From Amycolatopsis sp. FDAARGOS 1241 (lineage in GTDB: Bacteria > Actinomycetota > Actinomycetes > Mycobacteriales > Pseudonocardiaceae), in contig NZ_CP069526.1 in assembly GCF_016889705.1 (NCBI RefSeq), positions 8,150,001 to 8,214,000 on the forward strand: a stretch of DNA of 64,000 nt, written 5' to 3'. The position numbers and the translations under genes are program-made. The notes below the pieces were generated by a model. The model did not search any database, was not told where the DNA came from, and saw nothing but the letters and a program-made list of their open reading frames with translations. Below, piece by piece: positions 1-64,000 of this stretch. Numbering within the stretch: the first letter of the stretch is position 1; each line of letters starts with the position of its first letter.

Positions 1-10
1 GACCCGCCGC

Positions 11-793
11 GTGACCGGCACCGTCGTGGACGTCGACGGGATCGCCCTCCACCTGTGCGAAGACGGTCCGGCCGACGCCCCCGCCGTGCTGCTCGTCCAC
101 GGCTTCAGCGGCTCACTGCACTCCTGGGACCGCCTCACGCCGCTGCTGTCCGGCCGCCACCGCGTGCTGCGCGCCGACCTGCGCGGCCACGGCTGCACGG
201 GCGGCCACACCGGTCTCGACGCGCGCTCGCAGGCGACGACCCTCGCGGCCGCGCTGAAGCTCGCCGGCGCCGGCCGCGTGACGGCCGTCGGGCACTCGTT
301 CGGCGCGGACGTCGTGCTGGAACTGGCCGCGCTGTCCGCGATCGTCGACCGGATCGTCCTCATCGGACAGGCGCCGGACTACAGCCTCGCCACCTTCCCG
401 CCGGGCAACGGGTTGCTGGCGGTGCCGTTCGTCGGCCGCCTGCTGCACCGCCTGGCGGGTGCCGCGCCCGTCGAACTGGCGCTGCGACCCACCCGCCTGC
501 GCCAGGCCCACGCCGACTTCTGCGTCACGAGCCCGGCCATGGCGCAGGCCGTGCTGATCGAACGGCGCCGGCTGCTGACCACGCGCCCGCTCGACGCGCA
601 GGTCGCCGCGCTCGGCCTGCCCACGCTGGCCATCCTCGGCCGCCGCGACCGCCTCTACGACCAGGCGTCCGCGGCTGTCCGTTACCGGGCCGCCGGCGCG
701 CGCGTCGAGGTGCTGGACGCCGGCCACACCCCCTTCACCGACCGGCCGGACGAGGTCGCCGCGCTGGTCGAGCACTTCGCGCGCGAAGGCTGA
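11..793 (+). CDS. alpha/beta-fold hydrolase
   Basis: Predicted cytoplasmic hydrolase of the alpha/beta fold; the substrate is unknown. The oxyanion-hole region LLVHGFSG lies near residue 30. The nucleophile elbow GHSFGAD is near residue 95, with Ser as nucleophile. An acid in LGRRDRLYD and a C-terminal AGHTPF histidine complete the triad. At 260 aa it has the usual length for small esterase or haloperoxidase-like members. I used the GTG at position 11, but the frame is open to the left edge of the window and no good ribosome site is visible, so the real start may lie outside. It is followed by two strong hairpins and faces hisS tail to tail. The fold is secure; the reaction is not. Confidence 0.85.
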   Translation: MTGTVVDVDGIALHLCEDGPADAPAVLLVHGFSGSLHSWDRLTPLLSGRHRVLRADLRGHGCTGGHTGLDARSQATTLAAALKLAGAGRVTAVGHSFGADVVLELAALSAIVDRIVLIGQAPDYSLATFPPGNGLLAVPFVGRLLHRLAGAAPVELALRPTRLRQAHADFCVTSPAMAQAVLIERRRLLTTRPLDAQVAALGLPTLAILGRRDRLYDQASAAVRYRAAGARVEVLDAGHTPFTDRPDEVAALVEHFAREG

Positions 794-795
794 AC

Positions 796-823
796 CGGCC
801 CCGCCGAGGGGGCGGGGCCGTTT
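796..823 (+). terminator. Rho-independent-like terminator of the hydrolase gene
   Basis: A perfect 10-bp stem (796-805 with 811-820) is followed by TTT, three bases after the stop of the hydrolase gene. Confidence 0.75.
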
Positions 824-846
824 GCGGCCACCTGCGCGCGAGAACG

Positions 847-884
847 GGAACAGCCCCGCCGGATCGCTCCGGCGGGGCTGTTCC
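847..884 (-). terminator. bidirectional hairpin between convergent genes
   Basis: A perfect 17-bp inverted repeat (847-863 with 868-884, loop TCGC) lies 23 bases beyond the hisS stop. It probably ends hisS transcription from the right and can also back up the hydrolase terminator. Confidence 0.75.
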
Positions 885-907
885 GCGTTGCTCGGTCGGT
901 GGCTGGG

Positions 908-2212
908 TCAGGCGGGGTTCGCCGGCGTCACCAGCGCGTTCACCGTCGCCGCGACCTCGGCCAGCGCGACCTGCTGTTGCTCACGCGTGGCCAGGCTGCG
1001 GACGGTCACGTTGCCGCCGTCCCAGTCCTCCTGGCCGACGATCACCACGGCCGACGCCCCGGCCTTGTCGGCGCGGGTGAGTTCCTTGCCGAGCTTGCGG
1101 TGCTCCAGGGGCGTCGACGTGCGCAGGCCCGAGGCACGCAGCCTGGCCGCGACCTGGCGGGCCGCGTCGGCGAGCTCCTCGGTGACGGGGATGACCATCA
1201 CGTCGACCTCGTTGCGCGGACTCGGGGTGAGGCCGTGGGTGTCGAGGAAGTCGATGAGCGTGACGTCGCCCATGCCGAAGCCGATGCCCGGGATGCGCTC
1301 CTTGGTGAACAGCGACGCGAGGTCGGCGTAGCGGCCGCCCCCGAACAGCGCGCGGCGGTTCTTCGGCGACGTGTCGAAGACCTCGAACACGGTCGACGTG
1401 TAGTACGCCAGCCCGCGCACGATCATCGGCTCGAACTTCACGAGGCTCGCGGCCGAGCTGGACAGCACCCGGACCAGGTTGGACTGCTCCTTGACGTCGG
1501 CGGGCAGCTCGTCGAGCAGCGCTTCGCCCGCACCCAGCAACTCGGTGAGCTTCTCGAACTGCTTGTCCGCCAGGCCGATCTCCTCGGCGGTCGCCGCGTG
1601 CTCCTCGTGCGACGACTTCTCCCAGCGGTCCACGAGCCCGAAGACGGCCGGCAGGTGCTCCGGCGCCACACCCACGACGTCGGTGAGCGCCGACGTCAGC
1701 AGGTTCCGGTCGTTCACGCGCACGGCGAACATGTCCGGCGTCGCGCCGACGGAACCCATCAGGTCGTGGATGAGCTCGAACATCTCGATCTCGCAGTTCG
1801 CGCTCTCGGAACCGAAGATGTCCGCGTTGATCTGCCAGTGCTCGCGCACGCGGCCGCGCTGCGGGCGTTCGTAGCGGAAGCAGTTCGGGTGGCTGTACCA
1901 GCGCACCGGGAACGACAGCGACTTCGCGTTGCCCGCGATCATCCGCGCGACCGACGGCGTCATCTCCGGGCGCAGCGCCAGCCGCTCCCCGCCGCGTGTG
2001 GTCAGCGTGTACAGCTGCTGGTCCGCGATCTCCTGCCCCGACTTCCGCTCGTAGATCTCGGCGGGCTCGAGGACGGGTCCGTCGTAGCGCAGGAAGCCGT
2101 AGCGCTCCAGCACTTCGTAGAGATGGCCGAACACCTGCGTGCGGACGGACATTTCGGCGGGGAGGAAGTCTCGGGTCCCCTTGACAGGCGCGGTCGACAG
2201 GTATTCAGGCAC
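908..2212 (-). CDS. hisS: histidyl-tRNA synthetase, atypical clade
   Basis: Class II aminoacyl-tRNA synthetase charging tRNA-His with histidine; 434 aa. The catalytic core is visible: the N-terminal KGTRDFLP motif, RPEMTPSVARM, motif 2 FRYERPQRGRVREHWQ, the histidine loop RGLAYYTSTVFEVF and motif 3 GGGRYADLASLF, then the anticodon-binding domain from about residue 330. The usual GLDYY reads GLAYY here, and GGGRYD reads GGGRYA. From memory this is closer to plant-organelle or cyanobacterial-like enzymes than to the main actinobacterial HisS. It starts at GTG 2212 without a clear ribosome site, inside the frame of the upstream membrane-protein ORF, which suggests translational coupling. It could be the only copy or a second one; the window cannot say. 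Confidence 0.92.
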   Translation of the reverse strand: MPEYLSTAPVKGTRDFLPAEMSVRTQVFGHLYEVLERYGFLRYDGPVLEPAEIYERKSGQEIADQQLYTLTTRGGERLALRPEMTPSVARMIAGNAKSLSFPVRWYSHPNCFRYERPQRGRVREHWQINADIFGSESANCEIEMFELIHDLMGSVGATPDMFAVRVNDRNLLTSALTDVVGVAPEHLPAVFGLVDRWEKSSHEEHAATAEEIGLADKQFEKLTELLGAGEALLDELPADVKEQSNLVRVLSSSAASLVKFEPMIVRGLAYYTSTVFEVFDTSPKNRRALFGGGRYADLASLFTKERIPGIGFGMGDVTLIDFLDTHGLTPSPRNEVDVMVIPVTEELADAARQVAARLRASGLRTSTPLEHRKLGKELTRADKAGASAVVIVGQEDWDGGNVTVRSLATREQQQVALAEVAATVNALVTPANPA

Positions 2213-2658
2213 GTCATCAAGCTTAACGACCGCGTCGTGCGGTCACCCGAACGCACCCCATAGGCGGTGACCAGCAGCGCCGCGCCCAGCAGCGCCGCGC
2301 CCGCGGTGGTGATCGACATGCCGGCGCGCGTGCGCAGCATGGCGAGGAAGAAGCCGCCGGACTGCGCGAGCACGCCGAAGAGCAGCAGGAAGCAGACGAC
2401 CCATCGCGTGGTGTCGCCCAGGGCCGTCCGGTCGAGGACCTGCAGCACGACCAGCGCGAGCACCAGCAGCACGCCCGCGTGCGCGTGGCCGGCGCGGAAC
2501 AGGCCGCGCTGCCCGTCGGTGAGCTGCCCGCGCCTGAGCACGCCCATCAGCGCGTAACCCCCGTACATCACGGTGGGCAGCGACACGAGCGCGATGACGG
2601 TGAAGAGCTGAACGAGGTCGTGCAGGGCCTTCTCCTCCCAGGGGTTACAGGTGAGCAT
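2002..2658 (-). CDS. small integral membrane protein running into hisS
   Basis: Unrecognised membrane protein. The first ~145 residues contain about four hydrophobic segments (roughly 15-40, 57-78, 85-107 and 118-135). After LLVTAYGVRSGD the frame turns Arg/Ser/Thr-rich and continues 211 bases into hisS in another frame on the same strand. That tail looks like out-of-frame reading, so the ancestral stop was probably lost; both other frames stop within about 30 bases of that point. The ATG at 2658 lies inside a palindrome. A strong GGAGGAGAAGG site sits further in, before CTG at about 2622, so the true start may be downstream and non-canonical. Real gene likely; both ends uncertain. Confidence 0.55.
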   Translation of the reverse strand: MLTCNPWEEKALHDLVQLFTVIALVSLPTVMYGGYALMGVLRRGQLTDGQRGLFRAGHAHAGVLLVLALVVLQVLDRTALGDTTRWVVCFLLLFGVLAQSGGFFLAMLRTRAGMSITTAGAALLGAALLVTAYGVRSGDRTTRSLSLMTCLNTCRPRLSRGPETSSPPKCPSARRCSAISTKCWSATASCATTDPSSSPPRSTSGSRGRRSRTSSCTR

Positions 2659-2681
2659 GACACTGTTTTAAAACGCTGTCA
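2658..2681. promoter_or_regulatory. 24-bp imperfect palindrome, candidate operator
   Basis: TGACA-GTTTTAAAAC-TGTCA arrangement: outer 5-bp and central 10-bp blocks are perfectly symmetric and only two bases on each side break the symmetry. It is AT-rich in otherwise GC-rich DNA and sits between a leftward membrane gene and a rightward methyltransferase gene, overlapping the first ATG of the former. A dimeric repressor site is the simplest reading; no cognate regulator is adjacent. Confidence 0.5.
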
Positions 2682-2781
2682 CACTACGGGCGAATGGCCG
2701 CGTGCCAGCCCGTGATGTCGTGGTCGAGCTGGTGGTCTCACGGTGAGCCGAACTCGCTCTTCGGGGCCGTACAGTCGATCG

Positions 2782-3618
2782 ATGACTTCCCCGCCGTCCA
2801 CCGAGCAGTTCCTGCGCACCTTCCACGACCACCACCCCGGCAAGCAGAGCGAGAGCATCCGCGACGTCCTGACACCCGGTGGCCGGACCGCCTACGAGAC
2901 GTTCGCCGACCACGTCGGCAGCGCCGAGCGGGTGCTCGACCTCGGGTGCGCGGACGGGGAGCTGCTCTCGATCTTCGCCGCTCGCGGAGCGCATCGGTTG
3001 GCGGGAATCGATCTTTCGCTGAACGAACTCGCGTTCGCGCGCAGGCGGCCGGAGCTGGCGAACGCGGAGCTGCGACTGGGCCGGGCGCAGGAGCTGCCGT
3101 GGGACGCCGGGGCGTTCGACGCGGTCGTCTCGCACATGGCGTTCATGGTGATGAGCGACCCGGAGGCAGTTGCGGCCGAGGCGGCGCGGGTGCTCGCCCC
3201 CGGCGGGCGGTTCGCGGTTGCCGTGGGAAGCGGTGGTGCCGAGGCCGGTGATGCGATCGAGTTGTTCCGGTCGCTCGCTGTGCCGCTCTTCCGCGCGGCT
3301 CGCGCCAAGGGGTTGCTACCGAAGTTCGGTGATCGGCGGCCCCGGACGAGGGAAGGGCTCGACGAGATCCTCGGGCCGGCGGGGTTCGCGCCGATGGCGT
3401 GGGAGCGGATCACCATCCGGCACCGTGGCACTCCGGCGAGGGTGTGGCAGGACAACGTGGCGACGTTCTACGAGATGTCGTCGGTGCCGGCGGATGAGGT
3501 TGCCCGGCTGCGGGAGAGGTTCCTGGCGGAGGCCGAAAAGCTTGCGGTGGACGGGGTGGTGCCGTGGGCGATGGGGATCGACGTTGCCACCACCCGGCTC
3601 GTGGGGGCCGGCGCGTAG
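2782..3618 (+). CDS. class I SAM-dependent methyltransferase
   Basis: Predicted methyltransferase using S-adenosylmethionine; acceptor unknown. Motif I VLDLGCADGELLSIFA lies near residue 45, the acidic residue GIDLS follows one strand later, and the post-motif region has VVSHMAFMVMSDPE and RVLAPGGRFAVAVG. I place the start at ATG 2782, 13 codons inside a longer open frame. The sequence TACAGT at 2770-2775 lies six bases upstream of this ATG and could be a -10 box for a leaderless transcript; no ribosome site is present. It converges on the MmpS-like gene across a shared terminator. Family confident, role unknown. Confidence 0.85.
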   Translation: MTSPPSTEQFLRTFHDHHPGKQSESIRDVLTPGGRTAYETFADHVGSAERVLDLGCADGELLSIFAARGAHRLAGIDLSLNELAFARRRPELANAELRLGRAQELPWDAGAFDAVVSHMAFMVMSDPEAVAAEAARVLAPGGRFAVAVGSGGAEAGDAIELFRSLAVPLFRAARAKGLLPKFGDRRPRTREGLDEILGPAGFAPMAWERITIRHRGTPARVWQDNVATFYEMSSVPADEVARLRERFLAEAEKLAVDGVVPWAMGIDVATTRLVGAGA

Positions 3619-3655
3619 TGCGGGGCGCGACGGTGCGCCCGGTGGAACGCCGACA

Positions 3656-3703
3656 CCCCGCCGCCCCGGGCCCCGCCGCTGTTCGGTGGTGTCGGCGGCG
3701 GGG
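3656..3703. terminator. bidirectional terminator hairpin
   Basis: CCCCGCCGCC (3656-3665) can pair with GGCGGCGGGG (3694-3703), and an alternative shorter-loop pairing uses 3671-3679. It lies between the convergent methyltransferase and MmpS-like genes and is followed by TTT on the plus strand. Confidence 0.6.
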
Positions 3704-3720
3704 TTTCTCGCCGCACCGGG

Positions 3721-4383
3721 TCAGAAGCCGTCGCAGGAGGCGGTGGCGAACTGGCCGGTCGCGGTCGCGGTCTTCGACTCCTGGCCGTCGACGACGACCT
3801 TGCAGGTAGCGCTTCCGCCGTCGGCACCGGTCGTGACGGTGAGCGTGCCGCCCTTCAGCAGGCCCTGGGCGGTGACGTCCTTCGACCACGGCAGCTTGGC
3901 CTGTTCCTGGTTGGTGGACAGGTCGCTGCCGGACATCGTGGAGTAGGTGATCGTGGCGTCCTTCGCGGAGCCGGTCACCTCGTAGTGGACCGTGACGCTG
4001 CGGTTGGCCTCGGTGTTCAGGTCGTTGACGGCCTTGGTGGTCGTCGCGGCCCACACGATGCAGATGATCAGGCCGATCACGGACAGGACCAGGCCGGTGA
4101 TCGTGAGGCCCTTGTTCGTCGCACGGTGCTTGCGGATCCGGCCGAGCCCGACGGCGGCGAAGATGATGCCGAGGATGACCAGAGGCCAGGCGACCAGCCC
4201 GATGATCGGGATGAAGGAGAAGATCAGGCCGATCAGCCCCAGCACGAATCCGGCGGTACCGAGCCCGTTCTTCGGGGCGGGCGGCACGGGCGCGGCCTGC
4301 TGGGGGAAGGACTGCTGCGGGTAAGGCTGGCTCAAGGTTTCGTTCTGCTTTCGGTGTCGGGGTTTTCGTGGTGAAGACGGCAA
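3721..4383 (-). CDS. membrane protein with DUF4190-like and MmpS-like domains
   Basis: Membrane-anchored protein. A Pro/Gln-rich cytoplasmic N-terminus (PYPQQSFPQQ) precedes two hydrophobic hairpins: GTAGFVLGLIGLIFSFIPII and the GLTITGLVLSVIGLIICIVW region. That arrangement is DUF4190-like. The C-terminal ~100 residues resemble the extracytoplasmic domain of MmpS proteins: VTVHYEVTGSAKDATITYST, LPWSKDV, and a paired Cys near SATCKV and ASCDGF. MmpS proteins accompany MmpL exporters in mycobacteria, but no MmpL gene is nearby, so a stand-alone envelope role is more likely. The frame begins at ATG 4383; a TTG at 4335 giving MSQPYPQQ would match related N-termini and may be the real start. Confidence 0.75.
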   Translation of the reverse strand: MPSSPRKPRHRKQNETLSQPYPQQSFPQQAAPVPPAPKNGLGTAGFVLGLIGLIFSFIPIIGLVAWPLVILGIIFAAVGLGRIRKHRATNKGLTITGLVLSVIGLIICIVWAATTTKAVNDLNTEANRSVTVHYEVTGSAKDATITYSTMSGSDLSTNQEQAKLPWSKDVTAQGLLKGGTLTVTTGADGGSATCKVVVDGQESKTATATGQFATASCDGF

Positions 4384-4530
4384 GCCTCAGGCATGTCGGC
4401 GCCCGCACCCTTTCGGTTACGCGCCACAGCAAGGTGTTATGTCCGTGTTATCTCGGCTCGCCGCGTTCGCGCGCGTCGTCCGGTGCAGGCGCCAGGCCCG
4501 TCCTGTCCGGGGAAGTCGCGGTGTCTACGC

Positions 4531-5706
4531 CTACGGCTGCGCTCGGGTGAACCGCAACGTGAAAGTCGCCCCCGCGCCGGGCACGCCGGCGGCCGCGATG
4601 GTGCCGCCGTGGCCGGTGACGACTTCGTGGACCAGGGCGAGCCCCAGGCCGAAGCGGCGGCCTTCGCCGGAGGAGCCGTGGGAGAAGCGTTCGAACAGGC
4701 GCTCGGCGTCTTTCTGCGGGAAGCCCGTGCCGGTGTCGGCGACGCGGAGTTCGACGTGGCGGTCGTCCGGGTTGGCGAGGGTCACCTCGATCGAGCCGCC
4801 GGGTGGGGTGTGGCCGAGGGCGTTGTCCAGCAACGCGGAGAGGACGCGGCGAAGCGCGGCGGGGACACCGGGCACCACATCGGCGAGGTCGGGTGAGCGC
4901 GACACCGAGATCCGGACCCGCCGGTCGCCCGCTCGCACCGACTCCGCCTCGACGGCCTGCTCCGCGAGCAACCCCAGCCGGACCGGCTCCAGGGACGGCC
5001 GTTCGTTGCAAGCCTGGGTGGCCAGCAAGAGATCCTCGACGACCTCGCCCAGTTCGCGAGTGCCGAACGCCAGCTGATCCAGCTCAGCGGACGGCACCGG
5101 CGACGAACGCGCGCGCCGGGCCAGCAGTTGCGCCCGCGTGTGCAGCCGGGTCAGCGGTGCCCGGAGTTCGTGCGACGCGTCGGCCACGAAGGTCCGTTGC
5201 CGGCGCAGGGCCTCGCCCAGGGGACGGATCGCGCGACCCGCCAGCACGAAACCGCTCGCCACTGACACCACCAGCACCACCAGTTCGGCCACGACCAGCC
5301 CGACGACGAGCTGCTGACGGTCGGCGATCAAGTAGTGCTCGTCCACGAAGACCTGCCACAGCTGCCCGTTCCGGCTGACCGTGCGGACGGTGTAGGTCGA
5401 ACCGCCCAGCGAAAGCTCGGTGGTCCCCACCGCACCGGCGGGCGGTGGCACGAACGGCAACGCGGCGGGCACGTGGCCCGTGGGCGTCACCAGGAAAACG
5501 CACCCCGGCGGTGTGGCCGACAGCCCCTGCGCCAGCGTGTGGTCGATCTGCCGCGAGATCTCCACGCGCTGGCCGTGCACCAGCACGAAGTATGCGATCA
5601 CCCCGGCGGCGAGCACGACCAGCGTGATCACCACGGCGATCTGGCTCGCGATCGTCCGCCGCGCGCGCCGGAGGGCGAGCGCGTCCGGGTCGACGACCGC
5701 CGTCAC
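4531..5706 (-). CDS. sensor histidine kinase
   Basis: Membrane histidine kinase of a two-component system. TM1 lies at about residues 22-44, an extracytoplasmic sensor loop at about 45-132, and TM2 at about 133-155, followed by a short HAMP-like linker. The HisKA box is FVADASHELRAPLTRLH with phosphorylated His179. The HATPase has N box LLDNALGHTPPGG, G1 box VADTGTGFP, F box ERFSHG and G2 box GLGLALVHEV. Its start overlaps the stop of the response regulator gene by four bases, so the pair is translationally coupled. The signal is unknown; the sensor loop has no recognisable domain. Confidence 0.93.
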   Translation of the reverse strand: MTAVVDPDALALRRARRTIASQIAVVITLVVLAAGVIAYFVLVHGQRVEISRQIDHTLAQGLSATPPGCVFLVTPTGHVPAALPFVPPPAGAVGTTELSLGGSTYTVRTVSRNGQLWQVFVDEHYLIADRQQLVVGLVVAELVVLVVSVASGFVLAGRAIRPLGEALRRQRTFVADASHELRAPLTRLHTRAQLLARRARSSPVPSAELDQLAFGTRELGEVVEDLLLATQACNERPSLEPVRLGLLAEQAVEAESVRAGDRRVRISVSRSPDLADVVPGVPAALRRVLSALLDNALGHTPPGGSIEVTLANPDDRHVELRVADTGTGFPQKDAERLFERFSHGSSGEGRRFGLGLALVHEVVTGHGGTIAAAGVPGAGATFTLRFTRAQP

Positions 5707-6380
5707 ATGGCTCCGATCTGGTAGCCGAGGCCGTGGACGGTCTTCACGACGTCGCGGCCGAGTTTGCGTCTCAGGTAGTAGACGTAGGTGTCCACAATGG
5801 ATTCACCGGTCGAGTCGGAGAACACGTGGGTGCGCAGGGAAGCGCGCGGGTGGATGGCCTTCGGCCGCTGCGCGAGCGTGCGCAGGAGCTCGAACTCGCG
5901 GCCGGACAGCGTCACGCGTTCGCCGCGCGCGAGTACGACTTCGCGGCGCTGCAGGTCGAGCGCGGCCGTCCCCAGCGGGAGGCACTCGGCGCCTTCCCAG
6001 TCCCGGCGGCACAACGCGCGCAGCCGGGCCAGCAGTTCGTCGGTCTCGAACGGTTTCACCAGGTAGTCGTCAGCACCCGCGTCGAGGCCGTGGACGCGGT
6101 CGGCCAGCTCACCCAGCGCCGAGAGCACCAGCACGCGCGCGGTCACGGCGCGGCGCCGCAATCCGGCCAGCACCGCCAGCCCGTCCATCACCGGCAGGCG
6201 GCGGTCGAGGACGATCACGTCGAAGCGCCCGGTGAGGCCGAGGTGCAGGCCGCGCTGGCCGTCGTGGGCAAGCTCGACGTGGTAGCCGGATTCGGTGAAC
6301 AGCTCGGCGAGCATTCCGGCCAGCTCACGATCGTCCTCCACCAGGAGCACCCGGGCTGCGGTTCCTGCCTCATCGTGCAC
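5703..6380 (-). CDS. OmpR/PhoB-type response regulator
   Basis: DNA-binding response regulator, 225 aa, partner of the downstream kinase. The receiver domain has the acidic pocket VEDD (residues 14-17), phospho-acceptor Asp59 in VIVLDRRLP and the conserved Lys in YLVKPFE. The C-terminal winged helix ends with VDTYVYYLRRKLG and VKTVHGLGYQIG, typical of the OmpR/PhoB class. It is the first gene of the two-gene operon. No neighbouring gene stands out as the target; the nearest in-line candidate, the antiporter operon upstream, reads in the same direction and ends just before it. Confidence 0.94.
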   Translation of the reverse strand: MHDEAGTAARVLLVEDDRELAGMLAELFTESGYHVELAHDGQRGLHLGLTGRFDVIVLDRRLPVMDGLAVLAGLRRRAVTARVLVLSALGELADRVHGLDAGADDYLVKPFETDELLARLRALCRRDWEGAECLPLGTAALDLQRREVVLARGERVTLSGREFELLRTLAQRPKAIHPRASLRTHVFSDSTGESIVDTYVYYLRRKLGRDVVKTVHGLGYQIGAM

Positions 6381-6437
6381 GTGTCCATACTCGCAGTCAG
6401 CAGCGCGATTGAGCCCTCAACTTTCGTAGGTAATCGA

Positions 6438-7721
6438 TCATTTTCCGGCCGGCTGCGCCGAAAGGAGGAACTCCGGCAGCTGTTCGCCGGAGTACTTCCG
6501 CCGGTCGCGCCGGTCGAGCCAGCCGAGCACGGGCGAGGTCATGATCGTGGTGACCAACGCGACGAGCACCAGCACCGTGAACAACGCCGGCGACACGATC
6601 CCCGCCGCCAGCCCCACGTTCAACGCGATCAGCTGCATCAGCCCCCGAGCGTTCACGAGCACCCCGACGCGCAGCGCGATCGGCTGCGACTCCCCCACCA
6701 GCCGCGCCGCGCCCCACGACGCACCCAGCTTGCCGACCACTGCCACCACCACGCACACGACCGCGAACAGCAGCAGGTTCGGATCGGCGAGCAGCGCGAA
6801 CCGCGTGTTCAGACCGGAGTAGGTGAAGAACAGCGGCAGGAACACGACCTGCCCGAGCGGCATGATCTTCGCGAGCACCTGGTCCGCCGCCTCGCCGCGC
6901 GGGAACGCGATCCCGATCACGAACGCGCCGAACACCGCGTAGAGCCCGATGGTGTCGGTGAACCACGCCGCCGCGAAGGGGATCATCGCCGTCACGAGCA
7001 GGCGCTGGTCCACCGTCACCCGCGGGCTCTCCATCGTCTTCACCAGCACCCGCCGCACGACGAGCCACACGAGCAGCGCGAACAGCAGTCCGCCGCCGAC
7101 GGCGGTGGCGACCGGTCCCGCCGAGCCGGCGTGCAGGCCGAGCACCACGGCGAGCAGGATCCACGCCAGCACGTCGTCGAGCGCCCCGCACGCGAGCGCG
7201 AGCGATCCGAACCGCGTCGAGGCGATGCCGCGTTCGGTGATGATCCGCGTGAGCATCGGGAACGCTGTGATCGCGATCGCCACCCCGACGAACGCCGCCG
7301 ACACCACCGGCGACACCCCTGGCTTGAGGATGTCGACCCAGCCGGCGCCGAGCACGCTGACCCCGACACCCAGCGCGAGCGGCACCACCGTGCCCGCGGA
7401 GGAAACGGCGGTCACCGTCTTCACGGAGCTCTTGACCGTCGCGACGCGGAACTCGTACCCGGCGCCGAACATGTAGATCACGAGCCCGATCTGGCCGCCC
7501 AGGTACAGCAGTTTCCGCACGTCGTCGGGGAACAGCCACTCCTGCGCGTCCGGCAGCAGCAGCCCGAGCAGCGACGGCCCGAGCAGCACACCCGCCACCA
7601 TCTCCCCCACCACCGGCGGCTGGCCGAGCTTGACCGCGAGCGCGGTCACCAGCCGGACCACCGCCAGGATCACCACCACAGCCAGGAAGAACGCCGGTGC
7701 GGCTTCCGTCGCGGACATCAT
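6438..7721 (-). CDS. CPA2-type cation/proton antiporter (Kef-like)
   Basis: Integral membrane exchanger with about 12-13 hydrophobic segments, the last gene of a four-gene operon. Family features include GQPPVVGEMVAGVLLGPSLLG near the N-terminus, the central ALACGALDDVLAWILLA segment with its paired Asp residues, and FAAAWFTDTIGLYAVFGAFV. It lacks the cytoplasmic TrkA-N domain of full Kef channels. Two adjacent ATGs (7721 and 7718) overlap the P450 stop; either could start. Antiporters of this family sit beside several actinomycete natural-product clusters, where they are thought to serve export or resistance. That role here is inference from context. Confidence 0.88.
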   Translation of the reverse strand: MMSATEAAPAFFLAVVVILAVVRLVTALAVKLGQPPVVGEMVAGVLLGPSLLGLLLPDAQEWLFPDDVRKLLYLGGQIGLVIYMFGAGYEFRVATVKSSVKTVTAVSSAGTVVPLALGVGVSVLGAGWVDILKPGVSPVVSAAFVGVAIAITAFPMLTRIITERGIASTRFGSLALACGALDDVLAWILLAVVLGLHAGSAGPVATAVGGGLLFALLVWLVVRRVLVKTMESPRVTVDQRLLVTAMIPFAAAWFTDTIGLYAVFGAFVIGIAFPRGEAADQVLAKIMPLGQVVFLPLFFTYSGLNTRFALLADPNLLLFAVVCVVVAVVGKLGASWGAARLVGESQPIALRVGVLVNARGLMQLIALNVGLAAGIVSPALFTVLVLVALVTTIMTSPVLGWLDRRDRRKYSGEQLPEFLLSAQPAGK

Positions 7722-9066
7722 TCGCCTCCGTGATTCGCGAAGTATGCGACGCACAAGCGTTTCCGCCGCGCGTCGAGCACCATGTACGTGCCGAACACGA
7801 GCTGGGCCAGGCTCCGCCACACGTCCTCCCACCGGTCGCGCACGGCGAGGTACGCGAGGGTGCCGCGTGTCGACCGAGTCGAACCGCGCGGGGTGAGGAA
7901 AACGGGGCCGCGGTTGGGGATCGAGCGGGTGTGCGCAGCCGACGACGACACCGCGAAGCGGCGCAGGAACTCCCGCGTCACCACCCGCATCGTGATCGGC
8001 GCGAGCCCGCGGGCCGGGCACGCGCGGTTCTGTGTGACGCCGAACGGCAGGAAGTTCACGTCCTTCTTCAGGGGCGCTGCGTGGACTGGGCACCCCGTGG
8101 GCGGCTCCCAGCGCGACGGGTCGAACTCCTCGGGCCGCTCGAACCCGGCGTGGTGGAAATCGGGATAGCTGAACAGCAGCACGGTGCCGGCGTCGATCTT
8201 CTTGTCGTCGAGCTCGATGTCGGCGGTCGTGATGCGGTGCGCGATGCCGAACAGCGGGTACGTGCGCAACCCTTCGTCGATCACGCGGTCCAGGTACGCG
8301 TCGTCGTACGGGTTCTCGACGAGCCGCCGCTGCACGTCCGGGTGCTGCGCGATGATCATCAGCAGGTGGGCCATCGCCTCGGACATCTGCACCACGGCCG
8401 TGTTGAAGAACGTGCCTTGCAGGTAGAACACCTGCTCCTGGGGCGAAAGCCTTGACGGCAACGCGTGCGGCACGTCGGCGAGGCGCCGCCGCAGGTACTG
8501 GGTGAGCTTCGCGCGGCGGCGCATGTTCCGCGGCCGCACGCACTTCAGCGCCGAGACGACGTCGTCGGCGTGGCCGACGATGAGGTCGCGCGCCTCGGGC
8601 GGGCACGGTTCGCCGAACACGAGCTCGTAGTACAGCTCGGCCCAGATCGGCATCATCTCGTCGCGCAGCCGGATCAACCGGCCCTCCCCGACCTCCAGCT
8701 CGTCGAGCACGTGCGCCGCGACGCGCCGGGTCAGCTCTTCCGACTCCGCGCGCGGTTTCACGAGGATGTGCCGCGTGGTCTTGGCGACCTCGTCGTAGCG
8801 CGGGCCGGCTTCGAGGTGCTCCTGGTGCACTTCGGGGCCGGGCGCGAGCCAGTACCAGAACAGGTCCGACAGCGCCGCGCCCTTGCTGCGCCCCATCGCC
8901 GCCGGGTCGGCGTAGAGGCGGCGGAAGTCCTCGACCGGCACCGGCAGGCCTTCGTCGCCGTTGACCATCGCGAAGATCGTCACCCGCAGCGCGACCACCC
9001 GGCCGGGCAGCCACTTCGGCAGGGACCCGACGAGCGCGGCGGCCAGCGCGGCCGGCAGCAGGCGCC

Positions 9067-9070
<4 letters not shown>
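7718..9070 (-). CDS. atypical cytochrome P450
   Basis: Heme-thiolate protein, 450 aa from ATG 9070, chosen because it overlaps the upstream stop by four bases. The heme loop FLPFGVTQNRACPARG carries ligand Cys351, and the K-helix ExxR is E266-R269. The I-helix, normally AGxET or AGxDT, reads QGTFFNTAVVQ (about 218-228), so the conserved acid-alcohol pair is replaced by Phe-Asn. The N-terminus has an Ala/Leu-rich stretch (about 4-17). A C-terminal extension of ~60 residues follows the usual end of the fold. Loss of the acid-alcohol pair is seen in P450s that do not activate O2 conventionally, such as peroxygenases, isomerases and dehydratases. Substrate unknown. Confidence 0.88.
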
Positions 9071-10092
<1,022 letters not shown>

Positions 10093-10094
10093 GG

Positions 10095-11651
10095 TCAGGC
10101 CAGCTGCCGGCTGACGAACTCCGTGAGCGCCTCCACGTGCACGGGCCGGTTCCACTCGTTCTCGAGGTTCTCCGTCACGTGGTGCGTGGCGACGAGCTCA
10201 CCGCGCCGGTAGTGCCGGACGATCGGGTGCAGGTAGTGGCCCTCGCCGCTGTCGTTGGCGACGTCCTGGCTCGCGCGCTTCACCGTGAAGTCGAAGGGGT
10301 CGACCTTGTCGTGGTCCGGCCCGTAGTCGAGGGTGATCAGGAACGCGTGCTCGGCCTCGCTGAGCGGGGTGTCGGCGAAGCGGTCCACCGGCACCTCTTC
10401 GAGGTAGCGCGCCTGGTCACCGTCGACGGTCAGCACGTCGGCGAGGAACCCGAACTGCTGGAACAGCCCGGACGTCCGGTTGATCCGCCGGAGCACGGCG
10501 TCGACGAGGTCGGCGGTCTCGGCCTTCAGCACGGTCTGCGGCCACTCACGGTCGTGGTAGCGCTCGTCGAGCACCTTCGACAGGGCGCGCACGCCGTAGC
10601 GGAAGCCGTGGATGAACGCGCTGGTGGCCTTCTTGAAGTCGCGTGCCTGCGTGATGGTGCCGGCGAAGTAGAGATCGGGCACGTTCACCGACTCCCACGA
10701 CGACGTCTGCGCCGGGAAGCGGCCGTTGATCGTGAGCTCCGGCCGGCAGTCCTCGTCGAACAGTGACGCGTCGAAGCGGAAACCGGTGGCGGCGACCACG
10801 TAGTCGTAGCGCAGTTCCTTCACGATTTCGTCGGCGCGGGCGAAGGCGAACTTCACGTGGTAGCCGTCTTCGTCCTTGCGGATCTCGCGCACGTCGCCGT
10901 CGAGGATCGCGTGCTGCAGCTTGAGCTGGTACATGTCGAGCACACCCGCGTTGTACGCGCGCAGGTGACCGACGAAGTGCGTGCGCCAGGCCAGCTTCAC
11001 CGGCCGCGGGCCCGCGACGTGCAGCACAGCGGCGTACGCGTTGACACTGTCGGCCGTCTCGAACGCCGAGTTGCCCTTGCCCAGCACGAGCACGCGCTTG
11101 TTGGTGAACCGCGCCGGGTCGGTGTCGAAGTCGGCGTACTGCTCGACCAGCTCCATGCCGGGAACGTCGGGGATGTACGGCTTGCTCACGCCCGTCGCCA
11201 TCACGAGCCGCCGCGTGGTGAAGGTGTTCCCGTGGCTGTCCGTGGCGGTGAAGAGAGCGCTTTTCGGATCACGGCTGATCCGCGTCACCCGGGTGCCGTA
11301 GCGGATGGCGACACCGTGCTTCGCCGCGTAGTCGGCGGTGTAGCGCAGGAACGCGTCAGCGGGCGGGAACAGCTCCGCGCTGTAGTCGGTGAACAACACG
11401 GGATCGGGGCCGTCGTCGAGCAGGGAGTTCCAGTCGACGCGCAGGTTCAGCTCCGGGTCGGTCCAGCCCGTGTGCTTCTTGTTGACCGAGATCAGCGTGC
11501 GGTGGCGCGGGAACCGTGTGAAGAACGTGGCCGGCACGCTGCCGGCTTCCAGTACGAGGTAGCGGTGACCCGCCTGTTCGAGCTGCCGGCCGAGCTGCAG
11601 GCCCGCGGGCCCCGCACCGACCACCAGATAGTCCAGAACGTCGTCAACCAC
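10095..11651 (-). CDS. FAD-dependent monooxygenase-like oxidoreductase
   Basis: Flavoprotein of the FMO/BVMO-like class, 518 aa, with two dinucleotide-binding folds: GAGPAGLQLGRQLEQAG (FAD, residues 12-28) and LVLGKGNSAFETAD (NADPH, near residue 190). VVAATGFRFD and NVPDLYFAGTITQ are the usual FAD-contact strands. The extended C-terminus and the HRTLISVNKKHTGW segment recall the FOXRED2-like branch more than classic FMOs. GTG 11651 is preceded by GGAGG at a good distance. It opens the operon that continues into the hydroxyacid oxidase, P450 and antiporter genes. Substrate unknown. Confidence 0.85.
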   Translation of the reverse strand: MVDDVLDYLVVGAGPAGLQLGRQLEQAGHRYLVLEAGSVPATFFTRFPRHRTLISVNKKHTGWTDPELNLRVDWNSLLDDGPDPVLFTDYSAELFPPADAFLRYTADYAAKHGVAIRYGTRVTRISRDPKSALFTATDSHGNTFTTRRLVMATGVSKPYIPDVPGMELVEQYADFDTDPARFTNKRVLVLGKGNSAFETADSVNAYAAVLHVAGPRPVKLAWRTHFVGHLRAYNAGVLDMYQLKLQHAILDGDVREIRKDEDGYHVKFAFARADEIVKELRYDYVVAATGFRFDASLFDEDCRPELTINGRFPAQTSSWESVNVPDLYFAGTITQARDFKKATSAFIHGFRYGVRALSKVLDERYHDREWPQTVLKAETADLVDAVLRRINRTSGLFQQFGFLADVLTVDGDQARYLEEVPVDRFADTPLSEAEHAFLITLDYGPDHDKVDPFDFTVKRASQDVANDSGEGHYLHPIVRHYRRGELVATHHVTENLENEWNRPVHVEALTEFVSRQLA

Positions 11652-11760
11652 ACCGGCCTCCAGGCTCGATCGTCTTCGTCCGACGGCCGACAGCCTGATC
11701 CGGAGATCTCAGAAAAGCTTCAGAGCGTCCCGATCAGTGAAATCGGGGGGTGACCCGGCG

Positions 11761-11793
11761 ACGGCCCCCCGCGGCAGAGCCGCGAGGGGCCGT
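11761..11793 (-). terminator. terminator of the MerR-AKR operon
   Basis: A 15-bp stem with one mismatch (11761-11775 with 11779-11793, loop AGA) lies just past the stop of the first aldo/keto reductase and separates that operon from the FAD oxidoreductase operon. The 110 bases between it and GTG 11651 must hold the promoter of the latter; I see no clear -35/-10. Confidence 0.7.
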
Positions 11794-11805
11794 CGGTCGC
11801 ACGCG

Positions 11806-12807
<1,002 letters not shown>

Positions 12808-12818
12808 GAGCTCCCCCG

Positions 12819-13799
12819 TCACTTGCCGGCCGCGCGGGCGAGCCGCTCGGGGTAGCGCGCCCCAGCGACAGCGTCCTTCGGCGAGGCCGCTTCGATCGCG
12901 GCGATGTCCTCTTCGGACAGTTCGAGCTGCGCGGCCGCGAGGTTCTCCTCGAGGTACTTGCGCCGCTTCGTCCCCGGGATCGGCACGACGTCCGCGCCCT
13001 TGGCCTGCACCCACGCGAGGGCCAGCTGCCCGGCGGTCACGCCCTTCGTTTCGGCGAGCGCTCGCAGCGCGTCGACGATCGCCAGGTTGCGCTCGAAGTT
13101 CCCCTCCTCGAACCGCGGCATCCCGCGGCGCAGGTCGTCCTCGGGCAGGTCCTTCACCGACGTCACCGAGCCCGTGAGCAGGCCACGGCCGAGCGGCGAG
13201 AACGGCACCAGGCCGATGCCGAGCTCCCGGCAGGTGCCGAGAACCTCGTCCTCGATGCCGCGCGTCCACAGCGACCACTCGCTCTGCAGCGCCGTCACCG
13301 GGTGCACGGCGTGGGCGCGGCGGATGGTCTCGGCGCTCGCCTCCGAAATCCCGGCGTACCGGATCTTCCCGGCCTGCACGAGCTCGGCCAGCGCGCCCCA
13401 CGTCTCCTCGACGGGGACGTTCGGGTCCACGCGGTGCTGGTAGTAGAGGTCGATGTGGTCCACGCCGAGCCGGTGCAGCGACTCGTCGCAGCACTGCTTC
13501 ACGTACGCCGCGTCGCCGCGCGCGCCCATGCCCTCATCAGTCCACACGATGCCGAACTTCGTGGCCAGCACGACCTGGTCGCGGCGGTCGGCGATCGCGC
13601 GGCCGACCAGCTTCTCGTTCTCCCCCGATCCGTACACGTTGGCCGTGTCGAGCAGGGTCACCCCCAGCTCCAGCGCCCGGTGGATGGTCGCGACGGACTC
13701 GTTGTCGTCGTCGCGCACCCCGTAGGCCTGGCTCATCCCCATGCAGCCGAGCCCCTGGGCACCGACTGCCAGTTCACCGAGTTTCCTCGTACCGATCAC
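12819..13799 (-). CDS. aldo/keto reductase (copy B)
   Basis: Second NADPH-dependent aldo/keto reductase, 326 aa. The tetrad residues are visible in [30 protein letters not shown] and [12 protein letters not shown]; the NADP loop is [19 protein letters not shown]. It starts at GTG 13799, overlapping the merR-type gene stop by four bases, so regulator and enzyme are translated together. Likely roles are detoxification of reactive carbonyls or quinone-like compounds; the physiological substrate is not evident. Confidence 0.92.
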
Positions 13800-14197
13800 G
13801 CGGAGATCTCCTCCATGGCGGGCGCGTGGCCGTGCAGCTTGCGCTCCACCTGGTCGTAGTTGTCGATCTTGTAGTCGAGCACGTCGAGGCAGGCCTGCAA
13901 CTCGGTGATCCGGTCGGCCACCGACTGCCGCTGCTCGACGAGGATCGCCTTGCGGCGCCCGGCGCTCGCGACGCCGTGGCGGCGCAGGGCGGCGTACTCC
14001 CGCATGCTCTTGATGGGCATGCCGGTGAGCCGCAGCTTGGTGAGGAACCCGAGCCAGGTGAGGTCGTCGTCGGAGTACGCGCGCCGTCCCGCCGCGTCAC
14101 GGGCCGGCGGTTCGAGCAGCTTGATCCGCTCGTAGTACCGAAGGGTGTCGATCGACAGGCCGCTACGTCGTGCGGCTTCCGCTATCGAGTAGCTCAT
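13796..14197 (-). CDS. MerR-family transcriptional regulator
   Basis: MerR-type activator/repressor, 133 aa. The N-terminal winged helix [29 protein letters not shown] is canonical and is followed by a long coiled-coil dimerisation helix (about 80-120). No conserved metal-binding cysteines are present, so an organic ligand or redox-stress signal is more likely than a metal. It is the first gene of the operon with two aldo/keto reductases, and the promoter upstream has a perfect MerR-type operator, so it very probably controls itself and them. Confidence 0.93.
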
Positions 14198-14204
14198 GCG
14201 GTCG

Positions 14205-14235
14205 ACAGTACGACCTGGAGTGCGCTCCAGGTCAA
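14205..14235 (-). promoter_or_regulatory. MerR-type promoter with 19-bp spacer and operator
   Basis: On the minus strand TTGACC (14235-14230) and TACTGT (14210-14205) are separated by 19 bp. The spacer region holds a perfect inverted repeat GACCTGGAG-CGCA-CTCCAGGTC (14212-14233). An overlong 19-bp spacer with the dyad between -35 and -10 is the established hallmark of promoters that MerR proteins activate by DNA untwisting. The start codon is 7 bases past the -10 box, so the transcript is almost leaderless. Confidence 0.88.
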
Positions 14236-14288
14236 ATCCCGACCGGCCCGGGTGACGAGCCCGAATCGCACTGGTCAGCCAGTGGGCC

Positions 14289-14915
14289 TCATCCGGTCAG
14301 CGCAGCGGAGATCCGAGCCAGCTCCTCGACGGCGTCGGCGAGCGGCGCCCGGTCCGGGGTGGCACACCAGTCCTGCAGAAGGCCGTTGACCGCGCCGAGG
14401 TACGCGCTCGCGGCCAGCCGGTAGTCGCGGTCGGGCACCTCGCCTGCCGCGGCGCCGGCCCGCATGAGCTCGCGGATCAACCCGGCCCACCGCGCACGCG
14501 TGGCCATGCGGTGCTCCTCGACACCCGCGTTGACCCCGACGATCTCCACGTACGCGACCTTCGCGCGACGCAGGTCCGTCGCCGTGCTGAGCGCGTACGC
14601 CGTGAGCGCGGCCTTGATCCGTTCCGCGAGCGGTTGCCCGGCCGAGTTTTTCACCGCCTCGGCCACGGCGGCCTGTGCTTCGGCGTTCACCTGGTCGTAG
14701 ACGGCGATCAGCAGCGCCTCCCGTCCGGCGAACTCCTCGTAGTACTGCCGGGTGGACAGGTTCGCCGCCCGGCAGATCTGCCCGACGGTCGAGGCCGCGT
14801 ACCCGGCTGTGCCGAACAGCTCCAGCCCCGCCGTCATCAGGCGCTCGCGCCGCTCGGCTCGACGGTCGGCGGCGCTGCGGCCGCCGTAGCGGCCCCGCGG
14901 TCCGGGCTGGGTCAC
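14289..14915 (-). CDS. TetR-family transcriptional regulator
   Basis: TetR-type repressor, 208 aa. The N-terminal helix-turn-helix is GYAASTVGQICRAANLSTRQ followed by YYEEFAGREALLIAVYDQV; the all-helical C-terminal ligand domain covers about residues 85-205. A short basic leader (RGRYGGRSAADRRAERR) precedes the DNA-binding domain. It faces away from the lipase relic and is not in an operon; its target could be its own promoter or a gene lost during decay of the neighbouring lipase locus. Ligand unknown. Confidence 0.9.
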   Translation of the reverse strand: MTQPGPRGRYGGRSAADRRAERRERLMTAGLELFGTAGYAASTVGQICRAANLSTRQYYEEFAGREALLIAVYDQVNAEAQAAVAEAVKNSAGQPLAERIKAALTAYALSTATDLRRAKVAYVEIVGVNAGVEEHRMATRARWAGLIRELMRAGAAAGEVPDRDYRLAASAYLGAVNGLLQDWCATPDRAPLADAVEELARISAALTG

Positions 14916-14944
14916 GGCATCACCCTATTCGCCCTATTCGCCCG

Positions 14945-15335
14945 TGCGCCGCGAAATCGCGTTGTCGCTGCCGAACCCCTCGACGGCCTCGCCGACCTGG
15001 CCAAGGCGTTCCCCGCGGCGAAGCGCTGGTGGGGAGCCGCGTGCGCGGCGTGCGCGGACCAGGTCGCCGGGTCTTCGGTGGTGCGGGCCGTGAACGACGG
15101 GCCGATCGCGCAGCCCGGCGTCGCGTACCCGGTGATCGAAACCCGCATCGAATGGGTGGTGACGCCGGCCGGTTCGGCCGCGTTCATCGACGAGCATGGC
15201 GTGAACAACCTGTGGGTGCAGGACACGTGCCCGTTCGACTTCACCGGCCACGGCAGCCTGAGCTACTCGAAAACCGTCTACGGACTCACGCTCGACGCGC
15301 TCGACCCGGCCCACGCGCGGCAGGTCCACTGCTGA
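14945..15335 (+). pseudogene. 3' remnant of a secreted lipase gene
   Basis: The frame ending at 15335 encodes only the C-terminal part of an actinobacterial secreted alpha/beta lipase of the EstA type. It shows PVIETRIEWVVTP (normally TRYDEVVTP, so the catalytic Asp is changed to Glu), WVQDTCPFDFTGH with the catalytic His, and LDALDPAHARQVHC at the end. The nucleophile region, signal peptide and start codon are missing, and the frame upstream runs into the regulator gene on the other strand. It is therefore a 5'-truncated relic. Family assignment rests on remembered motif similarity. Confidence 0.65.
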
Positions 15336-15349
15336 GCAGGGTCGCGATA

Positions 15350-15369
15350 CGTAACACCGTTGCGTTACG
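15350..15369. promoter_or_regulatory. candidate TetR operator
   Basis: CGTAAC and GTTACG form a 6-bp inverted repeat separated by eight bases, ending eight bases before the ATG of the TetR gene. This spacing fits autorepression. Confidence 0.55.
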
Positions 15370-15377
15370 CTGAGCGC

Positions 15378-15986
15378 ATGCCCCGTCCCCGAACGCACGA
15401 CGAAGCCCTCCGGCTGAAGCTGCTGGACCGGGCCGGCGAGCTGATCTCCGCCGACGGCCCGAAGGCCCTGTCCCTGCGCAAACTCGCGACCGACGTCGGC
15501 ACGTCCACCACGGCCGTGTACTCCCTGTTCGGCAGCAAGCCGGACCTGGTCAACGCGCTGTACGTGGAGGGCTTCCGGCGCTTCGGCGAGCGGCTTCGGG
15601 CCGTGGAGCGCACCGGTGACGCCGTGGCGGACCTCGTCCGTCTCGGCGTCGCCTACCGCGAAAGCGCCCAGGCCGATCCGCACCTGTACGCGATCATGTT
15701 CACGAGATCCGTGCCCGGCTTCGAACCCAACGCCGAAGCCGACCGCATCGCCCGCACCACGCTCGAACCGCTCGAAGAGGTCATCCGCGAAGGGATCTCC
15801 TCGGGTCAGTTCGCCGACGTCGAACCCGCGGTGATCGTCGTCAGCTCGTGGGGGCTCGTGCACGGGCTCGTCTCCCTCGAGCTGTCGGGGAACCTCCCGC
15901 CGGAGTTCAGCGTGAGCGGTGCGTACGAGCAGGCGTTGCGCGCCAACGCATCCGGGTGGCTCACTTCAGCGGCACGTAACCGTTGA
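15378..15986 (+). CDS. TetR-family transcriptional regulator
   Basis: TetR-type regulator, 202 aa from ATG 15378. The helix-turn-helix is ALSLRKLATDVGTSTTAVYS with LFGSKPDLVNALYVEGF following; the C-terminal domain contains AVIVVSSWGLVHGLVSLEL, resembling the WHG/TetR_C_33-type ligand domain. A palindrome directly upstream suggests autoregulation. Its 3' end overlaps the convergent membrane-protein gene by 26 bases, so the two transcripts interfere at their ends. Confidence 0.9.
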   Translation: MPRPRTHDEALRLKLLDRAGELISADGPKALSLRKLATDVGTSTTAVYSLFGSKPDLVNALYVEGFRRFGERLRAVERTGDAVADLVRLGVAYRESAQADPHLYAIMFTRSVPGFEPNAEADRIARTTLEPLEEVIREGISSGQFADVEPAVIVVSSWGLVHGLVSLELSGNLPPEFSVSGAYEQALRANASGWLTSAARNR

Positions 15987-17124
15987 ACAGGGAAACCCCC
16001 TCCCCGGTGTCGACGTCCACCCAGACCGTGCCGTCAGCGGGGTCGTCGACCTCGTCACCGGGCTGAAGCCAGCGCGCGAAGGTGCCCGCGACCACCGGGA
16101 CGTCGACCGGACGGGATTTGCCGAAGTTCGAGATCATCTTCGCCGCGGACGAGGGCACGAGCCCGACGAACGGCACCTTGCCCCCGACGGCGGGCACCGA
16201 AAGCCGCCGCACGGGGATCGACTGACCGATGAAGGCGTCCCGCACCAGCTTGTAGGTGCCGGCCTCCTTCGTGCAGGCGAGCAGGTGCCCTGGCGCACGG
16301 CCGAGGGCCACGGAGTTCTCGCCGTCTTCGAGCAGGGCGCCCGGCTCGTACGCGGCTTGGTCGGCGGGTGCGTCGGGGACCCGGCCCAGGCAGTCGCCGA
16401 GCGCCCGGCCCGCCTTCGACGAGCGGTCGGCCGCGCGGTCGACCACGGTGAACAGCGGAGGCGGCGCCGGCGGCAGCGCCGCCCGCGGGTAGAGGCGCGT
16501 CTCCTGGCCGGGTTTCGCGCGGCCGATCCAGAGACCCGTGCCGTCGGTGCCGGTGAAGGCGGCGAACTGGCCGGTGCGGTGGTCGGCCCCGGTCACGACC
16601 ACCCCCAGACCGTCCGGTTCGGACAGTTCCACCTGCTGCCACGCCGGATCGGTCACACCGGCGACCAGCCCGCTCGCGGTCGTCAGCAGCACGCCCGCGG
16701 CCTGGCCCGGCGGGCGCGCGGGCACCGCGGCCGGATCCGACATCGTCACCGTGCTGGGGGTGACTTCGCAGAACGCCGGCTTGTCGTCGGCGGTGAACGC
16801 GACCACGACGTCGTCGCCCTGGGCGTGGACCGAGGCGACGACCCACCGCGTGCGGTCGGGCAACCCGGTGACGTGCTCCTGCTGAGCGGCGGCCCAGCAA
16901 CGGTCGAGGTTCCGGTTCGCCGAGCCGGCCGGCGCTTGCACCGGTCCGGGCACCACCTGCGTCACGGCCACGACCCCGCCGGCCAGCGCGACGACCGTCG
17001 CCGCGACCGCCCACCCGGATTTCCTGCTCTTCGCGTCGGCGCGGGTTCCTTCGGCAACGCGCACGCGGATGCGGTCACGCACCTCGGGCGGCAGCTCGCG
17101 CCTCGGCGGGAGGTTGTCGATCAC
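15961..17124 (-). CDS. single-pass membrane protein linked to an ECF sigma factor
   Basis: Protein of 387 aa with a short basic cytoplasmic N-terminus (about 1-38), one transmembrane segment (SGWAVAATVVALAGGVVAVTQ region, about 38-58) and a large extracytoplasmic domain with scattered Cys (RCWAA, AFCEV, LGDCLGR, LLACTKE). Its start overlaps the sigma factor stop by four bases. The position and topology are those of an anti-sigma factor, but no HxxxCxxC zinc-binding anti-sigma domain is visible, so it may be a different kind of sigma partner or a sensor. Function inferred only from context. Confidence 0.7.
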   Translation of the reverse strand: MIDNLPPRRELPPEVRDRIRVRVAEGTRADAKSRKSGWAVAATVVALAGGVVAVTQVVPGPVQAPAGSANRNLDRCWAAAQQEHVTGLPDRTRWVVASVHAQGDDVVVAFTADDKPAFCEVTPSTVTMSDPAAVPARPPGQAAGVLLTTASGLVAGVTDPAWQQVELSEPDGLGVVVTGADHRTGQFAAFTGTDGTGLWIGRAKPGQETRLYPRAALPPAPPPLFTVVDRAADRSSKAGRALGDCLGRVPDAPADQAAYEPGALLEDGENSVALGRAPGHLLACTKEAGTYKLVRDAFIGQSIPVRRLSVPAVGGKVPFVGLVPSSAAKMISNFGKSRPVDVPVVAGTFARWLQPGDEVDDPADGTVWVDVDTGEGVSLFNGYVPLK

Positions 17125-17696
17125 TGGTCCTCCAGTGGCTTCTCGTCGAGAAGGGCGCGCAGGTGCGCCCGCGCCCGCGACAGGTGCGAGCGGACGGTGA
17201 CCTCCGCGACTTCCAGCAGCGCGGCCGCGTCGGCGACAAGCAGGTCACCGAGCAGGCACAGCTCCACGACCTGCCGCTGCGCTCTCGGCAACCCGCGCAC
17301 GGCCTCCAGTACTGCCCTCAGCCGCGCCTGTCCGTCCACTTGCTCGGCGACGGCCTCCGCGTGATCGGGAACGGGCGCGGCCCCGGGGATCCGGGTCAGC
17401 AGCCGCAGCCGCCGGCGCGCACCCCGGTGCTCCGTCCGCGCGAGGTTCCCCGCCACGGTGTACAGCCACGGCAACGCGCTGTCCCTGACCAACTTCACCT
17501 CCGCGCGTTTGCGCCACGCGATCAGGAACGTGTTCGACGCCAGGTCCTCGGCGGCCGCCCACGACCCCGTCAGCCGGTACGCGTGGTTCCACACCGCCTG
17601 CACGTGGCGCTCGAACAGCTCGCCGAAGGCCCGCTCGTCCCCGCCCGCCGAGCGGACGAAGAGATCCGCGTCCACGGACACCCCCTGGATGGTCAC
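17121..17696 (-). CDS. ECF-type RNA polymerase sigma factor
   Basis: Extracytoplasmic-function sigma factor, 191 aa. Region 2 is FGELFERHVQAVWNHAYRLTG with SWAAAEDLASNTFLIAWRKR. Region 4 is LRAVLEAVRGLPRAQRQVVELCLLGDL with the helix-turn-helix VADAAALLEVAEVTVRSHLSRARAHLR. It is the first gene of an operon with a membrane partner, the standard arrangement for envelope-signal response. GTG 17696 is the longest start; GTGs five and seven codons in are alternatives. Two copies of ACACTTCCC lie just upstream and may be regulatory. Confidence 0.93.
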   Translation of the reverse strand: MTIQGVSVDADLFVRSAGGDERAFGELFERHVQAVWNHAYRLTGSWAAAEDLASNTFLIAWRKRAEVKLVRDSALPWLYTVAGNLARTEHRGARRRLRLLTRIPGAAPVPDHAEAVAEQVDGQARLRAVLEAVRGLPRAQRQVVELCLLGDLLVADAAALLEVAEVTVRSHLSRARAHLRALLDEKPLEDQ

Positions 17697-17942
17697 ACCG
17701 GGAAGTGTCCGGCCGGAGGGGAAGTGTTGTGACCGGGTTGCCGAAATTTCCGCTGCTCTGGCGAAAAACCAGTGGAGCGGCGCCGCCGGGCGCGATTACC
17801 GTGTCGCCGAACCGAGCCGGCTGGACGAGGACGTGCCGTTGTACACCCTGTGAGACCTCCCGAGCGCTGATCTGTCACGCGTCGCGCCTGTGCGCCGCGT
17901 TCCTCCTTGCTGCGGACTTCTCACTGAAACCGGCGTACATCC

Positions 17943-18491
17943 ATGCTCACAACCCGGGTGGTCATGCCCACCTGCCTGCCGCTCGTTCGCCGCCATTGCC
18001 ACGCGTGCGCGTGCGAGCGCTTCCGGGCGAGCGGCAATTTTCACGTCAACGCCAACCACAAGCTCCTCGGCGCCTGGCTCGTCGTGCGCTGCACCGCGTG
18101 CGGGGACACGGCGAAGCTCACCGTCCTGGAGCGGACGAACATTCGCTCGATCCGGCCCGAGCTGCTCGACCGGCTTCATGACAACGACCTCGGCCTGACC
18201 GCCGAACTGCTCCAGGATCCGGTCCTGCAGCACGGCAATCGCATCGCCCTCGACTGGGACGACGCCTGGCGCCTCGACACCGGCGGCTCGGCTCACCTGG
18301 ACCGCGAGGTGATCGACGTGGCGGTGCGCTTTGCGGCCCGGATCCCGGTGAGACCGGTGCGGCTGATCGCCGAAGGGTGCGTTCTTGCGCGGGCCGAGGT
18401 CGCGAGGCTGCTCTCGGACGGGAAGCTCGTTTCGGCGGTCCGGCTGAGCGGCAAGCGCTCCGGCGACTTCGCCTTCACGCTCAAGCGCTGA
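17943..18491 (+). CDS. DUF1062 family protein
   Basis: Cytoplasmic protein of unknown function, 182 aa. It matches the DUF1062 pattern as I remember it: LPLVRRHCHACACERFRASG at the start, FHVNANHKLLGAWLVVRC, then CTACGDTAKLTVLER. Two Cys pairs (HCHAC and RCTAC) look like a zinc-binding knuckle. The C-terminal third has a small basic module, ARLLSDGKLVSAVRLSGK, suggestive of nucleic-acid or ribosome contact. ATG 17943 gives the N-terminus typical of the family. Monocistronic; it ends at a terminator shared with the uracil phosphoribosyltransferase gene. Confidence 0.78.
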   Translation: MLTTRVVMPTCLPLVRRHCHACACERFRASGNFHVNANHKLLGAWLVVRCTACGDTAKLTVLERTNIRSIRPELLDRLHDNDLGLTAELLQDPVLQHGNRIALDWDDAWRLDTGGSAHLDREVIDVAVRFAARIPVRPVRLIAEGCVLARAEVARLLSDGKLVSAVRLSGKRSGDFAFTLKR

Positions 18492-18506
18492 GCCCTGCCG
18501 GGACTG

Positions 18507-18539
18507 GGGCCTGTCCGGCGTGTTCGGCCGGACAGGCCC
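18507..18539. terminator. bidirectional terminator
   Basis: A perfect 13-bp stem (18507-18519 with 18527-18539, 7-base loop) lies between the convergent DUF1062 and upp genes and touches the upp stop codon. Confidence 0.8.
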
Positions 18540-19162
18540 TACACCGCGCCGTACTGGCGGTCGCCGGCATCGCCGAGGCCGGGGACGATGAAGCCGGAAT
18601 CGTTGAGGCGCTCGTCGATGCTGGCGGTGACCACGCGGACCGGCAGGCCGGTCTGCTCCAAGTGCTTCAGACCTTCCGGCGCGGCCAGCGCGCAGATGGC
18701 CGTGACGTCCGTGGCGCCGCGATCGGTGAGCAGCCGGATGGTGTACTCCATCGAGCCGCCGGTGGCGAGCATCGGGTCGAGCACCATCACGGGCCGGTCG
18801 GCGAGCGACTCCGGCAGCGATTCGAGGTACGGCGTCGGCTTGAGCGTCTCCTCGTCGCGCGCCAGGCCGACGAACCCCATCTGCGCGTCGGGAATCATCT
18901 TGTGCGCCTCGTCGGCCATGCCCAGCCCGGCGCGCAGCACGGGGACCAGCAGCGGCGGGTTGGTCAGCCGGTAGGCCTCCGTGCGGGCGACGGGCGTGTG
19001 GATCCGCTCGGTGCGCACCGGCACGTCGCGCGTGGCTTCGTACACGAGCATCACGGTCAGCTCGTGCAGCGCGGCCCGGAACGCCGCGCTGTCCGTCCGC
19101 GCGTCACGCATCGTGGAGAGGCGGGCCTTGGCCAGCGGGTGGTCGACGACGTGCACATCCAT
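18539..19162 (-). CDS. upp: uracil phosphoribosyltransferase
   Basis: Salvage enzyme converting uracil and PRPP to UMP; 207 aa from ATG 19162. Family features: [16 protein letters not shown] at the N-terminus, [20 protein letters not shown], the PRPP-binding loop [19 protein letters not shown] and the uracil-binding C-terminus [18 protein letters not shown] small conserved ORF lies five bases upstream on the same strand and is probably co-transcribed. It complements the nucleoside uptake and cleavage genes at 47.9-58.4 kb. Confidence 0.96.
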
Positions 19163-19167
19163 GCCGC

Positions 19168-19368
19168 CTAACTTAGCTGCCGCGCCCCGTCCGCGTCGCG
19201 GCTCATCTCGTAGTAGTTCACCGCCTCGAAGAAATGCCCCACCACGGGCGCGAGCTTGTCGAACGGCCACTCCGGCACATCCGCCGCCGTTGCATCATCC
19301 GGCGGCTCGATGCACACGATGATCCTCCAGTTGGCGTACGATCCACTGATCCGCCACGACTGGCGCAT
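19168..19368 (-). CDS. small conserved-looking protein upstream of upp
   Basis: Unrecognised 66-aa protein: [20 protein letters not shown], then an acidic middle and [20 protein letters not shown] chose ATG 19368 because GGAGGAGG lies six bases before it; the frame is open further upstream but without such a site. It reads toward upp with a 5-base gap and is divergent from the XRE regulator. No membrane segment or known domain is seen. Confidence 0.6.
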
Positions 19369-19486
19369 GGTTTTCCTCCTCCGCGAGAACACGAGCCCCA
19401 CGTTCCCGCCTTGCCGGAAGCGCATGCAACCTACCTTCAGGTGAGCGATCTTTCGTGCCACCCTGGCAAGAGGACAAAGTGTGCGC

Positions 19487-20356
19487 ATGAGCAAACAAAA
19501 AGGCACTTCGGTGCGTCAGCGCCGGGTCTCGGCAGAACTGCGCGCACTTCGCGTCAAAAGGCAACTGACCTGCAGAGACGTGGCGCTCGGCGTCGATTTC
19601 TCGGAGAGCAAAATCTCCCGCATGGAGACCGGCGACCGCGGCCTGTACGCCGACGACGTCGCGGCGATCCTCGGTTTTCTGCGCGCGCCTTCGGGTTTGC
19701 GGCAAGAACTCATGGCTCTCGTGAGGGAGGGAGAGGAGCGCAACTGGCATGAGATCCACGGGAAGCTGCCGCCCAACTGGAAGGACCTCATCCGCATCGA
19801 GGATGAGGCAACGGCCATCAAGAACTTCGAGCCGCTGCTCATCCCTGGGCTGGCTCAGGTGCCAGAGTACTCGCGCGCGCTTCTGCACGCGGTGAAACCC
19901 GAACTCACCGAATCCGAACTCGAAACCCTCATCTCCGCCCAGCTCAGCCGGCAACTGGTGCTGAGCCGCCACAATGCGCCGACAGTTCACCTCATAATCG
20001 AGGAGATGGTCCTGCGGCGAGTGGTGGGAAATCCCGATGTCATGCGCGCTCAGTTGCGAAACCTGCAGACCATGACCAACCGCTCGAACGTCACCATCCA
20101 AATCATCCCGTTCGCTGCCGGCGGACACATCGGCTTGACCGGTCCTTTCGTGCTCCTCGACTTCGCCGACAACCCGACTCTCGCCTATGTCGAGAGTTAT
20201 GGCACGAGCAGCTTCATCGAGGAGGAATCGGGGGTCGCCCGTGCTAAGGTTGCCTGGAGCAGCCTTCGTGCCATCGCATTGTCACGCGAGGAATCCGCTC
20301 GGCAACTTGCCAAACTCATTGGCGAACTCCACCCACCCGAGGAGCCGCGAAGATGA
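19487..20356 (+). CDS. XRE-family regulator with DUF5753
   Basis: Helix-turn-helix regulator, 289 aa. The XRE domain occupies about residues 14-72 (LRALRVKRQLTCRDVALGVDFSESKISRMETGDRGL region). The rest is a DUF5753 domain, recognisable by NFEPLLIPGLAQVPEYSRAL, the middle RQLVLSR and VTIQIIPFAAGGH. In actinomycetes such genes are usually paired with a DUF397 gene. Here the stop overlaps the DUF397 start by four bases, so the two are co-translated. ATG 19487 is preceded by AGAGGAC. Pairs of this type influence development and antibiotic production in Streptomyces; the role here is unknown. Confidence 0.93.
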   Translation: MSKQKGTSVRQRRVSAELRALRVKRQLTCRDVALGVDFSESKISRMETGDRGLYADDVAAILGFLRAPSGLRQELMALVREGEERNWHEIHGKLPPNWKDLIRIEDEATAIKNFEPLLIPGLAQVPEYSRALLHAVKPELTESELETLISAQLSRQLVLSRHNAPTVHLIIEEMVLRRVVGNPDVMRAQLRNLQTMTNRSNVTIQIIPFAAGGHIGLTGPFVLLDFADNPTLAYVESYGTSSFIEEESGVARAKVAWSSLRAIALSREESARQLAKLIGELHPPEEPRR

Positions 20357-20616
20357 TCGCCCCGGATGCCGACCTCGCCGCCACTTGGCGCAAGAGCTCC
20401 TACAGCAGCGACCAGGCCAACTGCATCGAGGTCGGCGCATGGCGCAAGAGCTCCTACAGCAGCAACCAGGCCAACTGCGTGGAAGTTGCCGCTGCGCCGG
20501 ACCTTGCCAGCGCCAGTGTCATGGTCGGCATCCGGGACACCAAGGACCGTGCGGCCGGCCACCTCAGCGTGCCGGCCGCTGGTTGGGTTGCCTTTCTCCA
20601 GGCAACTCGCCACTGA
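20353..20616 (+). CDS. DUF397 protein with duplicated signature
   Basis: Small partner protein of the XRE/DUF5753 regulator, 87 aa. The usual DUF397 core is one WRKSSYSS-NCVEV motif followed by VGIRDTKDR and a Trp-containing end. Here the motif is present twice in tandem: WRKSSYSSDQANCIEV at about 12-27 and WRKSSYSSNQANCVEV at about 30-45. The DNA of the two copies is nearly identical, pointing to a recent in-frame duplication of about 54 bp. VSVPAAGWVAFLQA-like residues close the protein. Its stop is nine bases before a perfect tandem array. Confidence 0.9.
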   Translation: MIAPDADLAATWRKSSYSSDQANCIEVGAWRKSSYSSNQANCVEVAAAPDLASASVMVGIRDTKDRAAGHLSVPAAGWVAFLQATRH

Positions 20617-20625
20617 GGCAACTGT

Positions 20626-20835
20626 CTTGCCATCCCAGCGGCGCCTTGCCATCCCAGCGGCGCCTTGCCATCCCAGCGGCGCCTTGCCATCCCAGCGGCG
20701 CCTTGCCATCCCAGCGGCGCCTTGCCATCCCAGCGGCGCCTTGCCATCCCAGCGGCGCCTTGCCATCCCAGCGGCGCCTTGCCATCCCAGCGGCGCCTTG
20801 CCATCCCAGCGGCGCCTTGCCGTGGCAAGCGGCGC
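20626..20835. repeat. tandem array, ten perfect 19-bp units plus one degenerate
   Basis: Unit CTTGCCATCCCAGCGGCGC repeats head to tail ten times without a single difference (20626-20815), followed by a variant unit at 20816-20835. It fills the gap between the convergent DUF397 and phosphatase genes. No spacers are present, so this is not a CRISPR. The unit has no stop codon in any of the six frames, which makes the region look falsely coding. Perfect identity implies recent expansion by slippage or active homogenisation. Confidence 0.97.
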
Positions 20836-20838
20836 GGG

Positions 20839-21285
20839 TTACGGCAACTTGCCGCTGAACCAGGCAACCCACCACTCTTGCCACCTCATCTCCACGGCGC
20901 GGCGGGAGTGGTGTTGCCGTACCCAGGCGATTGCCTCTCGCGGTGGCAAGCCGGCGCACGTGGCGAGGCAGGCGAGGACCGTCCCGGTGCGGCCGACGCC
21001 GCCGTAGCAGGCCACTTCCACCGGGTCGCCGGCGAGGGCGCGGGAATGCAGCCCCAGGATCTTGCCGCGGGCATCCGCCCAGTCGAGGGGCAGGCGGAAG
21101 TCGGGCCAGCGGATCCAGTCGTGGGGCCACGTCAAGGTCGCGTCGTGCTTGGTGCGCAGGCGGGCGGAGCCCAGGTACAGACCGTAGGCCGGGAGTGGGC
21201 CGTCCGGGGCTGGGCGGTCGAGGCCGCGGCCGCGCACCACGGCGCCGTCGGGCAGCGCGATGGTCCCCACCAGTGCCGAAGCCAT
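20839..21285 (-). CDS. small protein-tyrosine/dual-specificity phosphatase-like protein
   Basis: Cysteine-dependent phosphatase of 148 aa. The P-loop VACYGGVGRTG fits Cx5R-T, with nucleophile Cys93 and Arg99; the usual preceding His is replaced by Ala. A possible general acid Asp lies in LPLDWADAR (near residue 68). The C-terminal helical part PPREAIAWVRQHHSRRAVE follows the DSP pattern. Substrate could be a phosphoprotein or a phosphorylated metabolite. The 3' end abuts the tandem array, with the stop four bases from it. Confidence 0.82.
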   Translation of the reverse strand: MASALVGTIALPDGAVVRGRGLDRPAPDGPLPAYGLYLGSARLRTKHDATLTWPHDWIRWPDFRLPLDWADARGKILGLHSRALAGDPVEVACYGGVGRTGTVLACLATCAGLPPREAIAWVRQHHSRRAVEMRWQEWWVAWFSGKLP

Positions 21286-21355
21286 CGGGCCATCGTGCCC
21301 CTATCCGTCGTTCGATGGACGCCGGGCGCCACTCGATCGGGCTAGGCTGCCCCGG

Positions 21356-22009
21356 GTGAGTGACGACGCAGCCGTTCCGCCCGACGAGATGCGGGCCTCC
21401 GACGCCGACCGCGAACAGGTCGCGCAGGTCCTGCACCAGGCCCTGTCCGAGGGTCGCATCACGATGACCGAACTCGAGGAGCGGCTCTCCACCGTGTACG
21501 CGGCGAAGACCGTCGGTGAGCTGAAGCCCGTGACGCGCGACCTGCCGGTGGGCAACCCGACCCCCACAACGCTCCAGCCGGCCACCAGCCGCGCCCTCGG
21601 CATGCCCGACAACCGCATCGGCGGCCACCCGGGGTCGAACGTCTCCGTCGGCGTCCTCTCCGGTGCCATCCGCAAGGGCAGTTGGGTCCTCCCGCCGCAG
21701 CACACCAGCGTCGCGTTCTGGGGCGGCACGCAGATCGACCTGCGCAGCGCCCGCTTCGCCGACAAGCAGTCGACCATCACCGCCGTCGCCGTCATGGGCG
21801 GCATCGAGATCACGGTCCCCGACGACATCAACGTCGACGTCACCGGGATCGGCTTCATGGGCGGCTTCGTCCTCGAGGACAAATCCGGGGCCCCGCCCGC
21901 CTCTCCCACCGCCCCCACCGTGACCATCAACGGCCTCGCCTTCTGGGGCGGCGTGGTCGTGTACCGCAAGAAGGCGAAGAAGGACAGCAACCCGCAGATC
22001 GAGTCCTGA
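21356..22009 (+). CDS. DUF1707 protein with LiaF-like C-terminal domain
   Basis: Protein of 217 aa from GTG 21356. Residues ~12-62 form the DUF1707 domain, an SHOCT-like helical module: MRASDADREQVAQVLHQAL, then GRITMTELEERLSTVYAAKT. After a linker, the C-terminal part VAFWGGTQIDLRSARF, AVMGGIEITVPDDINVDV and GFMGGF resembles the beta-stranded cell-wall-stress domain of LiaF-like proteins. No transmembrane segment is present, unlike many relatives. A regulatory or envelope-stress role is plausible but unproven. Start chosen because the upstream extension overlaps the divergent phosphatase gene. Confidence 0.85.
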   Translation: MSDDAAVPPDEMRASDADREQVAQVLHQALSEGRITMTELEERLSTVYAAKTVGELKPVTRDLPVGNPTPTTLQPATSRALGMPDNRIGGHPGSNVSVGVLSGAIRKGSWVLPPQHTSVAFWGGTQIDLRSARFADKQSTITAVAVMGGIEITVPDDINVDVTGIGFMGGFVLEDKSGAPPASPTAPTVTINGLAFWGGVVVYRKKAKKDSNPQIES

Positions 22010-22094
22010 GCCGCGTCGACGAGCATCGAGGACGGGGGCACAGCAGCCGCTCGGCGGCCGGCCGAGCTGGGTTGCCGCGAAAATCGCGCCGGGG

Positions 22095-22650
22095 TTGACA
22101 GATGCCGAGTTCGCCCAGACCGCGGAGGAATACGGTTTCGAGTTCGCCGGCGACCATCGGGCGTTCCTGGCGGCAGGGTTGCCGATGAACAAGCCTGTTG
22201 TCCCGGAGCCGGGGACCTCGACCGCCCGGCAGAAACCGTGGCCTGAATGGCGTGACGCCGACGAACTGGGCAAGCAGGTCGGCCGGATGGTCCAGTGCAT
22301 GCTTTGGTACGTCGAGGACGGCACATGCCGGCACCCGGCCTGAGGCCTCCGGCCGGACCCGCCCGAGACAGCCGGGCAAGCGGCCCGCCTGGCGCCGGCG
22401 GACGCACCCAGGCTGGTGCCTGTCTGCGGGCACCGGTTCCTCCGCGCCGGACGTGGTACGTCCGGACACCCCGTGCGGTCCGTGCCGGAGACGGACGCCA
22501 TCTCCTACGGCACCGAGCTGGTCGACTACATCGACCGGGAGTCCGCAGAACCCCCCGCCCGAGCGTCCGGACGACTGGTCGCTCCTGGCCACGGTGCCGC
22601 TCTGGCACGACTACTCTGCCGCGCGGTCCGACGGCCCCGCAACCACGTGA
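22095..22650 (+). pseudogene. SUKH/SMI1-like gene broken by a stop and a frameshift
   Basis: The frame from TTG 22095 reads LTDAEFAQTAEEYGFEFAGDHRAFLAAGLP and WPEWRDADELGKQVGRMVQC, then meets TGA at 22341-22343. Reading resumes in the same frame with APRLVPVCGHRFLRAGRGTS and AISYGTELVDYIDRE. At a run of six C (about 22550) the frame shifts, and PPPERPDDWSLLATVPLWHD continues in the next frame to a stop at 22650. In relatives, as I remember them, the TGA position is a Trp (HPAW), so it is a single-base nonsense change. SUKH-type proteins often act as immunity proteins to toxins; that link is tentative. Confidence 0.7.
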
Positions 22651-22745
22651 TCCGAATCTGTGGACAACCACGCCTCCCCGACGAGTAATCCACAGATTCC
22701 CGCGAGTGACCCGGCACAGCCGGTCGCCCACATACACTCACCGGT

Positions 22746-23720
22746 ATGGCAACTACCACCAGCCCGGAAGCGGCACCGGACACCCCGGCGCCGCTGGCGG
22801 ACGTGACTCGCGACGAGGCGAGCCTGCGGCGGTTCCTGCACGGGCTGCCCGGCGTCGACCAAGTCGGGGTCGAGCAGCGCGCGGCGGCACTGGGCACCCG
22901 CAGCATCAAGAAGGACGCCAAGCGCTGGGCGATCGACACGGCGATCTCGATGGTCGACCTGACCACGCTCGAAGGCGCCGACACCCGCGGCAAGGTCCGC
23001 GGCCTCGCGGCCAAGGCGCAACGGCCGGACCCGGAACGGCAGGACTGCCCGCGCGTGGCGGCGGTCTGCGTCTACCCCGACCTGGTCGGGGCGGCGGTCG
23101 AGGCGCTCAAGGGCAGCGGCGTCCACGTGGCGAGCGTCGCGACCGGGTTCCCGTCCGGGCGCACGAGCCGCGACGTCAAGCTGGCCGACACGCGCCTCGC
23201 GGTCGAGTACGGCGCCGATGAGGTCGACATGGTGATCGACCGCGGCGCGTTCCTCGAAGGCCGCTACATGGACGTGTTCGACGAGATCCGCGCGATCAAG
23301 GAGGCCAGCGGCGAAGCCCACCTTAAGGTCATCCTCGAAACGGGCGAGCTGGCGACGTACGACAACGTCCGCCGCGCGTCGTGGCTGGCGTTGCTGGCCG
23401 GCGGTGACTTCATCAAGACGTCCACCGGCAAGGTCTCCCCCGCCGCGACGCTGCCCGTCACGCACGTGATGCTGCAGGCGGTGCGCGACTGGCACGTCCA
23501 GACCGGCCAGCTGCGCGGCGTGAAGCCCGCGGGCGGTATCCGCACGGCGAAGGACGCGATCAAGTACCTCGTCGCCGTGCACGAGGTCGCCGGCGAGCAG
23601 TGGCTGACCCCGGATCTGTTCCGGTTCGGCGCGTCCAGCCTGCTCAACGACCTGCTGCTGCAGCGGCGCACCCAGGTGGACGGCCACTACAGCGGCCCCG
23701 ACTACGTGACGGTGGACTGA
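22746..23720 (+). CDS. deoC: deoxyribose-phosphate aldolase
   Basis: Class I aldolase splitting 2-deoxyribose-5-phosphate to acetaldehyde and glyceraldehyde-3-phosphate; 324 aa, the longer form common in actinobacteria and eukaryotes. Active-site motifs: AVCVYPDLV, ATGFPSGRTSRDVKLAD, EVDMVIDRGAFLEG, the Schiff-base Lys194 in HLKVILETGEL, and FIKTSTGKV. GVKPAGGIRT binds the phosphate. It begins an operon with two aldehyde dehydrogenase-family genes (2-base gap to the next gene), which could consume the acetaldehyde. It is separated from thymidine phosphorylase, unlike classical deo operons. Confidence 0.95.
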   Translation: MATTTSPEAAPDTPAPLADVTRDEASLRRFLHGLPGVDQVGVEQRAAALGTRSIKKDAKRWAIDTAISMVDLTTLEGADTRGKVRGLAAKAQRPDPERQDCPRVAAVCVYPDLVGAAVEALKGSGVHVASVATGFPSGRTSRDVKLADTRLAVEYGADEVDMVIDRGAFLEGRYMDVFDEIRAIKEASGEAHLKVILETGELATYDNVRRASWLALLAGGDFIKTSTGKVSPAATLPVTHVMLQAVRDWHVQTGQLRGVKPAGGIRTAKDAIKYLVAVHEVAGEQWLTPDLFRFGASSLLNDLLLQRRTQVDGHYSGPDYVTVD

Positions 23721-23722
23721 CC

Positions 23723-25156
23723 ATGGGCATCTTCGAATACGCCCCCGCGCCCGAATCGCGCGACATCGCGAACCTCAAGGACCACTACCGGCCGTTCATC
23801 GGCGGCGAGTTCGTCGACGGCTCCGGTGAGCCGCTGAAGACGGTGAACCCGGCGACCGAGGAGATCCTCGCGGAGGTCGGCACCGCATCGGTGTCCGATG
23901 TGGACGCCGCGGTGCGGGCGGCGCGGGCCGCCTATGAATCCGTGTGGTCCAAGATGCCCGGCCGCGAACGGGCGAAGTACCTGTTCCGCATCGCGCGGCT
24001 GATCCAGGAGCGTTCGCGCGAGCTGGCGGTGCTGGAGTCGCTCGACAACGGCAAGCCGATCAAGGAATCGCGCGACTCCGACATCCCGACGGCCGCCGCG
24101 CACTTCTTCTACCACGCGGGCTGGGCCGACAAGCTCGAGTACGCCGGTTACGGGCCGGACCCGAAGCCGCTGGGTGTCGCGGGCCAGGTGATCCCGTGGA
24201 ACTTCCCGCTGCTGATGCTCGCGTGGAAGATCGCGCCGGCACTGGCCACCGGCAACACGGTCGTGCTCAAGCCCGCGGAGACCACCCCGCTCACCGCACT
24301 GGTGTTCGCCGAGATCTGCCAGCAGGCCGAGCTGCCGCCGGGCGTCGTGAACATCCTGCCGGGTGCGGGAGACGTCGGCGCGGCCGTGGTGGAGCACGGT
24401 GACGTCGACAAGATCGCGTTCACCGGTTCGACCGAGGTCGGCAAGCTGATCCAGCGCACGGTGGCGGGCACGCGCAAGAAGCTCACACTGGAGCTGGGCG
24501 GCAAGGCGGCGAACGTCGTGTTCGACGACGCGCCGCTCGACCAGGCCGTGGAGGGGATCGTCAACGGGATCTTCTTCAACCAGGGCCACGTGTGCTGCGC
24601 GGGCTCCCGGTTGCTGGTGCAGGAATCCGTCGCCGAAGAGGTGCTGGAGAAGCTGCGCTACCGCGTCTCGACCCTGCGCCTGGGCGACCCGCTCGACAAG
24701 AACACCGACATCGGCGCCATCAACTCCGCCGAGCAGCTCGCGAAGATCCGCGGGCTCGTGGAATCGGGCGACGCGGAGGGCGCGCAGCGCTGGACGAGCC
24801 CGTGCCCCGTGCCCGACCGCGGGTTCTTCTTCGCTCCCACGGTGTTCTCCGACGTGCACCAGTCGATGCGGATCGCGCGCGAGGAGATCTTCGGCCCGGT
24901 GCTGTCGGTGCTCACGTTCCGCACGCCCGACGAAGCCGTGGCGAAGGCCAACAACACGCCGTACGGGCTGTCGGCCGGCATCTGGACGGAGAAGGGGTCG
25001 CGCATCCTGTGGATGGCGAACAAGCTCCGCGCCGGCGTCGTCTGGGCCAACACGTTCAACCGCTTCGACCCCGCCGCGCCATTCGGCGGCTACCAGGAGT
25101 CCGGGTTCGGCCGCGAAGGCGGGCGCACCGGCTTGGAGGCATACCTCGATGTCTGA
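23723..25156 (+). CDS. aldehyde dehydrogenase
   Basis: NAD(P)-dependent aldehyde dehydrogenase, 477 aa from ATG 23723. The catalytic nucleophile is in FFNQGHVCCAGSR (Cys291) and the general base is E257 in LELGGKAANVVF; PWNFPLLMLAWK and FTGSTEVGK form the cofactor fold. Sitting directly after deoC, its most likely substrate is the acetaldehyde released from deoxyribose-5-phosphate. Its 3' end overlaps the next gene by eight bases. The substrate is inferred from position, not from specificity residues. Confidence 0.93.
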   Translation: MGIFEYAPAPESRDIANLKDHYRPFIGGEFVDGSGEPLKTVNPATEEILAEVGTASVSDVDAAVRAARAAYESVWSKMPGRERAKYLFRIARLIQERSRELAVLESLDNGKPIKESRDSDIPTAAAHFFYHAGWADKLEYAGYGPDPKPLGVAGQVIPWNFPLLMLAWKIAPALATGNTVVLKPAETTPLTALVFAEICQQAELPPGVVNILPGAGDVGAAVVEHGDVDKIAFTGSTEVGKLIQRTVAGTRKKLTLELGGKAANVVFDDAPLDQAVEGIVNGIFFNQGHVCCAGSRLLVQESVAEEVLEKLRYRVSTLRLGDPLDKNTDIGAINSAEQLAKIRGLVESGDAEGAQRWTSPCPVPDRGFFFAPTVFSDVHQSMRIAREEIFGPVLSVLTFRTPDEAVAKANNTPYGLSAGIWTEKGSRILWMANKLRAGVVWANTFNRFDPAAPFGGYQESGFGREGGRTGLEAYLDV

Positions 25157-26030
25157 GTCAACACAGGCCGGTCGGATCTCCGTCGCCAAGACGTACAAGC
25201 TCTACATCGGCGGCGCCTTCCCGCGGTCGGAGTCGGGCCGGGTGTACCCGGTCACCGATCCGCAGGGGAAGTTCCTGGCCAACGCGGCGCACGCGTCGCG
25301 CAAGGACGTGCGTGACGCCGTGGTGGCCGCGCGCAAGGCGTTCGCCGGCTGGTCGGGCGCCACGGCGTACAACCGCGGGCAGGTGCTCTACCGGGTCGCC
25401 GAAATGCTGGAGGGCCGGCGCGAGCAGTTCGTGAGCGAGGTCGCCGCGTCGGAGGGGCTCGCGCCGAGCCAGGCGGAGTCCCTTGTGGACGCTTCGATCG
25501 ACCGCTGGGTGTGGTACGCCGGGTGGACCGACAAGATCGCGTCGGTGCTCGGGGCGGCGAATCCCGTTGCGGGACCGTACTTCTCGTTCACCGTGCCCGA
25601 GCCGACCGGAGTCGTGGGTGTGCTCGCGCCGCAGGAGTCGTCGCTGCTCGGCCTGGTGAGCGTGCTGGCGCCGGTGCTGGCGAGCGGGTCGACGGCCGTG
25701 GTGGTGTCGAGCGCGAACCGGCCGCTGCCGGCGATCACGTTGTCGGAAGTACTCGCGACGTCCGACCTGCCCGGCGGGGTCGCGAACGTGCTGACCGGCC
25801 GCGCGGCCGAGCTGGGCCCGTGGCTCGCCTCCCACGCCGACGTCAATGCCCTCGACCCGACGGGCGCGACGCCGGAAGACCGCGTCACGCTGGCACGCGA
25901 GGCGGCGGGCACCGTGAAGCGCGTGCTCACCGTGCCGGACAGGGAGCCTGATTGGACGGTGACGCCGGATCTTTCGCGGCTGCGGCGGTACTTGGAGGCG
26001 AAGACGGTCTGGCACCCGCTGGGCGTCTGA
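25149..26030 (+). CDS. truncated aldehyde dehydrogenase relative lacking the catalytic domain
   Basis: Protein of 293 aa that aligns with the N-terminal cofactor-binding half of aldehyde dehydrogenases: KLYIGGAFPRSESGRVYPV, WYAGWTDKIASVLGAANPV, GVVGVLAPQESSLLGLVSVL and LPGGVANVLTG. It ends where the catalytic domain should begin, so no nucleophilic Cys or ELGG motif is present; the last 40 residues are unrelated. The reading frame is clean and overlaps the active gene by eight bases, so it looks maintained rather than decayed. A structural or regulatory partner for the upstream enzyme is plausible. Confidence 0.85.
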   Translation: MSESTQAGRISVAKTYKLYIGGAFPRSESGRVYPVTDPQGKFLANAAHASRKDVRDAVVAARKAFAGWSGATAYNRGQVLYRVAEMLEGRREQFVSEVAASEGLAPSQAESLVDASIDRWVWYAGWTDKIASVLGAANPVAGPYFSFTVPEPTGVVGVLAPQESSLLGLVSVLAPVLASGSTAVVVSSANRPLPAITLSEVLATSDLPGGVANVLTGRAAELGPWLASHADVNALDPTGATPEDRVTLAREAAGTVKRVLTVPDREPDWTVTPDLSRLRRYLEAKTVWHPLGV

Positions 26031-26038
26031 CGAGCAAA

Positions 26039-26074
26039 GGGGCGGGCGGCACCCGCTGGTGCCACCCGCCCCCG
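26039..26074 (+). terminator. terminator of the deoC operon
   Basis: A long stem (about 15 bp with one mismatch) starts nine bases after the stop of the last operon gene; GGGGCGGGCGGCACC pairs with GGTGCCACCCGCCCC. Confidence 0.75.
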
Positions 26075-26086
26075 GTCCCCACGGTC

Positions 26087-26854
26087 CGGGGTGTACCCGC
26101 ACAGCGCGGTGGGTGCCGTGGTGTGCCCGAACGCCGCCGGGATCGAGTGCGTGTGCTCACCCCAGTACTGCGAGCACTGGAAATCGATGGCCGCGGCTGC
26201 CGTGCCGGCCTGCGCTCGCCTCGGCGGTGTCGTCGCAGCGGCGTCGCCCTGCTCTGCTTCGGTCGTGCCGGGGCCGAGGTCGATCTGGTCGATCCCGGTC
26301 ACGCTGACGACGTCGGGGGCCAGCGGCGCCGGCACCGGGAACCCGCCCACGACGCCCGGCAGGCGGATCGTGGACGTTCCGGTTTTGGGGTCTGTGGTCG
26401 TCGTGTCGAATTCGCTGACCTGCGTGTCGAACGCGGCGTCGGCTTGCGCCACGGTCGCACTGACAGCGAGGTAGTGCGGGGTGCGCGCGGTGATCGTCAT
26501 GCCCTGACCTCTGAGCCACGTCGTGACGGCGGCGACCTGTGCCGCGGTGGCACCGTACTGCTGGGCAGCCCGGGCGGGCGTGAGGAAGTGCGCGTACTCG
26601 GGATTCGCCGGATCGGAGACCGCCTGCGCGGCCGCCGCCAATCCGGGCCGAGCGGCCAGCTACACCCGCAGGTCCAGCTCTCGGGCCGGGTCGAGGGGCT
26701 GCGGAGTGCCGGTGATGGTGCCCTGGTTCGGACTGGGCAGTTGCACGCGCGACGGAGTGTCCGCGGCGGCCGGCAAGGCGGTGGCGATACTCAACACCAG
26801 CGCGGCCGAACCGGCCAGGACACCACCTCGGCGGAACCTCGTTTGTGTCTTCAC
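26087..26854 (-). pseudogene. truncated S53 (sedolisin/kumamolisin-like) protease gene
   Basis: From GTG 26854 the frame encodes a signal peptide (basic TRFRRGG, then an Ala/Leu-rich core ending PAAADT) and the pro-kumamolisin activation domain: LRV, in-frame TAG at 26660-26662, then LAARPGLAAAAQAVSDPANP, EYAHFLTPARAAQQYGATAA and PHYLAVSATVAQADAAFDTQ. The stop replaces a residue that is Tyr in relatives (TAC to TAG). Similarity ends at CGYTP near 26087, exactly where the catalytic domain should begin; that whole domain with its Ser-Glu-Asp site is missing. Both lesions indicate a dead gene. The 3' break abuts the terminator of the deoC operon. Confidence 0.75.
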
Positions 26855-27012
26855 ATCCGGTTGTTGGCGCCACGGGAGCGAACCGTTCAGAAAATGCCCC
26901 CGGTGCACTCGGTCGACCCGGCCCGCCTGTGCACAGTGGACAGTCGAACCGGGGCGAAGCACCGACGCCGAGGCTGTTGCGCCCATAGAACCTCCTCCGA
27001 GGACGCACACGA

Positions 27013-27046
27013 GAAGGGCGGGCAGCACCCCCTGGTGCGCCGCCCG
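27013..27046 (-). terminator. terminator of the DUF4232 gene
   Basis: GGGCGGGCAGCACC can pair imperfectly with GGTGCGCCGCCCGCCC, 26 bases beyond the stop of the leftward DUF4232 gene. Confidence 0.55.
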
Positions 27047-27071
27047 CCCCTGTCTCGTCAGGCCGAAGCCG

Positions 27072-27623
27072 TCACGCGGTCGGCGCGAGGCCCTGGGTCA
27101 CGGGGCCGACGTCGATCGTGTGGCTGACCGAATCGGCGTCGACGGCGCCCAGCGTCCAGTCCATGAACACGGACGGGTCGATGTAGTCACCGCGCTGGTT
27201 CGAGTCCGACGGGGCCGCGACGCTGATGCCGTTGGGCGTCTGCTGGTTGTCGGACGGCTCGATGCCGGTCCAGTGCAGCGGCACGTATGCCGAGGAGCCG
27301 TCGACGATCGCGACGGACGGCGCGTCGGCCGGGATCTGGTAGTCGACGAGCACGTTGTGGGCGCCCGTGAGGGTCACCGGCAGCTGCGGCGTGAGCGAGC
27401 AGCGCTCGCCGGGGTTGGCGGTGAGCTGGATGGCGCCGTAGCGGTTGCCCGCGCCCGCACCGCCGTAGACCAGTTTCGTGGTGAACTGGTTCGAGGTGCA
27501 CGGCTGCACGCTCGACGCCGGGTCCGCGCTCGCCGTGCCGGCCGCCAGAGCCGTCACCCCGGCCGCGACACCGGCAACGGCGACAGCGGCGATCGCCCGG
27601 CTGAAGATCTTGCGAGTGGTCAT
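27072..27623 (-). CDS. secreted DUF4232 protein
   Basis: Exported protein of 183 aa from ATG 27623, preceded by GGGAGGAG. The signal peptide is TTRKIFSRAIAAVAVAGVAA followed by an Ala-rich core, with likely cleavage after ASA-DP at about residue 35. The mature part starts VQPCTSNQFTTKLVYGGAGA and contains PGERCSLTPQLPVTLTG, typical of DUF4232, with one Cys pair likely forming a disulfide. No lipobox is present, so it is secreted rather than anchored. Function unknown; relatives are abundant cell-envelope proteins in actinomycetes. Confidence 0.85.
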   Translation of the reverse strand: MTTRKIFSRAIAAVAVAGVAAGVTALAAGTASADPASSVQPCTSNQFTTKLVYGGAGAGNRYGAIQLTANPGERCSLTPQLPVTLTGAHNVLVDYQIPADAPSVAIVDGSSAYVPLHWTGIEPSDNQQTPNGISVAAPSDSNQRGDYIDPSVFMDWTLGAVDADSVSHTIDVGPVTQGLAPTA

Positions 27624-27990
27624 GTCGGACACTCCTCCCTGTGGTGGCCGGGCAGCCTCTCCGCCCGGTCGGAGCGATCCCCTCCGGTGATTCATTCACC
27701 TCGATCGCTCTCACCCGGGAAGACGCCCACCGTCGGCTCGGGATGCCCCGGTGTGGGATCGCCCGCAACCACGCAACCCCGGCCGGCCCGAGACGTCGGA
27801 AAGAGTTGAAGGCGCGCGCGGCCGCGCGCAGGTTACCGAGGGCTCACAGAAAACCCGCGCCACGTGTCGCAGCCCGCCCACACCCGGAGGTCGCGGGTTC
27901 GAAGCCCCGGAGCCCGGCACCGGCGACACGCAGGTTGCCGCTGGCCGAATCACCGGCCGCCGGCGCCTGATCAACGCTGATCAGTGCCGA
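27624..27990. other. intergenic region without a gene
   Basis: This gap between two leftward genes should contain the DUF4232 promoter. A segment near 27893-27916 resembles a tRNA T-arm (GGTCGCGGGTTCGAAGCCC), but no tRNA body or stable arm can be built around it. I see no other conserved structure. Confidence 0.5.
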
Positions 27991-28623
27991 TCAGTGGATG
28001 TCGTGCCTGCTCAACGGCCGGCCCGGCAACGGCGTCCCCGGCCGGGCCCGCAACCCGTCGATCATGATCGTGATGCTGCGAGCCGTGGACATCTGCGCGA
28101 TCTCCGGCGACGAGGACTCCAGCTGACGCAGCAGCAGGGCGAACAGCATCGCCACGTCGCCTTCCGCGACGTCCGGGCGCAGCGTGCCCTCGCGCTGAGC
28201 GCCGCGCACGAGGACTTCCAGCTCGGACAGCAGCGATTCGCGCAGAGCGGCGATGGCGGGATCCTCCTTGAGGATCTCCAGCGCCTTCTTCGACACCATC
28301 GCCAGCTGCACCGACAGGTGCAGTTCCACCGACTGGTAGATCAGCCGGACCAGCGCCTGCCACGCAGTGGGCTCCTCCGCGGCGGCCTGACGGGCGTCGT
28401 CGAGGACACGGGAGAAGTTGTCGACGGCGACGGCCCTGATCAGGGCTTCGCGGTCGGGGAAGCGGCGGTAGAGGGTGCCCACGCCGACGCCGGCCGCGCG
28501 AGCGATCTCCTCCATCGGCACCTCCGGGCCGTACTCGGCGAAGATGGTCCGCGCCGCGGCGATGATCTGGTCGCGGTTGCGCCGCGCATCGGCCCGCAGC
28601 GGGACCTGGGGGTCTGCGCTCAT
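27991..28623 (-). CDS. TetR-family transcriptional regulator
   Basis: TetR-type regulator, 210 aa from ATG 28623. The helix-turn-helix is PMEEIARAAGVGVGTLYRRF with PDREALIRAVAVDNF after it, a common actinobacterial subtype; the C-terminal ligand domain spans about 90-195. It is divergent from the triple P450 operon with 214 bases between the start codons, so it is the obvious candidate regulator of those genes, responding perhaps to a P450 substrate. That link is inference. Confidence 0.91.
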   Translation of the reverse strand: MSADPQVPLRADARRNRDQIIAAARTIFAEYGPEVPMEEIARAAGVGVGTLYRRFPDREALIRAVAVDNFSRVLDDARQAAAEEPTAWQALVRLIYQSVELHLSVQLAMVSKKALEILKEDPAIAALRESLLSELEVLVRGAQREGTLRPDVAEGDVAMLFALLLRQLESSSPEIAQMSTARSITIMIDGLRARPGTPLPGRPLSRHDIH

Positions 28624-28754
28624 GGCCCACCTTCCGCTCGCCGGGAACTCGTTACGAGCGCAAATTCTCGCATGGTCAACGTCCGGCGGGCTGAACACAC
28701 GAGCGGTCACCCTTTGCTATTGGACGGAGATCCTCCGCTTCGGTACCGTGGGTA

Positions 28755-28789
28755 TTGAACCGGAATGTAATCCTCCACATACATACAGT
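28755..28789 (+). promoter_or_regulatory. candidate promoter of the P450 operon
   Basis: TTGAAC at 28755-28760 is followed 17-19 bases later by CATACATA (about 28778-28785), and TACAGT lies at 28784-28789. The segment is AT-rich compared with its surroundings and lies between the divergent TetR gene and the first P450 gene. Confidence 0.5.
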
Positions 28790-28837
28790 ACCGGATCAGC
28801 CGGATCAACGGCGCAAATCCACCAAGGGGGCTCCACC

Positions 28838-30049
28838 ATGACCGAAGTTGCCGAACCCGAGCTCGCCAGCTTCCCGATGACCCGCACCTGCCCGTTCGCT
28901 CCACCACCGGAGTACGAACGCTTCGAGGACGAACGGGCGAAGTTCGTCCAGCTCGACTCCGGCCAGCACGCCTGGGTGTTCACGAAGCACGAAGACGTGC
29001 GCGCGATGCTGAACGACCCCCGGTTCAGCTCCAACCGCTTCAACCCCGGCTTCCCGATCCTGTTCCGCGACGGCGCGCCGCGGCGCGAGCGCAAGCTCAA
29101 CCCGTCGCTGATCAACATGGACGCGCCGGAGCACGGGCCCGCGCGGCGCGAGGTCGTCGGCGAGTTCACCGTGAAGCGGATGAAGGCGCTACAGCCGCGC
29201 ATCCAGGAGATCGTCGACGAGCACGTGGACGCGATGCTGGCCGGGGACCAGCCCGCGGACCTCGTCTCGGCCCTGTCGCTGCCGGTCCCCTCGCTCGTGA
29301 TCTGCGAGCAGCTCGGCGTGCCCTACGCCGACCACGAGTTCTTCCAGAAGCACAGCTCACGCATCCTCAGCCGCGAAATCAGCTCCGACGAGCGGCTCGA
29401 ATCCGTGCTCGCGCTCGAGGACTACCTCGACGAGCTGGTCACGGCCAAGGAAGCGAACCCGACCGACGACCTGCTCGGCCGCCAGATCACCAAGAGGCGC
29501 GAAGAGGGCGAGTACGACCACAAGGACCTCGTGTCGCTCGCGTTCCTGCTGCTCATCGCCGGCCACGAGACCACGGCGAACATGATCTCGCTGGGCACGG
29601 TCGCGCTGCTGGAGAACCCGGACCAGCTCGCCGCGATCAAGGCCGACCCCGGCAAGACCCTTGACGCCGTCGAGGAACTGCTGCGCTACTTCACCATCGC
29701 CGAGTTCGCGACCACCCGCGTCGCGACCGAGGACGTGGAGATCGCGGGCGTCACGGTCCGCGCCGGCCAGGGCGTGCTCGGCCTCAGCTACGCCGCGAAC
29801 TTCGACGCGGAAGCCTTCCCCGAGCCCGCAAAGCTCGACATCACGCGTGGCGGCCGCAAGCACGTGGCGTTCGGCTTCGGCGCCCACCAGTGCCTCGGCC
29901 AGAACCTCGCGCGCATGGAGCTGCAGATCGTGTTCGACACGCTGTTCCGCCGCATCCCCACGCTCAAGCTGGCCGTCCCGGTCGAGCAGCTGCCGTTCAA
30001 GCACGACTCCGCGATCTTCGGTCTCCACTGTCTGCCCGTCACCTGGTGA
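28838..30049 (+). CDS. cytochrome P450, tandem copy 1
   Basis: Soluble bacterial class I P450, 403 aa, CYP105-like by overall pattern. The I-helix AGHETT (241-246) keeps the acid-alcohol pair, the K-helix is E280-R283 and the heme loop FGFGAHQCLGQNLAR carries Cys352. An AAGGGGG site precedes ATG 28838. It is the most divergent of the three tandem copies (for example FRDGAPRRERKLN where the others have GGNV-RR). Ten bases separate it from the next copy. Likely hydroxylates a small hydrophobic compound with electrons from the downstream ferredoxin; substrate unknown. Confidence 0.95.
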   Translation: MTEVAEPELASFPMTRTCPFAPPPEYERFEDERAKFVQLDSGQHAWVFTKHEDVRAMLNDPRFSSNRFNPGFPILFRDGAPRRERKLNPSLINMDAPEHGPARREVVGEFTVKRMKALQPRIQEIVDEHVDAMLAGDQPADLVSALSLPVPSLVICEQLGVPYADHEFFQKHSSRILSREISSDERLESVLALEDYLDELVTAKEANPTDDLLGRQITKRREEGEYDHKDLVSLAFLLLIAGHETTANMISLGTVALLENPDQLAAIKADPGKTLDAVEELLRYFTIAEFATTRVATEDVEIAGVTVRAGQGVLGLSYAANFDAEAFPEPAKLDITRGGRKHVAFGFGAHQCLGQNLARMELQIVFDTLFRRIPTLKLAVPVEQLPFKHDSAIFGLHCLPVTW

Positions 30050-30059
30050 AGGAGGAGCG

Positions 30060-31256
30060 ATGACCACGATGGAGGAGCTCCCGGTCGCCCGGAAGTGCCC
30101 CTTCGCGCCGCCCGAGGAGTACACGGCCACGCGCGAAGAGGCGCCGATCCACCGGGTGAAGATCCCGGACGGCAAACAAGCCTGGGTGGTCTCGCGGCAC
30201 GAGGATGTGCGGGCCGTGCTCAACGACCCGCGCTTCTCCGCCGACCGGTTCAACCCGGACTTCCCGACGCTCGTGCCCGGGGGGAACGTCACCCGCCGCA
30301 CCGAGGCCGAGCGCACGATGCTGGCGATGGACGCGCCGCAGCACGGTCCGGAGCGCAAGGCGGTGCTCGGGGAGTTCACCGTCAAGCGCGTCGGCGAGCT
30401 GAAGCCGCGGATCCAGGAGATCGTCGACGGGCTGATCGACGACATCCTCGCTTCCGACCAGCCGGTCGACCTCGTCGAGACGCTGTCGCTGCCGGTGCCG
30501 TCGCTCGTGATCTGCGAACTGCTCGGCGTGCCCTACGAGGACCACGAGTTCTTCCAGGAGAACACCAAGCAGCTGATCAAGCGCGCCACCACCGCCGAAG
30601 CACGGCGGGCCGCGTTCGAGCGCGTGCAGTCCTACCTCGCAGACCTGATCGCCACGAAGGAAACCGATCCCGGCGACGACCTCCTCGGACGGCAGATCGT
30701 CAAGCGGCGCGAGGAAGGCACGTACGATCGGGCGAAGCTGGTGAGCCTCGCGTTCCTGCTGCTCGCGGCGGGGCACGAGACCACGGCGAACATGATCTCG
30801 CTCGGCACCGTCGCGTTCCTGCACAACCCCGACCAGCTGGCGCTGATCAAGGCCGACCCGGCCAAGACGCTGCCCGCCGTCGAGGAACTGCTGCGCTACT
30901 TCTCGATCGTGGACAACACCGCGCGCCTGGCGAAGGAGGACGTCGAAGTCGGCGGCGTCACGATCAAGGCCGGCGAAGGCGTGGTGCTCATGGCGTACGC
31001 GGCGAACTGGGATCCGGACGTGTTCGCTGACTCGGCGGCGTTCGACATCGAGCGCGGCGCGCGCCACCACGTCGCGTTCGGGTTCGGGCCGCACCAGTGC
31101 TTGGGCCAGAACCTCGCGCGCACCGAACTGCAGATCGTGTTCGACACCCTGTTCCGCCGCATCCCGACGCTGAAGCTCGCCAAGGAAGTCGAGGACCTAC
31201 CGTTCAAGGACGACGCCCTCATCTACGGCCTCTACGAGCTGCCCGTCACCTGGTGA
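30060..31256 (+). CDS. cytochrome P450, tandem copy 2
   Basis: P450 of 398 aa, strongly similar to copies 1 and 3. AGHETT lies at 237-242 and the heme loop FGFGPHQCLGQNLAR has Cys347. ATG 30060 sits after GGAGGAG in the ten-base junction to copy 1. The last codons plus the junction, CCCGTCACCTGGTGAAGGAG and beyond, are identical at the copy 1/2 and copy 2/3 boundaries, which shows how the array was duplicated. Residues in the B-C and F-G regions differ between copies (for example NTKQLIKRATTAEARR here), so substrate ranges may have diverged. Confidence 0.95.
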   Translation: MTTMEELPVARKCPFAPPEEYTATREEAPIHRVKIPDGKQAWVVSRHEDVRAVLNDPRFSADRFNPDFPTLVPGGNVTRRTEAERTMLAMDAPQHGPERKAVLGEFTVKRVGELKPRIQEIVDGLIDDILASDQPVDLVETLSLPVPSLVICELLGVPYEDHEFFQENTKQLIKRATTAEARRAAFERVQSYLADLIATKETDPGDDLLGRQIVKRREEGTYDRAKLVSLAFLLLAAGHETTANMISLGTVAFLHNPDQLALIKADPAKTLPAVEELLRYFSIVDNTARLAKEDVEVGGVTIKAGEGVVLMAYAANWDPDVFADSAAFDIERGARHHVAFGFGPHQCLGQNLARTELQIVFDTLFRRIPTLKLAKEVEDLPFKDDALIYGLYELPVTW

Positions 31257-31266
31257 AGGAGGAGCG

Positions 31267-32472
31267 ATGACCACAGCCGGCGAGCTCGAGCTGCCGGTGG
31301 CGCGCAAGTGCCCGTTCGCACCGCCCGAGGAGTACACGCAGATCCGCGAGGAACAGCCGATCACGCGCGTGCGGATCCCCGACGGCAAACAGGCCTGGGT
31401 CGTTTCGCGGCACGAGGACGTGCGGACGGTGCTCAACGACCGCCGCTTCTCCTCTGACCGCTTCAACGAGAACTTCCCCGTGCTCGTCAAGGGCGGCAAC
31501 GTGTTCCGGCGGTCCGACGCCGAGCGCACGATGATCACGATGGACGCGCCCGAACACGGTCCGGCGCGCAAGGCCGTGCTGGGCGAGTTCACCGTCAAGC
31601 GCGTCACGGCGATGCGGCCGCGGATCCAGGAGATCGTCGACGGGCTGATCGACGACATCCTGGCCGCCGAACAGCCGGTCGACCTCGTCGAGATGCTGTC
31701 GCTGCCGGTGCCCTCGCTCGTGATCTGCGAACTGCTGGGCGTGCCGTACGAGGACCACGGCTTCTTCCAGGAGAACACGGCGAAGCTGCTCAAGCGCACG
31801 GTCGGGTTCGAGGACCGGCAGGCGGCGTTCGAGCGCGTGCGCGGTTACCTCGACCGGCTCGTCACGGCCAAGGAAGCCGAACCGGGTGACGACCTGCTCG
31901 GCCGCCAGATCGTGAAGCTGCGCGAAGAGGGGACGTATGACCACCGCGCCGTGGTGGGGCTGGCGTTCCTGCTGCTCGTCGCCGGCCACGAGACCACGGC
32001 GAACATGATCTCGCTGGGCACGGTCGGCCTGCTGGAGAACCCCGACCAGCTCGCAGCGATCAAGGCCGACCCCGGCAAGACGCTCGACGCCGTCGAGGAA
32101 CTGCTGCGCTACTTCACGATCGTCGACACGGCCACCGCGCGCGTCGCGGTGGCGGACGTCGAGATCGGCGGCGTCACCATCCGGGCAGGAGACGGCGTGC
32201 TCGCGCTCGGTTACACCGCCAACTGGGACCCCGCGGTGTTCGACGAACCGGAGAAGCTGGACCTCACGCGCAGGGCGCGCCACCACGTGGCGTTCGGGTT
32301 CGGGCCGCACCAGTGCTTGGGCCAGAACCTCGCGCGCACCGAACTGCAGATCGTGTTCGACACGCTGTTCCGCCGCATCCCCACGCTCAAGCTCGCCGTG
32401 GACGTCGACGACCTGCCCTTCAAGGAAGACGCGTCGATCTACGGCCTGTACCGGCTGCCGGTGAGCTGGTGA
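31267..32472 (+). CDS. cytochrome P450, tandem copy 3
   Basis: P450 of 401 aa with AGHETT near residue 240 and the same heme loop FGFGPHQCLGQNLAR (Cys near 350). It shares most residues with copy 2 in the N-terminal and C-terminal parts and differs mainly in the F-G helices (KLLKRTVGFEDRQAAF) and the beta strands near VDTATARVAVADVEIGG. The start ATG follows GGAGGAG. It is followed after 47 bases by the ferredoxin gene that probably serves all three enzymes. Confidence 0.95.
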   Translation: MTTAGELELPVARKCPFAPPEEYTQIREEQPITRVRIPDGKQAWVVSRHEDVRTVLNDRRFSSDRFNENFPVLVKGGNVFRRSDAERTMITMDAPEHGPARKAVLGEFTVKRVTAMRPRIQEIVDGLIDDILAAEQPVDLVEMLSLPVPSLVICELLGVPYEDHGFFQENTAKLLKRTVGFEDRQAAFERVRGYLDRLVTAKEAEPGDDLLGRQIVKLREEGTYDHRAVVGLAFLLLVAGHETTANMISLGTVGLLENPDQLAAIKADPGKTLDAVEELLRYFTIVDTATARVAVADVEIGGVTIRAGDGVLALGYTANWDPAVFDEPEKLDLTRRARHHVAFGFGPHQCLGQNLARTELQIVFDTLFRRIPTLKLAVDVDDLPFKEDASIYGLYRLPVSW

Positions 32473-32519
32473 GCTGGTAGACAACAGACGCTCCCACCAC
32501 GAGCCAGGAAGAGGAAACC

Positions 32520-32714
32520 ATGAAGATCATCGCGGACACCGGCAAGTGCGTCGGCGCCGGCCAGTGCGTGCTCACCGAACCCGCCCTGTTCGACCAGAGC
32601 GAGGACGACGGCACGGTCATCGTCCTGAACGAGACGCCCGAAGGTGAACTGGTGGACAAGGCGCGCGAGGCCGTGAACGTCTGCCCCAGCCAGGCGCTTT
32701 CGCTGCAGGAGTGA
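32520..32714 (+). CDS. P450-linked ferredoxin, 3Fe-4S type
   Basis: Small iron-sulfur electron carrier, 64 aa. CVGAGQC followed by a distant VNVCPSQAL gives three cluster cysteines with Ala/Gly in place of one ligand, the pattern of [3Fe-4S] ferredoxins that feed actinomycete P450s. A possible site AGGAAG lies a few bases before ATG 32520. No ferredoxin reductase gene is adjacent, so electrons must come from an unlinked reductase. The gene ends two bases before the convergent methyltransferase gene. Confidence 0.95.
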   Translation: MKIIADTGKCVGAGQCVLTEPALFDQSEDDGTVIVLNETPEGELVDKAREAVNVCPSQALSLQE

Positions 32715-32715
32715 G

Positions 32716-33486
32716 TCACCGCTTCCCGGCGGTGAACAGCACCGTCGTGTAGTCGCAGGTGAACTGACCGCCGCGGGCGTCGATCGCGGCGCCCACGGCG
32801 GTCAGGACCGCGGCTCGCTGTTCGTCCGAGACGCGGGTGAGGCCGCCCTGGGTGGGGAGCAGGTCGAGGTACTCGTCGCGGGTGTAGTGGTGCTGCCACT
32901 CGTAGAAATGCTCTTCGAGCCCATCGAAATCGCTTCCGGCCAGCGAGTTTTCGACCACCGGCCGGTAGGCGTCGCGAGTGGGCGCGCGGTCTGCCTTGAT
33001 CGGCGAGTCCGGCACGGCCCTGCGGAACGCTTCGCCGAACACCGCCGCGATGTCCTCGGGCGGCACGAACAGGTGCCAGAAGAGCCCCAGCAAGCCCCCG
33101 GGCTTGAGCACTTCCGCCGCTTTCCGGGCGCCTTGAGCCGGATCGACCCAGTGCCACGCCTGACCGGCGACGACGGCGTCGAACGTGCGGCCCTTCGCGT
33201 CCCACTGTTCGAACGTGGCTACCTCGACGTCGATGCCCTGGATTCGCGCGAACTCGGCCATGCGCTCGTCGGGTTCGACACCGAGCACCGCGCAGCCCCG
33301 TTCCCGCAGCTGACGGGCGGCGATGCCCGTGCCGCAGCCGACGTCGACGATTTCCCGCCCGGCGTCCGCGAGGCGGTCGATCAACTCCGCCGGATACCCG
33401 GGTCGCGCGCGGTCGTAACGCTGCACGTCGACGCCGAACGACTGGGCGGTCTGCTTCAACTGACGCGGATCCGGTAAAGTGGGCAT
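32716..33486 (-). CDS. class I SAM-dependent methyltransferase
   Basis: Methyltransferase of 256 aa with motif I EIVDVGCGTGIAARQLRERG (about residues 45-64), acidic GVEPDERM, VVAGQAWHWVDP and EVLKPGGLLGLFWHLF. The VDVQRYDRARPGYPAELID opening is typical of the UbiE/TAM-like small-molecule branch. It is divergent from a TetR gene, and two palindromes cover its start codon, so it is probably the repressed target of that regulator. Acceptor unknown. Confidence 0.9.
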   Translation of the reverse strand: MPTLPDPRQLKQTAQSFGVDVQRYDRARPGYPAELIDRLADAGREIVDVGCGTGIAARQLRERGCAVLGVEPDERMAEFARIQGIDVEVATFEQWDAKGRTFDAVVAGQAWHWVDPAQGARKAAEVLKPGGLLGLFWHLFVPPEDIAAVFGEAFRRAVPDSPIKADRAPTRDAYRPVVENSLAGSDFDGLEEHFYEWQHHYTRDEYLDLLPTQGGLTRVSDEQRAAVLTAVGAAIDARGGQFTCDYTTVLFTAGKR

Positions 33487-33514
33487 GTGCCCACTCTAGT
33501 GGGCGTGCGCCCAC
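33479..33514. promoter_or_regulatory. twin palindromic operator between methyltransferase and TetR genes
   Basis: Two 16-bp dyads, GTGGGCA-TG-TGCCCAC (33479-33494) and GTGGGCG-TG-CGCCCAC (33499-33514), are separated by four bases, so the centres are 20 bp apart, about two helical turns. The first covers the ATG of the leftward methyltransferase. Four GTGGGC half-sites suit two TetR dimers bound side by side. Confidence 0.8.
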
Positions 33515-33532
33515 TCACGCCAGGAGTTTTAC

Positions 33533-34114
33533 TTGCCGACCGGGGTCCACCTGCGCGACGTGCGCACTCAGCTGTTCGACGCCGCCGAGCGCGTGCTGCT
33601 GCGCGGCGGCCCGAGCGCCCTCACGAGCCGTGCCGTGACCGACGAGGCCGGCTGCGCGAAAGGCGTGCTGCACAAGCACTTCACCGACTTCGACGGATTC
33701 CTCGCCGAGCTCGTGCTCGACCGCATCGCCCAGGTCCAGGCACGCTCGGAGACCCTCGTCGCGCAGGCCGGTACCGGGTCGGTGGTCGACACCGTGGCCG
33801 ACGTGCTCACGGAGGTCTTCTCGTCCGTGGCCGTCTCCGTCGTCGCGCTCATCACCTTCCGCGACGGGCTGCGCGCCCGCTTGCGCGCAGCCCGGCCCGG
33901 CCCCGGGGTGCCGCTGGCGACGGACGCCGCGCGGATGCTGGCCCGCTACCTGACCGCGGAACGCGACCTCGGCCGGTTGTCCGCGGACGCCGACGTCGAC
34001 ACCCTCGCCCCCACGCTGGTCGGCGCGGGTCACCTGCTCTTCGCGGACCGATCCGGCGACGAAGCAGCGCTGCGGCCCATGGTCGCGTCGGTGCTGTCAC
34101 CCGTGCTCGAGTGA
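33533..34114 (+). CDS. TetR-family transcriptional regulator
   Basis: TetR-type regulator, 193 aa, from TTG 33533 with GGAG seven bases upstream. The helix-turn-helix is ALTSRAVTDEAGCAKGVLHK followed by HFTDFDGFLAELVLDRI; the rest is a helical ligand domain. It is divergent from the methyltransferase gene and the twin operator lies between them, so it very probably represses both. The ligand could be a substrate of the methyltransferase. Confidence 0.9.
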   Translation: MPTGVHLRDVRTQLFDAAERVLLRGGPSALTSRAVTDEAGCAKGVLHKHFTDFDGFLAELVLDRIAQVQARSETLVAQAGTGSVVDTVADVLTEVFSSVAVSVVALITFRDGLRARLRAARPGPGVPLATDAARMLARYLTAERDLGRLSADADVDTLAPTLVGAGHLLFADRSGDEAALRPMVASVLSPVLE

Positions 34115-34148
34115 GGGTGGCCGCCGGAGAGGGCAGCCACCCCGCACC

Positions 34149-35228
<1,080 letters not shown>

Positions 35229-35231
35229 GGC

Positions 35232-36107
35232 TTACTTCACCGCTCCCATGGACAGGCCGCGCACCAGGTGGTTCTGCGCGAACCACCCGACGATCATCAC
35301 CGGCAGCGAAGCCAGCAGCGCGGCGGCGGAAAGCTGGGCCCAGTAGAGGCCTTCACTCGTGATGAAGCCGACCAGGAACACCGGCACGGTGCCGGCGCGG
35401 GCGGCCGTGAGGTTGACCGCGTAGAAGAACTCCGTCCAGGAGAAGATCACGCAGATCAGCGCGGTCGCGGCGATGCCGGGCGCGACCACCGGCATGATGA
35501 TCTTGCGCAGCAGCGTCGGCAGGGTGGCGCCGTCGATGTGCGCGGCCTCGATCATCTCGCCGGGCACCTCGAGGAAGAACGAGCGCATCATCCAGATCGC
35601 GAGCGGCAGATTCATCGACGTGTACAGGATGATCAGCGCCCACACCGTGTCGAGCAGGTCGGTGTTCTGCGAGATCACGTACAGCGGGATGATCGCCGCG
35701 ACGATCGGCAGCATCTTCGTGGACAGGAAGAAGCTGAGCGCGTTCTTCGTCTTCTTCACCGGCGCCAGCGACAGCGCGTACGCGGCCGGGATGCCGAGCA
35801 GCAGCACCAGCAGCGTCGAGATGATCGTGACGAACGCCGAATTCGCCAGGTACGGCACGAAGCCGCCCTTGAGCACACCGGAGATCTGGTCGAACGTCGG
35901 GCTGAAGAAGAGCTTCGGCGGGTCGGTGTAGGCATCGGACTCCTGCTTGAACGCCGTGAGAATCATCCACAGCAGCGGGACGACGAACAGGATCGCCAGG
36001 ACCCACGTGACGACGGTGAGCGTGCCCGGCCCGTAGCGGCGCTTGCGCGGACGCCGCGGCGCGCCGGCCGAAGCGGTGCTGGGTGCGGTGGCGGTTGCGG
36101 TGGTCAC
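35232..36107 (-). CDS. sugar/polyol ABC transporter permease (MalG-like)
   Basis: Inner-membrane permease, 291 aa, six predicted helices. The first is TLTVVTWVLAILFVVPLLWM, and the EAA loop EAAHIDGATLPTLLRKIIMP contacts the ATPase. I use GTG 36107, which overlaps the partner permease stop by four bases; the frame is open far upstream but in antisense-like composition. It pairs with the MalF-like subunit to form the channel of the importer. Confidence 0.94.
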   Translation of the reverse strand: MTTATATAPSTASAGAPRRPRKRRYGPGTLTVVTWVLAILFVVPLLWMILTAFKQESDAYTDPPKLFFSPTFDQISGVLKGGFVPYLANSAFVTIISTLLVLLLGIPAAYALSLAPVKKTKNALSFFLSTKMLPIVAAIIPLYVISQNTDLLDTVWALIILYTSMNLPLAIWMMRSFFLEVPGEMIEAAHIDGATLPTLLRKIIMPVVAPGIAATALICVIFSWTEFFYAVNLTAARAGTVPVFLVGFITSEGLYWAQLSAAALLASLPVMIVGWFAQNHLVRGLSMGAVK

Positions 36108-37039
36108 TTCGTGCCTCCGTCCACGGAGAACGCGCGGAACATCAGGCGCAGGGCGAAGGTCGCGACGATCATCGTGATGATCACGACGACCACGCCCATC
36201 GCCGACGACTGGCCGATGTCGAAGCCCTCGAACGCGCGCTGGTAGATGTAGAACGGCAGGTTGGTGCTGGCCGTGCCCGGTCCGCCCTGTGTCATCAGGA
36301 AGATCGCGTCGAAGCTGTTCACGATGTAGATCGCGCCCAGCAGCGTTGCCAACTGCAGGAACCGCGACAGGTGCGGCAGCGTGATGGAGTAGAACGTGCG
36401 CCAGCGGCTCGCGCCGTCGACGGAAGCCGCCTCCAGCACCTCCTTCGACTGGCTCTGCAGCCCGGCCAGCGTCAGCAGCATCATGAACGGCGTCCACTGC
36501 CAGATGATCTGCGCCATCACCGCGGCGAGCGGGAACTGCGAGAGCCAGTCGACGTCGGTGCCGAACACGAAGTGCAGCAGGCCGTACGTCGGGTCGAACA
36601 TCGTGGTCTTCCACAGCAGCGCGCCCGCCGCGGGGAGGATCAGGAACGGCGTGATCAGCAGCGTGCGCACGAAACCGCGGCCGGCGAACTTGCGGTCCAG
36701 CAGGATCGCGAGCCCGAGCCCGAGCAGCAGCGACACGAACACGCACACCACGGTGAGCACCACGGTGTTGAGCAGCGCGCCGAGGAACGTCGAATCGGTG
36801 AAGACGTCGGCGTAGTTGCGGAGCCCGACGAAGTGCCGGGAGACAGGGCGCACCAGGTTCCACGACTGGAACGAGTAGTAGATGGTGAGCAGGAACGGGA
36901 TCTGCGTCACCGCGATCACGAAGATCAGCGCGGGCAGCAGCGGCAGCCGCCGCTTCCCGGCAGTGCCGGTGGCCTTCTTGGCGGTGCTCGTGCGGGTGGT
37001 GACCGGCGCGGCGCCGGCGGGGACCGAGATCGTACTCAT
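36104..37039 (-). CDS. sugar/polyol ABC transporter permease (MalF-like)
   Basis: Second channel subunit, 311 aa, with six to seven hydrophobic segments beginning at LLPALIFVIAVTQIPFLLTI. The EAA loop is LEAASVDGASRWRTFYSITL, and FDAIFLMTQGGPGTASTNLP is the conserved CUT1 permease segment. A Thr/Ala/Lys-rich cytoplasmic leader of about 30 residues precedes the first helix. Start and stop overlap the flanking genes by four bases each. Confidence 0.94.
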   Translation of the reverse strand: MSTISVPAGAAPVTTRTSTAKKATGTAGKRRLPLLPALIFVIAVTQIPFLLTIYYSFQSWNLVRPVSRHFVGLRNYADVFTDSTFLGALLNTVVLTVVCVFVSLLLGLGLAILLDRKFAGRGFVRTLLITPFLILPAAGALLWKTTMFDPTYGLLHFVFGTDVDWLSQFPLAAVMAQIIWQWTPFMMLLTLAGLQSQSKEVLEAASVDGASRWRTFYSITLPHLSRFLQLATLLGAIYIVNSFDAIFLMTQGGPGTASTNLPFYIYQRAFEGFDIGQSSAMGVVVVIITMIVATFALRLMFRAFSVDGGTK

Positions 37040-38376
37040 CCCTGCACCTCCTGGTAGGACTTGCCAACCGTTGCGGCGTACTTCTGGGATTGCGCCAAGG
37101 CGTCCGCCACGGAGGTCTGGCCCGCGATCGCCGCGGACAACTGCTGGCTGACGCGGGTGCCGAGGTCCTGGAACTCAGGGATCCCCACGAACTGGATGCC
37201 CGGGTAGGGCACCGGGTTCACCATCGCCTTCTGCTGGTTGGCGTCGGCGATCCCGTCGAGCGTCGGCTGGGCGTACGCCTTCGCCGCGTCGCGGTACTGC
37301 GGGATCTCGTACGTCGACTGGCGGGTGCCCGGCGGCACGCGGTTCCAGCCGTAGGCCTCGCCGACCTTCTTCCCGTACGCCTTGTCGGTCATCCAGGCCA
37401 TGAACTTCCAGGCGGCGCCGGAGTCCTTGGCGACCTTCGGGATCCCCAGCGCCCACGTGTAGAGCCAGCCGCTGGCCTGCGTCTTCTCGACGGGAGCCGG
37501 CGCGTAGCCGTTCTTGCCGACGACCTTGCTGCTGGAGGGGTCCTCGGTGGTGCCGGTCATCGACGTGGCGTCGTACCACATCGCGGCCTGGCCCTGGGCG
37601 TAGCGCGTGCCGCACTCGGAGAACCCGGCGCTGGAGGCGCCGACCTCGCCGTGCTCGCGCACGAGGTTCACGTAGAAGTTCGCCGCCTGCGTGAACTCGG
37701 GGCTGGTGAGCTTCGCGTTCCAGTCCTTGTCGAACCACTGCGCGCCGAAGGTGTTGGCGACCGTGGTGAACGGCGCGAGGCTCTCGCCCCAGCCGGGCTT
37801 GCCGCGCAGGCAGATGCCGGACACGCCGGCCGCCTTGTCGTCGAGTTTCGCCGCGTAGTCGGCGATCTGCTGCCACGTGGGGTGCGCCGGCATGGTGATC
37901 CCGGCCTTCTGGAACAGGTCCTTGCGGTAGACGACGAAGGACGACTCGCCGTAGAAGGGCACCGCGTACATCTGGTTCTGGTACGACAGCGACTGGCGGA
38001 TGCTGGGGATGAAGTCGTTCTCGTCGTAGCCCGGGGTGGCCTTCATGTGCGGTTCGAGGTTGTCGAGCCAGCCGTTGGCCGCCCACTGCGGGGCTTCGTA
38101 GTTGCTGATCATCACCACGTCGAACTCGCCGCCCTGGGTGGCGGTGGACGCGGTGATCTTCGCGCGCGCCTCGTTCTCCGGGAGGGAGACGAACTTGAGG
38201 TGCACGCCCGGGTTCGCCTTCTCGAACTCACCGGAGAGCGAGATGGCGTCCTTCATCTGGGGGTTCGAGACGATCGCGATGACGAGCGTCCGCCCACCGT
38301 TGCCGAACGATCCGGCTCCGGCGCATCCCGTGACGAACAACGCTGTTGCGGCAAGGAGGCACAGGAGCTTACGCAC
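37036..38376 (-). CDS. extracellular sugar/polyol-binding lipoprotein
   Basis: Solute-binding lipoprotein of the importer, 446 aa. The signal peptide RKLLCLLAATALFVTGC has lipobox VTGC with lipidated Cys18. The mature protein has the group 1 pattern TLVIAIVSNPQMKDAISLSG, then FEKANPGVHLKFVSLPENEA and FDVVMISNYEAPQWAANGWL, resembling mannitol/sorbitol-binding SmoE-like proteins. I prefer GTG 38376, which has GGAGG five bases upstream; the longer GTG 38382 overlaps that site. It overlaps the dehydrogenase gene by eight bases. Confidence 0.93.
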   Translation of the reverse strand: MRKLLCLLAATALFVTGCAGAGSFGNGGRTLVIAIVSNPQMKDAISLSGEFEKANPGVHLKFVSLPENEARAKITASTATQGGEFDVVMISNYEAPQWAANGWLDNLEPHMKATPGYDENDFIPSIRQSLSYQNQMYAVPFYGESSFVVYRKDLFQKAGITMPAHPTWQQIADYAAKLDDKAAGVSGICLRGKPGWGESLAPFTTVANTFGAQWFDKDWNAKLTSPEFTQAANFYVNLVREHGEVGASSAGFSECGTRYAQGQAAMWYDATSMTGTTEDPSSSKVVGKNGYAPAPVEKTQASGWLYTWALGIPKVAKDSGAAWKFMAWMTDKAYGKKVGEAYGWNRVPPGTRQSTYEIPQYRDAAKAYAQPTLDGIADANQQKAMVNPVPYPGIQFVGIPEFQDLGTRVSQQLSAAIAGQTSVADALAQSQKYAATVGKSYQEVQG

Positions 38377-39373
38377 GGCCACCTCCGGGGAGCACCTGGA
38401 TCTTGAGGCCCGAGCCGCTGCGCATCTTGGCCAGCGCCTCGGGGTACTGCTCGAGCGGCAGCGTGTCGGTGATCAGCGCGCCGGTGTCGATGAACCCGTT
38501 CGCCACGAGGTCGAGGGCCTTGCCGTAGCTGTTGAGCACGGCCATCGAGCCGACGATGGTGATCTCGTCGTTGTAGATGCGGAAGGGCGAGAGCGCCACG
38601 CGGGCCTCGGCGGGGGCGACGCCGAACACGAGCAGGCGGCCGCCGCGGCGCAGGGCGTCGAAGGCCGACTCGATGGCGGGCGCGGCGCCCGTGCAGTCGA
38701 CGGCGGCGTCGTAGAGCTCACCGTCCAAAGCGGACACGTCCTCGGCGACGGCGGCGGCGCCGAGCTCGGTGGCGCGCGGCAGGCGGCTCGCGTTGCGGTC
38801 GACGACCGTCACGTGGGCGCCCGCGCGCTGCAGCAGCTGCTGCATGATCAGGCCCATGGTGCCGGCGCCGACCACGAGGAAGCGTTCGCCGGCCTCGACG
38901 CCGATGCGGCGCACGCCGTGCACGGCGCACGAGACGGGTTCCACGAGCGCGCCCTGCTCCCACGTGAGCGAGTCGGGCATCTTGTGGCAGGTGTCCGCGG
39001 GTACGGCGACGTACTCGGCGAAAGCGCCGTTGACGGTGTCGCCGGTCGCGTTCCAGTTGGCGCAGAGGTTGCCGTGGCCCGAGCGGCACGGCGTGCAGTA
39101 CCCGCAGTAGATCGACGGGTCGACGGCCACGCGGTCGCCGACCTTCCACTCGGCCGGCACGTCGGCGCCGAGCTCGACGATCTCGCCGGCGAACTCGTGG
39201 CCGGGGACGATCGGGTACGGGGTTGGCGGGAAGTGCCCGTCGGCGATGTGCAGGTCAGTCCCGCAGATGCCGCAGGCGCCGACCTTCACGACCACCTGGC
39301 GCTCTCCTGGCTTCGGATCGGGCACGTCGCCGACCCGGATCTCACCGGGCCGGTCCACGATCGCGGCACGCAT
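38369..39373 (-). CDS. zinc-dependent polyol/alcohol dehydrogenase
   Basis: Medium-chain NAD-dependent dehydrogenase, 334 aa. Catalytic zinc ligands are in GACGICGTDLH and GHEFAGE. The structural-zinc Cys loop is CGYCTPCRSGHGNLC, and the NAD-binding fold is FLVVGAGTMGLIMQQLLQRA. As the first gene of the operon with a polyol-type importer, it likely oxidises the imported polyol (sorbitol- or mannitol-like) to a ketose. No kinase gene is present in the operon, so the product must be phosphorylated by an enzyme encoded elsewhere. Confidence 0.92.
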   Translation of the reverse strand: MRAAIVDRPGEIRVGDVPDPKPGERQVVVKVGACGICGTDLHIADGHFPPTPYPIVPGHEFAGEIVELGADVPAEWKVGDRVAVDPSIYCGYCTPCRSGHGNLCANWNATGDTVNGAFAEYVAVPADTCHKMPDSLTWEQGALVEPVSCAVHGVRRIGVEAGERFLVVGAGTMGLIMQQLLQRAGAHVTVVDRNASRLPRATELGAAAVAEDVSALDGELYDAAVDCTGAAPAIESAFDALRRGGRLLVFGVAPAEARVALSPFRIYNDEITIVGSMAVLNSYGKALDLVANGFIDTGALITDTLPLEQYPEALAKMRSGSGLKIQVLPGGGRA

Positions 39374-39393
39374 GCCTCATCCCCTTCCTAGGC

Positions 39394-39405
39394 GCTCATC
39401 TGAGC
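39394..39405. promoter_or_regulatory. SorC-type operator site 1
   Basis: GCTCATCTGAGC is a dyad (GCTCA-TC-TGAGC) followed by AGA. It lies 21 bases upstream of the dehydrogenase start and matches the second site at 39499-39510 in 14 of 15 positions including the trailing AGA. Confidence 0.75.
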
Positions 39406-39492
39406 AGACTTCACCAGTGGTGCGGCTAATAGGTGGAAGCATTACAGGTGTTTTCTCGGCATTTCGTCAACCTTTCGAGGCACATTGCGCGC

Positions 39493-39511
39493 TATAGTGC
39501 TCATATGAGCA
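39493..39511 (+). promoter_or_regulatory. -10 box and SorC-type operator site 2 over the regulator start
   Basis: TATAGT (39493-39498) is a good -10 hexamer seven bases from the ATG. A perfect 14-bp palindrome TGCTCATATGAGCA (39498-39511) covers the start codon itself. The transcript would be leaderless or nearly so, and binding would block both initiation and clearance. The site lies exactly 105 bp, ten helical turns, from site 1. Confidence 0.78.
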
Positions 39512-40488
39512 GAACGAAGAGGCGTCCCCGGCTCACGGAGAGCCTGGAGCTGGCCACCATGGCGCGCCGCTTCTACGTGCAGGGACGCTCGAAGCTCGAG
39601 ATCGCCGGCGAGTTCGGGATCAGCCGGTTCAAAGTCGCGCGCTTGCTCGACACCGCGCTGGAAACGGGCCTCGTGCGGGTCGAGTTCGACCTGCCCGCGC
39701 CCATCGACGTCGAGCTGTCCGACGAGGTCCGGCGCGCCTATCGGCTGGATCGCGCGCTCGTGCTCGAACGAGCGGCTGTGAAGGAGCCGAGGGAGGTCGT
39801 GCGGAAGAAGGTGGGGGCGCTCGCCGCTCACCTCCTCGAGGAGATCGCGGGCCCGGCGGACGTGATCGGGCTGTCGTGGGCCCGGTCGGTCAATGCCATG
39901 ACCGAGGCCATCAGGTCACTGCCGCGCTGCCCGATCGTCCAGCTCTGCGGGGTGCAGGCCGGCATGGACATGCGCGGGCGCTCCGTCGAAACCGTGAGCC
40001 GCGTGACCTCGGTGTCCGGCGGCGACGCCTATCCGATCTTCGGCCCGCTGGTGCTGCCGGACCGGCGGACGACGGAGATCCTGCGCCACCAGCCCGGCAT
40101 CGCGGAGACTTTCGGGCAGTTCGGCAAGCTGACCAAGGCCGTCGTGAGCATCGGCGCGTGGCAGCCGGGCGAGTCGACGGTGTACGACGCGCTGGACGAA
40201 GCGGAGCGCGCCGCCATCGCCGCTCGTGGGGCGACGGCGGAGGTCGCGGCGCGGCTGTTCGACGCTTCCGGCAACGCGCTGTCGACGGGGCTGGCGCACC
40301 ACGTGCTGGCGATCAGCACCGACGAGTTGCTCGCCGTGCCGGAAGTGATCGCGATCGGCTACAGCCGGCCCAAGGCGGAGGCCGTGGACGCGGTGCTGCG
40401 CTCGGGCATGGTGTCGACGCTGGTCACCGACACGGCCGCCGCGGAGCCGCTGCTGGAACTGGCGGCCGCGCGGCCGTTGTCAGAGTGA
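39505..40488 (+). CDS. SorC-family sugar-binding transcriptional regulator
   Basis: Regulator of 327 aa from ATG 39505. The N-terminal helix-turn-helix is ARRFYVQGRSKLEIAGEFGI followed by SRFKVARLLDTALETGLV. The large C-terminal sugar-phosphate-binding domain includes VIGLSWARSVNAMTEAI, PIVQLCGVQAGMD, AVVSIGAWQPGESTVYD and VLAISTDELLAVPEVIAIGY. It is divergent from the polyol operon and two matching operators lie between, so it should control that operon and itself, with an intermediate of polyol catabolism as effector. Confidence 0.93.
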   Translation: MSRTKRRPRLTESLELATMARRFYVQGRSKLEIAGEFGISRFKVARLLDTALETGLVRVEFDLPAPIDVELSDEVRRAYRLDRALVLERAAVKEPREVVRKKVGALAAHLLEEIAGPADVIGLSWARSVNAMTEAIRSLPRCPIVQLCGVQAGMDMRGRSVETVSRVTSVSGGDAYPIFGPLVLPDRRTTEILRHQPGIAETFGQFGKLTKAVVSIGAWQPGESTVYDALDEAERAAIAARGATAEVAARLFDASGNALSTGLAHHVLAISTDELLAVPEVIAIGYSRPKAEAVDAVLRSGMVSTLVTDTAAAEPLLELAAARPLSE

Positions 40489-41094
40489 CGCGTCCGCTGC
40501 GAGGATGCCGGCGAGCAGCAGGAAGCAGACCCCGGAGCCGGCGTCGACCTTGCGCTGGGTCTTCGCGCGGATGCCCGTGGCCCCGATGGCCCGGCCGACC
40601 AGCAGGTACCCGAGCCCGACGACGAGCTCGACCGCCAGGTACGCCGCACCCAGCTCGGCCAGCGCGGCGGGACTGCCGACGGTCGTGAACTGCGGTAGCA
40701 GAGCCGCGAACAGCAGCAGCGCCTTGGGGTTGGTGATCGCCACGACGAACTCATTGACGGCCAGCGCCGCCACGCTCTTGCGCGGCGCTTCTCGCGTGGT
40801 TTGCGCGATCTCCCTACGGGCGCGCAGGATGCTGCTGAGCCCCAGCCACACCAGGTAGCAGACGCCGATCCACTTCAGGATCGTCAGCGCTTCCGCCGAC
40901 GCGGCCAGCAGGGTGCCGAGCCCGGCCGCCACCAGCCCCACCAGCACCACGAACGCAACCAGCCGCCCCACGACGCCCGTCAGCGCCGCGCCGACGCCGT
41001 ACCGTGCGGCGTTGCGCAGCCCGAGCACCTGGTTGGCCCCGGGGATCAGCGACACCACCACCGCCGCGGGGAAGAATCCGGCCCAATCGACCAC
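40480..41094 (-). CDS. LysE-family translocator
   Basis: Membrane exporter of 204 aa with about six helices. FFPAAVVVSLIPGANQVLGLRN is the family signature near the N-terminus, followed by GWIGVCYLVWLGLSSILRAR-like and NPKALLLFAALLPQF segments. LysE/RhtB proteins export amino acids or similar small molecules. It is convergent with the SorC gene, overlapping it by nine bases, and has no operon partner. Substrate unknown. Confidence 0.9.
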   Translation of the reverse strand: MVDWAGFFPAAVVVSLIPGANQVLGLRNAARYGVGAALTGVVGRLVAFVVLVGLVAAGLGTLLAASAEALTILKWIGVCYLVWLGLSSILRARREIAQTTREAPRKSVAALAVNEFVVAITNPKALLLFAALLPQFTTVGSPAALAELGAAYLAVELVVGLGYLLVGRAIGATGIRAKTQRKVDAGSGVCFLLLAGILAADASL

Positions 41095-41761
41095 CTGCCG
41101 CCTCCTTCACGTCCGGCGGAAGGTAACCCGCGCTCGTCCGGCAGCGGGGGGTTTGTGATGGACTCTTCAGGTTTTCTCTGGGATCTGTCCGTGATCTCCG
41201 CGTGTGGTGGCCCGTTGGCCGGATGCTTCGATCGGGCCGAGGAGGGTTTCGCCTGACTTCCGTCTCGGGCCCGGCCGCTCTGCGCCCGCCACAACCACCC
41301 GAAGCGCGTCCTTCGTCGCCCCGACGACCCCGCCGGCGAGCGCCTCGCGGCAATCACTGGTTGCTGAGGCACCCCTGCCCCGGGCGGACAAACCCTCGCC
41401 CTCCCAAGGGGCGCGTGGTGCGCGGGGATCTTCGTGCTCTCCCCCGCGCTGGAATCCGCCGCCTCGACGGGCACCACCTCGTGGCGCCTGGCCGCCGGCG
41501 CTGGCCTCATGGCGGGCGGTTTGGCGTTCCAGGCCCGGGTTTCGGTCGCGAAACCGTGGTCCCGCACGCCATGGTCCGCCGCCGGGAAACCCCGCCCCGA
41601 CGTGGGTTTTCGTGGCGGCCGTGGCAGCGCCGGTACTCGACACCGCGGTGGGATCGGTGCTGGGTTGTCCCCTGCCCGCGCTGTCGCTCGTCATGCTGGT
41701 CGTCCTGCTCGGCTCCCGCCGGCGGCGCCTGGCCGTCACGTGACCCCGCCGGCGGTTCGCG
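41095..41761. other. gene-poor region with possible relics
   Basis: No gene can be supported. Around 41390-41412 a short copy of the dispersed repeat found at 46.2 and 50.9 kb appears (CCCTCGCCCTCCCAAGGGGC). Frames near 41430-41743 contain hydrophobic stretches (WRLAAGAGLMAGGLAF and VFVAAVAAPVLDTAVG) in different frames, possibly the relic of a small membrane protein. Codon usage is disordered. Confidence 0.45.
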
Positions 41762-41893
41762 CTACTCGACGTCGCCGCCGCTGTCCGGCTTCGCCTCGCC
41801 GTCGCCGCCACTCGCCGGCTTGGCCTCCACGTCGCCGCCACTGGCCGGCTTCGCCTCGACGTCCCCGCCGCTGTTCGCCTTGTCCTCCGCCAC
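41762..41893 (-). CDS. small acidic repeat peptide
   Basis: A 43-aa frame from GTG 41893, preceded by GAGGAGGGG at the right distance. It consists of near-perfect ten-residue repeats GGDVEAKPAS (three full copies and a partial one). The sequence is hydrophilic and should be disordered. The ribosome site supports translation, but short repetitive frames can be spurious; nothing similar is known to me. Confidence 0.4.
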   Translation of the reverse strand: MAEDKANSGGDVEAKPASGGDVEAKPASGGDGEAKPDSGGDVE

Positions 41894-42254
41894 GGTCCCC
41901 TCCTCTCGCTCGGGCCAGCCGACGATAGGCGGCCGACGAGGTCGCCCGCGGAGAGTCCCGACGAACGTCACTCCAACGGACCCGCCATCCCCGGCGGATC
42001 GGCAACCGAAACGCCGAACGCACACCGCCGAAGCGCGTAAAGGCAGGTGCTCGTGCGCGCGAGCCGAGGGAGCTGACTACGACGGCGGCCCGGAGGCCGG
42101 CGTGCGCTTCATCAACGTGCGCGCTGGCGGCAACCGCATCCCGATCGTCGTCTACAACGCCAGCGCTAAGGGCCAAGCCTCGGCCGAAGCGCGCCGGGCC
42201 ACAACGGTCTTCGACCTACCCCACGAGACTCTGCAAACCCTCTCGACAACGCCG
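41894..42254. other. intergenic region without a supported gene
   Basis: Frames here are short or of disordered composition. The end near the helicase stop shows no obvious terminator stem. Confidence 0.4.
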
Positions 42255-44759
42255 TCAGAGCTGATTCACGTCCACGACCCGCACCACTGCCGACCCCGCC
42301 TCGTCGGACGCGCGCAGGTCGACCTCCGCGGTGATGCCCCAGTCGTGGTCGCCGGCGGGGTCGTCGAAGATCTGGCGGACGCGCCAGACGTCGGGTTCCT
42401 GCGTGATGAGCAGCAGGGCCGGGCCGCGGGCGTCCGGGCCGGTGCCCAGTGACGGGTACTCGTCGAAGTACTCCGCCAGCGCGTCTTCCCACGCGTCGGC
42501 GTCCCAGCCGGCGCCACCGTCCAGTTCGCCCAGGGAGTAGTAGTCCCGGCGGGCGGCCAGTTCGACGCGCCGGAACAGCTCGTTGCGCACGAGCACGCGG
42601 AAAGCGCGCTCGTTGCGCGTCACGGCGGGCGGCTCGGCCGGCGGGCGCGTCGAGACCGGACCCTCCTCCTCGGGGTGGCGTAGCGCTTCCCACTCGTCCA
42701 GCAGGCTGGAGTCGACCTGGCGGACGAGCTCGCCGAGCCACTCGATGAGGTCGTGCAGCGCCTCGGTCTTCGCCTCGTCCGGGACGGTGTGGCGCAGCGC
42801 GTCGTAGGTGTCCGCCAGGTACCGCAGCACCAAGCCCTCCGAGCGCGCGAGCTGGTAGAAGCCCACGTACTCCACGAAGTTCATCGCCCGCTCGTACATG
42901 TCGCGCACGACGGACTTGGGCGAGAGCTCGTAGTCCGCCACCCACGGGTGGCCCTGGCGGTAGCTGGCGTACGCGGCCGACAGCAGCTCTTCCAACGGCT
43001 TCGGGTACGTGACGTCTTCGAGCAGCGTCATGCGCTCCTCGTACTCGATGCCTTCGGCCTTCATCGCCTGAACGGCCTCGCCCCTGGCCTTGAACTGCTG
43101 CTGCGACAGCACGGGCCGCGGGTCGTCCACAGTGGATTCCACGATGGACACCACGTCCAGCGCGTAGGAAGGCGACTCCAGGTCCAGCAGTTCCACCGCC
43201 GCCAGGGCGAACGGCGACAGCGGCTGGTTCAGCGCGAAGTCGAACTGCAGGTCGACCGTCAACCGCACGATCCGGCCGTCAGCGTCCGGTGTGGACAGTC
43301 GTTCGACGACGCCCGCGGCGAGCAGCGCGCGGTAGATCGCGATGGCGCGCAGGATGAGCTTGCGCTGCGCCGGCCGGTCGGAGTGGTTGTCCTCCAGCAG
43401 GTGGCGCATGTGGTCGAACGCGTTGCCCGGCCGGGAGATCACGTTCAGCAGCATCGAGTGGCTGACCTGGAAGCTGGAGGTCAACGGCTCGGGCTCGGCC
43501 GCGATCAGCCGGTCGAACGTGCTCTCCGTCCAGTTGACGAACCCCTCGGGTGCCTTCTTCCGGACGATCTTCTTCTTTTTCTTCGGATCGTCCCCGGCCT
43601 TCTCGAGCGCCTTCGCGTTCTCGACGACGTGGTCAGGAGCCTGCACGACCACGTACCCGTCGGTGTCGTACCCGGCCCGGCCCGCGCGGCCGGCGATCTG
43701 GTGGAACTCGCGGGCCTTGAGGTGGCGCTGGCGCACCCCGTCGTACTTGGTCAGCGCGGAGAACACGACCGTCCGGATCGGCACGTTGATGCCGACGCCG
43801 AGCGTGTCCGTCCCGCAGATCACCTTGAGCAGGCCCGACTGCGCGAGCGTCTCGACGAGCCGCCGGTACTTGGGCAGCATACCGGCGTGGTGCACGCCGA
43901 TGCCGTGGCGCACGAGCCGCGACAGCGTCTTGCCGAAGCCCGCGGAGAAGCGGAAGTCGCCGATCAGGTCGGCGATGGCCTCCTTCTCGGCCTTGGTCGT
44001 GACGTTGATGCTCATCAGCGTCTGCGCCCGGTCGATGGCCGCGGCCTGCGAGAAGTGCACGACGTACACGGGCGCCTGGCCGCCGTTGAGCAGCTCGGAC
44101 ATCGTCTCGTGCACTGGCGTGAGCGCGTAGCGGAAGGTCAGCGGCACCGGGCGCTGCGCCGACGTGACGACGGCCGTCGACCGGCCGGTACGGCGGGTGA
44201 GGTCCTTCTCGAAGAACGAGACGTCGCCGAGCGTTGCCGACATGAGCACGAACTGGGCGTTCGGCAGCTCGATGAGCGGGACCTGCCACGCCCAGCCGCG
44301 GTCGGGCTCGGAGTAGAAGTGGAACTCGTCGGCCACGACCTGACCGACGGGCGCGTCGGCACCGAACCGCAACGCGATGTTCGCCAAGATTTCCGCGGTG
44401 CAGCAGATGATCGGCGCGTCCGCGTTGACGCTGGAGTCGCCGGTCATCATGCCGACCTTGTCGGCGCCGAAGATGTCGATGAGCTGGAAGAACTTCTCCG
44501 AGACGAGCGCCTTGATGGGTGCTGTGTAGTAGCTGCGGCGGCCGTGTGCGAGCGCGGTGAAGTGCGCGCCGACGGCCACGAGGCTCTTCCCGGACCCGGT
44601 CGGGGTCGACAGGATGACGTTCGCCCCCGAGACGACCTCGATCAGCGCCTCCTCCTGCGCCGGGTACAGCTGGATGCCCCGTTCGGCCGTCCACGTGGAG
44701 AAGGCTTCGAACAGGGCGTCGGGGTCGGGATTCGCTGGCAGGAGGTCTGTGAGTGTCAT
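42255..44759 (-). CDS. Ski2-like DEAD/DEAH-box helicase with DUF3516
   Basis: ATP-dependent RNA helicase of 834 aa. Walker A STPTGSGKSL (Lys59), motif Ia YYTAPIKALVSEKFF, motif II ADEFHFYSEPDRGW (DEFH rather than DEVH), motif III LMSATLGD, and motif VI FHQIAGRAGRAGYDTDG are all present. A Lys-rich insertion (KKKKKIVRKKAP) follows the helicase core, and the C-terminal ~370 residues match DUF3516. I use ATG 44759 (MTLTDLLP start). This family is conserved through actinobacteria; RNA turnover or ribosome-related roles are likely. It is divergent from the acidic protein gene. Confidence 0.92.
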   Translation of the reverse strand: MTLTDLLPANPDPDALFEAFSTWTAERGIQLYPAQEEALIEVVSGANVILSTPTGSGKSLVAVGAHFTALAHGRRSYYTAPIKALVSEKFFQLIDIFGADKVGMMTGDSSVNADAPIICCTAEILANIALRFGADAPVGQVVADEFHFYSEPDRGWAWQVPLIELPNAQFVLMSATLGDVSFFEKDLTRRTGRSTAVVTSAQRPVPLTFRYALTPVHETMSELLNGGQAPVYVVHFSQAAAIDRAQTLMSINVTTKAEKEAIADLIGDFRFSAGFGKTLSRLVRHGIGVHHAGMLPKYRRLVETLAQSGLLKVICGTDTLGVGINVPIRTVVFSALTKYDGVRQRHLKAREFHQIAGRAGRAGYDTDGYVVVQAPDHVVENAKALEKAGDDPKKKKKIVRKKAPEGFVNWTESTFDRLIAAEPEPLTSSFQVSHSMLLNVISRPGNAFDHMRHLLEDNHSDRPAQRKLILRAIAIYRALLAAGVVERLSTPDADGRIVRLTVDLQFDFALNQPLSPFALAAVELLDLESPSYALDVVSIVESTVDDPRPVLSQQQFKARGEAVQAMKAEGIEYEERMTLLEDVTYPKPLEELLSAAYASYRQGHPWVADYELSPKSVVRDMYERAMNFVEYVGFYQLARSEGLVLRYLADTYDALRHTVPDEAKTEALHDLIEWLGELVRQVDSSLLDEWEALRHPEEEGPVSTRPPAEPPAVTRNERAFRVLVRNELFRRVELAARRDYYSLGELDGGAGWDADAWEDALAEYFDEYPSLGTGPDARGPALLLITQEPDVWRVRQIFDDPAGDHDWGITAEVDLRASDEAGSAVVRVVDVNQL

Positions 44760-44914
44760 CGCGCTGCCCATCGTGCCATCCCGCGGCGGCCAGTTCTCCA
44801 GGGGCGATCGCGGCTGCTTGCCCGAACCCGTAGGCTTCGCGGTACCGCGCACCGACCGGGGGATGCTTCCGGGCAGGCGCGCGTCCACGGGCGGTACTCC
44901 GGAGGGTTCGAAGA

Positions 44915-46159
44915 ATGGCACAGGACATCATCCCGATCGAGCTCGGGCTGCCGCAGGGCGACGTGGTCACCCTGTGGGCTCCGCGGTGGCGGGAAGACGG
45001 CGAGGAGTGGGAAGCGTTCCTCGGCGACGAGGACGACCTGTACGCCTTCCCGGACGCCGCTCACCTGGCTGCCTTCGTGCGCACGTCCGACCAGCACGAC
45101 CTGCTGGACCACCCCGCGTGGGACGCGGTGCCGGCCCTGAACGTGCCCGAGCTGATCCCGGACGACGACCACTCCTACGACCTCGTCGGCGTGCCCGAGC
45201 TGGTGGCCGAGGAGCCCGATTCGTGGACGATCGGGGAGCTCGCGGAGATCGTCGGCATCGTCCGGTCGCTCGCCGACGTGTGCGAGCTGGACGAGGTGCA
45301 CGAGGTCCTGGACGCGTATGAGGGCTTCTCGCTGCTCGAGCAGGGCCGGCTGCCCTTCACGGGCCGCGACGGCGAGGCGCTGTGGAACGACCTGTCCAAG
45401 GCGGTGTCCGAGAAGTGGGACATCGTGCTCGACGCGATCGACGGCATCGTGACCGTGCCCGACGTCGACGCCGCGGTGCTGGAGCAGACGGCCGAGGAAC
45501 TGGCCGCGTTCCACGAAGAGTCCGCCGAGGCCGAGGCCGCCGAGCCGGAGGACCTGGAGGCCGTGGACTCCGCTTCCGACGACGAGGCCGACGACGAGCC
45601 CGTCGGCTTCTGGGGTGAGGTCGGCATCGACCCGATCAAGATCGTCACGGCGGGCGCCGAGTACTACACGCTGCGCTGCTACCTCGACGACAAGCCGATC
45701 TTCCTCGGCAGCGACGGTGAGATCGACGTGTTCCCGTCGGAGAAGAAGCTGCTCGCGGCCATCAAGGACGGCAAGGACCTCTCCGACACCGACATCGCCG
45801 ACGTGTCCACTTGGGACGAGGTCGTGGCCAAGGCGACCGCGGGCGAGCTCGAGGTCGAGGTCGACGCGGAGAACACCTACGTCCTCACCGGCATCGACGA
45901 CGACATCGCCGAGGGCCCGGAGTCCATGGACCCCAACCAGCTCGAGCTGGCCGTCGAGCTCATCACCGACGCGGCCGACTGGGCGGGCGACGACACCGTC
46001 GAGGTCGCCCTCTCGCAGAACGAAAGCCTCGGCTGGCTGGTCTCCTTCGTCCTGCGCCCCGACCCGACGCGACTCGAGCCGAGCGCGCCGTTCGACACCG
46101 AGCAGAGCGCCTGGCGCAAGTTGGTGGAGGACTTCGAAAACCGCCTTACGGTGGTCTGA
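44915..46159 (+). CDS. conserved acidic cytoplasmic protein
   Basis: Soluble protein of 414 aa, very rich in Asp and Glu, from ATG 44915. Recognisable blocks are GDVVTLWAPRWREDGEEWEA, FPDAAHLAAFVRTSDQHDLL, a central acidic linker near 200-225 (EESAEAEAAEPEDLEAVDSA) and a repeat of the fold in the C-terminal half (YTLRCYLDDKPIFLGSDGEI, FPSEKKLLAAIKDG). It resembles proteins often annotated primosomal protein in Pseudonocardiaceae, a name without visible support. The two halves may be duplicated domains. It is divergent from the helicase gene and ends at a terminator. Confidence 0.85.
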   Translation: MAQDIIPIELGLPQGDVVTLWAPRWREDGEEWEAFLGDEDDLYAFPDAAHLAAFVRTSDQHDLLDHPAWDAVPALNVPELIPDDDHSYDLVGVPELVAEEPDSWTIGELAEIVGIVRSLADVCELDEVHEVLDAYEGFSLLEQGRLPFTGRDGEALWNDLSKAVSEKWDIVLDAIDGIVTVPDVDAAVLEQTAEELAAFHEESAEAEAAEPEDLEAVDSASDDEADDEPVGFWGEVGIDPIKIVTAGAEYYTLRCYLDDKPIFLGSDGEIDVFPSEKKLLAAIKDGKDLSDTDIADVSTWDEVVAKATAGELEVEVDAENTYVLTGIDDDIAEGPESMDPNQLELAVELITDAADWAGDDTVEVALSQNESLGWLVSFVLRPDPTRLEPSAPFDTEQSAWRKLVEDFENRLTVV

Positions 46160-46178
46160 ACCACTGCCATTCGCTGAG

Positions 46179-46209
46179 GGCCACCCGTGGGGTTTCCCCG
46201 TGGGTGGCC
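46179..46209 (+). terminator. terminator of the acidic protein gene
   Basis: GGCCACCC (46179-46186) pairs with GGGTGGCC (46202-46209), with additional pairing inside, 20 bases past the stop codon and followed by TTCTT. Confidence 0.75.
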
Positions 46210-46227
46210 TTCTTCGTCCGCGCGGGC

Positions 46228-46345
46228 ACACCCCCGCCCTCCCAGGGGGGCGTCCCCGAGTCCATCGTATCCGCCACCACCGACAAAAACCGTGATCAAA
46301 GCCGCGGAGGGGCCGAGCTGTCCACAACTCGGTCGCAGTGTGGGC
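46228..46345 (-). repeat. dispersed intergenic repeat, copy 1
   Basis: About 115 bp closely similar to 50943-51060. Shared blocks include GCGTCCCCGAGTCCAT, CCACCACCGACAAAA and CTGTCCACAACTCGG, plus a GC hairpin at one end. From memory, such sequence precedes HNH/DUF222 (13E12-type) genes in actinobacteria, but no such gene is here. Confidence 0.7.
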
Positions 46346-46440
46346 AACTGAAGGAAGCGTCCGCACCGCCGGCCCTTCTGGTCGGTGATGTTCGATATCC
46401 TGATCGCCGCGGAGGAACCGGAGTTGCCGCCGGCCCTTCC

Positions 46441-46610
46441 CGCTCAGCAGTGCTCGACAGCCTGCTCACCGAAGGAAGCAAGCTCACCACCAACCCGTCC
46501 CGATCGGCAGTGCTCGACAGCCTGCTCACCGAAGGGAAGCAGCCCCACCGCCAACCCCGCCCCGATCGGCAGCACTCACCCCCGCTCACCAAAGGAAACA
46601 GCCCCACCTG
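46441..46610. repeat. tandem repeat, about 60-bp period, nearly three units
   Basis: Units start at 46441, 46501 and 46563. The first two share CAGTGCTCGACAGCCTGCTC and CACCGAAGG; the third is more diverged. The array ends just before the stop of the leftward MFS gene, in its 3' flank. Confidence 0.8.
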
Positions 46611-46616
46611 TTCCGT

Positions 46617-47843
46617 TCAGTGGTGCTCGAGTTCCCGCTCCGCCCGCACCGGCACCGCCGCGATGGCCAGCGCCGGGAAGACCGCGACGACGCAGAACGC
46701 CAGCGCGTACCGCGTGTCCCCGATGAGCAGGCCGAGCAGCGGGGGCGTCAGCGCTCCCGCGATGTTCTGCGCGGTGTTCTGGGTGCCCATCGCGCGCCCC
46801 GACCACGCGACGCCCGCCAGTTCGGCCGACGCCGTGAAGCCGAGGCCGTTGTCGGCGACCGTGATGACCGCGGCGAGGACCAGGGCGGCCAGCACGAGCC
46901 ACAGCCAGGTCGCGTCGCCGACCGCGACGAGGAGCATGACCACGCAGCTGGCGACCGCGAGGTGCCGCATGGGGCGCAGGCGGCTGCCGACGCGGTCGGA
47001 CCACCAGCCCGACCCCAGGCGGCCCAGCGCGCCGAGCACCTGGGCGACCGCGAGGAACACGCCGGCCTGCGACGGGCTCCACTGCTGCTGGGACACGAGG
47101 TACACGGGCGCGAACGCCGACACGGTGAACTGCGGCACCACCAGCAGCGCGCTCGCTCCGTGCACCCGCCACAGCCACGGCTTGCGGTACGGCGACGGCG
47201 GCTTCTCCGCGCCGGCCGCCGGGCGCGGCGGCCGCGGCGGGTCCTGCACGAACACCGCCACCAGCAGCGCCACGACGATCGCCAGCGCGGCCGGCAGCAG
47301 CATCGCCGCCTGGAAACCCCAGCGCGCGGCCAGTGGCGGCAGGCCCACGGCGGCCACGCCGACACCCAGTGGCTGCGCCGTCTGCCGGATGCCCATGGCG
47401 ATGCCGCGTTCGGACTTCGAGAACCAGCCCATCACCACGCGGCCGCTCGCCGCGTTGACGGAGGCCGTGCACGCTCCGGCTACGAAAAACACGCCAAAGA
47501 GCAATCCGATCGGGTGGTTCCACAGTGCGGCGTACACCAGGAGTAACCCCGACGCACCCAGGCCGAGCGCCATGATCAACCGCTCTCCGTAACGGTCCGC
47601 AGCCGCGCCCCACGCGATGAGGGTGAGCAGCAGCCCGATGCTCGGAGCAGCGACGACGGTGCCCGCTTCGGCCAGCGTCAGGCCGTCGGCGGCCCGCATC
47701 GCGGGGACGAGGAACGGCAGGCCGTAGAGGAAGGCGCAACTTGCCGTCTGCGCGGCGAGGCCGAGGGCGAGGATGAGCCACCGTCGGGAACTCGCCTTCT
47801 CCTGCACTCTCGACCCGGTCTCGACCTGCGCCAACCCGCTCAC
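46617..47843 (-). CDS. MFS transporter
   Basis: Major facilitator superfamily membrane protein, 408 aa, with 12 predicted helices in two halves. Typical loop motifs are WGAAADRYGERLIMALGLG between helices 2 and 3 and GWWSDRVGSRLRPMRHL in the second half; VNAASGRVVMGWFSKSERGI and RQTAQPLGVG mark helices 4-5. It resembles the oxalate/formate-antiporter or nitrate/cyanate-like MFS branch, but the substrate cannot be read from sequence. It stands alone between repeats and the adenosine deaminase gene. Confidence 0.9.
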   Translation of the reverse strand: MSGLAQVETGSRVQEKASSRRWLILALGLAAQTASCAFLYGLPFLVPAMRAADGLTLAEAGTVVAAPSIGLLLTLIAWGAAADRYGERLIMALGLGASGLLLVYAALWNHPIGLLFGVFFVAGACTASVNAASGRVVMGWFSKSERGIAMGIRQTAQPLGVGVAAVGLPPLAARWGFQAAMLLPAALAIVVALLVAVFVQDPPRPPRPAAGAEKPPSPYRKPWLWRVHGASALLVVPQFTVSAFAPVYLVSQQQWSPSQAGVFLAVAQVLGALGRLGSGWWSDRVGSRLRPMRHLAVASCVVMLLVAVGDATWLWLVLAALVLAAVITVADNGLGFTASAELAGVAWSGRAMGTQNTAQNIAGALTPPLLGLLIGDTRYALAFCVVAVFPALAIAAVPVRAERELEHH

Positions 47844-47901
47844 CGTCTCACAGTTTGAGAATTGTCTCCTACATTGTGGACTTTAGTTGAGGCGCGCTAA
47901 G

Positions 47902-47931
47902 GAACGCAACCGCCTTCCGGGCGGTCGCGTT
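47902..47931 (-). terminator. terminator of add
   Basis: GAACGCAACCGCC pairs with GGCGGTCGCGTTC (one mismatch), 14 bases past the adenosine deaminase stop. Confidence 0.7.
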
Positions 47932-47944
47932 CGGCGGCGCGGGG

Positions 47945-49036
47945 TCAGGCCAGGGCGGCGTACCCGGGCTTGATGACCTTGTCGATCAACGCGAGCCGGG
48001 AGTCGAAATCGAGGAACGCGGATTTCATGGCATTGATCGTGAACCAGCGAAGATCATCGAGACCGAACCCGAACGTGGTCGCCAGGGCGGTGAATTCACT
48101 GGTCATCGTGCACCCGCTCATCAGCCGGTTGTCGGTGTTGACCGTGACCCGGAAGTGCAGCCGGGCGAGCTGCGCGATCGGGTGCTCGGCGAACGAGACG
48201 ACCGTGCCCGTCTGGACGTTGGACGTCGGGCAGATCTCCAACGGTATGCGGCGGTCCCGGACGTAGCTCGCCAGCCGTCCAAGGTGGACGGTTCCGTCCG
48301 AATCGGTCTTGATGTCCTCGACGATCCGCACACCGTGGCCGAGCCGTTCGGCGCCGCAATACTGGATGGCCTCCCAAATCGACGGCAACCCGAATGCCTC
48401 GCCCGCGTGAATGGTGAAATGCGCGTTGTTCTGCCGCAAATAGTCGAATGCGTCGAGATTCCGGGTGGGCGGAAAACCGTCCTCGGGGCCGGCGATGTCG
48501 AAGCCCGCGACGCCCGAGTCGCGGTACCGCACCGCCAGTTCGGCGATCTCGAGCGCCCGGGCGTGCTGGCGCATCGCGCACAGCAACGTGCGGACCTGGA
48601 TCGCGCCACCCGCAGCGGCCACGCGGCGTGTTCCCTCGACGAAACCGGTCTGGACCGCTTCGACCACCGCATCGAGTGACAGTCCGCGTTCGACGAACAG
48701 CTCCGGTGCGTAGCGCACCTCGGCGTAGACGACGCCGTCGGCCGCGAGGTCCTCCACGGCTTCGGCCGCGACCCTGACCAGCGCTTCCTCGGTCTGCATG
48801 ACTCCGCAGGTGTGGGCGAAGGTTTCGAGGTAGGACACGAGGGAGCCGGAGTCGGCGGCGTCGCGGAACCAGCGGCCGAGCGCCTCGACGTCGGTGGTGG
48901 GCAGGGCGGCGTAGCCGGTCGCGTCGGCGAGCTCGACGACGGTGGCCGGGCGGAGGCCGCCGTCCAGGTGGTCGTGCAGCAGCACCTTGGGGGCGCGGCG
49001 CAGGGTCTCTGCGCTCAGCGGGGTTACGTCTGACAT
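47945..49036 (-). CDS. add: adenosine deaminase
   Basis: Zinc amidohydrolase converting adenosine and deoxyadenosine to inosine and deoxyinosine; 363 aa. Metal ligands are HDHLDGG (His21, His23), [17 protein letters not shown] with the catalytic Glu, and [11 protein letters not shown]; the substrate-contact end is [10 protein letters not shown] and [12 protein letters not shown]. It serves purine nucleoside salvage alongside the nearby importer and pyrimidine enzymes, but is transcribed separately: 2.5 kb with a coiled-coil gene and repeats separates it from the rest. Confidence 0.96.
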
Positions 49037-49247
49037 GCACCAACGGTAGTCTCGTTGTCATTCCCCTACATGGCGGTAACGCTCGGCGTCGAGGCAACCC
49101 TCAGCTTTGACGATCAAGGAAGGAATCGGCCATCCGGGTAACGGGCTTGTTATCCCGTCTTGGCGGGGGCCACACGCACAGCAATTTTTCAGTCGATAAG
49201 CTTCGGGCCACGTCCCTTCCATTTCCCCGCCGACGAAGGACACAGCA

Positions 49248-50342
49248 GTGACCACTGACAACCACATTGCCGCTCCGTCCTTCGACCGGATGCGCAACAT
49301 GCTGGTGCGCGCGGCCGAGGTGCGCGAGAGCGAACAGCAGCAGATCTTCGACGCGCTGGACGACATCTACGCCCGGCTCGCGCCGGTCGACTCGCTGGGC
49401 GCGGTGCGCAAGCGGCTGTCCGAGATGCCCGACCGCACCGAGGTCGGCGTGATCGCGGAGCGCCTCGACGAGGCCATGACGCGCCTGGAGGCCCAGGACA
49501 ACGCGATCGCGGCCCTCACGCACGCCGTCGAGAGCATCGTGGACAAGCTGGCCAAGCCCTTCGCGCAGCTCGACGGCCGGCTCGACGGCGTCGCGGCGCG
49601 CTTCGAGGGTGTCGCGGGCCGGATGGACGGGCTCGAGGACAAGCTGCAGAACATCCACCGCCGACTCGACGAGCTGGGTGGGCACTTGGACAAGCAGGAC
49701 GGCAAGCTCGACACCATCCCGCAGACCACGCAGGGCCCGGTGCGCGAGCGCATCGAGCTGGCGGAGGCGAACCTGCGCGAGCGCATCGAGACGGTGGACC
49801 ACGAGCTGCGCTCGCGCGTCGACGAGCTCGACCGCGCGACCAAGGAGCGCATCGGCAGCACCACCGACGCCCTGCGCACCGCGATCACCGAGACCGGCGA
49901 GATGGTGGACGCCTCCGAGCGCCTCGAGAACCTCGTCACCCGTCTCGACACGGTCACCCAGCGCCTCGACGACCTGGGCAACCGCCTCGACAAGGTCGAA
50001 GACGGCTTCGCCTCCCAGCTCGGCGACCTCGACGGCTCGATCAAGACCGGCCTCTCCAAGGTCGAGGGCACCCTCTCCAAGCAGCCCGACACCGACTCGG
50101 TCGACTCCCTGGTCCGCCGCTCGAACGACGAGTCGGTCCGCCGCATCGGCGGCCAGCTCGACGAAGCCATGGCGACGTTCGCAGAGCTCATGCTCGGTGG
50201 CGGGCCCGCGGTGCAGCAGATCGCCCCGCCGCCGCCGGCCCCGCGCCAGCCGCGCCGCAGCTCGCGCAACGGCCGCTCCCCGAAGGCCGCGGACCCGAAG
50301 GCGAAGAACGGCTCCGAAGCCGACGACACGGCTGGTGAGTGA
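49248..50342 (+). CDS. long coiled-coil protein
   Basis: Protein of 364 aa from GTG 49248, with GAAGGA upstream. Residues ~20-290 are almost entirely heptad-like and apolipoprotein-like helices with recurring RLD-x-L/V units, e.g. LVTRLDTVTQRLDDLGNRLD. The end is Pro-rich (APPPPPAPRQPRRSSRNGRS) and basic, then acidic. No signal peptide or membrane segment is seen. Similar proteins occur in Pseudonocardiaceae with unknown function; a scaffold or DNA/cell-pole binding role is possible. It is divergent from add and followed by a perfect terminator. Confidence 0.85.
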   Translation: MTTDNHIAAPSFDRMRNMLVRAAEVRESEQQQIFDALDDIYARLAPVDSLGAVRKRLSEMPDRTEVGVIAERLDEAMTRLEAQDNAIAALTHAVESIVDKLAKPFAQLDGRLDGVAARFEGVAGRMDGLEDKLQNIHRRLDELGGHLDKQDGKLDTIPQTTQGPVRERIELAEANLRERIETVDHELRSRVDELDRATKERIGSTTDALRTAITETGEMVDASERLENLVTRLDTVTQRLDDLGNRLDKVEDGFASQLGDLDGSIKTGLSKVEGTLSKQPDTDSVDSLVRRSNDESVRRIGGQLDEAMATFAELMLGGGPAVQQIAPPPPAPRQPRRSSRNGRSPKAADPKAKNGSEADDTAGE

Positions 50343-50361
50343 CGTCTGAGCGCTTGAACAG

Positions 50362-50393
50362 GTGCCCCCCGCCGGCCGGCGGGGGGCACTTTT
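50362..50393 (+). terminator. intrinsic terminator of the coiled-coil gene
   Basis: Perfect 12-bp stem (50362-50373 with 50378-50389, loop GGCC) followed by TTTT, the clearest Rho-independent terminator in the window. Confidence 0.92.
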
Positions 50394-50630
50394 GTGTCTG
50401 GGATTGGTTCGGTGGGTGTGGGCTACCGAGACCGCCGGCTGCTGGCTACCCGTTTCGGTCGGCGAACGTCTGGACAACGACGACCCCACGACCTGGCCTG
50501 AACCACCGCACGGACGCCTCGGCCCGCCTCTGCTACGGACCACACCGAGCCCATCCCGCATCGGTCCGACACTCGCCATAGACCCCACACCTACCTGCCG
50601 CGAGGGAGAACCCAAGGCCGCCACCACATC

Positions 50631-50860
50631 GGTTCAAACCACCCCGACCCGCCACGGCGGGGCTCTCGAGACTTCAGTACATCGGTTCAAACCAGACCGA
50701 CCCGCCACGACACGCCCCCCAGACCACACCACACCGGGTTCAAACCACACCAACCCGCCACGACACACCCCCAGACCGCACCACACCGGGTTCAAACCAT
50801 GCCGACCGGCCGCGACGCGGAACGTCAAGGCCACACCACATCCGCTCGAACCACGCCGAG
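50631..50860. repeat. tandem repeat, 53-bp period, four to five units
   Basis: GGTTCAAACC followed by a C/A-rich tail recurs at 50631, 50684, 50737 and 50789; a fifth decayed unit begins near 50842. Units differ at many positions, so the array is older than the 19-bp array at 20.6 kb. The core GGTTCAAACC is itself nearly palindromic. Confidence 0.85.
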
Positions 50861-50942
50861 CACATCGACGGAAGACCAGAGGCCGCGACATCGGCGGCAA
50901 CCGGGCGCGTGAGAGCTGCCGGCTGCCAATCCCCCGAGTCGG

Positions 50943-51060
50943 AGACAAGCCCCCGCCCTCCCGAGGGGGCGTCCCCGAGTCCATTCTACCGGCCACCACC
51001 GACAAAACCCCTGGCCAAGCACGGAACGGGCCAAGCTGTCCACAACTCGGCGGTGGTGTG
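50943..51060 (-). repeat. dispersed intergenic repeat, copy 2
   Basis: Second copy of the element at 46228-46345, in the same orientation, with the same blocks in the same order and about the same spacing. On the minus strand TAGAAT could serve as a -10 box, but no gene follows. Confidence 0.7.
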
Positions 51061-51212
51061 GACGAGTCGCCAAGACAGTCCAGCCGGCGTCACACACGCG
51101 GGTATAAGACCCGACCATGGAGGCCACAGCACCAGTGGAGCCCGGCGGTTGCGCACGAAGCCCAGGCGGCGGTTCTGGCACAACACACCACACCCCAGGC
51201 GAGGCCCAGCAA

Positions 51213-51550
51213 ACAGCCGAACCTGGCCAGACCAAGAACATCGCCGAACGGGCCCATCGGAGGACTTCAGCCGAACCCGAACATCACCCAGACAGGCGGA
51301 ACTGGCCGAACCAGGTGCATCGCCGAACCGCCGCCGAAGGACGTTGGCCGAACCCCGAACATCACCGAGACAGCCGGACCTGGCCGAACCAGCTGCATCA
51401 CCGAACGGACCCACCCCAGAACCTCAGCCGAACCCCGACCATCACCCAGACAGCCGAACCCCACCGAACCAAGAACACCACCCAACGTCCCCACCGCTGA
51501 ACCCCAGCCAACCCCGAACATCGCCAAGCAGGCCGGTCCTCACCGAACCA
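51213..51550. repeat. tandem repeat, 78-80-bp period, four units plus a partial fifth
   Basis: Units start at 51213, 51292, 51370 and 51450, with a partial unit from 51529 to the deoA stop. Each contains ACAGCCGAACCTGGCC-like and CCGAACATCACC-like blocks. Both strands stay open over long distances but the translations are Pro/Thr/Arg-rich and differ between frames, so I consider it non-coding. It forms the 3' flank of the deoA operon. Confidence 0.85.
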
Positions 51551-51552
51551 CC

Positions 51553-52830
51553 TCAGGCCCGGATCGTCTCCAGGACGATCGGCCCGGGGGCCGGCGCGGT
51601 GTCCGCGACGGTGAACGCCCCGGTGAGCGCCTCCAGGGCCCCCGGCACCGCGGCGGGAGTGTCCGTGTGCAGCTCCAGCAACGGCTCCCCCGCCACTACC
51701 CGGTCGCCCGGTTTGGCGAGGCACAGGACGCCCGCGGCGGCCTGCACCGGGTCCTCCTTGCGCGCCCGCCCGGCGCCCAGGCGCCAGGCAGCGACACCGA
51801 CGGCGTAAGCGTCGAGCGAAGCCACCACCCCCGAAGCCGGCGCCGGGACCACGTGGACGTGACCGGGCGCCGGCAGCGGGGCCGAAGGGTCACCGCCCTG
51901 GGCGGTGATCATCCGGCACCACACCTCGTACGCCTCACCCGAAGCGAGCACCGCGGCCGGATCCACTGAGGACAGCCCCGCGAGCGCAAGCATCTCCCGG
52001 GCCAGCGCCACCGTCAGCGCGACCACGTCGGCCGGACCGCCGCCCTGCAGAACGGACACCGACTCGGCGACCTCGACGGCGTTGCCGACGGCCCGGCCCA
52101 GAGGCACGTTCATGTCCGTGATCAACGCCGTCGTCGCGACACCGTGGGCCGAACCGATCGAGACCAAAGTGGAGGCCAGAACACGAGCGTCCTCGACGGT
52201 TTTCATGAAGGCACCCGAACCCGCCTTCACGTCCAGCACCAAGCCGGAAGCGCCCTCCGCGATCTTCTTCGACATGATCGACGACGCGATCAACGGCACC
52301 GACTCCACCGTCGACGTCACGTCCCGGAGGGCGTAGAGCTTCTTGTCCGCCGGAGCCAGGCCGTCGGTGGGCGCGCAGACGACCGCGCCCACCGAGGACA
52401 GCTGCGCGGAAATCTCCGACAACGACAACGCCGCGCGCCAGCCCGGGATCGACTCCAGTTTGTCGAGAGTCCCACCGGTGTGGCCGAGGCCGCGCCCCGA
52501 CAGCTGGGGCACGGCGGCGCCGCAAGCAGCGACCAGCGGCGCCAGGGGCAACGTGATCTTGTCCCCGACGCCACCTGTCGAATGCTTGTCGACCGTCGGG
52601 CGCGACGCGGGCAAGGACAGCCGTGAGCCCGACTCGATCATCGCCAGCGTCCAGCGGGCGATCTCCTCGGCCGACATCCCTCGCAGGAAGATCGCCATGG
52701 CCAGCGCGGCCATCTGCTCTTCGGCCACCACGCCGCGTGTGTAGGCGTCCACGACCCAGTCGATCTGCGCGTCGGACAGCCGGCCGCCGTCGCGTTTGGT
52801 GCGGATGACGTCCACGGCCGTGAGGGTCAC
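51553..52830 (-). CDS. deoA: thymidine phosphorylase
   Basis: Pyrimidine-nucleoside phosphorylase, 425 aa, cleaving thymidine or deoxyuridine with phosphate to the base and deoxyribose-1-phosphate. Key motifs: DVIRTKRDGGRLSDAQIDW, phosphate site KHSTGGVGDKITLPLAPLVA, SGRGLGHTGGTLDKLESIPG, DVKAGSGAFMKT and the C-terminal swivel domain. GTG 52830 overlaps the cytidine deaminase stop by four bases. It ends the nucleoside operon. A phosphopentomutase, needed before DeoC, is not in the window. Confidence 0.96.
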   Translation of the reverse strand: MTLTAVDVIRTKRDGGRLSDAQIDWVVDAYTRGVVAEEQMAALAMAIFLRGMSAEEIARWTLAMIESGSRLSLPASRPTVDKHSTGGVGDKITLPLAPLVAACGAAVPQLSGRGLGHTGGTLDKLESIPGWRAALSLSEISAQLSSVGAVVCAPTDGLAPADKKLYALRDVTSTVESVPLIASSIMSKKIAEGASGLVLDVKAGSGAFMKTVEDARVLASTLVSIGSAHGVATTALITDMNVPLGRAVGNAVEVAESVSVLQGGGPADVVALTVALAREMLALAGLSSVDPAAVLASGEAYEVWCRMITAQGGDPSAPLPAPGHVHVVPAPASGVVASLDAYAVGVAAWRLGAGRARKEDPVQAAAGVLCLAKPGDRVVAGEPLLELHTDTPAAVPGALEALTGAFTVADTAPAPGPIVLETIRA

Positions 52831-53216
52831 GGCAAGTCCTCCGGACCGAACGCGTCCGGCAGCACGTCCGACATCGGCAGCACGCCGCGCGGGGTGTCCA
52901 CCAGGCACGCGGACCCGCCGAGTTCGAACAGGATCTGCCGGCAGCGCCCGCACGGCATGAGCAGTTCACCCTCGCCGCTGCGGCACGCGACGGCGACCAG
53001 TCGGCCGCCGCCGGAGAGCCGCAGCTGGCCGGCCATCGTGCATTCCGCACAGAGCCCCAGGCCGTACGAGGCGTTCTCGACGTTGCAGCCCGTCACGACG
53101 CGGCCGTCGTCCACGATGCCGGCAACGCCGACGTGCAGGCCCGAGTACGGCGCGTACGCCAGCGCAGCAGCCGAAACCGCCGAAGCGCGCAGCGCTTCCC
53201 AATCCACGTCAGCCAT
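52827..53216 (-). CDS. cdd: cytidine deaminase
   Basis: Homotetrameric zinc enzyme turning cytidine/deoxycytidine to uridine/deoxyuridine; 129 aa. Substrate-binding AYAPYSGLHVGVAG and NVENASYGLGLCAECTMAGQ with zinc-site CAE, and the second ligand pair in MPCGRCRQILFELGG are all present. The start overlaps the permease stop (TGATG). Its products feed the following thymidine phosphorylase gene. Confidence 0.96.
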   Translation of the reverse strand: MADVDWEALRASAVSAAALAYAPYSGLHVGVAGIVDDGRVVTGCNVENASYGLGLCAECTMAGQLRLSGGGRLVAVACRSGEGELLMPCGRCRQILFELGGSACLVDTPRGVLPMSDVLPDAFGPEDLP

Positions 53217-54499
53217 CAGTCGCCTTCACCTCGCCGGTACGGTGCGCCGTCGGCCTTCGGGGGCCGTAGCCGTTGCGACGCGACGGCCAGCACGATCAGC
53301 GTCACGAAGTGCGCCGTGTACGGGATCAGGTCGCTCGGCAGGGTGTCGTTCGTCCAGTAGATCGCGTACAGCACGCCCGCGCCGACCACGCCCAGGGCCG
53401 CCGCCAGCCACTGACGCCGGATCAGCTGCACCACCACGATGATGGCCAGCAGGATGACCGCGCCGTACAGCAGCGCGAGCACCGCCTCACCACCGCCGGC
53501 GAGCTGGAGACCGTCGGCGTACCCGAACAGCGCGGCGCCGCCGAGGAGGCCGCCCGGCCGCCAGTTGCCGAAGATCATCGCGGCGAGACCGATGTACCCG
53601 CGGCCGTTGGTCTGGTTCTCGAGGTAGTCCGCGCCGCCCTTGAGCAGCACCAGCGAAGCGCCACCCATGCCGGCGAAGCCGCCCGAGATCAGCACGCCCA
53701 CGTACTTGTACCGGTAGACGTTGACGCCCAGCGATTCCGCGGCCACCGGGTTCTCGCCACAGGAGCGCAGCCGCAGGCCGAACCGCGTGCGCCACAGGAT
53801 CCAGTAGCTCACCGGGACGAGGATGATCGCGAGCATCGTCAGCGGTGCGACCCCGGTGACGAGCCCGCGCAGGATGCCGGCGACGTCCGAGATGCCCACG
53901 CGCTGCTCGTTCTCGAGCGTGCCCAGCCAGTCGGACAGGCCCGACGCCGAGTACGTGTCGAACTTCGGCAACGGCGGCGACTGTCGCGGGTTGCCCGAGA
54001 TCGGCTCGAAGATCAGGTTCGCGAGGTACTTCGCGACGCCGAGCCCCAGCAGGTTGATCGCCACACCGGAAACAATGTGGTTGACGTTGAACGTCACTGT
54101 CGCCACCGCGTGCAGCAGTCCGCCGAGCGCGCCGAACGCGATGGCCGCCAGCAAGCCGATCCACACACCGCCGTAGTACGCGCCCCAGGCCGCGCCCCAC
54201 GTGCCGAGGATCATCATGCCCTCGAGGCCGATGTTGACCACACCCGCGCGCTCGGCCCACAGACCGCCCAGCGCGCACAGCAGGATCGGCAGGGCGAGCC
54301 GCACCGCGGTCGACGCCGTGTTGCTCGACGTCAGCGCCGAAACGCCGGTGGCGTAGGACGCCGTGGACATCACCGCGATCGAGACCACGGCCCAGATCAC
54401 GCCGCGCAGCCAGCCCGGAACGCGGCGGCGCCGGCGCTCGACCGGCATCGGCATCCCGGCGTCGGGCTCCGGGCGGGAGAACTCCGTCACCTGGCTCAC
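53216..54499 (-). CDS. nucleoside ABC transporter permease (second subunit)
   Basis: Permease of 427 aa, about ten hydrophobic segments, of the BMP-linked family (NupQ/YufQ-like). Marked by ALPILLCALGGLWAERAGVV, NIGLEGMMILGTWGAAW, TFNVNHIVSGVAINLLGLG and RFGLRLRSCGENPVAAESLG. The last ~90 residues add two or three helices beyond the usual length of this subunit. GTG 54499 overlaps the upstream permease stop by four bases. Together with the other permease it forms the nucleoside channel. Confidence 0.93.
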   Translation of the reverse strand: MSQVTEFSRPEPDAGMPMPVERRRRRVPGWLRGVIWAVVSIAVMSTASYATGVSALTSSNTASTAVRLALPILLCALGGLWAERAGVVNIGLEGMMILGTWGAAWGAYYGGVWIGLLAAIAFGALGGLLHAVATVTFNVNHIVSGVAINLLGLGVAKYLANLIFEPISGNPRQSPPLPKFDTYSASGLSDWLGTLENEQRVGISDVAGILRGLVTGVAPLTMLAIILVPVSYWILWRTRFGLRLRSCGENPVAAESLGVNVYRYKYVGVLISGGFAGMGGASLVLLKGGADYLENQTNGRGYIGLAAMIFGNWRPGGLLGGAALFGYADGLQLAGGGEAVLALLYGAVILLAIIVVVQLIRRQWLAAALGVVGAGVLYAIYWTNDTLPSDLIPYTAHFVTLIVLAVASQRLRPPKADGAPYRRGEGD

Positions 54500-55593
54500 A
54501 CCGCACCTCCTTCCGCGACCGACGCGGTCTTGCGCCCGTTGCGGCCGAGTGCCCGGCCCACCCTGCGTTGCTCGGCCGCCAGGTCGGCGCGGCGCACGAT
54601 CTCGTACGCGACCACGACCGACAGCACGATGACACCCTGCATGATCGTCGCGATCTCCTTGGACACGTTGATCTGCTCCAGCGATACCGCGGAGGTGTCG
54701 AGGAACGCCCACAGCAGCGCGCCGAACGCGATGCCGCCGGGGTGGTTGCGGCCCAGCAGCGCGACGGCGATGCCGGTGAAGCCGTACATCTGTGTTGCCG
54801 TGATGCCGTAGCTGTAGTCGCGGCCGAGCAGCTCGGGCATGGCGACCAGGCCGGCCACCGCGCCCGAGAGGATCATCGCGATCAGCGTCATGCGCGTGGC
54901 GCTGACGCCGCCGGCCGTCGCGGCGGTCGACGACTCACCGCTGGCCTTGAGCTCGAAGCCGAACCGTGTGCGGTTGAGCATGAACCAGTACGCGATGCCG
55001 AGCGCGATCGCGATGAACACGAACCCGAACAGCACACCCGAGCCGATCGGGATGCCCGGGATCCGGCCCGACGGCGCGATCGTGCGCGTGCCGATGTTGT
55101 TGCCGGTCTGCACGCCGAACTGGTCGGCGTTGACGAGGAACGCGATGATGCCGGCGACGATCGAGTTCAGCATGATCGTCGAGATGACCTCGCTGACGCC
55201 GCGGGTCACCTTCAGCACCGCGGGGATCGTCGCGTACAGCGCGCCGGCGAGGACCGCGACGATCAAGATCACGATCGTGTGGATGACCGGCGGCAGCTGC
55301 AGCGCGCCGCCGATGATGGCCGCGACCACCGCCGCGAACCGGTACTGGCCCTCGACACCGATGTTGAACAGGTTCATCTGGAAGCCGATGGCCACCGCGA
55401 GCCCGGACAGGTAGTACACCGTCGCGAGGTTCACCGTGTCGACGGCGGTGGAGCCCTTGAACAGCTGCCCCACCATGGTCCCGTACGCCTGCAACGGGTC
55501 GGCGCCGGAGATGACGAGCGCGATCGCCGAGAGCACCACGGCGAACACGATCGCGAGCAGAGGCGGCAGCAGCCGCGTGCGCCACGAACTCAT
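54496..55593 (-). CDS. nucleoside ABC transporter permease (first subunit)
   Basis: Permease of 365 aa (NupP/YufP-like) with FNIGVEGQYRFAAVVAAIIG, TRGVSEVISTIMLNSIVAGI and RFGFELKASGESSTAATAGG, the standard pattern of the long permease in BMP-type importers. Helices are spread over the whole length; the C-terminus is basic and cytoplasmic. It overlaps both neighbours by four bases. Confidence 0.94.
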   Translation of the reverse strand: MSSWRTRLLPPLLAIVFAVVLSAIALVISGADPLQAYGTMVGQLFKGSTAVDTVNLATVYYLSGLAVAIGFQMNLFNIGVEGQYRFAAVVAAIIGGALQLPPVIHTIVILIVAVLAGALYATIPAVLKVTRGVSEVISTIMLNSIVAGIIAFLVNADQFGVQTGNNIGTRTIAPSGRIPGIPIGSGVLFGFVFIAIALGIAYWFMLNRTRFGFELKASGESSTAATAGGVSATRMTLIAMILSGAVAGLVAMPELLGRDYSYGITATQMYGFTGIAVALLGRNHPGGIAFGALLWAFLDTSAVSLEQINVSKEIATIMQGVIVLSVVVAYEIVRRADLAAEQRRVGRALGRNGRKTASVAEGGAV

Positions 55594-57155
55594 TGGTCCT
55601 CTTCACCTTCTTCGGCACCGGTCATGGCGGAACCGAGTTCCTGCGGGGTCACCGTCGCGGGGTTCGCCTCGCTCACGAGCCGCCCGCGCAGCATCACGCG
55701 GATCGTGTCGGACAGGCCGATCAGCTCGTCGAGGTCGGCGGAGATCAGCAGCACCGCCAGGCCCGCGGCGCGCGCCAGCCGGATCTGCTCCCAGATCAGG
55801 GCCTGCGCGCCGACGTCGACGCCGCGCGTCGGGTGCGACGCGATGAGCAGCACCGGGTTCCCGGACAGCTCGCGCCCGACGATCAGCTTCTGCTGGTTGC
55901 CGCCGGAGAGCGCGGCGGCCGGCACGTCGATGCCCGGCGTGCGCACGTCGTACTCGCGCACGATGCGCTCGGTGTCCCGGCGCGCACCGCCGATGTCGAG
56001 CAACCGTCCACTGGAGACCGGTTTCCGGGTCTGGTAGCCGAGGATCCGGTTGGCCCACAACGGCTGCGTGAGCAGGAGGCCGTGGCGCGTGCGGTCTTCG
56101 GCGATGTAGCCGATGCCCGCCTCGCGCCGGGCGAGCGTGCCCAGCTTCACCAGGTCGTGGGTGCCGCCGGCCTCGACGAGCTCGATGTGCCCGCCGCTGG
56201 TCTTGCGCATGCCCATGATCGCTTCGACGAGCTCGGTCTGGCCGTTGCCCTCGACGCCCGCGATGCCGAGCACCTCACCCGCGTGCACGGTGAAGTCGAT
56301 GTCGTCGAGGATGCGCCGCTCGGAGTTCGGCGCCGTCATCTGCAGGCCGGTCACGCGCAGCACGGCCCGGTCGGTCACGGTCGACTCGCGGGTCTCCGGG
56401 CTCGGCAGCTCCGAGCCGACCATCATCTCCGCCAGCTCGCGGCTCGTGATGGTCTTCGGGTCGGTCGTGCCGACGGTGGTGCCGCGCCGGATCACCGTGA
56501 CGGTGTCGGCGATCGCGCGCACCTCGTCGAGCTTGTGGGAGATGAAGAGGAACGTGTAACCGTCGGCCTGCATCTCGCGGACCGTGGCGAACAGCCCGTC
56601 CACTTCCTGCGGCACGAGCACGGCGGTCGGCTCGTCGAGGATGATGATCTTTGCGCCGCGGTAGAGCACCTTCACGATCTCGACGCGCTGGCGCTCGGCC
56701 ACGCCGAGTTCCTCCAGCAGCTGATCAGGCTTGGCGTGCAACCCGGTCTGCTGCGAGAGCTTCGCGAGCCGGGCACGCGCGGCGCGCCCGATGCCGTGCA
56801 GCGCTTCGGCGCCGAGGAACACGTTCTCGGCCACGGTGAGGTTGTCGGCGAGCATGAAGTGCTGGTGCACCATGCCGATCCCGGCCCGGATGGCGTCCTG
56901 CGGGTTGCGCAGCTTCACCTCGGTGCCGTTGATCGCGATCGTGCCTTCGTCGGGCTGCTGCATCCCGTAGAGGATCTTCATCAGGGTCGACTTGCCAGCG
57001 CCGTTCTCGCCGCACAGGGCGTGGACCTCGCCCGCGGCCACGGTGAGGTTGACGTCGGAGTTGGCGACCACACCCGGGAAGCGTTTGGTGATCCCGGTCA
57101 GCTGGACGGCCGGGGTGCCCCGATCGGGGACGGCTTCGGCCTCGGCAGTGCTCAT
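55590..57155 (-). CDS. nucleoside ABC transporter ATPase, double-domain
   Basis: ATP-binding protein of 521 aa with two fused ABC domains. Domain 1 has Walker A CGENGAGKSTLMKIL and Walker B KIIILDEPTAVLVPQE, but its signature is degenerate (LGVAERQRVEI). Domain 2 has a divergent Walker A (GVEGNGQTELVEA), a good signature LSGGNQQKLIVGREL and an altered Walker B end (LLIASHPTRGVDVG). This asymmetry is normal for the ribose/nucleoside class. ATG 57155 chosen; an intercistronic hairpin separates it from the binding-protein gene. Confidence 0.95.
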   Translation of the reverse strand: MSTAEAEAVPDRGTPAVQLTGITKRFPGVVANSDVNLTVAAGEVHALCGENGAGKSTLMKILYGMQQPDEGTIAINGTEVKLRNPQDAIRAGIGMVHQHFMLADNLTVAENVFLGAEALHGIGRAARARLAKLSQQTGLHAKPDQLLEELGVAERQRVEIVKVLYRGAKIIILDEPTAVLVPQEVDGLFATVREMQADGYTFLFISHKLDEVRAIADTVTVIRRGTTVGTTDPKTITSRELAEMMVGSELPSPETRESTVTDRAVLRVTGLQMTAPNSERRILDDIDFTVHAGEVLGIAGVEGNGQTELVEAIMGMRKTSGGHIELVEAGGTHDLVKLGTLARREAGIGYIAEDRTRHGLLLTQPLWANRILGYQTRKPVSSGRLLDIGGARRDTERIVREYDVRTPGIDVPAAALSGGNQQKLIVGRELSGNPVLLIASHPTRGVDVGAQALIWEQIRLARAAGLAVLLISADLDELIGLSDTIRVMLRGRLVSEANPATVTPQELGSAMTGAEEGEEDQ

Positions 57156-57194
57156 CGGTTGGGCATCCAGTTCTGGTCGAAACGCGTGAGGGCC

Positions 57195-57213
57195 CGGAAG
57201 GAAGATCCTTCCG
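57195..57213 (-). promoter_or_regulatory. intercistronic hairpin
   Basis: CGGAAGGA-AGA-TCCTTCCG, a perfect 8-bp stem, lies in the 78-base gap between the binding-protein and ATPase genes. Such structures often stabilise the upstream mRNA or attenuate the downstream part, so that the binding protein is made in excess. Confidence 0.65.
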
Positions 57214-57233
57214 AGCCCCGGCGCGTGCATGTA

Positions 57234-58385
57234 CTACTTGGTCGGCTTGTCCGAAACCTGGATGGCGCCCGAGATGATCTGGGCCTTGTAACCTTCCAGC
57301 ACGTCCTTGATGTCGTCGACCTTGCCACCCGAGGTGGCGTAGCCGACGCCGTCGACCTTCAGGTCGAAGCGCTTCGGCAGCACGCTGAGGTCGCCCTTCG
57401 CGTCGGCCTGCAGGAAGTCGAACACGGCGACGTCCACGCGCTTCATCATCGAGGTGAGGATGATGTCCTTGTCGGCGGCGACGGTGGCCTGGTTGTACTG
57501 GTCGGAGTCGACCCCGATGGCCAGCGCCTTGCCCGACGTCTTGGCGGCGTCGAACACGCCCTTACCGGAGGCACCCGCGGCGTGGTAGATCACGTCCGCG
57601 CCCTTGGCGATCTCGGCCGCGGCCTTGGCGTTGCCCTTCGGCGGGTCCTGGAAGCCGGAGAAGTCACCGGCCGGGGTCAGGTACTCGTCCTCGATCTTGA
57701 CCTTGTTCGACACGGCCTTCGCGCCCTGCAGGTAGCCGGCCTCGAACTTCTGGATCAGCGGCGTGTTCACGCCACCGACGAAACCGATGTGGCAGGTCTT
57801 GCTCTTGTAGACGGCGGCGACGCCGGCCAGGAACGAGCCCTGCTCCTCCGCGAACACCAGCGGCGTCACGTTGGGGAGCTTGATGGTGTCGTCGTCGACG
57901 ATCGCGAACTTGGTGTTCGGATGCTTCGGCGCGACGGCGGCGACCGAAGGCGCGTACGCGAAGCCGACGGCGATGATCGGGTTCATGCCCTGGTTCGCCA
58001 TCTGCTCGAGCCGCTGCTGCTTGGCGGCTTCGCTCTCGCTCGGGCTCGCGGTGCTCTCACTCACGGTCGTGACGCCGAGCTCCGACTTCGCCTTGTCGAC
58101 GCCGGCCGCGGCCGCGTCGTTGAACGAGGCGTCACCCCGGCCACCGATGTCGAAGGCCAGGCCGACCTTGAGCTTGCTGCCGTCGACCTTCTCGCCGGAC
58201 GAGCTGCTCGTGGTGGCGGCGGCCGGAGCTGCCGGCGGCTTCGGAGCGGTGACGCAGCTCGTGTCCGAGCCGCCGCCCGAAGCGGTGTTGTTGCTGCTCC
58301 CACCGGTGTCCTTCGCGCACCCCGCCAAGGTCAGGACCCCAGCCATGGTCGCGGCGGCCAGCGCGGTTCCACGCATGCGACGCAA
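57234..58385 (-). CDS. BMP-family nucleoside-binding lipoprotein
   Basis: Substrate-binding lipoprotein of 383 aa, first gene of the nucleoside operon. The signal peptide ends LTLAGC with Cys23 lipidated, followed by a long Gly/Ser/Ala linker. The mature domain shows the BMP/Med pattern: LKVGLAFDIGGRGDASFNDA, VAPKHPNTKFAIVDDD, FAEEQGSFLAGVAAVYKSKT and HIGFVGGVNTPLIQKFEAGY. I take TTG 58385, seven bases after GGGAGGGAG, over the ATG three codons later. BMP proteins of bacteria bind purine and pyrimidine nucleosides; the downstream enzymes agree with that. Confidence 0.94.
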   Translation of the reverse strand: MRRMRGTALAAATMAGVLTLAGCAKDTGGSSNNTASGGGSDTSCVTAPKPPAAPAAATTSSSSGEKVDGSKLKVGLAFDIGGRGDASFNDAAAAGVDKAKSELGVTTVSESTASPSESEAAKQQRLEQMANQGMNPIIAVGFAYAPSVAAVAPKHPNTKFAIVDDDTIKLPNVTPLVFAEEQGSFLAGVAAVYKSKTCHIGFVGGVNTPLIQKFEAGYLQGAKAVSNKVKIEDEYLTPAGDFSGFQDPPKGNAKAAAEIAKGADVIYHAAGASGKGVFDAAKTSGKALAIGVDSDQYNQATVAADKDIILTSMMKRVDVAVFDFLQADAKGDLSVLPKRFDLKVDGVGYATSGGKVDDIKDVLEGYKAQIISGAIQVSDKPTK

Positions 58386-58450
58386 CGTGTGTCTCCCTCC
58401 CCGCTGATCCAGCGGACGAATCGAGATCGACCCGGCCACAGTGCCGAGTT

Positions 58451-58480
58451 CAACCGCCAGACCGTACCCAACCGCCAGAC
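58451..58480 (-). promoter_or_regulatory. 12-bp direct repeat upstream of the nucleoside operon
   Basis: CAACCGCCAGAC (plus strand) occurs at 58451-58462 and again at 58469-58480, exactly 18 bp apart, 65-95 bases before the start of the binding-protein gene. A regulator or extended promoter element may use it. Confidence 0.5.
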
Positions 58481-58631
58481 GGGCGCCATAGGAAAGGCAC
58501 GCTACGTAACACAAACGTTTACTCAGGGGTCCGATTCGCGACCGATCGTGTACTTACCGTGATCAACTGAATCCGGCATGCGGTCACCCGGAGTCACAGT
58601 CAGCCGCCGAGGTAACCGAGGTCGTGGGGTA

Positions 58632-59453
58632 TCACCCGCTGGTGGAGCCGGCGTCGAAGGTGAAGAAGTGGCCGCACGCGGGCCGTCCGGCTCCGGCGCA
58701 CCGGATCGCGCTGACCTCGAAGGGGTGACCGGGCGGTGCGACGGTCGCGCTTCCGGTCGCCGGCCTGGTAGTCGACGTCGAGCGAAAAAGCGACGTCGTC
58801 GCGCGTGGACAGGGACCGGAAGGTCATCACGACGTCCTCCTTGTCCTCGAGGTCGATCGACTTCGACGAGAAGTACGTGCCTTCGTACTTCGCGGCCCCG
58901 TGGTCGATCTCGAGCTGCCGGACGAGCAGTTGCGGGTCGTCGAAGTCGACCCCCCATCGGCTGGTGGTCGCTCGCGCCCTGCGGCGGGAACCGGAAAACG
59001 GTGCCGCCAGGCGGTGGTGCGCGGTGGACGCCGTCAGGCGTGATCCCGAGCAGCCGCACGTGCCGGGTCCGGTTTCCGCGCAGCACGATCTGCCAGGTCG
59101 CCTCCTGCAGCGGGACCGATCCGGCCGCCATCCTCCGCTGAGCGGCCGGAGAACCCGGGTTGCCGTAATCGCGCAGCACCGCCTGGTCGGCCGCGGAGGG
59201 GACGGAGGAGTCCGGCCGGACGAAGTCCTCGCCCTCGTCGCCAACGCGGGTTGGTGCGACGCGGACTCCCGGATGTCGGACTCGCCGGCGAGCTGGCACG
59301 CCTGGTCGGTGATCTCGTGCTGGTCGAAGACCTCGTGGAGCAGGGCTCCTGCGGAAGACGACGAGGATCGCGACCACGAGAGCCCCCGCGCCACCCGCGA
59401 CCGGTTTCCAGAAGCGCCGCCAGAAGCTCCGCCGCGGCGCGGGCCTCGCTCAC
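58632..59453 (-). pseudogene. membrane-anchored hypothetical protein gene with multiple frameshifts
   Basis: Continuous protein-like sequence is recovered only by switching frames. In order: start SEARAA, then RRSFWRRFWKPVAGGAGALV with a transmembrane segment VVAILVVF, then ALLHEVFDQHEITDQACQLA, then GEDFVRPDSSVPSAADQAVL and TWQIVLRGNRTRHVRLLGIT, then VDFDDPQLLVRQLEIDHGAA and KSIDLEDKEDVVMTFRSLST, then HPFEVSAIRCAGAGRPACGH and a stop at 58632-58634. At least four shifts are needed. The family is not recognised, but the residue patterns within each piece are clearly coding-like. Confidence 0.7.
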
Positions 59454-60012
59454 GTCGACGGCGGCCCGCCACGATCCGGTGATGTCGCGTGCCACCCATC
59501 GCCCGACCCGTTCGCACACCGAACCCGGCCATTCTCCGCAGCCGGGGAGGAAGGGGTCCGGAACGGCGGCTCCGGAACCCCGCCCGGACGATCTTCGCCC
59601 CGCCTGCGGCCGGCCCTCTCGCGAGCCCGCTCGGACCGGGCGTTGCGGACATCACGGAAGTGCGTTCACAACTGCCCTTTTTTCACTCACCGAAAGCCTC
59701 GGAACCGCCGTGCTGAATCGAACCGACCGGGCCGGAAACCCGCAGGTCGGATTGTCTGCCCACGGAGTCCGGTACGTGGTCGGCGCCACACGTCCGAGTG
59801 GTCCGCGACGCTCCCGGTGTCTGGTCCATCACAGAGACGAACCCGGAGGTGAGCCGGGTCGGGAAGGCGGGTCTAGCATCCACTCATCCACGCTCGATGG
59901 CCCTAGATCTCGGCACCGCTGCCGGAGTTGTCCCCAGTGGACCGACCCGGAAGCGAGTGCGGACCTCACCGGTCACCCGGGCACAACAGATGACGTTGGA
60001 GGCCGTTCACCG
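59454..60012. other. intergenic region upstream of sdhC
   Basis: No supported gene. A T-rich tract (CTTTTTTCAC near 59670) and TAGCAT at about 59872-59877 are the only promoter-like elements; the latter lies 135 bases before sdhC and could be the -10 of the sdh operon. Confidence 0.45.
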
Positions 60013-60456
60013 ATGTCCACCACGGCGAGCACTGCCACCGAGGCAGGAGCGAGCGATCGGGCGGGTGCCTCACGCCGGCAGGGAACCTTTTACCGGGGCG
60101 ACCCGGGCATGTGGTCCTGGGTGCTGCACCGCATCACCGGCGTGCTGACATTCTTCTTCCTGTTCGTGCACGTGCTCGACACCGCGCTCGTCCGCGTGTC
60201 GCCGAACACCTACGACCAGGTGATCGAGACGTACAAGACCCCGATCGTGAACCTGCTCGAGGTCGGTCTCGTCGGCGCGGTCCTCTTCCACGCTCTCAAC
60301 GGCATCCGCGTCATGCTGGTCGACTTCTGGGCCAAGGGCCCGAAGTACCAGAAGACGATGCTGTGGGTGATCGGCGTCGTGTGGGTCGTCGTGATGATTC
60401 CGGGTGCGTTCTTCATGCTGAAGCGCACCGTCGAGACGCTCTTCGGGGGTGCCTGA
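60013..60456 (+). CDS. sdhC: succinate dehydrogenase cytochrome b556 subunit
   Basis: Membrane anchor of complex II, 147 aa from ATG 60013. Three hydrophobic segments follow FYRGDPGMWSWVLHRITGVL, the family signature with quinone-site Ser and His-Arg. A heme-ligand His is probably the one in LFHALNGIRVMLVDF. It leads the sdhCDAB operon; two bases separate it from sdhD. Confidence 0.94.
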   Translation: MSTTASTATEAGASDRAGASRRQGTFYRGDPGMWSWVLHRITGVLTFFFLFVHVLDTALVRVSPNTYDQVIETYKTPIVNLLEVGLVGAVLFHALNGIRVMLVDFWAKGPKYQKTMLWVIGVVWVVVMIPGAFFMLKRTVETLFGGA

Positions 60457-60458
60457 TC

Positions 60459-60875
60459 ATGGCCGACCAACTCGTCATCGAATCGCCGCGCCAGCCGCGG
60501 CGACCGGCGGCCCGCCGCAGCAACAAAGAGCTGTACAGCTGGCTGTTCATGCGCATCTCGGGCCTCGCGCTGATCATCCTGGTGCTCGGCCACCTGCTGA
60601 TCATGAACATCCTCGACGGCGGCGTGCACCGCATCAACTGGGGCTTCGTCGCCGGCCGCTGGGCCTCGCCGTTCTGGCAGTTCTGGGACCTCGCGATGTT
60701 GTGGCTCGCCGAAATCCACGGCGGCAACGGCCTGCGCACGATCATCGACGACTACGCGCGCAAGGACAACACGCGGTTCTGGCTGAAGATCCTGCTGTAC
60801 GTCTCGATGGTCCTGATCCTGGCCGTCGGCACGCTGGTGATCTTCACGTTCGACCCCGAGATGCCCGCCAGCTAA
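60459..60875 (+). CDS. sdhD: succinate dehydrogenase hydrophobic membrane anchor subunit
   Basis: Second membrane anchor of complex II, 138 aa. RSNKELYSWLFMRISGLALI opens the first of three helices and LGHLLIMNILDGGVHRINWG, HGGNGLRTIIDDYARKDNTR follow, with the heme/quinone-linked His and the Asp-Tyr pair. A 36-base gap separates it from sdhA. Confidence 0.94.
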   Translation: MADQLVIESPRQPRRPAARRSNKELYSWLFMRISGLALIILVLGHLLIMNILDGGVHRINWGFVAGRWASPFWQFWDLAMLWLAEIHGGNGLRTIIDDYARKDNTRFWLKILLYVSMVLILAVGTLVIFTFDPEMPAS

Positions 60876-60911
60876 GCGCACCCACCACCACACGTAGCGG
60901 AGTTCTTCCCC

Positions 60912-62666
60912 ATGCAGGTCCACAAGTACGACGTGGTGATCGTCGGCGCCGGCGGCGCCGGCATGCGCGCGGCCATCGAAGCCGGCCAGCGCGCCCGCAC
61001 CGCGGTCCTCACGAAGCTGTACCCGACGCGGTCCCACACCGGCGCGGCCCAGGGCGGCATGTGCGCCGCGCTGGCGAACGTCGAAGAGGACAACTGGGAG
61101 TGGCACACCTTCGACACCGTCAAGGGCGGTGACTACCTGGTCGACCAGGACGCGGCGGAGATCATGGCCAAGGAGGCCATCGACGCGGTCCTCGACCTGG
61201 AGAAGATGGGCCTGCCCTTCAACCGCACGCCCGAGGGCAAGATCGACCAGCGCCGGTTCGGCGGGCACACCCGTGACCACGGCAAGGCGGCCGTCCGCCG
61301 CGCCTGCTACGCCGCGGACCGCACCGGCCACATGATCCTCCAGACGCTGTACCAGAACTGCGTCAAGTACGGCACCGAGTTCTACAACGAGTTCTACGTG
61401 CTGGACCTCGTGCTGTCCGAGGACGACAACGGCAACCCGGTCGCCTCCGGCGTGGTCGCCTACGAGCTGGCCACCGGCGAGCTGCACGTCTTCCAGGCCA
61501 AGTCGATCGTGTTCGCCACCGGCGGTGCGGGCAAGATCTTCAAGACGACGTCGAACGCCCACACCCTCACCGGTGACGGCCTCGGCATCATCTTCCGCAA
61601 GGGCCTTCCGCTGGAGGACATGGAATTCTTCCAGTTCCACCCGACCGGTCTCGCGGGCCTGGGCATCCTGATCTCCGAAGCCGTCCGCGGCGAGGGCGGG
61701 ATCCTGCGCAACGCCGACGGCGAGCGATTCATGGAGCGCTACGCCCCCACCATCAAGGACCTCGCGCCGCGCGACATCGTCGCCCGCTCGATGGTCCAGG
61801 AGGTGCTGCAGGGCCGCGGCATGGGCCCGAACAAGGACTACGTGGTCCTCGACGTCACGCACCTGCCGGTGGAGGTCCTCGAGACCAAGCTGCCGGACAT
61901 CACCGAGTTCTCGCGCACCTACCTGGGTGTCGACCCGGTGAAGGAGCCGGTGCCGGTGTTCCCGACGTGCCACTACGTGATGGGCGGGATCCCGACCAAC
62001 GTGCACGGCGAAGCCCTGCGCGACAACGAAAACGTGATCCCGGGCCTGTACGCGGCCGGCGAGGTCGCGTGCGTGTCGGTGCACGGTTCCAACCGCCTCG
62101 GCACCAACTCGCTGCTGGACATCAACGTGTTCGGCCGCCGCGCCGGCATCGCCGCCGCGGAGTACGCGCTCGCGCACGAGCACGTGGAACTGCCCGAGCT
62201 GCCGACCAAGCTGGTCGAGGACCAGCTGGCGGGGCTGCTTTCCGAGCACGGTGACGAGCGCGTCGCCGACATCCGCAAGGAAATGCAGCAGACGATGGAC
62301 TCGCACGCTTCGGTGTACCGCACCGAAGACACGCTCAAGCAGGCGCTGACCGACATCCAGGCGCTCAAGGAGCGCTACGGCCGGATCACCGTGGCGGACA
62401 AGGGCAAGCGGTACAACACCGACCTGCTCGAGGCCGTCGAGCTGGGCTTCCTGCTCGAGCTGGCGGAGGTCCTCATCGTGGGTGCGCTGGCGCGCAAGGA
62501 GTCGCGCGGCGGCCACGCCCGCGAGGACTACCCGAACCGCGACGACACGAACTTCATGCGGCACACGATGGCGTACAAGCAGGGCGAGGGGCTGTCGGCC
62601 GACATCCGCCTCGACTACAAGCCGGTGACCTTCACGCGTTACGAACCGATGGAGCGGAAGTACTGA
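60912..62666 (+). CDS. sdhA: succinate dehydrogenase flavoprotein subunit
   Basis: Catalytic subunit oxidising succinate to fumarate, 584 aa. FAD fold VVIVGAGGAGMRAAIEAG; the His that covalently carries FAD is in SHTGAAQGGM. Substrate motifs QFHPTG, EAVRGEGGILRN and the catalytic Arg region SVHGSNRLGTNSLLDINVFG are intact, and HYVMGGIPTN is present. The stop overlaps the sdhB start (TGATG). Confidence 0.97.
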   Translation: MQVHKYDVVIVGAGGAGMRAAIEAGQRARTAVLTKLYPTRSHTGAAQGGMCAALANVEEDNWEWHTFDTVKGGDYLVDQDAAEIMAKEAIDAVLDLEKMGLPFNRTPEGKIDQRRFGGHTRDHGKAAVRRACYAADRTGHMILQTLYQNCVKYGTEFYNEFYVLDLVLSEDDNGNPVASGVVAYELATGELHVFQAKSIVFATGGAGKIFKTTSNAHTLTGDGLGIIFRKGLPLEDMEFFQFHPTGLAGLGILISEAVRGEGGILRNADGERFMERYAPTIKDLAPRDIVARSMVQEVLQGRGMGPNKDYVVLDVTHLPVEVLETKLPDITEFSRTYLGVDPVKEPVPVFPTCHYVMGGIPTNVHGEALRDNENVIPGLYAAGEVACVSVHGSNRLGTNSLLDINVFGRRAGIAAAEYALAHEHVELPELPTKLVEDQLAGLLSEHGDERVADIRKEMQQTMDSHASVYRTEDTLKQALTDIQALKERYGRITVADKGKRYNTDLLEAVELGFLLELAEVLIVGALARKESRGGHAREDYPNRDDTNFMRHTMAYKQGEGLSADIRLDYKPVTFTRYEPMERKY

Positions 62667-63436
62667 TGACTGCGGCAACCACCGAAGAAGCTCCGGCGGC
62701 GGCGCAGGAGCACCAGCCGATCACGGTCACGCTGAAGATCCTCCGCTTCAACCCGGAGGTCGACAACGAGCCGCACTGGGAGTCCTACGACGTCCCGGCG
62801 CAGCCGACCGACCGTGTGCTGAACCTGCTGTTCTACGTCAAGGACTACATCGACGGGACGTTCTCGTTCCGCCGTTCGTGCGCCCACGGCGTGTGCGGTT
62901 CGGACGCCATGCAGATCAACGGGATCAACCGTTTGGCCTGCAAGGTGCTCATGAAGGACCTGCTCGAGTCCGGCGGCAAGAAGACCGTCATCTCCATCGC
63001 GCCGATCAAGGGTCTGACGACGCTGAAGGACCTGTACGTCGACATGGACCCGTTCTTCGAGGCGTACCGGGCCGTGAAGCCGTACCTGATCAACTACGGT
63101 CACGAGCCGTCCCGCGAGCGCATCCAGTCCCAGGCCGACCGCGACCGCTTCGACGACACCACCAAGTGCATCCTCTGCGCCTGCTGCACGTCGTCCTGCC
63201 CGGTCTACTGGAACGACGGCTCGTACTTCGGCCCGGCCGCCATCGTCAACGCGCACCGCTTCATCTTCGACTCGCGCGATGACGCGGCCGAGGAGCGCCT
63301 CGACATCCTCAACGACTCAGAGGGTGTCTGGCGGTGCCGAACGACGTTCAACTGCACGGACGCCTGCCCACGGGGGATTCAGGTGACGAAGGCCATTCAG
63401 GAAGTGAAGCGCGCACTGCTGTTCAAGCGCGTCTGA
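62666..63436 (+). CDS. sdhB: succinate dehydrogenase iron-sulfur subunit
   Basis: Electron-transfer subunit of complex II, 256 aa. The [2Fe-2S] cluster is bound by CAHGVCGSDAMQINGINRLAC, and the [4Fe-4S] and [3Fe-4S] clusters by CILCACCTSSCP and CTDACPRGI. It ends the operon at a strong terminator. Confidence 0.97.
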   Translation: MTAATTEEAPAAAQEHQPITVTLKILRFNPEVDNEPHWESYDVPAQPTDRVLNLLFYVKDYIDGTFSFRRSCAHGVCGSDAMQINGINRLACKVLMKDLLESGGKKTVISIAPIKGLTTLKDLYVDMDPFFEAYRAVKPYLINYGHEPSRERIQSQADRDRFDDTTKCILCACCTSSCPVYWNDGSYFGPAAIVNAHRFIFDSRDDAAEERLDILNDSEGVWRCRTTFNCTDACPRGIQVTKAIQEVKRALLFKRV

Positions 63437-63452
63437 GAAATTCGTGGTCCAG

Positions 63453-63485
63453 AGGCCCTCACCCGGCTCCCGGGTGGGGGCCTTT
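63453..63485 (+). terminator. terminator of the sdh operon
   Basis: A 13-bp stem with one wobble pair (63453-63465 with 63471-63483) followed by TTT, 17 bases beyond the sdhB stop. Confidence 0.85.
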
Positions 63486-63610
63486 CGGCGTATTGGGCGC
63501 CGTAAATTCAGACATAACTCGCCTGTTCGGCGCTTACACGACCGTGCGTTACTGGGCTATTCTTACGCGTTACCGATGTCTCGGACGGTCGTGCGACGGG
63601 GAACGAACAG

Positions 63611-64000
63611 ATGAGCGCAGGTGCAGAACTGCGGAAGGTGCTTTCACAGCACTTGGCGCCGTTTATCGCCGATCTCGAAGAACTGGTGTTCCGGTATGGC
63701 TACTTGCGGGTGTTCGCCGCGACGGTGGCGGCGCTCGGCAGCGTGGGCCTGCTCGGCGAAGTGCTCGGCATGGAGTGGTTGCGCACGACGTTCGCCAGCA
63801 TCGCGGGCGGGTTGTTCGTCATCGCCAGCGCGATTTCCTTCGCCGGAACCCACAAACTCCGTACGCGAGTGCAACACAGCGAGGAACTTCTTCACAACTA
63901 CGCCGACGCGCTCGCCGTGCGGACGCGCAAGCCCATCGCCGTCCAGGAGTGGAAGCAGGAGGTGACCATCGAAGACAACGGCGACGCGTTCTGCCGGCGA
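63611..64000 (+). CDS. membrane protein, partial at the window edge
   Basis: Open frame from ATG 63611 to the right edge, 130 codons seen. It begins SAGAELRKVLSQHLAPFIAD and contains two hydrophobic segments (YLRVFAATVAALGSVGLLGE and FASIAGGLFVIASAISFAG), then a basic/acidic cytoplasmic part HSEELLHNYADALAVRTRKP and WKQEVTIEDNGD. The end recalls effector or regulator domains with a mixed alpha/beta pattern, but no family is recognised. It lies after the sdh terminator with its own AT-richer upstream region (63500-63590). Confidence 0.75.
   Translation, partial: MSAGAELRKVLSQHLAPFIADLEELVFRYGYLRVFAATVAALGSVGLLGEVLGMEWLRTTFASIAGGLFVIASAISFAGTHKLRTRVQHSEELLHNYADALAVRTRKPIAVQEWKQEVTIEDNGDAFCRR

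Follow-up and report, generated by a model that had tools for sequence, protein, structure and literature searches.

Four genes that overlap or nearly touch in the genome of Amycolatopsis sp. FDAARGOS 1241 encode two flavoenzymes, a cytochrome P450 and a cation antiporter. The question raised by this locus is whether such an oxidation and transport set makes up a pathway, and of which kind. The window analysed measures 64,000 nucleotides and corresponds to positions 8150001-8214000 of the 9.8-Mb genome (G000:C1:8150001-8214000). Six of its genes are central to the analysis.

10095 to 11651, minus strand: FMO-like flavoprotein (FMO), first gene; 518 aa, GTG start at 11651, stop ending at 10095
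9067 to 10092, minus strand: FMN-dependent 2-hydroxyacid oxidase family protein (HAO); 341 aa from GTG at 10092; PF01070
7718 to 9070, minus strand: cytochrome P450 without the usual acid-alcohol pair; 450 aa, ATG at 9070; PF00067
6438 to 7721, minus strand: CPA2-type cation/proton antiporter; 427 aa, ATG at 7721; PF00999
5703 to 6380, minus strand: OmpR-type response regulator; PF00072 and PF00486
4531 to 5706, minus strand: sensor histidine kinase; PF00512 and PF02518

Layout and distribution of the operon

As read from the sequence, the FMO and HAO genes are separated by 2 nt, and the HAO and P450 genes, as the P450 and antiporter genes, overlap by 4 nt. The overlaps suggest that the products of the four genes are translated as one coupled unit. 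The response regulator gene lies 57 nt downstream of the antiporter gene, and is overlapped by 4 nt by the histidine kinase gene. No terminator-like site was found on the minus strand in the 57-nt gap by a terminator scan, and the unit, extended by the two regulatory genes, spans positions 11651-4531 of the minus strand. The original prediction of four coupled genes was right as to gaps and protein families, which sequence reading and Pfam confirm, but set the end of the unit too early, before the two-component genes. The FMO-like protein matches PF13738/PF07992 in Pfam, and its closest database relatives, among the 120 listed of 4021 matches, are found in Amycolatopsis (best identity 91%).

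Other genes mark the surroundings. Upstream of the FMO gene, in the same orientation, a tandem aldo/keto reductase pair (~71% identical) is preceded by a MerR-type regulator (11806-13799 and 13796-14197, both minus strand); aldo/keto reductase homologues are found upstream in most Amycolatopsis loci too. A membrane-type protein is encoded 147 nt downstream of the kinase gene (3721-4383, minus strand), and matches Mycobact_memb above and DUF4190 below the cutoff. A second, unrelated-looking P450 gene resides at 31267-32472 (plus strand), followed by a methyltransferase gene on the other strand.

A scan of named genomes with a P450 profile identified 366 stretches encoding relatives, the best 80 of which were kept as locus set. 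Certain species contribute more than one of the 80 loci, and some genomes are common to the sets L076-L095 and L107-L186. Architectures were defined by tblastn labels; ORFs were picked by a simple GC-frame method, which calls some antisense ORFs. The FMO, HAO and P450 genes are contiguous and co-directional in 73 of the 80 loci. HAO is found directly upstream of P450 in 77, and FMO takes the same place, HAO being missing, in 3. The antiporter gene comes next after P450 in 62 loci, and homologues of the response regulator and of the histidine kinase are found in 63 and 61, respectively. Sixty-three loci are not labelled Amycolatopsis; the antiporter comes next in 46 of them, 45 feature both regulators, and 35 the ligase described below. 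The antiporter slot is occupied by a MFS protein in L135 and L185, and by a DUF6282 protein in L134. Operon copies in L089 and L093 have genes in pieces, which denote either broken genes or draft-assembly errors, and the neighbourhood of L153 is common with Kibdelosporangium loci.

The order FMO, HAO, P450 was also found, in 1.5-kb flanks, in all 29 Amycolatopsis loci inspected outside the own genome, which are the best 29 of 40 FMO matches. In all, 41 FMO matches were found in 39 of 100 relatives, own genome included. In a class-wide sample of 394 genomes, which spans several families and in which only 3-4 candidates per genome were scored, FMO (E<=1e-100) was found in 18 and P450 (E<=1e-30) in 13, all within the 18. 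More distant FMO relatives (43-45% identity), found in genomes with no P450 (5 of the 18 FMO-positive genomes of the class, plus G069 and G094), look like another family; in the one such context inspected, L094, FMO was the only operon gene present.

The original prediction would have been refuted by genes that are merely scattered in relatives; the order kept in 73 of the 80 loci speaks against such a refutation. An order limited to close relatives was also considered and rejected, the set being carried by many actinobacterial genera, including Nonomuraea, Actinomadura, Microbispora, Kibdelosporangium, Kutzneria, Nocardia and Catenulispora, as by Paraburkholderia acidicola, an isolate from another phylum identified in the P450-profile scan. 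Bins assigned to Ca. Sulfopaludibacter and Melainabacteria also carry the operon, and may be misbinned. One unannotated Nonomuraea record was found in the plasmid collection. Judging from taxonomy, the operon family has probably spread horizontally.

Conserved residues of the encoded proteins

The P450 (PF00067, 86.3 bits in Pfam) features the heme-ligand Cys351 in 96/96 loci read. In the ExxR motif, R269 is conserved in 96/97 loci, the Glu position being occupied by E266 in 82/97, by D in 14 and by Q in 1. The acid-alcohol pair in the I-helix is the usual oxygen-activating motif; Val227 and Gln228 are found in its place in 97/97 loci read. Gln228 aligns with the first Thr of the ETT motif in CYP3A4 (6ma7), and Val227 falls on the Glu by ungapped extension. 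As judged from these alignments, the enzyme is a P450 lacking the canonical oxygen-activating residue pair. In the structural model (mean pLDDT 79.7), residues 210-242 form a single I-helix, and a long helix (402-437) extends past the core; a Foldseek search with the P450 returned general P450 matches only.

HAO matches PF01070 (FMN_dh, 410.6 bits), and its nearest PDB relatives are lactate and glycolate oxidases. When aligned to glycolate oxidase, the active-site residues Lys217, His241 and Arg244 (numbering of the 342-residue translation) are conserved in 94/94 loci read. Two further positions are denoted by the glycolate oxidase numbering, Trp108 and Tyr24, the latter being carboxylate-binding in that enzyme. 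Met mostly occupies the Trp108 position. At the Tyr24 position the own protein has Phe, and among 92 loci 75 have Tyr and 17 have Phe; Phe was tried as an Amycolatopsis marker and rejected, being scattered over genera.

The FMO model displays a two-dinucleotide fold over residues 3-366. The His of the FxGxxxHxxxY motif, the class B flavin monooxygenase fingerprint, was not found between the two Rossmann motifs in any of 20 aligned sequences inspected by reading. The antiporter scores above cutoff with PF00999 (Na_H_Exchanger, 178 bits) and below it with TIGR00932 (130.7 of 238.3), and the ion-binding pair Asp182-Asp183 is conserved in 71/71 loci read.

A co-inherited ligase and optional partners

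In 35 of the 80 loci an AMP-forming ligase (over 45% identity) is encoded together with the operon, and in many it precedes FMO. In Amycolatopsis sp. FDAARGOS 1241 a 50% identical copy is found at G000:C1:6880184-6881629, ~1.27 Mb from the operon, and scores 439 bits vs 163 bits for the next ligase. Among the 100 relatives (own genome included; ligase cutoff E<=1e-80), 34 carry both ligase and FMO, 5 FMO only (G002, G006, G015, G069, G094), none ligase only, and 61 neither. Ligase is thus present in 34/39 FMO-positive and 0/61 FMO-negative relatives (Fisher p ~1e-21, uncorrected for shared ancestry). Within the genus the corresponding figures are 31, 3, 0 and 26 (p ~5e-14, again uncorrected for shared ancestry), and 3 Amycolatopsis have the trio without the ligase. 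Ligase and operon are still linked in one of the 100 relatives, G004. In the class-wide sample, a ligase at >=50% identity was found in 12/394 genomes, all among the 13 P450-positive ones, and in 0/381 others; the thirteenth P450-positive genome, G105, carries a ligase fragment at a contig edge, and its operon resides on a short contig. Four matches at 40-42% identity in P450-negative genomes (3 candidates per genome scored) look like another subfamily.

Twenty-five genomes, corresponding to loci picked mainly for having no linked ligase, were searched at E<=1e-60. Fifteen matched, 8 having unlinked copies at >=50% identity, 2 linked copies (L183, L184), and 5 copies at 34-42% only; 10/25 gave no ligase match at this cutoff. 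In terms of sequence, the ligase is a specific, frequent but not obligatory partner of the operon, and lies beside it in other genera but elsewhere in the genome in nearly all Amycolatopsis. No clear partner gene was found beside the unlinked ligase when 1.5-kb flanks of 30 of the 34 matches were compared.

The ligase features the PF00501 and PF13193 domains (ANL). Its best PDB matches are 6sq8 (E 6e-61) and 6h1b (6e-60), structures of the McbA amide bond synthetase; other PDB relatives are acyl-CoA synthetases and the feruloyl-CoA synthetase 8wev. McbA, involved in marinacarboline biosynthesis, adenylates aryl acids and couples them to amines with no carrier protein; together with ShABS it represents the closest known system for the ligase (PMC6282839, PMC10804368).

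Some loci feature additional enzymes. An aromatic ammonia-lyase-like enzyme was identified in 3 of the 80 loci. In the class-wide sample, it is found at >=75% identity in 6/394 genomes, all P450-positive; relatives in P450-negative genomes are two at 60-61% and one at 42% identity. The lyase is accompanied by a second FMO and by a ligase, at a separate locus in two genomes (L080, L084). The lyase/second FMO/ligase module has been observed both apart from the main operon (L080, L084) and fused to it (L172, L173, L181). The L080 lyase has a His-Leu pair when aligned with 2o6y and the mutant 2o78; the 2o6y pair is the H89-L90 selectivity pair of RsTAL. All 8 curated lyase models in NCBIfam score below cutoff, the histidine ammonia-lyase models being the highest. 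Tyrosine as the lyase substrate may at best be guessed from sequence. A lyase orthologue in the own genome was sought and rejected, the best match being 37% identical.

In 23 of the 35 ligase loci, a PF17784 sulfotransferase gene lies no more than 200 nt from the ligase gene. In Spongiactinospora rosea a sulfotransferase gene is found between HAO and P450 (L186:9291-9911, plus strand). No sulfotransferase match was found in the own genome at E<=1e-30. The gene is present in 6/100 relatives, only 3 of which are FMO-positive (G004, G063, G090); in contrast to the ligase, therefore, the sulfotransferase does not track the operon in this group.

These data bear on two statements of the original prediction, the absence of a biosynthetic core gene nearby and the completeness of the four-gene set. 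The former holds locally: 53 ORFs were picked in the window, and a Pfam scan of 38 window proteins revealed no classical core enzyme such as a NRPS, a PKS or a terpene synthase. It does not hold for the genome, where a co-inherited ligase resides 1.27 Mb away. The set can hardly be called complete: a ligase nearest to McbA is in the locus in 35/80 cases and co-occurs unlinked in Amycolatopsis, most loci carry a two-component system, and genes for a lyase, a second FMO or a sulfotransferase are found in some. Co-occurrence can reveal a missing core gene, and the unlinked ligase would depict a pathway whose genes are separated in one genus but still adjacent in others.

Probable biosynthesis, alternatives, and known systems

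With moderate confidence, the operon may be regarded as representing, in Amycolatopsis, a family of clusters for small-molecule biosynthesis which is undescribed and has probably spread horizontally. As far as sequences indicate, the family comprises the oxidative trio FMO-HAO-P450, an adjacent transporter (a CPA2 antiporter or, in at least two loci, a MFS protein), a co-inherited ligase and, in most loci, a two-component system. The trio would oxidise a small acid: HAO would yield a 2-oxo acid from a 2-hydroxy acid, and oxygen or bonds would be added or rearranged by FMO and P450. Adenylation of a carboxylate by the ligase would be followed by coupling to CoA or, as with McbA, to an amine. 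The transporter may export the product or restore an ion balance disturbed by it, and the two-component system may sense the product or the ion-balance stress. In a few lineages the acid may be p-coumarate-like, and come from the aromatic ammonia-lyase encoded beside the second FMO and the ligase; in other lineages a sulfotransferase is added. Genes of biosynthetic type are added, and transporters switched, around a fixed core, which is consistent with biosynthesis and export. A point against biosynthesis is that the ligase is not obligatory, as 10 of the 25 genomes tested gave no match, and 5 more a match at 34-42% only; the absence of HAO from L129, L163 and L180 is another.

The families assigned originally to the oxidation and transport set are those found by Pfam, and the antiporter indeed follows P450 in 62/80 loci. 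The view that the combination is not a described pathway also agrees with the literature, as no description of a FMO-HAO-P450-antiporter operon or mechanism was found in open-licence PMC text. The unit is found in many actinobacterial genera (366 P450 relatives in one scan), yet no description of it was found, and it would probably escape tools that rely on classical core genes.

A sub-mechanism compatible with biosynthesis, which is unlikely as it stands, is a peroxide loop, in which the P450, devoid of the acid-alcohol pair, would be driven by hydrogen peroxide released by HAO upon oxidation of a 2-hydroxy acid. The replacement of the pair by Val227/Gln228 in 97/97 loci, the position of HAO directly upstream of P450 in 77/80, the invariant HAO catalytic residues and the oxidases found as nearest PDB relatives of HAO are all consistent with it. 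On the other hand, HAO could be a dehydrogenase, the residues differ from the Arg-Pro which CYP152 peroxygenases have at the acid-alcohol position, and three Nonomuraea loci keep P450 without HAO; HAO is also missing elsewhere in two of these three genomes (E<=1e-40), and the third has a 49% copy only. Moreover, ApyO, the closest named P450 model albeit a far relative (64.9 of 525 bits), makes a biaryl bond according to PMC11117315, so that cross-coupling is just as possible. That the pair is invariably lost leads to a testable question, namely how the P450 works, and whether peroxide comes from the operon neighbour.

Quite unlikely, and less likely than biosynthesis, is the notion that the operon degrades or detoxifies a soil aromatic or hydroxy acid. 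In this case the ligase would produce a CoA thioester, the antiporter would counter acid stress and the two-component system would sense the compound. Ligase relatives include the feruloyl-CoA synthetase 8wev, adenylate-forming ligases serve catabolism too, catabolic pathways often include members of the HAO and FMO families, and antiporter and two-component system would fit a stress response. However, the labelled or clustered neighbours, part of which were scanned for families, yielded no gene for a ring-cleavage enzyme, a thiolase or a hydratase; lyase and sulfotransferase are added in some loci; and the nearest ligase structure is that of McbA.

The broadest formulation of the peroxide loop, a widespread cluster type without classical core in which a P450 fed with peroxide by HAO acts along with FMO and an ATP-dependent ligase co-inherited even when unlinked, is also unlikely; if true, it would represent a natural, genetically coupled peroxide loop. 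An accidental gene order is practically out of the question: HAO is absent from L129, L163 and L180, FMO is not beside HAO in L134 and L171, and P450 is on the opposite strand in L088 and L089, but 73/80 loci are contiguous and co-directional, and 13/13 P450-positive genomes are FMO-positive.

The biosynthetic reading may finally be set against known systems. The ligase, distant from the operon in this genome, is an ANL enzyme as McbA, with 6sq8 and 6h1b as best matches, and may have a McbA-type activity; the matches also include acyl-CoA and feruloyl-CoA synthetases. HAO belongs to the same family (PF01070) as glycolate, lactate and 4-hydroxymandelate oxidases, and keeps the Lys, His and Arg residues, but differs from glycolate oxidase in having Met at the Trp108 position and, in the own protein, Phe at the Tyr24 position, which is Tyr in most loci. 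FMO shares the two-dinucleotide fold with class B flavin monooxygenases and YpdA-type reductases, at ~20% identity. As CYP3A4, CYP184A1 and ApyO, the P450 has the heme-binding Cys, the ExxR motif and, in the model, the P450 fold. It differs from CYP3A4 in the Val-Gln found in place of the acid-alcohol pair and in one extra residue in the heme loop, from CYP152 in having Val-Gln rather than Arg-Pro (97/97 loci; NCBIfam CypC, 19.2 of 600 bits), and from known P450s in the long C-terminal helix.
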